A DNA stretch of 32,727 bases from an uncultured Nitrospina sp. (GTDB taxonomy: Bacteria > Nitrospinota > Nitrospinia > Nitrospinales > VA-1), in assembly GCA_913045445.1 (NCBI GenBank), contig CAJWQP010000013.1, positions 1 through 32,727 of the forward strand, written 5' to 3'. Within the stretch, counting starts at the first letter, position 1, and each line of letters begins with the position of its first letter. Made by a program: the position numbers and the translations under genes. Of this stretch, positions 1 through 32,727 are shown piece by piece. The notes beneath the pieces are model-generated. The model saw only the letters and a list, made by a program, of their open reading frames with translations, had not been told where the DNA came from and did not search any database.

Positions 1-662
1 TACCATTTGCTTAAAATTCTCGGTGGGAAACCGAGCAGGAACAGGGTCGCGATAGTAATATTGCGAAGGGTCGTGAACAGGACGCCTTCGGCCATCCACC
101 TTCGTGCTGAGGTGTGGGCTTTTTCTTCAAGGAGGATGACCTTGCCGCGTCGGTTGAGACGACGAAAAAACTCCAGGTCTTCACAAATGGGAAGTGGGGA
201 GAATCCGCCGAGCTCACGAAATACGTCTGTACGGACGAAGATGGCCTGATCGCCGTATACGAGATTGAGATATTTTGAGCGCCAGGTCGCTAATGTGGAA
301 ATGAGCTTGAGGGACATTTTTTCTGATTCGATGGTCAAGCCGAATGCACCGCCTGAAGGTTCGCCGGATAACATTTTTTCTGTCATCCTGTCGAAGCTCT
401 CCGGGGAGAGCCTGCTGTCGGCATGCATAAATAGGAGCAGATCGCCGGTGGCTTCTTTTGCTCCCGCGTTCATTTGCCGGGCCCTCCCGGTTTCACCCTT
501 GACCACGCGCGTGGCTATACGACCCGCGATGGGAAGGGTGAGGTCGGTGCTTCCTCCATCAGCCACAATTATTTCGTGTGGATTCAGACGGGAAACAGCG
601 GTCAGGCTCTCTTCCAGAGTCAGGGCTTCGTTGAGGGTGGGAACGACGACAGATATCTTCAA
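1..662 (-). CDS. Family 2 glycosyltransferase, TIGR04283-like (3' end outside window)
   Basis: Reading the minus strand from a TTG at 660-662 gives 220 uninterrupted codons that run off the left edge, so the C-terminus is missing. The protein begins MKISVVVPTLNEA, the usual start of a GT-A fold glycosyltransferase. It has the nucleotide-sugar-binding DGGSTD (residues 35-40), GRARQMNAGA (59-68), a metal-binding region LLFMHAD (76-82), then a YGDQAIFVR stretch and an ICEDLEFFRRL stretch. This motif order matches the TIGR04283 glycosyltransferase family, often found beside radical SAM or selenium-domain proteins. TTG is chosen because the frame is closed by TAG three codons upstream, no ATG precedes the conserved start, and AGGA lies about 10 nt upstream. 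The acceptor is unknown. It is divergent from bpt. Confidence 0.85.
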   Translation of the reverse strand, partial: MKISVVVPTLNEALTLEESLTAVSRLNPHEIIVADGGSTDLTLPIAGRIATRVVKGETGRARQMNAGAKEATGDLLLFMHADSRLSPESFDRMTEKMLSGEPSGGAFGLTIESEKMSLKLISTLATWRSKYLNLVYGDQAIFVRTDVFRELGGFSPLPICEDLEFFRRLNRRGKVILLEEKAHTSARRWMAEGVLFTTLRNITIATLFLLGFPPRILSKW

Positions 663-914
663 CGCATCAGGTTCCTAATGGGTGGAGTACCGTTTGGAAT
701 GGGATCGAAGAATATGGCATTTCCGACTTGACTAACATCAATCGGGCTAAGTTAATCATAAATGCTGAATGATTGCAACGGCTTGACGGGCCTCGTCTTT
801 GTTTGGATTCATCTGTTTACGCTACACTTAACAGGGCAAATGAGATAAAATGGCTGACCCTGACTAAATGTATCCGAAAAATTTTCCGCCGTGGCGGATG
901 TTTCCCATTAGATT

Positions 915-1736
915 ATGCTGGCACATTTTATCGATTCGAAGTCATTTCAATGTGGATATTTCAAGGACCGTGAGTCTTTGTTTGAAGAATATTTGCTGGA
1001 AGATATCTCGGAAGTTGAATTTGAGTATCTGCTGGCGCATGGAATGAGACATTTTGGCGACTACTATTTTCGTCCTCGTTGCCTGGACTGTTATCAATGC
1101 ATTCCGATTCGTCTGCGGGTGGCAGATTTTCAGATAACGAGAAGCCAGAAACGCGCTGTTAAAGCGTGCAGTGGGCTGAAGGTTAAGATAGGTACTCCCT
1201 CCTATACGGATGAGAAATTCAGTTTGTACATCAACCATAAGGCCAAGTTTCAAACTTTGGTGGATGATGTTGAGGACGAACAGAATTTTCGGCTCTCATT
1301 TTATGTGAACACGGCGTTTGGTATCGAATTTGAGTACTATATGGATGATAAACTCGTTGGCGTGGCGTTGGGGGATCATACGACAAACACATTTTCCGCT
1401 ATCTACACTTTTTACGACACCAGCGTTTTGAAACTCAGTCTGGGTACTTTCAGTATTCTTCGGCAATTAGAATTTTGTCGGCAGAAAGGTGTGAAGTTTT
1501 TTTATCTCGGGTACTATATTGAGGATAATCAGTCGCTCAATTACAAGGCAGGGTTTCGTCCCAATGAAGTTTATGTAGATCTTTCCTGGAGACCGTTCAG
1601 GAATGCCGAGGGGGATTATCTGGTTCCGAAGAATAATGTGTTGTGGCGAAATACTGACTTTCTTGTCAAGGCCTCGACTGACAAGCGCGAGGAAAAGGTC
1701 GAAGCTCCTCCGGTAAAAGAAAACTCTTTTTTGTAG
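915..1736 (+). CDS. bpt: Aspartate/glutamate leucyltransferase (Bpt, arginyltransferase family)
   Basis: This 273-residue protein belongs to the bacterial Bpt/Ate family. These enzymes transfer leucine from charged tRNA to proteins with N-terminal Asp or Glu, marking them for the ClpS/ClpAP N-degron pathway in the cytosol. Visible hallmarks are the N-terminal Cys followed by a YF...E region, the Arg-Pro-Arg-Cys...Cys-x-x-Cys-Ile-Pro-Ile-Arg segment around residues 53-66, and the C-terminal acetyltransferase-like half with FFYLGYYI and LNYKAGFRPNEVY. Length is slightly above the usual ~240 because of a charged tail of about 35 residues. The ATG at 915 is the only ATG start in frame after the TAG at 909, but no Shine-Dalgarno is visible. 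Leucyl versus arginyl specificity cannot be fixed from sequence alone. Confidence 0.88.
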   Translation: MLAHFIDSKSFQCGYFKDRESLFEEYLLEDISEVEFEYLLAHGMRHFGDYYFRPRCLDCYQCIPIRLRVADFQITRSQKRAVKACSGLKVKIGTPSYTDEKFSLYINHKAKFQTLVDDVEDEQNFRLSFYVNTAFGIEFEYYMDDKLVGVALGDHTTNTFSAIYTFYDTSVLKLSLGTFSILRQLEFCRQKGVKFFYLGYYIEDNQSLNYKAGFRPNEVYVDLSWRPFRNAEGDYLVPKNNVLWRNTDFLVKASTDKREEKVEAPPVKENSFL

Positions 1737-1747
1737 AAAATATCCTG

Positions 1748-1770
1748 CCCAATTATTGGGTTTTGGTTTT
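1748..1770 (+). terminator. Short intrinsic terminator after bpt
   Basis: CCCAA-TTA-TTGGG forms a 5-bp stem with a 3-nt loop at 1748-1760, followed at once by TTTTGGTTTT. It starts 12 nt after the bpt stop codon. The stem is short, so efficiency is uncertain. Confidence 0.55.
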
Positions 1771-1771
1771 C

Positions 1772-2095
1772 ATGACAGAAATAAGGGTGAAGTTATTGTT
1801 CGCCGTTAAAGATTCTGCCCAAGTCGGATTCGCTTACAAAATTACCCTAGTTCATAAATTTAACGATCAAGTCAAATGTAAAATTAGCCATGCAAGGTTT
1901 GATCTTCTAAAAAACATAGGTGGAGAGAATTCATCTGAAACAAATGTAGATATTACCTACCGTTTAAAAGGTGTACTGGAGGGACTATCGATACAAAATA
2001 GATTTGGAATTATTCGATCTGATTTGGCCAGAGGAGAGTTTTTAGATAACAGGCTTCAAATGCAGTACGATTTTAATTTTGAGTCGTTTCTTTAA
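1772..2095 (+). pseudogene. Probable C-terminal fragment of an OprD-like outer-membrane porin
   Basis: An open frame of 107 codons from ATG 1772. Its last ~85 residues look like the closing beta-strands of an OprD/OprB-type barrel: an ISHARFDLLKN strand, a loop with ENSSETNVDITYRLKG, then LEGLSIQNRFGIIRSD and a final strand NRLQMQYDFNF. In intact porins such a segment follows about 300 residues of barrel and a signal peptide, and neither is present here. No ribosome-binding site precedes the ATG, and the fragment starts inside the bpt terminator region. I read it as a remnant left by a deletion. It could instead be a small unknown gene. The family assignment comes from strand pattern and motif resemblance only. 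Base composition is more AT-rich than bpt. Confidence 0.5.
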
Positions 2096-2304
2096 TTCAG
2101 GCGCCCTTATAAAAATCTTAATTTAACATTTACGCTGTTAGTTTGAAGTGAATCTGGCACCAGAAACGGTCCCTTTTATCAAGGCAAGTATCTTACTGCT
2201 TGCCGTGGTTCGTTATATTTGATTATATTTTTTTTCTGAACTGGGAAGTTTCCTGTCTCGGTATTTCCAGTGTGTAGCTCTTCTATATCATCTCATCTTG
2301 CAGG
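2096..2304. other. Intergenic stretch with one hairpin
   Basis: No reading frame of interest is seen. A GGCAAG (2183-2188) / CTTGCC (2199-2204) stem with a 10-nt loop is present without a U-tract on either strand. It sits between the convergent porin fragment and the small membrane ORF and may act as a weak bidirectional end. Confidence 0.35.
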
Positions 2305-2418
2305 TCAGATCACGTCAAAAAACACCAGATACAACCATATCACCAGCAGAACGTTGAAGATCACGCCAGTGTGAAAAACGACATTAAATAGTTTTGAATA
2401 TGTGAATTTGTATTTCAC
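2305..2418 (-). CDS. Candidate 37-residue single-span membrane protein
   Basis: A minus-strand frame from GTG (2416-2418) to TGA (2305-2307) encodes 37 residues. The first ten are basic and polar (MKYKFTYSKL). The rest is almost wholly hydrophobic, including GVIFNVLLVIWLYLVFF, which fits one transmembrane helix. A GGAG Shine-Dalgarno lies 8 nt before the GTG. The ORF begins 28 nt after the stop of the leucine-rich-repeat gene on the same strand, so the two may be co-transcribed. No known family is recognised. Such small hydrophobic frames can be chance, but the ribosome-binding site and positively charged N-terminus argue for translation. Confidence 0.5.
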   Translation of the reverse strand: MKYKFTYSKLFNVVFHTGVIFNVLLVIWLYLVFFDVI

Positions 2419-2446
2419 GACTTCTCTCCGGTGATTTTAAAAATTC

Positions 2447-3262
2447 TTAGTCCATGATCAGGGTTTTGAGTCGACTGGCCAGGTCTGAACTGCGGATCAG
2501 TTTGCGGACCGGCTTATCTATCAGGTTAAAGCTCATGTATAACCTCTCCAGTTTGAGCAGGTGTGGAGATTCGGCGATGGCTTTGCCGCCGCCATCTCTT
2601 ATTTCATTCCGCCAGATGCTGAGGCAATTCAAGTTCTTCAAGTTGGGTGATTGGGCCAGGGCAGTCGCTCCCTCGTCACTTATTTTATTGGAGCACAGGT
2701 AAAGTTTGTTAAGTCCGTTCAGAGTTTGCGTGGCGGCAATCGCCTTGACTCCCTGATCTCCTATTTCCGTGTTGTCAAGGTGAAGCGCGGTTAGAGCGGG
2801 CAGGTTGGCTGATTTTGCCAATACCTCGGCTCCTTCGGCTTCGATAGGATTTGAGTCTAAAAACAGGGTTTCCAGGTTTTTCAGGTTCGGTGACAAGGCA
2901 AACGCTTTGGCCCCTTCAGGACCTATATGATTGGCTTCGAGCATGAGGCAGGTCATATTGCGGGCGAGTTTCGATTCTGCCAGCATCTTCGCTCCTGCAT
3001 CACCTATTTTGTTGTGGTTCAAAAACAGTTTTTCAAGATTAGGCAGGCACCGGCTTTTGGACAAAGTTTCAATTTCCGCGTCACTCAATCCGTTATTGCT
3101 GAGATAAAGTTGCTTTACGCTGTTAAGGGATTCGCCTGCCTGACATAAAAGACGCAAATGCTCAGGGGTCACATTCTTTTCTTCCAGGTCGAGTAAGTCT
3201 CCTTCCGGAGTCAGGTGCGACAGGATATATTCTTCCAACTTCGATTTAGCGTTTGTTTTCAA
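2447..3262 (-). CDS. Leucine-rich repeat protein (ribonuclease-inhibitor type)
   Basis: The 271-residue protein is built of about seven 24-29-residue leucine-rich repeats with the pattern L..L.L..N.I...GA..LA.SP.L, running from about residue 45 to the end. This spacing is typical of the ribonuclease-inhibitor class, whose horseshoe binds protein partners. The first ~40 residues form a charged cap. No signal peptide or TM segment is seen, so it is probably cytoplasmic. The start is a TTG (3260-3262) with AGGAG 9 nt upstream; no ATG or GTG start lies nearby. Its partner is unknown. A small membrane ORF follows 28 nt downstream on the same strand. Confidence 0.85.
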   Translation of the reverse strand: MKTNAKSKLEEYILSHLTPEGDLLDLEEKNVTPEHLRLLCQAGESLNSVKQLYLSNNGLSDAEIETLSKSRCLPNLEKLFLNHNKIGDAGAKMLAESKLARNMTCLMLEANHIGPEGAKAFALSPNLKNLETLFLDSNPIEAEGAEVLAKSANLPALTALHLDNTEIGDQGVKAIAATQTLNGLNKLYLCSNKISDEGATALAQSPNLKNLNCLSIWRNEIRDGGGKAIAESPHLLKLERLYMSFNLIDKPVRKLIRSSDLASRLKTLIMD

Positions 3263-3303
3263 AAAGGTTTTCTCCTACTGGAAAAGATTGGGACCGAATG
3301 ACC

Positions 3304-3332
3304 AATTTATATAATTATCGCATAAAGATCAA
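3304..3332 (-). promoter_or_regulatory. Candidate sigma-70 promoter for the LRR gene
   Basis: On the minus strand, TTGATC (3327-3332), a 17-bp spacer and TAAATT (3304-3309) resemble -35/-10 boxes, each 4/6 to consensus. The leader would be about 35 nt. The surrounding DNA is AT-rich, so chance matches are possible. The 3263-3587 gap otherwise holds only the ald promoter candidate. Confidence 0.35.
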
Positions 3333-3458
3333 ACTCTCTGGCGGTAAATTGCCACCTAATTATTGTTGGTGTAAGAATGTAGCAAATTGGGTATAAAGGA
3401 TGGACATTCTGGTCGGCTGAATTTGAGGTCCTGTCCGATGTGGTCAAAGAAGCGAGTG

Positions 3459-3486
3459 TTGACGTAGCCCGGTTTTTCTTTTTAAT
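3459..3486 (+). promoter_or_regulatory. Candidate sigma-70 promoter for ald-dnaE
   Basis: TTGACG (3459-3464), 16 bp, then TTTAAT (3481-3486): each hexamer matches consensus 5/6. Transcription would start near 3493, giving a leader of about 95 nt before the ald GTG at 3588. Confidence 0.45.
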
Positions 3487-3587
3487 GCGAAGTTCTGAAA
3501 ATGCCTGGATGCCGGGTGGATCGCGACCTTGACTGGCGAGATTGATGTAAGCTGTTGAAACTAAAAGATATTTTTGGAGGCTTTCCA

Positions 3588-4700
3588 GTGATTATAGGCG
3601 TTCCCAGGGAAATCAAGCAGGATGAGTACAGGGTTTCAATGACTCCCGCAGGTGTGCGCGATCTGGTCGCTGACGGACACTCTGTTCTGATGGAGGATGG
3701 TGCAGGCGAGGGGAGCGGACTGCCCAATCAGTTGTATGAGGAGCAGGGCGCAAAGATTTCTGATAGAAATGATATTTTTGCCCGGTCAGAAATGATCGTG
3801 AAGGTCAAGGAGCCCTTGCCTGAAGAGTTCGATCTTTTAAGGGAAGGGCAAATTCTATACACCTATCTTCATCTAGCCCCGGCTCCAGAATTAACTCGTG
3901 CGCTTCTTGAGCGAAAAGTGATTGGTATTGCTTACGAGACGGTCCAGTTGCCAGACAACTCGCTTCCTCTGCTCATTCCCATGAGTGAAGTGGCGGGAAG
4001 GATGTCGGTTCATGAAGGGTCCAAATACCTGGAGCGAGAGAATAAAGGACGAGGAATCCTTCTGGGGGGTGTGCCGGGCGTGGACCCTGGCCATGTGGTG
4101 ATCATTGGAGGCGGTATTGTGGGTGCCAATGCGGCAAAGATGGCGATTGGTACTGGAGCATCGGTGACGTTGCTGGATGTTAATTTGAATCGCTTGCGCT
4201 ATCTGGATGACATTTACGGGGGCCGGCTGAAAACGCTGATGTCTAACCGGGTGAATATAGAAGAATCTCTAAAATCCGCTGACCTGGTTATTGGTGCGGT
4301 ACTCATTCCGGGCGCACGTGCGCCAAAACTTATCACGCGGGAAATGATTTCACTGATGATGCCGGGATCAGTGATCGTTGATGTGGGTATCGATCAGGGT
4401 GGGGTGATGGAAACTTCTCGTCCTACGACTCATAGTGACCCCATTTATCTGGTGGACGATGTTGTGCATTACTGTGTCGCTAACATGCCGGGTGCGGTAG
4501 CGCGTACTTCAACATTTGCGTTGACCAATGCGACCTTTCCCTATGCTTTGGAACTGGCGCGAAAAGGATATCGCAGAGCTTTTCAGGAGAATCCGTCGCT
4601 GACAAAAGGACTTAATGTGTTCGATGGTCAGGTGACGTATCCGGCAGTGGCAGAGGCTCTTGATATGGAATGTGTTCCTCTGGATAAAGTGGTGGAATGA
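3588..4700 (+). CDS. ald: Alanine dehydrogenase
   Basis: NAD-dependent L-alanine dehydrogenase, interconverting alanine with pyruvate plus ammonium in the cytosol. The 370-residue protein starts [10 protein letters not shown] at a GTG preceded by GGAGG at 7-nt spacing. Earlier in-frame TTG codons would add residues absent from the family. Residues match the Bacillus and Phormidium enzymes in position: Arg15, the catalytic Lys74 (VKVKEP) and His95 (YTYLHLA). The Rossmann dinucleotide motif is GGGIVG at 174-179. Length is as expected for a subunit of the hexameric enzyme. dnaE follows 49 nt later on the same strand, and no terminator is seen between them. Confidence 0.96.
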
Positions 4701-4749
4701 TTTTCCATTTGTCGCGCAAAATAATTTCTAAATTAATTTTGAAGAATTT

Positions 4750-7700
4750 ATGAAGCCTTCTAATTTCGTTCACCTTCACCTGCATACACCTTATAGTCTG
4801 CTCGATTCATCGTTGCGGCAGGATGCCCTGTTCAAACGTGCGGCTGAATTCAAGATGCCCGCTGTCGCGATGACAGATCACGGCAATATGTTTGGAGCGG
4901 TAGAGTTTTATAATGGCGCGAAAAAGCATGGACTGAAACCGATTATCGGATGCGAAGTATATGTCGCCCCTGAAAGTCGTCATGATAAGAAAGATAAACA
5001 CGAGCTTCGCGATGCCTCCTACCATCTCATTCTTCTGGCTCAGAATGAAACGGGATACAAAAATCTTATCAAACTGGTCACGAAGGGGTACATGGAAGGT
5101 TTTTATTACAAGCCCCGGATTGATAAAGAACTGCTGGCAGAACTTTCTGAGGGATTGATCGCTCTGAGTTCATGCGGGAGAGGTGAGATAGCACATAACA
5201 TTAATAAGGAAAATATTCCACGTGCTATCAAAATCGCAGACCAGTATCGGGATATCATGGGGCAGGGCAATTTTTTCCTCGAACTCCAGGACCACAAGAT
5301 GGAGTATGAGGAGAGAATCAATAAAGAGCTGGTCAAGATCGGCGACAAACTTTCTCTTCCTCTGGTTGCTACCAATAATTGCCATTATCTCGACCGGGAA
5401 GACTTTCGCGCTCATGAAACTCTGCTTTGTTTACAGACGGGCAAGACCATGGGTGATCAGTACCGCATGCGTTATCCTTCGGATGAGTATTATTTCAAGT
5501 CTCCTGAGGAAATGATGCAGTTGTTCAGTGAGGTTCCTGAAGCGATTGAGAATACGGTAAAGATCGCAGATCGATGTAATCTTGAAATGGATTTCAACAG
5601 GCTCAACTTTCCTGATTATCCCGTCCCTGAAAGTTATACCCTTGAATCTTTTTTATCTGAAAAGACCAATTCAGGATTGGAAGAACGTTTCAAGGAGATG
5701 ACGAGTCATGGAATCGAATTTGATCCGGCTCTGTATAAGGAAAGATTGAAGGAAGAGTTGGAAATTATTGAACGGATGGGATATCCGGGATACTTTTTGA
5801 TTGTGTGGGATTTTATAGATTACGCACGCAAGAACGATGTGCCTGTCGGTCCAGGTCGTGGTTCTGCCGCTGGAAGTCTGGTGGCTTATTCTCTTCGCAT
5901 TACTGATATCGATCCTCTTTTATATGATCTCCTTTTTGAGCGATTTCTTAATCCTGAACGGGTCAGCATGCCTGATATCGATATCGACTTCTGTATGGAT
6001 AAACGTGACGATGTTATCAAATATGTCACGGAAAAATATGGAGGTAATCAAAATGTAACGCAAATCATTACCTTCGGTAGCATGAATGCCAAGGGAGTAT
6101 TAAGGGATGTGGGCCGTGTTCTGGATATGCCTTACGGCGAGGTGGACAAGTTGGCAAAGCTGGTTCCGAACCGTCTGGGTATCACGCTTGATGAGGCTTT
6201 TAAGGAAGAGAGTCGGTTTAAAAGTATGAGAAAGGAAAACGATAAGATCGCGGAGCTGCTTGACTTTGCATTGAACCTGGAAGGTCTGCCACGTCATTGT
6301 TCTACTCATGCGGCTGGAGTGGTTATTTCATCCAAGCCTCTTACCAATTTTCTTCCCTTGTATAAATTCCCCAGTAAGGGAAAGGGTGAGCAGGAGGAGG
6401 TGGTCACACAGTTTTCCATGGGGAGTGTGGAAAAGCTGGGCATGCTGAAAATGGATTTTCTGGGCCTCAAAACTCTTACGGTGATAGACAATGCTCTCCG
6501 GTTGATTAAAGAATCGCTTGATGTCGATTTAGATATGGCGGCGATTTCGATGAGTGATCCGGACACATACAAACTTCTTTGCGATGCAGCCACTCTGGGT
6601 GTTTTTCAGTTGGAAAGTTCGGGCATGCGCGATTTACTTAAAAAGATGAAGCCGGATTGTTTTGAAGATATTATCGCGTTGCTCGCTTTGTACCGTCCCG
6701 GTCCTCTTGAAAGCGGAATGGTGGATGACTTCATCAAACGCAAGCACGGTAAACTTGAGGAGAAGTATGAATTGCCTCAATTGGAAGATGTTCTCAAGGA
6801 AACTAATGGCGTCATTCTTTATCAGGAACAGGTAATGCGGATCGCCAGTGTTCTGGCTGGATTCAGCCTCGGCGATGCTGACCTTCTGCGTCGGGCTATG
6901 GGTAAAAAGAAACCTGAGGAAATGGCGGCGCAAAGGGAAAAGTTCATGGCTGGCGCTGAGGGAAAAAGCATCAATCCCAAAAAAGCAAAAACGGTTTTTG
7001 ATCTCATGGAAAAATTTGCCGGGTATGGGTTTAACAAGTCTCATAGTACGGCCTATGCATTGGTCTCTTATCATACTGCTTATCTTAAAACTCATTACCC
7101 CTTACAGTTTTTTGGCGCTCTCATTACCGCAGACATGGATAATACGGACAAGGTCATTCGTTATATCAACGATTGTCGTGATATGGGAATTAAGGTTATG
7201 CCGCCTGACGTGAACGAGAGTATGAAAGATTTTACCATCTCAAATGACCTTCTGATCTTTGGGCTTGGCGCGATTAAAAATGTAGGTTCCAGCGCGATTG
7301 ATTCTATTATTGAAACTCGAAAAGAGAAGAGAAGGTTTTCATCGTTAAGAGAATTTTGTGAAAACATCGATTTGCGACTTGTTAACCGGCGGGTGGTAGA
7401 GAGTTTGATCAAAAGTGGCGCCTGCGATTCGCTCAGCCCCAACCGTTCCGCAATGGTTGATGATATTCCCGCGGCGATGGAAATGGGACAGGCTAAACAA
7501 AGGGATCAGCAACTGGGACAAAGCAGTATGTTTGATACGTTCAAGGAGGATGCCCCTGAGGTTGAGAATGCAGACAACGGAAATGACTGGAGTGATCATG
7601 AACGTTTGAAATATGAAAAGGAGACCATTGGATTTTATGTTTCGGGTCATCCTCTTAAGCGTTTTTCCAATGAACTGGCATGGTTTACCGATGCTTCTTC

Positions 7701-8226
7701 GGCCAGTATTTTGGAAAAAAGCACAGGTAAAGAAGTGAGTATTGCTGGTATTCCCGCTAAAATTTCACCCAAGACCACCCGGAAAGGTGACAAGATGGCT
7801 ATTGTTACTCTGGAAGACCTTAACGGTTCCATTGAAGTTATCCTTTGGCCAGAAACTTTTGCCATTACAGAAAGTATCTTGACCGATGATGATCCCATTT
7901 TAGTGAAAGGTTCCGTCGATTCTGATGGAAACCAGCCCAAAGTTATAGCCAAGGAAGTTTGCCTGCTGAGTCAAGCTAAGGAACATTGGAAGGGGAAGGT
8001 TCATATACATTTTCGTACTCCAGGGCTTGAGAAGGATACATTGGTTGCTATAAAGAAAATTCTGGAAACGCATAAAGGTAATAATGAAATATTTCTGGAG
8101 TTTTTATTTCCCGATAACAAGGTTAGAAAGCTGTCCGTTGATGATGATTTAAGGATCCAGCCTTGTAATGAAATTATTCAGGAAATTGAGGCGGTGTTGG
8201 GAGAAGATTCGATAAGGTTTGAATAG
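4750..8226 (+). CDS. dnaE: DNA polymerase III alpha subunit
   Basis: Replicative polymerase catalytic subunit, 1158 residues, the usual length of the DnaE1 class. Domains seen in order: the PHP domain starting VHLHLHTPYS (7-16) with TDHGNMFG near 42; the polymerase core with GPGRGSAAGS from about residue 367; the catalytic acidic motif PDIDIDF at about 407-413; fingers with FQLESSGMRDLLKKMKPD; the tandem helix-hairpin-helix region around 870-900 (LRLVNRRVVESLIKSGACD); and a C-terminal OB fold at about 995-1065 ending in the tau-binding tail. The PHP histidines appear intact, leaving residual proofreading or metal binding possible. There is no classical Shine-Dalgarno; GAAGAA lies just upstream. 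It is probably co-transcribed with ald. Confidence 0.98.
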   Translation: MKPSNFVHLHLHTPYSLLDSSLRQDALFKRAAEFKMPAVAMTDHGNMFGAVEFYNGAKKHGLKPIIGCEVYVAPESRHDKKDKHELRDASYHLILLAQNETGYKNLIKLVTKGYMEGFYYKPRIDKELLAELSEGLIALSSCGRGEIAHNINKENIPRAIKIADQYRDIMGQGNFFLELQDHKMEYEERINKELVKIGDKLSLPLVATNNCHYLDREDFRAHETLLCLQTGKTMGDQYRMRYPSDEYYFKSPEEMMQLFSEVPEAIENTVKIADRCNLEMDFNRLNFPDYPVPESYTLESFLSEKTNSGLEERFKEMTSHGIEFDPALYKERLKEELEIIERMGYPGYFLIVWDFIDYARKNDVPVGPGRGSAAGSLVAYSLRITDIDPLLYDLLFERFLNPERVSMPDIDIDFCMDKRDDVIKYVTEKYGGNQNVTQIITFGSMNAKGVLRDVGRVLDMPYGEVDKLAKLVPNRLGITLDEAFKEESRFKSMRKENDKIAELLDFALNLEGLPRHCSTHAAGVVISSKPLTNFLPLYKFPSKGKGEQEEVVTQFSMGSVEKLGMLKMDFLGLKTLTVIDNALRLIKESLDVDLDMAAISMSDPDTYKLLCDAATLGVFQLESSGMRDLLKKMKPDCFEDIIALLALYRPGPLESGMVDDFIKRKHGKLEEKYELPQLEDVLKETNGVILYQEQVMRIASVLAGFSLGDADLLRRAMGKKKPEEMAAQREKFMAGAEGKSINPKKAKTVFDLMEKFAGYGFNKSHSTAYALVSYHTAYLKTHYPLQFFGALITADMDNTDKVIRYINDCRDMGIKVMPPDVNESMKDFTISNDLLIFGLGAIKNVGSSAIDSIIETRKEKRRFSSLREFCENIDLRLVNRRVVESLIKSGACDSLSPNRSAMVDDIPAAMEMGQAKQRDQQLGQSSMFDTFKEDAPEVENADNGNDWSDHERLKYEKETIGFYVSGHPLKRFSNELAWFTDASSASILEKSTGKEVSIAGIPAKISPKTTRKGDKMAIVTLEDLNGSIEVILWPETFAITESILTDDDPILVKGSVDSDGNQPKVIAKEVCLLSQAKEHWKGKVHIHFRTPGLEKDTLVAIKKILETHKGNNEIFLEFLFPDNKVRKLSVDDDLRIQPCNEIIQEIEAVLGEDSIRFE

Positions 8227-8263
8227 GTTCGCCAGCAGGTAGTTGAATAACTCAACATGCTTG

Positions 8264-8347
8264 TCATTCTGGAGGAGCCGTAGGCGACGAAGAATCTCTT
8301 GAAGTCCAATAAGTCAAAAACGAGAATCTTCACTACGTTCAGAATGA
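8264..8347. repeat. Imperfect palindromic dispersed repeat
   Basis: An inverted repeat of about 84 bp. The left arm has TCATTCTG...GAAGAATCTC and the right arm AGAATCTTC...AGAATGA. The outer 7 bp are perfect and the inner 10 bp have one mismatch. Sequences of this type (TCATTCTGAG...GAAGAATCTC) are scattered between genes in many bacterial genomes. Here it lies between the convergent ends of dnaE and the next gene, where its RNA hairpin could also end transcription. That it is multi-copy in this genome is inferred. Confidence 0.65.
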
Positions 8348-8397
8348 AAGCTTTTAAGAGTAGGGTGATTACAAAGTATTAATTTTTAAGAATTTCC

Positions 8398-9030
8398 TTA
8401 CTTCATTCTTTCATTAATCACGCTTTCTATTTGTTCGATATTTTTTTCAACATCTGGAGTAGGTGAAAAAGGAATTATTGCGGAATCTTTGTTTGCTCCA
8501 TTGATTCTCAGGGCAGGGACGTTTAGCTTTCCTGTAAGAAGTGCGGGGATAAAACGGATAATAGTTCGATTGACAGACTCAACGTTTTCCCAAGCCAGTG
8601 CGGTTTTCGGGTTTTGCCCGAGGAAGTGAAGGCGGGGAAAATACATGGCTATCCCGTGGCTACCCAGGGTTACGAAATAATGACGAGGAAATAGTTCTCG
8701 ACTCTTTAACATCATTTTCATGGCCCAGATCAATCCTGTAAATAGCAGGACGCATCCGAAAGTAATGCCGATGGGAACCATTTCAAATTCCCATCGGGTA
8801 GAAAATCCGAGAAATGGGAAAATTAAAACTGTGAGCATGAAGACAACTATTGGTGCCAGCATGAACCATCCCATAAAATGGATTCGGCATGCCGGGAGAC
8901 CTCGGGGCACAGAAATGAACAAGCCTTTTCCAGTATCAAGGAGGGGCGATTTTTCTACTTCCTCCTCATGTCCAAGGGTGTAGTATAATCCGTCCTGATA
9001 ATCTTTGATGGCCCAGTCGGGAGATTTCAT
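8398..9030 (-). CDS. Two-TM membrane protein of unknown function
   Basis: A 210-residue protein not assigned to a family. A polar N-terminal ~50 residues is followed by two hydrophobic helices (about 52-75 and 83-106) joined by a short loop. A ~100-residue soluble C-terminal part follows, with beta-rich segments such as RHYFVTLGSHGIAMYFP and a terminal charged helix. The layout recalls membrane proteins with a PH-like domain after a TM hairpin, but this is only a structural guess. ATG 9030 has no strong ribosome-binding site. It is divergent from the M16 protease across a 152-bp gap and convergent with dnaE. Confidence 0.8.
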   Translation of the reverse strand: MKSPDWAIKDYQDGLYYTLGHEEEVEKSPLLDTGKGLFISVPRGLPACRIHFMGWFMLAPIVVFMLTVLIFPFLGFSTRWEFEMVPIGITFGCVLLFTGLIWAMKMMLKSRELFPRHYFVTLGSHGIAMYFPRLHFLGQNPKTALAWENVESVNRTIIRFIPALLTGKLNVPALRINGANKDSAIIPFSPTPDVEKNIEQIESVINERMK

Positions 9031-9182
9031 GATAGCGTTCTTTTATCAGATAGAGTAGGGAGAATACAAGCTTTCTGTTTATGGAAAAGAGGTCTTTTCT
9101 CCCATGCTTTTTTCGGAAATATCGTTTGGGTATGAGATAATTTTCTGTGTGAATATTAAAGCGGCTTTGAATAAAAAGGATT

Positions 9183-10502
9183 ATGAACTTAACTACTATT
9201 GATAATGTTGATAAAGTGAAGGTTTTTAAGGATCGCCTGAAAAATGGTTTGACTGTGGTGTCAATTGAGCAACCACATATACACAGTATGGAACTGGGCA
9301 TGTTTGTACGCTCTGGGCTGAGATTCGAAAATGAAAAAAATAATGGCATCTCTCATTTCCTGGAGCACATGCTTTTCAGGGGGAACGCTGCATATCCGAA
9401 TTCATACTTGTTGAATCGCGAATTTGAAGGCATTGGGCGCGACCTTCGTGCCTCAACCATGAGCGATCATACTTATTATGGCTTCAGTCCGCATGTTTCC
9501 AACTTGGAGCGTGCGATGGAACTATTTTCCGAATTTTTTCACGCCCCTACTTTTCCCGAGATAGAAATTGAGCGGGGCATTATCCTTGAAGAGTGCTTAG
9601 AAGATTTCAATGAGCAGGGAATTGATGTTGATATCAATAATCTGGCCTGTAAACTTTTATATCCAGATAATGCGTTGGCCTGGCCAACCATTGGGACTGA
9701 AGAAAGCATCAAGAATATCAGTGTGGAAATTTTGAAGGAGCAGTATGAGAAATATTATGTACCCGGAAATATGATTCTGGTGCAGGCAGGGCGCGTAGAT
9801 CATGATGTTTTTGTGGACTACGCTAATAAATATTTTCCCAGGCTGACGGGCGAGGGATCAATTTCTACAAACTGCTTTGATGGGTGTTTGGATGAAAGCC
9901 AAACTCAACCGGAATTTTTGTTTCAACAAGACTCCGACAGCCAGGTTCAGTTACAGATATGTTTTCGTGGGGTTTCTTATAATCACCCTGATTATTTTAT
10001 CACGAACTTGATTTCGCGTTTGTTTGATGATGGGGTGACTTCCCGTTTGCAAAAGGTTTTGCGGGAGGAAAAGGGGCTTGTCTATTCTGTTGAATGTCGT
10101 GCAACCAGCCTACCCGATACAGGCACAGTCGATTTTGATGTGTCTGTCCGTTCCGAAAAAGTTATTGAGGTTACTGAAATTTTATTGAATGAAATCAAGA
10201 AACTTGTTTTGGACGGAGTGCATGAAGAGGAGTTGGAGGGTATTAAAAGGCGTTACGGCTACGATCTGGATTATGAACTGGATGATCCATATAAACAGAT
10301 AGTCCGTTATGGATTTTGTCATTTATATTCTTCTGAATTTACTGCCGAGGAAGAGCGCGAAATAATTTCCAGGATATCGTCGCAGGACATTCAGAGGGTG
10401 GCTCGTAATATCTTCGTTCCTGAAAAACTCAATTTTATTCTTGTCGGTCCATATACACCTGCGCTTAAAAGTACGTTGGAAGGGATTGTGCTGAATTTCT
10501 AA
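9183..10502 (+). CDS. M16 family zinc metallopeptidase (insulinase-like)
   Basis: A 439-residue single-unit M16 peptidase. The inverted zinc motif HFLEH (His58, Glu61, His62) is intact, and the distal Glu ligand lies in GIILEECLED around residue 136-137, so it should be catalytically active. The C-terminal half carries the inactive M16 domain with GVTSRLQKVLREEKGLVYSV, whose Arg/Tyr region helps form the substrate chamber. There is no signal peptide, so the protein is probably cytoplasmic as written, like processing-peptidase homologues (PqqF/YmxG type). The start ATG has AAGGA only 2 nt upstream, which is tight, but a stop codon four codons earlier leaves no better option. The haem-domain lipoprotein gene follows 30 nt later. 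Confidence 0.93.
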   Translation: MNLTTIDNVDKVKVFKDRLKNGLTVVSIEQPHIHSMELGMFVRSGLRFENEKNNGISHFLEHMLFRGNAAYPNSYLLNREFEGIGRDLRASTMSDHTYYGFSPHVSNLERAMELFSEFFHAPTFPEIEIERGIILEECLEDFNEQGIDVDINNLACKLLYPDNALAWPTIGTEESIKNISVEILKEQYEKYYVPGNMILVQAGRVDHDVFVDYANKYFPRLTGEGSISTNCFDGCLDESQTQPEFLFQQDSDSQVQLQICFRGVSYNHPDYFITNLISRLFDDGVTSRLQKVLREEKGLVYSVECRATSLPDTGTVDFDVSVRSEKVIEVTEILLNEIKKLVLDGVHEEELEGIKRRYGYDLDYELDDPYKQIVRYGFCHLYSSEFTAEEEREIISRISSQDIQRVARNIFVPEKLNFILVGPYTPALKSTLEGIVLNF

Positions 10503-10532
10503 CCTATTAATCAATTTTATCTCTAAACATTA

Positions 10533-11357
10533 ATGAGCATGAAAAGACTGTTTGGCGGCGTTTGCGATTGTTTGCCTGCGAGGAAATTATTTCTGGCATG
10601 CGTAATGTTTATTGCCGGATGTGGTTCGTCCGGAATGGAATATTGTATTGAAAGTGGCGAATGTGAACTGGCAGTGGATGTCGTAAAAATTTCAGATGAA
10701 ATACCGATGGACCCGAATGATTCTTTCTGGAAAGATGCTTCCCGCTTTCATCCACAGGTTGTTGAATTGGGACCGCAGATGATAACGAATCCCAAATGGC
10801 CAGACCCCTCTGTTAAGTCGGTTCAGGTTACAGGGGTTCGCAATGGATCAGAAATTGGTCTTTTGTTGGAGTGGAGCGACTCCAGCATGGAAAACGAGAT
10901 TGAAGTTTCTGCGACTCACACGGATCAGGCGGCTTTAATGTTTCCATTGCAAGCTGAAAAAGAGCTTCCTGTGATTTCTATGGGAAGCGAAGATGAAATC
11001 GTTAATATCTGGCAGTGGAGGGCCATATGGGAACCTGTATTATCCAAATCCAGGCAATCTGGCAACAGAGGGAATAACATTGCTCCAGCCAAACGGCGCC
11101 AGTCTTCAGTCGAGGATTTGACTGCCGCCGGGTTCAGCACGCTCACCACTCAGGATGAGCAGGATGTATCGGGTCGAGGGGTGTGGAAGGATAAAGCCTG
11201 GCGCGTTGTGTTCAAGAGAACTTTGGTTAATTCTGATAACGCGGATGTTCAGTTGGACTCTCCAACAGCAATGGCTATAGCAGTATGGAATGGGGGTAAC
11301 CGCGAACGTAACGGTCAAAAAGGAATTTCCAACTGGATACTTCTTCGGATTGAATAA
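10533..11357 (+). CDS. Lipoprotein with ethylbenzene-dehydrogenase-type haem-binding domain (gamma-subunit-like)
   Basis: A 274-residue exported protein. A signal peptide ends in the lipobox FIAGC, giving lipidated Cys30. The rest matches the EB_dh / cytochrome c-552-DMSO-reductase-like haem domain: DPNDSFWKDA, VKSVQVTGVRNGSEIGLLLEW, a TDQAALMFPLQ strand, ISMG with Met150, and a closing WNGGNRERNGQKGISNW with Lys263. In EbdC and related gamma subunits a Met and a Lys ligate haem b, and Met150 and Lys263 fall at those places. Such subunits pass electrons from type II DMSO-reductase-family enzymes, including nitrite oxidoreductase. No catalytic subunit lies in this window, so the partner is unknown. 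No clear Shine-Dalgarno is seen; ATG 10539 is an alternative start. It is likely in one transcript with the protease gene. Confidence 0.85.
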   Translation: MSMKRLFGGVCDCLPARKLFLACVMFIAGCGSSGMEYCIESGECELAVDVVKISDEIPMDPNDSFWKDASRFHPQVVELGPQMITNPKWPDPSVKSVQVTGVRNGSEIGLLLEWSDSSMENEIEVSATHTDQAALMFPLQAEKELPVISMGSEDEIVNIWQWRAIWEPVLSKSRQSGNRGNNIAPAKRRQSSVEDLTAAGFSTLTTQDEQDVSGRGVWKDKAWRVVFKRTLVNSDNADVQLDSPTAMAIAVWNGGNRERNGQKGISNWILLRIE

Positions 11358-11384
11358 ATTACCACTTTTGAAACGAATGAACTG

Positions 11385-12317
11385 TCAGGCGTTGTTCTTC
11401 TCCAGGTTTGTTTTAAAGCTGGTGAATGTGTCGGTAAGTGATTGCCCCAGTTTCTCTTTTAATTCCTGCGGTACCCAATTAATTTTTTCTACAGGCCAAC
11501 TCTCCACGCTTAAAATATCCAGCCCCGCTTTTTTATAAGGACCTTCCAGGGCCTCTTCGAGTCCGTAGACAATCGCGTTGGAATAAAGGTTCAGATATTG
11601 CTCCTCAATTATTTCAGGGTCGTACAACCCGCCAAGAAATTTATCCAGCAATTCTGTCATGATGGGTTCTGCATGTTCCATGAAATCGGAAGACAATGCC
11701 CCGTGCAATGTGTAGTAAATAATAAGAACATCTTGCAGGAGAAATTTATACTCATCGGTCGGTTTTTTAACGGGACGCCGATTCATATCCAGCATTTCTT
11801 TGATAACTTTTATGTTTCGGATGGTGTCGTAAATTACAGAATCTTCCCATGGGACGTTGTTCCAGACGAAAAATGCACGGAGGAATTTAACCTTATTGTT
11901 CTTTTCCCACATTTGGAGCGTTGTTGTGGGGCGTTTGCTGTTGGAGTAGGGAATGGGGTCTCCCCATTGCGGATTTACGAAGCTTAAATTATAAGATTCG
12001 AATGTACTGCTGAAACTCTGGTGATATAACACCATCAACCGCTCAAAATTTTCTTTTTTATCGAGCGAAGTATTCAGCGGCAGATTGATCAGGCAGTACA
12101 GGCGAACCACATTACTACGTGCCTTTCCCTCCTTATCGGCAACCAGATAAGAGCCGCCCCACATGCCAGAGGTTATCATTATTTCTTCCTGCAGTTCCTC
12201 GGAGATTTTCCGGGAAACTTTATCGGCAAGCGCTATATACAATTCGTGAAGATGGCACAAGTTGAACTTGCCGTCATCATAGGTCAGACGTTCGGGAAGT
12301 TTTGATATCTCACTCAT
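11385..12317 (-). CDS. Conserved-looking cytosolic protein, function unknown, coupled to ilvD
   Basis: The 310-residue protein is not recognised. It is rich in Leu, Glu, Lys and aromatic residues, has no signal peptide or TM helix, and is predicted mostly helical with a central [20 protein letters not shown] segment. Its ATG overlaps the end of ilvD by 8 nt (GATGAGTGAG), so translation is probably coupled. It ends 27 nt from the convergent lipoprotein gene without a visible terminator. Coupling to branched-chain amino-acid synthesis is positional evidence only; no catalytic motif is apparent. Confidence 0.8.
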
Positions 12318-14004
12318 CGGTTATAGCGCCAATGGATGCTGAGGAAACAAGTTTTGCGTATTTAGCCAGAACCCCTCTTTTGTATTTTGGAGGAAGCGGT
12401 TTCCATTTTTCTTTACGTTTTTCGATCTCTTCATCTGAAAGCAGAACATCGAGGCTACGTTTGTTGATGTCGATAACGACAGTATCACCTTCATTAATCA
12501 ACGCTATGGTGCCTCCCACCTGAGCTTCCGGCGCTACATGTCCAACAACCAGCCCATAGGTTCCTCCGGAAAACCTTCCATCGGTGATGAGGCCGACCTT
12601 GTCTCCGAGTCCTTTACCAACAATCGCCGATGTGGGGGCCAGCATTTCCCTCATTCCAGGACCTCCTTTGGGTCCTTCATAACGGATGACTATGACATCG
12701 CCTTCCTTGATTTTGTCGTTGATGATCGCATCAAGGCATTCTTCCTCCGAATTGAAAACCCGCGCCGGTCCTTCAACACGGCGGGTTTTAATTCCTGAAA
12801 CTTTAGCGACAGATCCTTCAGGGCTTATATTTCCCTTCAGAATCACCAGATGACCTTCAGGTGACAGTGGCTCCTCTATCGGCAGAATTGTTTTTTGATC
12901 CGGGTTCGGTTGTGCCGAAATGTCTTTCAGGTTTTCCGCGATTGTTTTTCCTGTGACTGTCATGCAGTCTCCGTGAAGAAGTCCCTTGTTGAGCAACATT
13001 TTCATCACCTGTGGGATGCCTCCTGCTTGATGCAGGTCAACCGTCACAAATTGACCGGAAGGTTTGAGGTCACAGAAGTGCGGAACTCTCTGGCGAATTT
13101 TCTCAAAGTCATCAATGGTCAAGCCAAGGTCCATATAACTGGAAATAGCCAGCAGATGCAAAACGGCATTGGTTGACCCGCCCACGGCCATGACTACAGA
13201 TATGGCGTTTTCAAACGCTTCCCTCGTAAGAATTTCTTTGGGTGTGATATTTCTTTCAAGCATTGGCAAAAGTGCTCGCGCACTTTTTTGCGTATTTGTT
13301 TCTTTTTCCTTGTCCTCATTGGACATGGTGGAGCTGTAGGGCAGGCTCATGCCCATAGCTTCTATAGCTGAAGACATGGTGTTTGCCGTGTACATTCCAC
13401 CGCATGAACCGAATCCGGGACATGCATTATTTTCAATGTCGGTGAGTTGTTTGTGGCTGATGGAACCCGCGCTGAACTGTCCAACAGCTTCAAATGAACT
13501 TACCACTGTCAGGTCTTTTCCATCCAGGTGACCGGGTTTGATGGTTCCACCGTAGACAAAAATACTCGGGATGTCCAACCGTGCCATGGCGATGAGTGCT
13601 CCGGGCATATTTTTATCGCATCCGCCCACACAAATGACAGCATCCAGATTAGCCCCCCGACACACGGTTTCAATTGAGTCGGCAATGACTTCACGGCTGA
13701 CCAGAGAACATTTCATACCTTCTGTTCCCATGGATATGCCATCACTGACGGTGATAGTGCCAAACATTTGCGGCATACCTCCTGCTGATTTGATTTCCAT
13801 TTTCGCGATCTCCGCCAGTTTCCCAAGGCCTGCGTTGCAGGGAGTGACATCGCTTTGACCATTTGCAACTCCAATGATCGGTTTTTGGAAATCGTTATCG
13901 GTAAAACCCACCGCACGAAGCATGGAACGATTGGGAGAACGTCTGTCACCTTGGGTGACAACACGGCTTTTTCGGTTTAACGCAGTTTTTTCCTCTTCTG
14001 TCAT
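12310..14004 (-). CDS. ilvD: Dihydroxy-acid dehydratase
   Basis: Third common step of valine, leucine and isoleucine synthesis: dehydration of 2,3-dihydroxy-isovalerate or -methylvalerate in the cytosol. The 564-residue protein has the three cluster cysteines in place: Cys56 (TPCNAG), Cys129 (GGCDKNMPG, with Lys131 as the carbamylated metal ligand) and Cys201 (CPGFGSCGG). The C-terminal GRFSGGT and GHVAPEA motifs are present. This Cys pattern is that of the [2Fe-2S] class. ATG 14004 follows GGAG at 7-nt spacing. An unknown gene is translationally coupled downstream. Confidence 0.97.
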
Positions 14005-14025
14005 GATCTACTCCTTATGCCTTGA

Positions 14026-14050
14026 AAATATAAAATCCCTGTATCAGGGA
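14026..14050 (-). terminator. Weak terminator-like hairpin upstream of ilvD
   Basis: On the minus strand TCCCTG-ATA-CAGGGA (14036-14050) forms a 6-bp stem, followed by TTTTATATTTTC. It lies between the radical SAM gene and ilvD and could end the former or attenuate ilvD. Stem and U-tract are both modest. Confidence 0.35.
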
Positions 14051-14116
14051 AAAATAGGGGCTAAATGAATTTTCCATCCTATAACGTTAGATAAGATATT
14101 TAAACAAATTATTGCA

Positions 14117-15745
14117 TTAAATGTGGGGAATCCAGTTCAAACTGGGAGGGCTCAGGTAGCCCGCTGAATTCTGGGGATGGACAACGGCGCAGTAGTGGGG
14201 AGATGGCACCGGAATCACTTCGGCATCTCCATTTGAGATACTTATTGTATGCAGGAAAGGAACGAGAGGTGTTTTCCGATCTCCCTCCCAGGTTTTTTGT
14301 TCACAACCCTCTATTTGTAGAAAACGTGGCAGGCGGTGGACACGTTGGGCATACAAATAATCAAGGCGCAGAACATCCAAATCCGCCAGATTACTTCCCA
14401 GAGAAAACGTGTCGTGAATTATCTTGTATTGTACGTCCAGGGAGTGAGGCTGATTGAACATGTCTTTCGATTCCATATGTTCAAGCAGGGAATTGAAAAT
14501 CTCTACGGCGGATAGTTTTTTCAAGAGCCGCTGAATGGAAAAACGAAAACGCCTGGAATTGTAAAATATATCGAATATCTCCTCGAATTTTTTTAAATAA
14601 ACAACCTGAGTGGCTGAAAGATTATTATTGGATAGAAATTCATATGGAGGTGTGGATTGATATTGGTATCCGTATTCATTGATAAGATTATTGATTAGCG
14701 CTCCAGGTAGAAACTTTAAGAATCCCAACTGCAATTCATGTGGGCGCAAGCTACAGACCTCTTCAAAAGATTTAAGGATATCATCCAGTGTTTCTCCCGG
14801 TAGACCGAAAATAAGATCGCAGTGAATATGTATTCGTTGCGAACGGATGAGCCGATTGATTGCTGAAAAAAGTTTACTGTTATCTTGTTTTCTATGGATT
14901 GCTTCTTGAGAGGAAGGGTGGGTCGTCTGGATTCCAATCTCAAACTGGATCATGCCTTCCGGTATGGTTTCCAAAAAATCAAGCAGGTCGTCCGTTAAAA
15001 GTTCACCCACGACTTCAAAATGAAACGCTGTGTTGTTGAATTTTGAAAGCCAGCGTATCAGTTCCTTCATGTGATCTGGTTTCAAGTTAAAGGTGCGGTC
15101 AACGAATTTTATTTTTGACACTCCCCCCTTGACCAGCAAATTGATTTGATCGCGTACCGTTTGGTCGTTGAAAAACCGCACGGTCTTATCTAAAGCCGAT
15201 AGGCAGAAGGAGCATAAGTAAGGGCATCCGCGGGAAGTCTCCATGTAAACCAGGCGATTTTTAAGTTGTGGCAAATCGTCTTTTGTGTAGGCAGGTATCA
15301 GTGTAGGAAGAAGGGTGCCGTAGGACTCCCAGTTTTTTGAAGTCTCGGTGGAGGGTGTATTTCCACTTATAAAATGCTCAAGAAACTCAATCCACTTGGC
15401 CTCGCCTTCCCCGGAAATAACCGTGTATTCATTCGTTGATGACATGTCAAAAGAAACTTCAGGGCCACCTATCACTAGAGTAAGGGAAGGGTCCTGTTTC
15501 TTTAATCGCTCTATGAGTTCAAGGGATTGTCTGCGGTTCCATATGTAGATGCTTATCCCCAGAACATCGGGTTTATGTTTCAGGATCTCCGCCGCGATTT
15601 TCCATATAGGTTGATTGATCACAAACTCCAGCATCCATACATGTTCATGACCAGCATTCTTTGCCGCGTTACGAAGATAGCGAACGCTCAGAGAAGAATG
15701 GATAAATTTAGCGTTGAGAGTGACGAGACCGATTGAAGGAGACAT
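14117..15745 (-). CDS. B12-binding-domain radical SAM protein
   Basis: A 542-residue protein of the class with an N-terminal cobalamin-binding-like domain (about 1-125, with LGISIYIWN and VIGGPEVSF), a radical SAM core with Cys174, Cys178 and Cys181 in RGCPYLCSFC, and a C-terminal DUF4080-like region of about 170 residues. The B12 domain lacks the classical DxHxxG base-off motif, so cobalamin may bind differently or not at all. Later core motifs include FEIGIQTTHP and CDLIFGLPGET. The substrate is unknown. ATG 15745 has a weak ribosome-binding site. It stands alone between mutM and ilvD on the same strand. Confidence 0.9.
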   Translation of the reverse strand: MSPSIGLVTLNAKFIHSSLSVRYLRNAAKNAGHEHVWMLEFVINQPIWKIAAEILKHKPDVLGISIYIWNRRQSLELIERLKKQDPSLTLVIGGPEVSFDMSSTNEYTVISGEGEAKWIEFLEHFISGNTPSTETSKNWESYGTLLPTLIPAYTKDDLPQLKNRLVYMETSRGCPYLCSFCLSALDKTVRFFNDQTVRDQINLLVKGGVSKIKFVDRTFNLKPDHMKELIRWLSKFNNTAFHFEVVGELLTDDLLDFLETIPEGMIQFEIGIQTTHPSSQEAIHRKQDNSKLFSAINRLIRSQRIHIHCDLIFGLPGETLDDILKSFEEVCSLRPHELQLGFLKFLPGALINNLINEYGYQYQSTPPYEFLSNNNLSATQVVYLKKFEEIFDIFYNSRRFRFSIQRLLKKLSAVEIFNSLLEHMESKDMFNQPHSLDVQYKIIHDTFSLGSNLADLDVLRLDYLYAQRVHRLPRFLQIEGCEQKTWEGDRKTPLVPFLHTISISNGDAEVIPVPSPHYCAVVHPQNSAGYLSPPSLNWIPHI

Positions 15746-15777
15746 TTGAAATGTTAAATTATTTTTATGGGAAGCCT

Positions 15778-15806
15778 ATTTTAAAGTGCTCGTGAGATTG
15801 AAGCAA
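15778..15806 (-). promoter_or_regulatory. Candidate promoter for the radical SAM gene
   Basis: Minus strand TTGCTT (15801-15806), 17-bp spacer, TAAAAT (15778-15783). The -10 is 5/6 to consensus and the -35 is poor (3/6). The leader would be about 25 nt. Confidence 0.3.
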
Positions 15807-15836
15807 GAGAGGATGTGCTGGTTGCTAATGCTGGTT

Positions 15837-16658
15837 TTAGCGTTTCTGACAGATTTTGCAGAAAAATGTAGAACGTGCGGATTGAGTGATTCGTTTGACA
15901 GGTGCCTTACACTTGGGGCAGGGAAGGTTTTCTCGTCCATACACGGCAAGGCTTAATTTATAGTATCCCTGGCTTCCATCGGTGCTGTGAAAACTTCGAA
16001 GTGTTGTACCACCTGCGGCGATACTCTTTTCTAAAATGTTATGGAGACATGATAAAAGACGATCCCACTGCGGTGAGGTGATAAGGCGTGCAGGGCGTTG
16101 AGGATGAATGCCTGCGGCAAACAAAGATTCGCAGGCGTATATATTGCCCACACCCGCAATACGTCTGGCATCCATGAGAAAAGTTTTAATGGATGCAGTA
16201 CGGGAGTTTTTAGCACAAAACTTCATTTCCTTGCCAGTGATATCTTTACCCATAGGGTCCGGTCCCAACCCATCCAGAAGAGGGTGCCCCTGTCCCTTTG
16301 GAATCCAAAGAAGACAGCCGAAGCGGCGTGGATCGACGTAATGAAGGTAGGTGGTCGGTTCAAATTTAAATATGGCGTGGGTGTGTTTTTCAACGGGTTC
16401 AATCGAAGAATTTTGCGTGAAGCGTCCACTCATCCCCAAATGCAGTACTAACGAACCCTCTGCGGAATGAACAAGAATATACTTACCTTTTCGAGTGAGT
16501 TTAAAAACAGTTTTGCCCAGAAGGCCCTTGCGGATTTTTGTGGCAGGAATTGGGAAACGCAGGTCTCGTCTTAAGAAGCGAAGTTCCAGTAAACGTTTGT
16601 TTGAAATAAGAGGTGTCAGTGCCCGTTTCAAAGTTTCGACTTCGGGAAGTTCGGGCAT
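15837..16658 (-). CDS. mutM: Formamidopyrimidine-DNA glycosylase
   Basis: Base-excision repair enzyme removing 8-oxoguanine and cleaving the abasic site. The start is set at ATG 16658 because the chemistry needs Pro as the second residue (MPELPEVET); an upstream in-frame ATG would bury it 11 residues in. The 273-residue length is normal. Visible parts: N-terminal Pro2/Glu3, the conserved Lys in RKGKYILVH, the H2TH segment DARRIAGVGNIYACE, and the C-terminal zinc finger with CPKC and CKIC. It lies 90 nt downstream of grpE on the same strand. Confidence 0.96.
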   Translation of the reverse strand: MPELPEVETLKRALTPLISNKRLLELRFLRRDLRFPIPATKIRKGLLGKTVFKLTRKGKYILVHSAEGSLVLHLGMSGRFTQNSSIEPVEKHTHAIFKFEPTTYLHYVDPRRFGCLLWIPKGQGHPLLDGLGPDPMGKDITGKEMKFCAKNSRTASIKTFLMDARRIAGVGNIYACESLFAAGIHPQRPARLITSPQWDRLLSCLHNILEKSIAAGGTTLRSFHSTDGSQGYYKLSLAVYGRENLPCPKCKAPVKRITQSARSTFFCKICQKR

Positions 16659-16748
16659 AAAAGAAAATCCGTAACGGCCCCTTTTAATCAACGGGGGGCA
16701 ATGTCAAAAAATGATTAAACTTGGTTTTTAGAATAGGGAAAGTTTTTT

Positions 16749-17393
16749 TTATTCAGTTATCGAAGTTTTTTCTTCTTCAGAGTTTTCTTCAGATATTTCC
16801 GATGGTGTTTTTGCGATAACAACCTGTGCCGGGCGAAGCACTCTGCCATTAAGCATGTAGCCTTTGACGAATTCCCGGATGACAATATTTTCCTTGTGCT
16901 CTGTGGATTCTTCCCGGGTTAACGCATCGTGAATGGAGGGATCAAATTCTTCCCCGATAGACTTTATAGGTTCAACATTTTCTTTTTGAAGAAAAGAATT
17001 GAACTGTTTAAGGATCATGTCGAGTCCTTCCTTCATACTTTTAGTGTCGGTGGAGGAAGCATCTAGAGCACGTTCAAAATTGTCGAAGATTGGAATCAGT
17101 TCTTTGAGCATGCGTTCATTCGCATATTGAGAGAACTCATTTTTTTCCCGAGTCATTCGCTTTCGAAAATTATCCGTTTCAGCTTGAAGACGAACAAACT
17201 TGTCCTTCTGTTCAGCCAATTCATCTTTCGACTCCTTTAGCAATTCTTCAGGCGATTTGATGGGCGTTGAGTCTTCAGTTGCATCGTCAGCGGATTCTTC
17301 TGTGGAAACGCCGTTTTCCTCAATAGACTCAGTAGAATCAGCCTTGTCTTCGGTGGACTTATTGATCTTGATATGTTTCTTTTTCTTGCTCAT
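16749..17393 (-). CDS. grpE: GrpE nucleotide exchange factor
   Basis: Co-chaperone that releases ADP from DnaK. It has 214 residues: a Lys-rich start, a disordered acidic segment (about 15-50), a long coiled-coil (55-110) with the conserved DNFRKRM and FDNFERAL, then the beta-wing domain with GEEFDPSIHDAL and a VLRPAQVVIAK ending, plus an acidic tail. Its ATG overlaps the hrcA stop (ATGA), indicating coupled translation. dnaK and dnaJ, often next in such operons, are not here; mutM follows instead. Confidence 0.96.
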   Translation of the reverse strand: MSKKKKHIKINKSTEDKADSTESIEENGVSTEESADDATEDSTPIKSPEELLKESKDELAEQKDKFVRLQAETDNFRKRMTREKNEFSQYANERMLKELIPIFDNFERALDASSTDTKSMKEGLDMILKQFNSFLQKENVEPIKSIGEEFDPSIHDALTREESTEHKENIVIREFVKGYMLNGRVLRPAQVVIAKTPSEISEENSEEEKTSITE

Positions 17394-18454
17394 AGGGTCT
17401 TTTGGAACTCCAATTTTCTTTCGGATAGCAGTTCTGAAACTTTTTTAGCGGTATGATTAACAATAGTAATAATATTTTTATAATCCATGCGTTTTGGCCC
17501 GAATACGGCAATGGTTCCCATTTTATCGTTGTCGAGACCATAGTTGTTGGCGATCAGGCTACATCCATTCATTTCCTCTTCACTGTTTTCTTCCCCGATG
17601 AGCACTGTTAATCCGTCCTGCTGGAGGCAGAGGTCTAGTAGTTTGATTAATTTTGATTTTTCTTCAAGAGTTTTAAATAAAGTTTTTATTTTTTCAAGAT
17701 CAGTAGTGAATTCGGGTTGGTCCAGGAAATTTAATGTTCCCTCAACCAGCAAGTTTCCGTATTCATCTTCTTCATCAAAAATTTGAGCTGAAAGTTCCAT
17801 GGCGCGTTTAGTGAGCTGATTGTAATGTTCTCGTTCATTTCTGATGCGGTGAAGCAGTTCATGGCGAATTGTTTTAATTGTTTTTCCACTGAACTCTTCA
17901 TTAAGGTATTTGGATATTGATGTGAGTTGTTCCTGCGTTACATCACTTTCAATAGGAATAATTTTATTTTGCATGACTCCCAGGTCAGAATAAAATACAG
18001 CAAGTGCCTCGCTTAAACCCACTTTGGAAAACTGGATGTGATTAAAGCGAGTATTGGAAAAACCGGGTAACATAACAAGCCCGGTTTGGTGCGAGCTTTC
18101 TGATAATTGACTGCAGGCAGTTTCCAAAACTTCATCGAAGCTTTGAACTTTGGATGTCCGTTCGGTAGGATCGGATGAAATGCCGAAATCGTCCGGAACT
18201 GGAAAATCCAGAATATGGTTTACAAAAAATCGGTACCCCTTGTCCGTTGGAATCCTACCCGCTGATATATGCGGTTGATACAAATATCCCAGCTCTTCAA
18301 GATCAGACATTACGTTTCTGATAGTGGCGGGACTTAATGTATTAAAGCGGTTTTTTGCGAGTGAAAGAGAACCGACAGGTCCGGCCTTATCAATGTAGTT
18401 ATGGACAAGCTCTAATAGTACCGATTGGCTTCTCTCATCAAGTGCAGGGTTCAT
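17390..18454 (-). CDS. hrcA: Heat-inducible transcription repressor HrcA
   Basis: Repressor of class I heat-shock genes. The 354-residue protein has the N-terminal winged helix (LDERSQSVLLELVHNYI, then GPVGSLSLAKN, and SPATIRNVMSDLEELGYL as recognition region), followed by the GAF-like HrcA domain and a C-terminal GPKRMDYKNIITIVNHTAKKVSELL. It heads an hrcA-grpE operon through an ATGA overlap. HrcA normally binds CIRCE (TTAGCACTC-N9-GAGTGCTAA), yet no CIRCE is visible in the ~200 bp upstream; a different dyad sits at the promoter. The ribosome-binding site is weak (AGG 4 nt from the ATG). Confidence 0.95.
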   Translation of the reverse strand: MNPALDERSQSVLLELVHNYIDKAGPVGSLSLAKNRFNTLSPATIRNVMSDLEELGYLYQPHISAGRIPTDKGYRFFVNHILDFPVPDDFGISSDPTERTSKVQSFDEVLETACSQLSESSHQTGLVMLPGFSNTRFNHIQFSKVGLSEALAVFYSDLGVMQNKIIPIESDVTQEQLTSISKYLNEEFSGKTIKTIRHELLHRIRNEREHYNQLTKRAMELSAQIFDEEDEYGNLLVEGTLNFLDQPEFTTDLEKIKTLFKTLEEKSKLIKLLDLCLQQDGLTVLIGEENSEEEMNGCSLIANNYGLDNDKMGTIAVFGPKRMDYKNIITIVNHTAKKVSELLSERKLEFQKTL

Positions 18455-18498
18455 TAACCTATTCGATTATATTTTTAAAAGAGGGTATCGCTGTAAGC

Positions 18499-18549
18499 AA
18501 ATTATCAAGAGGGGTATCAGTTGTCAATAACCTTGAGGTGATATTGGCA
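18499..18549 (-). promoter_or_regulatory. hrcA promoter with overlapping dyad (operator candidate)
   Basis: On the minus strand a perfect TTGACA (18522-18527) is followed either by GATAAT after 15 bp or TAATTT after 17 bp (18499-18506). On the plus strand an inverted repeat overlaps the -35: TGTCAATA (18522-18529) and TATTGGCA (18542-18549), one mismatch, enclosing a second nested dyad ACCT-TG-AGGT (18530-18539). The arrangement suits a repressor site. It does not resemble CIRCE. A near-direct repeat, GATACCCCTC / GATACCCTC on the minus strand, flanks the -10. Confidence 0.45.
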
Positions 18550-18692
18550 GAATAAGCTTAGAAGGAAATAACACAGAGATAGAAACCCCTGTGAAATTTA
18601 GGGGGGTTCAGTGAATCTGAAAAATTCGGATAAGAAACAGTTCTCTATCGATGGCGGTAACTCAGGCCACTGAAGAATTTATTTCAATTGTT

Positions 18693-19010
18693 TTACCCGT
18701 ATCGAGTATGAGCAGAAGTCGTCACCAGATTCAAGTGTTGAGAGGTCGCGTTAAAGTCGAGTCCTGTCCTTTTGTCGAATACTGCAGAATCTGGTTACGC
18801 ACCAGAACCAACTCGCCAACGAGGTTCATCAAGGTATCGAGCAGGTCAACATCGACACGGATACTCGAATCCGCCACACCGCGCTTATCTCCGGCGCGGC
18901 GAGAAGGAGTTTATGCGCCACCCGCGCCAGCATCTGGTGTGTCACTGCGTCTCTCTTCAACCACCGGCGCGGCAACTGCTTCTGGCGCCGGGGCTTCTTC
19001 AGGTGAAGAG
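18693..19010 (-). pseudogene. cheA: Remnant of chemotaxis histidine kinase CheA
   Basis: Reading the minus strand just after the globin stop gives an Ala/Pro/Glu-rich linker (SPEEAPAPEAVAAPVVEE) and then, after an in-frame TAA at 18911-18913, the start of the CheA dimerisation domain: SSIRVDVDLLDTLMNLVG followed by ELVLVRNQILQY. The frame then ends in TGA. A one-base shift restores the family's next segment, TSQHLNLVTT, after which similarity is lost. So one nonsense codon, one frameshift and truncation at both ends: no Hpt, catalytic or CheW-like domain remains. The piece is more GC-rich than its surroundings. An opposite-strand open frame over the same DNA looks like a shadow. A hairpin with CCCCT/AGGGG arms (18586-18604) lies just downstream. 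Confidence 0.82.
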
Positions 19011-19011
19011 G

Positions 19012-19398
19012 CTATTTACCCAGAACATCGTCTCTTACCGATTCTGCGATTGCGGCGGCTTCCCTAATCATGTCGTCAGGGACAGCCAACTCCTTCAACG
19101 TTGCTACAAAATGTTCCATTACGGAGTCTACATGGCTGTCATTCAATCCGTTTTCGACCAGCTTCGCATGAGCGGATTCCAACGATTTACCGCCATAACT
19201 TGTTTTAGCGCCAAATGCGTAAGTCAAAAACTGGCGCATTTTTTCTTTTTGTTTTTCCATCGGGATGCCTTCGAAAAACTTATTGATCCCGGTATCGGCC
19301 AACACCTTGGCATAAAAAATTTCTACAGCTTTTGCGACTGCAACCGTCCCACCGATTCTTGCAAACAAGGAATCAATGATGGCATCGTTTTCGCTCAT
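19012..19398 (-). CDS. Group I truncated haemoglobin
   Basis: A 128-residue 2-over-2 globin. The B10 tyrosine is in FYAKVLAD (Tyr29), the proximal F8 histidine is His89 in DSHVDSVMEHF, and the glycine motifs expected of truncated globins (LFARIGG; FGAKTSYGGKSL) are present. Such globins bind O2 or NO and often act in NO dioxygenation or reactive nitrogen defence, which would suit an organism handling nitrite. The function here is inferred. ATG 19398 follows GAAGGAG at about 9 nt. The coding sequence ends exactly where the CheA remnant begins, so whatever deletion or insertion left that remnant did not damage the globin. Confidence 0.92.
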   Translation of the reverse strand: MSENDAIIDSLFARIGGTVAVAKAVEIFYAKVLADTGINKFFEGIPMEKQKEKMRQFLTYAFGAKTSYGGKSLESAHAKLVENGLNDSHVDSVMEHFVATLKELAVPDDMIREAAAIAESVRDDVLGK

Positions 19399-19882
19399 CT
19401 TAAGATTCTCCTTCAGATCTACTTTTTGTTAAGAGGAAATCTGCTTCTGCAAACAACTCAGATCATTTTTAAAAACTATTAATTTTCCCTCACTAATCCA
19501 GATAGTTGCTGAAGCGGGAAGAAAATTATTTAAAAGGTATAATTACCGTAGCAGTACATTGTTTCATCGTTGCGTGTCAACAGGTATATTGGGAATTCAG
19601 GGTAGTGGCAGTATAAGTGTTTGAAAAATAAAAGTTATCAGGATAAAAAAGGTGCTTATTTTTTTGCGAATCAGGACACATCAGCCCCACTCTTTCAAGA
19701 TCAAATTTTCTGAAAAAGAGGGCCAGTTTTCCTGGTTAATCAGCTTTGAACAGACTCATAGTTTTCTGGATATCTCCGGCAATTTTACTCGGTCCAGTTG
19801 CCGCTTCGATGGGAATGGAAGGCACTGCCAAGCACAGCAATAATTTGTAGAGGAAAATACCCTGTTGTTCAGGAGGATGGTT
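19399..19882. other. 484-bp stretch between argB and the globin gene
   Basis: No convincing gene. The left part is AT-rich leader DNA for the globin. In the right part, the minus strand stays open in the argB frame after the argB stop for 33 further codons from TTG 19843, with a hydrophobic start (LLLCLAVPSIPIEA) ending at TAA 19739-19741. Beyond that stop the same frame is open for about 53 codons. No ribosome-binding site or start codon of quality supports translation. A 63-codon plus-strand frame over the same DNA is equally unsupported. Confidence 0.3.
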
Positions 19883-20773
19883 TTAAAGAACCAATTGAGT
19901 TCCGATTCCTTCTTCTGTGAACAGTTCGAGCAGGAGGGCGTGCTTGATGCGTCCGTCTATGATGTGGGTTTTGTGAACGCCGGCCCCGAGAGTGTCGAGA
20001 CAGCAGGTGACCTTGGGCAACATTCCATCGCTGATGACTCCGGATTTGATCAGCTTGTTTGCTTCCTTGCGCGTGAGTTCCGATATGAGGTTTCCGTTTT
20101 TCCGCTGGACTCCTTCCGTGTCTGTCATCAGGACCAGTTTCTCGGCTTGAAGTGCTGAAGCGATTGCAGCGGCAACGAAATCGGCATTGATGTTCAGTGT
20201 CTCCCCTTCTTTTCCCTTTCCGGTTGGGGCAATGACAGGGATGAATTCGTTCTGGTCGAGTACATTCAATATCTTCGGATTGACCCTGGTGATTTCACCG
20301 ACCAGTCCCATGTCGATAATCTCTGGTCGGTCTGTTTCCGGAGAATGTTTGACTCGCTTGTGTTTTTTTGCGTTGATGAGGTCGCCGTCTTTTCCTGAAA
20401 TACCCACTGCGTTGCCGCCATGACGGCTGATGAGTGACACGATCTCTTTATTAACTTTACCGCCGAGTACCATTTCCACCACGTCAATCATGTCCTTGTT
20501 GGTGATTCGCTGTCCATCGACAAATTCAGATTTGATACCCAGTGCCGACAGAGTTTGGCCAATTTGCGGTCCGCCGCCATGGACAATGATCGGGTTGATC
20601 CCGGTGTACCTCAACATGACGATGTCTTGCGCGAAGCTTTCCTTCAATGCTTCAGAGACCATGGCATTCCCGCCGTACTTGATGACCACCGTTTTCCCGT
20701 AAAAGGATTTGATGAAGGGAAGGGCTTCGAGCAGGGTTTCGGCTTTTTGGATACGTTTTTTCATTAGAGGCAT
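19883..20773 (-). CDS. argB: Acetylglutamate kinase (arginine-sensitive type)
   Basis: Phosphorylates N-acetyl-L-glutamate with ATP, the second step of arginine synthesis. The 296-residue protein has the amino-acid-kinase fold: VVIKYGGNAM near the N-terminus, IVHGGGPQIG, SGKDGDLI, INADFVAAAIA, and VLMTDTEGV. It also has an extra N-terminal helix (KAETLLEALPFIKSFYGK) found in the hexameric enzymes that are feedback-inhibited by arginine, so inhibition is expected. Its ATG shares one base with the hslU stop (TGATG), so it is translated by coupling at the end of the xerC-hslV-hslU-argB operon. A second ATG three codons in is possible. Confidence 0.97.
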   Translation of the reverse strand: MPLMKKRIQKAETLLEALPFIKSFYGKTVVIKYGGNAMVSEALKESFAQDIVMLRYTGINPIIVHGGGPQIGQTLSALGIKSEFVDGQRITNKDMIDVVEMVLGGKVNKEIVSLISRHGGNAVGISGKDGDLINAKKHKRVKHSPETDRPEIIDMGLVGEITRVNPKILNVLDQNEFIPVIAPTGKGKEGETLNINADFVAAAIASALQAEKLVLMTDTEGVQRKNGNLISELTRKEANKLIKSGVISDGMLPKVTCCLDTLGAGVHKTHIIDGRIKHALLLELFTEEGIGTQLVL

Positions 20774-22182
20774 CAGAGGATGTAGCGGCTCAGGTCTTCA
20801 TTCTGAATAATGTTATCCAGTTTTATACGAACCTTCTCCGCATCGAGAATTATTGTTTGCCCGGCTAGGTCGGGCGCATCGAAAGAGATGTCTTCGAGCA
20901 ATTTTTCGATGACTGTTTGCAGTCGTCGTGCTCCTATATTTTCGGTGCGTGTATTGACGGTTGCAGACATTTGTGCGATTTCCTGAACGGCATCATCAGT
21001 GAACTCCAGTGTGACCTTTTCGGTGTTGAGCAGAGCGATGTATTGTTTGATGAGTGCGTTATCCGGCTCTGTGAGGATACGGACAAAATCTTCTTGAGTG
21101 AGAGAGTCTAACTCAACTCGTATAGGGAATCGGCCTTGAAACTCTGGTATGAGATCCGAGGGTTTGGACGAATGAAATGCTCCCGCCGCGACAAACAGGA
21201 TATGGTCTGTTTTGACAATGCCATAACGGGTGTTGATGGAAGAACCTTCCACGATAGGTAACAGATCTCGCTGGACGCCTTCGCGTGAAACATCGGGACC
21301 TTGATTTCCTTGTCGTCCGGCAATTTTGTCAATTTCATCAATAAAAATGATACCGCTTTTTTCCGTCCGTTTCAAAGCTTCCTGAGTGGCTTTGTCATGA
21401 TCAATCAGTTTATCTGCTTCCTGCCGACAAAGAATTTTGAAGGCATCGGGAACTTTCATCTTTTTTGTTTTGCTTTTCTTGGGCATGAGGGAACCCAACA
21501 TATCTTTAATGTTGCTTCCCATGTCCTCCATACCGCCGCCAAAGACTTCCATCATGGGGCCGGAGCTTTCCTGGATATCAACTTCAACCATACGCTCATC
21601 AAAGCGTCCTTCTTTAATGTAGGCGGCAAATTTTTCGCGGGTGTTTTCGTAATGTTGCTTTCCCAGAGGATCTGTAGACGGGGCGGCATCTTTGGGATGG
21701 CTTTGCCCCGGAGGCGGCGGCAAAAGCAGGTCGATCAACTTTTCTTCAGCCAGAGCACGGGCTTTCTCCCGGACATCTTTTTCCATTTCCTCTTTCACCA
21801 TGTTTTTGCTGAGTTCTACCAGGTCGCGTACCATGGATTCAACATCGCGTCCAACGTAACCCACTTCGGTGTATTTGGAGGCTTCAACTTTAATAAAAGG
21901 TGAATTGGCGAGTTTGGCCAGTCGCCGGGCTATTTCTGTTTTACCCACGCCGGTCGGGCCTATCATCAGTATATTTTTTGGAGCGACTTCGTCACGGATA
22001 TTTTCGTCTAATTGTTGGCTTCGCCAGCGGTTTCGCAGGGCAATCGCCACTGCCCGTTTGGCTTTCTCTTGCCCGACGATAAACTTGTCGAGTTCGCTGA
22101 CAATTTCTTTTGGCGTCAAAGATTCTATAAATTCATCCCGCGAAACTTGTTGTTCCGGGGGTGCGGTTAATGAGGTTTCCAT
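20773..22182 (-). CDS. hslU: ATP-dependent protease ATPase subunit HslU
   Basis: AAA+ unfoldase of the HslUV protease. It has 469 residues: Walker A GPTGVGKT at 75-82, the pore loop GYVG at 108-111, a long insertion (I) domain from about 120 to 240 with a Pro-rich LLLPPPPGQ, Walker B IIFIDEID, sensor and arginine-finger regions with [14 protein letters not shown], and the C-terminal SRYIL tail that inserts into HslV. An N-terminal extension of about 20 residues precedes the usual [17 protein letters not shown]. The ATG lies 3 nt after the hslV stop. Confidence 0.98.
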
Positions 22183-22185
22183 AAT

Positions 22186-22713
22186 CTATAATTCTTCTAT
22201 CGTTAAGTTTGAGTTGGTGTATACGCAGACCGACTGGGCTATATCCATGGCCTCTTCAACTATTTCCCGTGCGCTGAGGTCAGAGTGCTTGAGTAGGGCT
22301 CTCGCGGCCGATTGAGCGAACATGCCTCCCGAACCGATAGCGAGTATGCCATCGTCTGGCTCGATAACATCACCGTTCCCTGAAAGGAGGAACGAATGTT
22401 CTTTATCGGCCACAATCAGCATGGCCTCAAGGCGGCGCAGTAACTTATCGGTGCGCCAGTCCTTTGCTAATTCTACAGCAGACCGGGGCAGATTCCCCTG
22501 AAACTTTTCAAGCTTTTCTTCAAAGCGGGCGAATAAGGAGAACGCATCTGCCGTGGCTCCGGCAAATCCGCCGATCACCTTATCACTATACATACGCCGC
22601 ACCTTGTTTGCGGAGTGTTTCATAATGGTATTGCCAACGCTGACCTGACCATCACCGCCCATGGCAAACTGGCCTTTATGTCTCACTGCGATAATAGTTG
22701 TGCCACGTATCAT
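22186..22713 (-). CDS. hslV: ATP-dependent protease peptidase subunit HslV
   Basis: Proteasome-beta-like peptidase forming a double hexamer capped by HslU. It has 175 residues. The precursor [11 protein letters not shown] should be cut after Gly4, leaving Thr5 as the N-terminal nucleophile, as in other HslV proteins with a short propeptide. [25 protein letters not shown] with the conserved Lys/Arg, and [14 protein letters not shown] are present. GGAT lies about 9 nt before the ATG. It sits between xerC and hslU, the same order as the codV-clpQ-clpY cluster of Firmicutes. Confidence 0.97.
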
Positions 22714-22756
22714 AATAGATATCCGTTTACAATCAGGGTTTGTTTGAATAATTTTC

Positions 22757-23719
22757 CTACTTTATAACAACTGCTGTGGAATGACCAGAAGTTCCTGATT
22801 TCTTTCTTGCCCTGGGGTGAGCCTTGTCATAGGTTTCCGTTAGCCGGTCGATAGTGAGGTGTGTATACTTCTGAGTTGTAGAGAGGCTGGCATGTCCTAG
22901 CATTTCCTGAATCGCCCGCAAGTCGGCTCCCGCTTCCAGCATGTGAGTGGCGAAGGTGTGACGCAAGGAGTGAGGAGAAATATTTTCCGGGAAATTGTTG
23001 GTTCGTATGTATTGACTGATTATTTTTCGCACACCACGAACCGAAATGGACTGACCGCGCTGGTTCAAAAATAGTGCTGATGGCGGTGGCTCAACCTTTT
23101 TGTTTTTTATGTATTTTGTTCGAAATTGTAAATAGGATTTAAGTATCTCTGTGGATTGTTTGCCAAGCGGCAGTATCCGCTCTTTCTTCCCCTTGCCTAG
23201 GACCTTTACGTTCCTCTGTTCCAGTTTTAGGTCGTCTGGTGATAATCCAACCAGTTCGCTTACGCGGATTCCCGTTCCATAAAACATTTCCAGAATGGCC
23301 CTGTCGCGGGTGCCGGGGAATGATTCGGGTTTTGGCAGTTCCAGCAGGCGAAACACTTCATCAACCGACAGGTGAGAGGGAAGCTTGTTTATTTTCTTTG
23401 GGACGGGGATAGTTTTTGCAACGTTGGTTTTAATGTATCCCTCACGACAAAGAAACTTGAAAAAGGAACTCAGTGTGGATAACTTTCTTCCCATGGAAGT
23501 GCCCGAATTGGATTTCTCATATAACCGACTCATGAATGATCGCAGGGTCAATCGGTCGACTTGATCGATTTGAATTTCAGAGTTGTTGCAGGCATGTCCC
23601 GTTTCCAGCAGAAAGGCTTCAAACTGGGTGAGGTCGTTCAGATAGGCGGAAACTGTGTTTGGGGACGAATTTTTTTCGCCGATCAGGTATTTTTTGAATT
23701 CCTCGACAAGTTTTTTCAA
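22757..23719 (-). CDS. xerC: Tyrosine recombinase XerC
   Basis: Site-specific recombinase that resolves chromosome dimers at dif. All six catalytic residues are seen in the 320-residue protein: Arg152 (GTGIRVSEL), Lys176 (GKGKKER), His250 and Arg253 (SPHSLRHTF), His276 (LGHASL) and the nucleophile Tyr285 (TTQKYTH). The N-terminal core-binding SAM-like domain covers about 1-105. The start is a TTG with AAGGAG at 7 nt, clearly the best-supported start in the region. It is the first gene of the xerC-hslV-hslU-argB unit. XerC versus XerD is decided by context and is not certain. Confidence 0.93.
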
Positions 23720-23739
23720 GACACAACTCCTTTTATATC

Positions 23740-23768
23740 AATGTATAAGGAATCCAGGGCAAAGTCAA
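23740..23768 (-). promoter_or_regulatory. Promoter of the xerC-hslVU-argB operon
   Basis: Minus strand TTGACT (23763-23768), exactly 17 bp, TACATT (23740-23745). Hexamers match 5/6 and 4/6. The start point would lie about 15 nt before the TTG start codon, leaving just room for the AAGGAG site. Confidence 0.6.
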
Positions 23769-23972
23769 GACGGTATTGGACCTGGTTTTCGTGTGGGCAA
23801 GAAAGATTCTTTTTTTGAAATGAACAGCATCGCTACAAGCGGATGGGGTATCCTATGCAAAGTGTTAGTTTAAAAAATGCTAAAAGCTACGGGGAGTAAA
23901 AAACCACTGGTGGGATTTACGGTTTTGATTTGCATCTAACCTAAGAGACAACATTTTTATTCAGGAATCGTT

Positions 23973-24506
23973 ATGAACACTGATGAACAAATCCGAAGGG
24001 CACAGGAAAATTTCAGGACCATTACCGAGCTTAGCGAAAAGCTTGAGATTTTGACCGAGCATGTCGAGTCACGCAAGGAAGCCCTTGAAGAGGAAATAGA
24101 TGAAAGCCTTAACGAGGCCATTAGCAACGCACGCGATTGCCTGGAACGCATTCAGGAAAATATAGAACCCAGACTTGAGAACATAATCCGAGAGAGGCTG
24201 GACATCTTAAAAGTAAAGATGGACCGGTTTACCGAGGAAGGACTCGATGCACTTCATAAGGAAGTCGACAAACTAACTCCTCTTCTGACGCAAAAGGTTT
24301 TGGAGGAAGTTGATGGGCTGGTCGAGTCGAAATTGATTATGGCTCGAAATGAATTATCTCAGACTGTAGACCAAAAGGTACAGACGGCTTTATCCGGGAA
24401 CAATAAGGAAATGGAAAAGAAATTTTCTGTGTTGCGCAGGATCGGTTTCGCGGCTTTGGGTATTTCTTTAGTGGCCCTGGGAACTGCCTTGTCAGCAATC
24501 CTATGA
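23973..24506 (+). CDS. Coiled-coil protein with C-terminal TM anchor, unknown function
   Basis: A 177-residue protein, not recognised. Residues 1-150 are a nearly continuous, highly charged heptad-like helix (EKLEILTEHVESRKEALEEE, then repeated Glu/Leu/Lys stretches), recalling apolipoprotein-type amphipathic helices. Residues 156-177 are a hydrophobic helix (IGFAALGISLVALGTALSA) preceded by Arg-Arg, so the protein should be tail-anchored with the coiled coil in the cytoplasm. AGGA lies 7 nt before ATG 23973. It overlaps the next gene by 4 nt (ATGA), so the two are made together. A role in membrane organisation is possible but unproven. Confidence 0.85.
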   Translation: MNTDEQIRRAQENFRTITELSEKLEILTEHVESRKEALEEEIDESLNEAISNARDCLERIQENIEPRLENIIRERLDILKVKMDRFTEEGLDALHKEVDKLTPLLTQKVLEEVDGLVESKLIMARNELSQTVDQKVQTALSGNNKEMEKKFSVLRRIGFAALGISLVALGTALSAIL

Positions 24507-24757
24507 ATAGACCTCAATATTTTTCAGGTAACAAGCCAGAAGAGGAAAAAGAGCAGGAGGCAGGAAAGAACAACCTGCCAGCCAAACCCGAATTCGGGAC
24601 CAGTAAAAAGGATAAGTACGGTGCAGGCGCACAGGACGATAAACGCGATGACTTTGCGAATACTCTGCTTTATTACGGGTTTTACATGGATGGAGTCGGG
24701 GGAGGGGTCTTGTGTGGAGCGCTCATCCGCAGAATCATTCATTGGGCGGTCAGGTAA
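24503..24757 (+). CDS. Small unknown protein coupled to the coiled-coil gene
   Basis: 84 residues, no family recognised. Residues 1-50 are polar and probably disordered (Lys, Glu, Asn, Gly). The C-terminal third is aromatic and hydrophobic: FANTLLYYGFYMDG, then a glycine run GVGGGVLCGALIRRIIHW, likely a membrane-associated or helical-hairpin segment. Translation is coupled to the upstream gene by ATGA. Its 3' end overlaps that of the convergent gene by 8 nt. The pairing suggests the two products act together. Confidence 0.75.
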   Translation: MNRPQYFSGNKPEEEKEQEAGKNNLPAKPEFGTSKKDKYGAGAQDDKRDDFANTLLYYGFYMDGVGGGVLCGALIRRIIHWAVR

Positions 24758-25250
24758 ACAATTTTTTCATTTCGTCAACGATTAAAATATCCTCTACTTC
24801 AGAGAAAATATCCTGTGCTGTCATCGTAGGGCTTTCTTCTAAAAAATCCATTTCATCAGAAGGTGCAGTCTCTTTAAATGAAAGCCTCGGGTAGGAACTG
24901 AGGTAATCCTGGATATCCTGAATAAGAAAAGAATCCCTTATTTCCTCAATGAAATGGTCCAGCACTTCTTCAAGCTTGTCCACTTGCTCGAAGACTCCCT
25001 TGTAGTTCTCATTGATCGTAAGGGTGTAGCTCAACTGGAGCGCGCGGTTTCCCTGGGGAATAGAGTTAGTCTGATTTTCGTGGACACTATCGGGGTACAA
25101 GAACTTCAGTTTATTGTGCGCTGTTTTTAACTGGTAGTAAAGTAGCGCAAATTTCTCCCCGATGAGAAATGCCAAACCATCTTGAACTCCTTGCAGTTCA
25201 GTGATGCTCAACGCTTCTTCACAATAGCCCTTGATCTTCTCAGAATTCAT
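24750..25250 (-). CDS. Acidic helical protein, unknown function
   Basis: 166 residues, soluble, no signal peptide. The N-terminal ~70 residues contain GLAFLIGEKFALLYYQLKTA, followed by a long Glu-rich helical part (VFEQVDKLEEVLDHFIEEIR) and an acidic C-terminus. No catalytic motif is seen. The ATG at 25250 is preceded by a GGGGGC stretch rather than a normal ribosome-binding site. It converges on the small-protein pair with an 8-nt overlap of coding ends. A good promoter candidate lies at 25324-25351. Confidence 0.78.
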   Translation of the reverse strand: MNSEKIKGYCEEALSITELQGVQDGLAFLIGEKFALLYYQLKTAHNKLKFLYPDSVHENQTNSIPQGNRALQLSYTLTINENYKGVFEQVDKLEEVLDHFIEEIRDSFLIQDIQDYLSSYPRLSFKETAPSDEMDFLEESPTMTAQDIFSEVEDILIVDEMKKLFT

Positions 25251-25323
25251 GCAACGCCCCCGGCCCTGGCGAAAGACCTGAAAACATGGCCAATTGGAAA
25301 ATATGCTCTACGAATAGACAACC

Positions 25324-25351
25324 ATTATTCTCATATTTGAACAGATGTAAA
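25324..25351 (-). promoter_or_regulatory. Promoter flanked by an inverted repeat, upstream of the acidic protein gene
   Basis: Minus strand TTTACA (25346-25351), 16 bp, AATAAT (25324-25329); both hexamers are 5/6. A 7-bp inverted repeat, ATTCTCA (25326-25332) and TGAGAAT (25360-25366), overlaps the -10 and brackets the -35, a possible operator pair. Confidence 0.45.
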
Positions 25352-25423
25352 CACTAATTTGAGAATACTCTGTTGATGCCTGAGTATGCCCTGATAAAGC
25401 AATAAGTTAGATTGGTTGTGAGG

Positions 25424-26011
25424 TTAATGAAAAGACTGTGGAAAGTAAAACCGGGCGCATCGGAATGCCAGTTCTCTTGTCAGCGCATGAATGAAAGACT
25501 CGTTTCCTTTGACGGGTCGAATGTGAATGAAACGCATTCCCGCCAAACGCGCGCCTCCATCTGTGAGAAAATTGTCGCCGATCATGCAGACCCTGTTGGG
25601 GTCATCCAGACGAAGAAAGTTTTTCATGGCCATCTCGAATCCGCGTCGGTCGGGCTTGGGCGGGACATTTTTTACGATGGAAATATTTTTGAACTGGTGA
25701 AACCTGTCTTCACAGGCGTTGGTGTAGATTGCTACTTTGAGTCCGCTATCGACCAACTTATCAACATGAGCAACGACTTCAGGCGGAAACTCACGCACAT
25801 GATGAGAGCCCAATGTTCCATCGGCATCAATCAAGACACCTTGAACGCCATCTGTTTTTAATTGGTCGACAGGCACTTCGATAAAACGGTTAACAGCCAT
25901 ATAAGTTTCAAGTAAGTGGGGGCGAAACGGCAGTGATAGAAATCGCAGAACTTTGGCCAAAGTCAAACCTTCGCGAGATACGGGTTCATCCACTGGGGCA
26001 GGTGCTGACAT
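25424..26011 (-). CDS. HAD-superfamily phosphatase, YqeG/GEP4-like
   Basis: 195 residues with the four HAD motifs: DADGT (Asp62 nucleophile, Asp64 acid/base), the Thr97 of IYTNA, Lys119 in PPKPDRRGF, and GDNFLTD (Asp146, Asp151). There is no large cap domain, as in the YqeG family, whose yeast relative Gep4 dephosphorylates phosphatidylglycerophosphate. A role in phospholipid synthesis is possible but the substrate is not shown by sequence. About 50 residues precede the fold. It stands alone, bordered upstream by a 758-bp non-coding stretch. Confidence 0.88.
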   Translation of the reverse strand: MSAPAPVDEPVSREGLTLAKVLRFLSLPFRPHLLETYMAVNRFIEVPVDQLKTDGVQGVLIDADGTLGSHHVREFPPEVVAHVDKLVDSGLKVAIYTNACEDRFHQFKNISIVKNVPPKPDRRGFEMAMKNFLRLDDPNRVCMIGDNFLTDGGARLAGMRFIHIRPVKGNESFIHALTRELAFRCARFYFPQSFH

Positions 26012-26574
26012 TGGACAGGCTTAAAAGGTTTTTATGATGGGACTGCAACGAAAGCTGATTATCACCAGAGGATGAGAGGATATCAAATAAATTTTTAATC
26101 CTCTCCTCAGCAAAATATTTAAGGCGCTCCGGTTCGCGGCTACTCAATTTACTTCTTCGCATGTGTCGTCATTCTACGAACTTGTCATCAACTTTTATTA
26201 TCAGGGGGCCGACATATAACAGAGGGATCAATTGTAGTAGTTTGGGTGCGGGATATTCCTTTCTCGGTATTGTTTGTCGAATTTTCAATATAAATTACTA
26301 TTATTGTACGGAAAAACAGAGGTTTTTATAATTATGTTGCAGTTATTAGTCCAATAATTTTAGTAGCTTGGAAAGTAGATTCCCTCAAAAGAGGTATTTA
26401 CTCTTAGCGTGATACTGGTATTTGGTCCGGTGGACAAAATGTGAGTTTGTTCAAATTAAATCGACCCCTCAATCATCGTGCGTGGTGCCGAAGGCCAGCT
26501 CCACTAGATTTCTCCCCGGAAATGACCGGATTGAACCTTCCTGAAAAGCACACAGATTCATACCTTAATTGATA
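26012..26574. other. Long non-coding stretch upstream of the acl promoter
   Basis: No ORF above about 30 codons with a credible start is seen. Most is AT-rich. A GC-richer block at about 26455-26560 contains a CCGG-N6-CCGG dyad (TCCCCGGAAATGACCGGATT) and, on the minus strand, a 30-codon frame with no ribosome-binding site. No tRNA-like or known riboswitch pattern was recognised. Confidence 0.5.
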
Positions 26575-26602
26575 TTGACAAAAATAGTAATTTAAATACA
26601 AT
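26575..26602 (+). promoter_or_regulatory. Strong sigma-70-type promoter of the acl operon
   Basis: TTGACA (26575-26580, perfect), 16-bp AT-rich spacer, TACAAT (26597-26602, 5/6). The predicted start near 26609 gives a leader of about 160 nt before aclB. This is the best promoter match in the window, as expected for a central carbon-fixation enzyme. Confidence 0.65.
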
Positions 26603-26620
26603 ACAGCATCCTAATCAGGA

Positions 26621-26667
26621 GATCACTGGGCGGGTGTGTCTTTGTGTCGCTTTGCGTGATGCGCCCA
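26621..26667 (+). promoter_or_regulatory. acl leader: interleaved stems (possible pseudoknot or switch)
   Basis: Two stems interlock. ATCAC (26622-26626) can pair with GTGAT (26656-26660), and TGGGCG (26627-26632) with CGCCCA (26662-26667). Because the order is 1-2-1'-2', they form either a pseudoknot or two alternative hairpins. The 23-nt middle is G/T-rich with repeated GTGTC. No known riboswitch class is recognised. Confidence 0.35.
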
Positions 26668-26695
26668 TAAATACCAAAAATACAATGTATAAGTT

Positions 26696-26715
26696 TGACC
26701 TTGTGAGGTCATTTT
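26696..26715 (+). promoter_or_regulatory. acl leader: perfect dyad, operator or attenuator-like hairpin
   Basis: TGACCT-TGTG-AGGTCA (26696-26711) is a perfect 6-bp inverted repeat with a 4-nt centre, directly followed by TTTT. As RNA it is a small terminator-like hairpin; as DNA it looks like a dimeric regulator site. It lies 54 nt before the aclB ATG and about 90 nt after the predicted start point. Confidence 0.45.
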
Positions 26716-26769
26716 CGAATTAATAAATTATTTTTATATCCATCAACATTAGATAAGCAGGAGACTTAA

Positions 26770-28041
26770 ATGCAAATCACCGGCATGCTCTGGGGCAGGA
26801 AGTTGCTGGACCTTGTTGAATATCCTCATTCTGAGGTGCGGGGTCCGGAACTGAGTGTCGATGGCATCAAAGAGATGATCAAAAAACACGGCGAAGTTTT
26901 TATCAAGCCCGTATTCAAAGGCGGTGTTGGTAAAAAAGGAAAATCCGGACTCATTGGACGCGCCAAAAACATCACTGAGGCGCTCAAAGAGAAGGAGCGA
27001 CTCTATTTCGCCGAACACAAAGTAGAAAATACCGTTTCCAAGTCAGATGGCGTGACCTACGAAGCGGCGGTTCCGGCGGATCACGAAGTCTATTTTTCAA
27101 TTTCAGACAGCACGGTGTACCGGGCGCCGATCATGACACTGACTCATCATGGCGGGGTAGACATCGAAGAGCTTCCGGAAAGTAAAATCGCGGTCGTGCC
27201 GTTCGACCCGCTGACTGGACTTAAGGCTTTCCATGTTTCCAACGCTTTGGTTGGACTGGGTGCGCCGTCGGAGATTATCAGTCCGCTGGTGCAGAATCTT
27301 CCAAAATTGTGGGACCTGTACAACAACTACGGAATGACTATGCTTGAATTGAACCCGATCCGCATGAGGCCGGGTAAGGGTGGACGCTACGCGCCCATCG
27401 CCTGCGATTTCAAGTGCGCGTTCGATCAGGACGATCCGGCCTGGAAACGCCTGGAACTGCCATCGCATGTTTTCGCGTCTGACAACACTGAATTCGAGCA
27501 GGAGATTAATCAGCTTCGCACCTATCAGGGGCAGAGCGATGTATATGTCATCAATGACAAGGGGAACATTACTGCGCCGACGTTTGGCGGTGGCGCCAAC
27601 GCCATGGTTACTGAACTCCTTGGCGAAGCGGCGACCATTTCCTCTGACTTTGGCGGTAACCCCCCGTACGAGAAGATGAATGAAATTTCGAATATCACTT
27701 TCAAGTACTGGCTTGAGCAGTCAAACGTTTTGTTCATTATCGGTGGTAAGGCGAATAACACGGATATCTATGAAACTTTCCGCGCTATCGGTGACGGACT
27801 CAGGGCATTTTTTCAGAGCAACGGACCCAAACCGCTGTTTGTTGTAGTCGGTCGTGGTGGACCCAATTTGATTCGTGGAATGGCTTATTTGCGTGACATC
27901 CTGGAGTCGTTAGGAATCCCCTATCGTTTCTTTGGGCACGACAGCGCTATGTCTGAGGTCATAAACTACGCTATGGATATTAATAAATGGATGATGAATG
28001 GTGGCAAGGAAGAGATTGCGGCCAAAATGAACATCAAATAA
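26770..28041 (+). CDS. aclB: ATP-citrate lyase small (ATP-grasp) subunit
   Basis: With the next gene this forms ATP-citrate lyase, which splits citrate with ATP and CoA into acetyl-CoA, oxaloacetate and ADP: the key reductive TCA-cycle step for CO2 fixation. The 423 residues comprise an ATP-grasp domain (about 1-240; VFIKPVFKGGVGKKGKSG, MLELNPIRMRPG) and a succinyl-CoA-synthetase-beta-like citrate-binding domain (GGGANAMVTELLGEA, SSDFGGNPP, FIIGGKANNTD). AGGAG precedes ATG 26770 by 7 nt. It follows a long regulated-looking leader and lies 42 nt before aclA. The match to the N-terminal part of eukaryotic ACL and to AclB of rTCA bacteria is by motif order. Confidence 0.92.
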   Translation: MQITGMLWGRKLLDLVEYPHSEVRGPELSVDGIKEMIKKHGEVFIKPVFKGGVGKKGKSGLIGRAKNITEALKEKERLYFAEHKVENTVSKSDGVTYEAAVPADHEVYFSISDSTVYRAPIMTLTHHGGVDIEELPESKIAVVPFDPLTGLKAFHVSNALVGLGAPSEIISPLVQNLPKLWDLYNNYGMTMLELNPIRMRPGKGGRYAPIACDFKCAFDQDDPAWKRLELPSHVFASDNTEFEQEINQLRTYQGQSDVYVINDKGNITAPTFGGGANAMVTELLGEAATISSDFGGNPPYEKMNEISNITFKYWLEQSNVLFIIGGKANNTDIYETFRAIGDGLRAFFQSNGPKPLFVVVGRGGPNLIRGMAYLRDILESLGIPYRFFGHDSAMSEVINYAMDINKWMMNGGKEEIAAKMNIK

Positions 28042-28083
28042 ATTCAATCAATCTATCAGAAGTGGAACTGGAGGATATGAATA

Positions 28084-30798
28084 ATGCATAAGCAAGGTGT
28101 GGGGGAATTCCCCTACTATGTGGGTATCAATTCACTGAGCGATCTTGCCACCAAGGATGATAAGGTGGTTGTTCTCAATATACTGGGGAAAGAAAGTTCC
28201 GGAGTCACCCCGATCAGTAATGACTACTCCGGCGGCAACATCGTGTTTGGAACGGGGCCGGGAAAGTCGGGTAAGTCTCTCACCACCAAGACCGGGAAAA
28301 TTCCAGTTTACAACTCCATTAAAGAAGGACTGGCCGCGGGACACAAGTTCAACACGGTGGTCATATACCTGCCGCCCTCTGGCGTGAAAGACGGTATTGC
28401 AGAAGCGGTGAGGGAAAATCCCGATCTTAAAAAAGCTATTATTCTCACCGAAAAAGTCTCAGTTAAAGATTCACGCATCATGCGTGCCATCTGCCAGACC
28501 AACGGCGTTGATCTTTTCGGCGGCAACTGTCTGGGACTGGCCGACTCATGGAATCACGTCCGTCTCGGTGGAGCGCTCGGCGGAAGCCATCCTGAGGAGT
28601 CGCTCATTAAAGGATCGGTCGCGCTTTTCTCAAATTCCGGAAACTTCACCACCACTATCGCGGTTTATCTGGCAACAGCAGGGTGGGGGACGACTACCTC
28701 GGTGTCCAGTGGTAAGGATGTTTACATCCAATACGGACCTAAAGAGTTTCTCTACGCATTGGACAGGGATGATCGTTCGCAAGCCGCTGTTATGTACAGT
28801 GAGCCGGGTGGATATTACGAGAAAGATATAAAAACTGATAAGCCGTTGGTCGCCTGCGTGGTGGGCCGATGGAAAGCCAAGTTGAGCAAAGCTTGCGGTC
28901 ATGCAGGATCGCTGGCAGGTTCCGGCGATGACGCTATCGCCAAAGAAAAATGGTTCATGGAATACTTTGGTGTCGATAGTATTTACACACCGGATAATCC
29001 GGTTGCTTCCAAAAAGGGCGCACTGGTGACCAACATCGCGTACATTCCGGAAGCGTTGACGGCGGTTATGAAACTGAACGGCAAAGAGCCAGACTTCGCG
29101 CCGAAGGGCAGTTTGTCTCTCAAAAGTTGGTTTGGTAACAATCAGGGACTGGACTTGCCGAAGGAGTTGGATACGCCAGTGGTTGAAGCGATCTCTCCTT
29201 ACAATGAACAAATCGCCGCACTCGATAAACAGGTGGGTGCCCAGTATCGGCGAGAAACTCTCAAAGATGCCAGTGGCGCTTCGATGATGGACCCTAAAAC
29301 CCAGGTGTCCAAAATTCATCAGACCTCTATTCTCGATGCGTCCACAAAAACCTTCGAAGCTAATCTGGTATTTGCGTTATGTCGCGAGTATCCGAGTGAG
29401 TATGGTGAAAAAATTGCTAACATTGCGCTCAACGCGCACGTCAATCAACATGGGCAAGCTACTCTTGCGGCGGCGGAAGCTTCGCGCGAAGCGGGTAACT
29501 CACCCAATACGGTAGTCTCAGCCGCAGTTGCCATCGTTGGTAAAAGGACGGTTCAACCTGCGATGGATGCCGCCAAAGCGCTGCTGGAATTATTCCAGTT
29601 CACGAAACTCACAGACGTGGCCAGTGATTTCGATTACGCGGAACAACTGAAAGCCGCGTCAGCGCATAAAGATGTTTTACTCGCCGGTAGCGATGATCAC
29701 TGTGCCGGCAAGATGTCAGCTTGCCTCAGTCAGGGCACACAATCGGTATTCATAAAATTCCTGCTGGACTTCGCTAAACAAGAAGGGGGGACACCTTCTA
29801 CAGACGCGATGATGGCCGCTATCTGGACAACGCTTGGCTGGAAAGGTATGAGGTCAAAGAAAATCACCCGAGACACCATCATCAGGCTCCCATGGTACTC
29901 CCGCATCTATAGCACCATCGTAGGTGTTGCCGCTTCTGCGGATAAACATGGCGAAGACAGTTTATGCGGAATCAAGCTTGAAAAGCTGGTTCCTGAATTC
30001 TCGTTCACCCGAACGGCGTTTTTGGCAGTTATGGGACGAGAGCCTTCTGATGACGAGTTGTTCGAGTTCCAGGTTCTGCTCGGACTCATCATCACCAACG
30101 GACCTGGCACAATTTCCGCGCAGGGTTGTAAGGGCGCAGTGAGCGCAGACGGTCCGGAAATGCCCGGTCGTGTGCAGGTGAACAAGGCGTTCATCGGATT
30201 CCTTACTCATACCGGATTCGCCCACGGCGGCAACGGATATGAAGCGGCGGCATTCCTTATCGAACAGTTCAAGGATACGAGCCTCAAAGCGGCTGATGAT
30301 GCGAACCATGGTCTCGACCTCGATGCGATGGCCCTGGAGTATTCCAAGAAGTACAAAGACTATAAAGCCACTCAGAAAGCTGTCGGCAATCTGGAATACG
30401 CCAAAGTGCCTTGTATCAACCATCCCATTTTTAAAGGGAAAGATGTCAATTTTGATCCGCGTGAAGAGTTTGTTCGCAAACTGTTCGAAGATAAGGGTAT
30501 CAACAACGTGTTCCTTGATTATTACCATTCAATCGTTAACGCAATGTTCAAAGCCAAAGTCAGTAAGAACGTTTACTGTGTGAACATTGATGCGGTAATC
30601 GCCGTTATATTGCTGAAGATGGTATGGGGTGAGTACAGGGAAGGCAAACTGGCTGAAGAGGATGTAGAAACATCCAGCTTCGCCACCTTCTTGTTCGGCC
30701 GCATGATCGGTTGTGCCGCCGAGATCGACGACCACACCTACCGTGGCAAGAACATGGATACCCGCACACCTGCGAGCAAATGTTCGTACGTAGGATGA
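28084..30798 (+). CDS. aclA: ATP-citrate lyase large subunit (type II-like, extended)
   Basis: 904 residues: CoA-ligase part (about 1-330) then a citrate-synthase-like lyase part (about 390-900). The phosphohistidine loop is KACGHAGSLAG, with His273 as the phosphorylated residue. SNSGNFTTT marks the CoA-ligase fold. In the lyase part HVNQHGQATLAA, DDHCAGK, HTGFAHGGNGYEAA (about 709-722) and VNIDAVIAVILLKM (Asp836) correspond to the catalytic His and Asp regions of citryl-CoA lyase. AclA of Chlorobium is about 610 residues; the extra ~300 lie in the lyase half, which looks like a fuller citrate synthase. That fits the type II enzyme described for Nitrospira, Leptospirillum and similar organisms. 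GGAGG lies 9 nt before the ATG. A strong terminator follows. Confidence 0.92.
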   Translation: MHKQGVGEFPYYVGINSLSDLATKDDKVVVLNILGKESSGVTPISNDYSGGNIVFGTGPGKSGKSLTTKTGKIPVYNSIKEGLAAGHKFNTVVIYLPPSGVKDGIAEAVRENPDLKKAIILTEKVSVKDSRIMRAICQTNGVDLFGGNCLGLADSWNHVRLGGALGGSHPEESLIKGSVALFSNSGNFTTTIAVYLATAGWGTTTSVSSGKDVYIQYGPKEFLYALDRDDRSQAAVMYSEPGGYYEKDIKTDKPLVACVVGRWKAKLSKACGHAGSLAGSGDDAIAKEKWFMEYFGVDSIYTPDNPVASKKGALVTNIAYIPEALTAVMKLNGKEPDFAPKGSLSLKSWFGNNQGLDLPKELDTPVVEAISPYNEQIAALDKQVGAQYRRETLKDASGASMMDPKTQVSKIHQTSILDASTKTFEANLVFALCREYPSEYGEKIANIALNAHVNQHGQATLAAAEASREAGNSPNTVVSAAVAIVGKRTVQPAMDAAKALLELFQFTKLTDVASDFDYAEQLKAASAHKDVLLAGSDDHCAGKMSACLSQGTQSVFIKFLLDFAKQEGGTPSTDAMMAAIWTTLGWKGMRSKKITRDTIIRLPWYSRIYSTIVGVAASADKHGEDSLCGIKLEKLVPEFSFTRTAFLAVMGREPSDDELFEFQVLLGLIITNGPGTISAQGCKGAVSADGPEMPGRVQVNKAFIGFLTHTGFAHGGNGYEAAAFLIEQFKDTSLKAADDANHGLDLDAMALEYSKKYKDYKATQKAVGNLEYAKVPCINHPIFKGKDVNFDPREEFVRKLFEDKGINNVFLDYYHSIVNAMFKAKVSKNVYCVNIDAVIAVILLKMVWGEYREGKLAEEDVETSSFATFLFGRMIGCAAEIDDHTYRGKNMDTRTPASKCSYVG

Positions 30799-30814
30799 TT
30801 TAATAGAATATGAA

Positions 30815-30852
30815 AAGCCCTTTCCCGGTTTTCCGGGAAGGGGCTTTTTTTT
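30815..30852 (+). terminator. Strong intrinsic terminator of the acl operon
   Basis: AAGCCCTTTCCCGG (30815-30828), loop TTTT, CCGGGAAGGGGCTT (30833-30846): a 14-bp stem with one G-U wobble, followed by an unbroken T run to 30852. It begins 16 nt after the aclA stop. Confidence 0.93.
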
Positions 30853-30858
30853 ATTTGG

Positions 30859-30893
30859 AACCACGGGCGAACGCAGATAAACACAGATGAAAA
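30859..30893. repeat. Fragment of a dispersed 'ACGCAGATAAACACAGATG' type repeat
   Basis: The stretch with CCACGGGCGAACGCAGATAA and ACACAGATGAAAAT resembles the short intergenic motif CCACAGATxxACACAGATxx that recurs in many bacterial genomes. Recognition is from memory of that motif; copy number in this genome is unknown. Confidence 0.45.
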
Positions 30894-30921
30894 TTTGAGA
30901 AGAGACAGGTCTTGAATAATT

Positions 30922-30942
30922 CCTCTCCTCTGGAGGGAGAGG
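30922..30942. repeat. Short palindromic element (CCTCTCC/GGAGAGG)
   Basis: CCTCTCC (30922-30928), 7-nt loop, GGAGAGG (30936-30942), followed by GGGTTTTA. It resembles the widespread CCCTCTCCC...GGGAGAGGG intergenic palindromes. It lies between the acl terminator and the 3' end of the AMMECR1 gene and could also act as a weak stop. Confidence 0.45.
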
Positions 30943-30998
30943 GGGTTTTAGATCTGCCCTTATCCGTGGCGGAAGGGTTTTGCTTTTCCCGATCTTGG

Positions 30999-31523
30999 TC
31001 AGTGATATCTTTCCACTTCGAAGCGGTGCATTTCATAGGGGGCGTTTTTCGGGATGTCGCCTTTTTTCAGGCAAAGGTCGATTTGTCTTTGTACGGTGTC
31101 TATTCCTTCCAGGTCGGGTAGCAGGATTCCCTGCATCCCTTTATATTTTACCGACAAACCATATCGTTGCGGGTTGAGCTGGTCTGCACTATCAATGGGT
31201 TCCAGCGGGGTGAGCACATCGACGGAAAACTGAAGTGACTTCAGTTCGTTACTCGTTATCGCTTTGAATCTGGGGTCGCGTGTCGCCGCACTGACGGCGT
31301 TGTGGATAATTTCATTTGCCAGATTATCCTGATTTGGGGTGACGGTTCCTATACATCCGCGCAACTCAAGGTTCTTTTTCTTTTTTATGGATACAAAGGC
31401 TCCTGACTGGCGATCCATTCCATCGGGAATGGGAGAGGGGCAGGCAAGGGGTTTTCCTTCTGCGAGGAAATGGCGAACCGCCTGAATAGCCAGTTTGACA
31501 TAAGGATGAGTTTCCATGCGCAT
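30999..31523 (-). CDS. AMMECR1 domain protein (AmmeMemoRadiSam system A type)
   Basis: A 174-residue, single-domain AMMECR1 protein. The signature LRGCIGT is at about residues 54-60, followed by AVSAATRDPRF and ELKSLQFSVDVLTPLEPI, with GLSVKYKGMQGILLP near the C-terminus. In many bacteria and archaea this domain is encoded with a Memo-like dioxygenase and a radical SAM protein; neither is adjacent here. The biochemical role is not settled. ATG 31523 and ATG 31517 are both possible starts, with only a weak GAG upstream. It is followed upstream on the same strand by the polyprenyl synthase gene. Confidence 0.9.
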   Translation of the reverse strand: MRMETHPYVKLAIQAVRHFLAEGKPLACPSPIPDGMDRQSGAFVSIKKKKNLELRGCIGTVTPNQDNLANEIIHNAVSAATRDPRFKAITSNELKSLQFSVDVLTPLEPIDSADQLNPQRYGLSVKYKGMQGILLPDLEGIDTVQRQIDLCLKKGDIPKNAPYEMHRFEVERYH

Positions 31524-31607
31524 TTCTCAAATTCACGATGCTGATTATAATGTATGTATCTCGAAACTTGAATGCAAGGGAGAAGAACAGGAGGGTTTTA
31601 AGTCAGA

Positions 31608-32603
31608 TCAGGATCGGACTGCCGCGTGACGTTCGTAAATATAGTCGGCGACTGCATCAAATGATTTGTAGTATTCCGGTTGCGGGAATGTGACCGCTCT
31701 GATGGATGACTTTGCTCGTTCAATATAATCGCGCGCGAGGTCCAGGGTGTACTCTACGGATTTTGTTTCCCGCATGCGTTCCAGCACATAGTCGAAATCT
31801 TTTCGTGTGATGTTTTCGTTTTTAACGAAGCCTTCAATTTCTTTTTTGAGGGAACGGTTGGCGTTTTGATACAGGTGAAGCAGGGGCAGAGTGACATGTC
31901 CTTCCTGGAAATCATTTCCAGGAGGTTTGCCCAGAGTATTTTCTTCGCTGTCGTAATCCATTGCGTCATCCATCAACTGGAACGCCATGCCGAATTGCGT
32001 ACCGAAATCGACCAGCGCTTTTTCCTGTTCGGGGTTGGCTTCTGAAAGCAGGGCGGCCAACTCGCAACTGACTGACATCATAGACGCTGTTTTGCGGTGA
32101 ATGACGTCCAGACAATGCTCTTCGGAGACGGATAACTTGCGGGCTTTGCTGTATTCCATGATTCCGCCTTCAACCAGTAGTTTGGTCGCTTCTGAGACCG
32201 CATTGATGATTCGCGAATCGCAGTCCGAGGCCAGCATTAGTATGGATCGGGAAATCAGAAAATCACCAACAAGGATACTCGCATCACTTCCCCATTTGGC
32301 GTTTACCGTTTGGCGTCCACGTCGGACGGTTGTTTCATCAACTACGTCATCATGGAGTAGAGTGGCAGAATGGATGTACTCGACCACGCAACCGTGGCGG
32401 ATGACTCGTTCATCTATCTCCCGACCGCAGAGCTTGGTTCCTATCATCAAGATAAGTGGTCGCACACGCTTGCCACCGTTTTTCAGGAGATAGTCTCCTA
32501 TGCCCGGTATCAGCGGAACATCTGACTGATAATTCTTCTGAATCGAACGCTCTATTCGCGCAAGATCATCTTTAAAAAGCCGTGTGACGTCGTTAAAATC
32601 CAT
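31608..32603 (-). CDS. Long-chain all-trans polyprenyl diphosphate synthase
   Basis: Condenses isopentenyl diphosphate onto allylic primers to make the quinone side chain. From ATG 32603 (preferred over a TTG six codons upstream that lacks family similarity) the protein has 331 residues. Both Asp-rich motifs are present: DDVVD at 85-89 in LLHDDVVDE, and DDAMD in FQLMDDAMDY. GGKRVRPLI and the NAKWGSDASILVGDFL helix are typical. The fifth residue before the first motif is Ala, a small residue that allows long products (C35-C50), as in IspB/HepT-type enzymes. Exact chain length cannot be read from sequence. It may be co-transcribed with the AMMECR1 gene 84 nt downstream. Confidence 0.93.
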   Translation of the reverse strand: MDFNDVTRLFKDDLARIERSIQKNYQSDVPLIPGIGDYLLKNGGKRVRPLILMIGTKLCGREIDERVIRHGCVVEYIHSATLLHDDVVDETTVRRGRQTVNAKWGSDASILVGDFLISRSILMLASDCDSRIINAVSEATKLLVEGGIMEYSKARKLSVSEEHCLDVIHRKTASMMSVSCELAALLSEANPEQEKALVDFGTQFGMAFQLMDDAMDYDSEENTLGKPPGNDFQEGHVTLPLLHLYQNANRSLKKEIEGFVKNENITRKDFDYVLERMRETKSVEYTLDLARDYIERAKSSIRAVTFPQPEYYKSFDAVADYIYERHAAVRS

Positions 32604-32727
32604 AAGAAAACTTACACCCAAGAGTGGCTGAGAATTCAGGGAAAATATCTGTCAGATTCCCCATAGTAGACTGATTTTCCTGTACTTTATGATATGGGAA
32701 GGTCTTATTTTTAGGGGAAATTGACTG

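Follow-up and report, generated by a model that had tools for sequence, protein, structure and literature searches.

We report that the ATP-citrate lyase (acl) genes of an uncultured Nitrospina sp. are preceded by what is probably an acl-specific, conserved sigma70-type promoter, followed by a spacer-like 5' UTR with a small, lineage-specific hairpin ahead of the ribosome site. Much of the CO2 fixation in the dark ocean is due to Nitrospinota, which operate the reductive TCA cycle. The window, i.e. the whole stretch of DNA that was analysed, is 32,727 nt long (contig CAJWQP010000013.1); its host is a member of the Nitrospinaceae, and the named homologues are from Nitrospina or from Nitrospinota MAGs. 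Coordinates of the features are collected in Table 1.

Table 1 Features of the acl locus, given as positions in the window
Feature	Position	Strand	Remarks
sigma70-type acl operon promoter (TTGACA 26575-26580, 16-nt spacer, TACAAT 26597-26602)	26575-26602	+	11/12 to consensus
Spacer element AATT (AAWT in relatives)	26589-26592	+	T at 26592 present in all 53 acl promoters
Presumed 5' leader (-10 box to aclA)	26603-26769	+	167 nt; 121-323 nt across 53 Nitrospinales relatives; transcription start inferred
Interlocked stems (ATCAC 26622-26626 / GTGAT 26656-26660 and TGGGCG 26627-26632 / CGCCCA 26662-26667)	26622-26667	+	Judged to be chance; no function assigned
Perfect dyad / 6-bp hairpin (TGACCT 26696-26701, TGTG, AGGTCA 26706-26711; then TTTT 26712-26715)	26696-26711	+	-6.2 kcal/mol
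AU-rich 3' portion of the leader, including Shine-Dalgarno AGGAG (26759-26763)	26712-26769	+	89% identical to G049
aclA, ATP-citrate lyase subunit (ATP-grasp and citrate-binding domains)	26770-28041	+	Pfam PF16114, PF08442; start codon ATG at 26770
Second acl subunit (succinyl-CoA ligase-like / CoA-binding domains)	28084-30798	+	Pfam PF13607, PF02629

The acl genes and their promoter

Full-length AclA homologues are present throughout the phylum (57-95% identity), and 42 nt separate aclA from the gene for the second subunit. In the gap 5' of the promoter, positions 26478-26507 apparently are what remains of the end of an ATP-grasp-like gene that has decayed; G049, the sister species, has 88 codons of this remnant in readable form (L003:983-1250), with a weak match to the Pfam ATP-grasp domain (E 0.039).

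For comparison, the DNA 5' of aclA was collected across the phylum, and 53 Nitrospinales upstream regions were long enough. A near-consensus promoter had been predicted for the acl operon, and this was borne out: TTGACA-16-TAnAAT, matching the consensus at 11 or 12 of 12 positions, was conserved order-wide and stands 5' of aclA in each of these 53 regions, always with a -35/-10 spacing of 16. The class's outer families yielded no acl promoter of this quality (11-12/12). Both the hexamers (TTGACA / TAnAAT) and the 16-nt spacing are like those of sigma70-type (housekeeping) promoters, where the hexamers are 16-18 nt apart. Relative to G049, the nearest species, the promoter is 95% identical, as is AclA. 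A second promoter overlapping the dyad, TTGACC-18-ATTAAT, was rejected on the basis of its score (9/12 only) and its loss in G049.

In the genome of the window, TTGACA-16-TAnAAT occurs at 14 sites vs two in the reversed control. The other sites (L148-L161; genes named by eye) include some before HU-like, cytochrome c-like and NADH dehydrogenase subunit A-like genes, one before a universal-stress-like gene, and one before a tRNA-like sequence that is followed by a threonyl-tRNA synthetase-like gene.

Where the acl promoter differs from sigma70-type promoters in general is the spacer, which is conserved across genera: AAA follows the -35 box, and AAWT includes an invariant T located 5 nt before the -10 box. 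This T spans 15 genera, and genus-weighted conservation was also detected at promoter positions 6-8 (AAA) and 14-18 (AATTT-like). The 13 other TTGACA-16-TAnAAT promoters of the genome are unlike the acl promoter at the spacer positions, and the equivalent of the T at 26592 is present in five of them. The fuller motif, TTGACAAA-N6-AAWT-N4-TAnAAT, was found 26 times when 46 family genomes were searched, and all but one of these copies are at acl (25 of 26; reversed control, 0).

The conserved spacer could reflect a regulator instead of promoter strength. Such a regulator would bind across the promoter core, that is the fuller motif, and block or help RNA polymerase at acl, which would account for conservation in 15 genera of spacer positions that sigma70 does not normally read, and for a motif that is nearly confined to acl. 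However, no symmetric site is evident in all genera, the conserved A/T runs may merely tune promoter opening, and a motif this long would be rare outside acl in any case, so that the weight should be placed on its conservation and not on its rarity; we consider a promoter-binding regulator unlikely, though with a probability that is not negligible. According to the reading that we prefer, one strong sigma70-type promoter would transcribe the acl genes, with the core and part of the spacer kept order-wide, and any gene-specific control of acl would most likely be exerted at this promoter.

The leader and its interlocked stems

The long acl leader (roughly 160 nt) of the original prediction was also recovered: a leader is present in all 53 relatives, and its sequence is conserved within genera only. 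The folding energy of the leader in the window is average, no better than that of shuffles (z = +0.53 and z = +0.8 in two runs; mean over 52 leaders, -0.28). A search of the leader with Rfam 15 returned nothing at the gathering threshold, sub-threshold matches being chance-like, and the alignment of the leaders from the genus of the window gave no consensus fold.

The two interlocked stems, which had been suggested to form a pseudoknot or to switch between hairpins, are present as described, but the role proposed for them was not supported. An equal interlocked pair (5 + 6 Watson-Crick bp within 46 nt) arises in 15% of dinucleotide shuffles of the leader, and is found at unrelated positions in 15 of the 53 real acl leaders; with a looser limit of 60 nt span per stem an interlocked pair is present in 55% of the shuffles. 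Neither stem is retained in G049, and the identity to this species over 26622-26667 is 54%, vs 48-50% for the noncoding background upstream of the promoter and 73% for third codon positions. Judged from these comparisons, the stems are unconserved and at chance level, in DNA that is as diverged as unconstrained sequence.

These data also bear on the suggestion of a riboswitch in the leader, in which a pseudoknotted aptamer at 26622-26667 would sense a ligand. H-type pseudoknot riboswitches, of which SAM-II and preQ1 are examples, likewise have two interlocked stems in a 5' leader, the stems in the window are physically possible, and the leader is a long one on a key metabolic operon. In contrast to these riboswitches, the acl leader has no sequence-structure match and its stems are not conserved; given that they are chance-level and lost in the nearest species, and that no Rfam match, no excess folding stability and no covarying structure in the genus of the window were detected, a small-molecule RNA switch at acl is not supported and appears hardly credible. 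In the literature searched, no paper was found on how the acl genes of Nitrospinota are controlled, on regulation through the acl leader or on a riboswitch for acl, nor, judged by titles and abstracts, on transcript mapping in Nitrospina.

Two other candidates within the leader were rejected. The C-rich 5' end might have paired over a long range with the Shine-Dalgarno sequence, but partners taken from other genera pair equally well (permutation fraction 0.66). A leader peptide in a common frame, MYKFDLVRSFSN in G000 and V/MRKFDLARSFS in G049, is without a ribosome site and is lost in G055.

The dyad hairpin and the 3' part of the leader

The dyad and the TTTT that follows it are present as predicted, and the combination is mildly unusual: 22% of shuffles contain a perfect 6-bp hairpin, and 3.4% contain one with TTT within 7 nt. 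The counterpart in G049 (81% identity) is CGACCT-TGCG-AGGTCG with -7.0 kcal/mol, where both stem changes affect the same outer pair (T-A to C-G) such that the hairpin and the palindrome are kept; two random stem changes preserve pairing in about 7% of trials. Of the structures proposed for the leader, the interlocked stems failed the comparison with related leaders while the dyad passed it, in a single sister species only. The paired change is suggestive of selection on the hairpin or the palindrome, but is one event in one species pair. Moreover, G000 and G049 share a tiny reading frame, lacking a ribosome site, in which both changes fall on third codon positions. The dyad was not found in the other 51 acl leaders, including that of G055, which belongs to the same genus.

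As a weak intrinsic terminator, or attenuator, the dyad hairpin and the TTTT would set or regulate read-through into aclA. The arrangement is like that of intrinsic terminators and attenuators in 5' leaders, where a T run comes after a short hairpin, and is infrequent among shuffles as noted above; moreover, G049 retains both parts, with the paired change. It differs from intrinsic terminators in having a 6-bp stem of only -6.2 to -7.0 kcal/mol, no more than four T and an occurrence limited to two species. In addition, the terminator scan was silent, inspection by eye and the pair consensus fold revealed no conserved anti-terminator in which the dyad arms would pair differently, and the hairpin is missing from all other leaders, also within the genus. 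We regard attenuation at this site as improbable.

A perfect palindrome whose symmetry was preserved through both changes in the sister species would also be consistent with a DNA operator of a dedicated local regulator. Against this, the dyad is located some 90 bp downstream of the expected transcription start and is not retained in other acl leaders, and the genome has a single perfect copy, with one-mismatch copies at control level (7 per strand vs 8 in the control; relatives likewise). Two other exact copies in the phylum are both within coding sequence, and no dyad regulon was found. An operator function is judged improbable, and of what was claimed for the dyad there remains its presence and some constraint in one sister species.

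A conserved block begins with the dyad and extends up to the aclA start codon. Within 26712-26769 the identity to G049 refers to aligned sites, with one 11-nt gap, and compares with 48-50% for the upstream noncoding DNA. As far as the comparison of sequences goes, visible constraint in the leader is limited to the last ~75-95 nt, comprising the dyad hairpin, the AU-rich stretch and the Shine-Dalgarno sequence. We infer that this part most likely serves ribosome loading and mRNA stability, with the hairpin at 26696-26711 as a lineage-specific part of the region, and that the RNA from the promoter to aclA would in this species be mainly a spacer-like 5' UTR.

Hairpins in the acl leaders of other genera

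Leaders of the genus Nitrospina (g6) have a common covarying hairpin (A1), in which 95.7% of cells are paired and three pairs have changed on both sides, and a covariance model locates this hairpin in the sister genus g9. In the joint alignment of g6 and g9, which was fitted to the structure, 88.5% of cells pair and five pairs have changed on both sides; the 12 both-side-changed cells compare with 3.8 in shuffles, and slid versions score lower. Over 46 family genomes the resulting R2 hairpin is found only before acl, in 19 genomes with one copy each (the second copy in G058 corresponds to a second acl contig). Representative sites are L020:1366-1447 and L011:2827-2907, with equivalents in the other g6 and g9 acl leaders. 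We consider the g6/g9 hairpin a candidate new leader RNA element.

Like the dyad, the R2 hairpin lies in the acl leader downstream of the conserved promoter, but neither the leader of the window nor its genus gave a significant match with the R2 model. The best match of the R1 model in the window, at 26663-26737 (12.1 bits, E 1.4), fell on the dyad and had raised the prospect of homology between the dyad and the Nitrospina hairpin; with R2, built on more sequences, it was gone and the homology was rejected. In genus g16, of another family, the acl leaders (L035, L036, L039 and relatives) have a mean column identity of 83% and contain two or three hairpins that show some covariation and have no sequence relationship to the Nitrospina hairpin. 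In the Nitrospina-like genome G031, the noncoding DNA around the acl leader (L041) is strongly G+C-rich and GGC/GCG-repeat-like; its relatives are A+T-rich here.

Judging from these alignments, acl leaders are able to hold structured RNA, and the leader of the window does not share the Nitrospina hairpin. It is conceivable, but in our view quite unlikely, that acl leaders throughout the Nitrospinales carry fast-evolving lineage-specific hairpins (the dyad, R2 and the g16 stems) that would, downstream of an acl-specific promoter, control the key CO2-fixation enzyme in cis, either by binding a protein or by attenuation. An excess of small hairpins containing G+C in acl leaders (genus-weighted 4.7 vs 1.0 expected) is not demonstrably acl-specific, since control promoters also show hairpins: three of the 13 control promoters of the genome have one (0.8 expected), and one of these is a tRNA-like T arm.

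For the species represented by the window, the finding reduces to an ordinary, though very well conserved, promoter and a 5' UTR. Given the covarying acl-leader hairpins in other genera, RNA-level control of acl may nevertheless exist in the wider lineage. What is of use here is a precisely defined promoter, conserved throughout the order and marked by a spacer signature specific to the gene, together with acl-only covarying leader hairpins in other genera.
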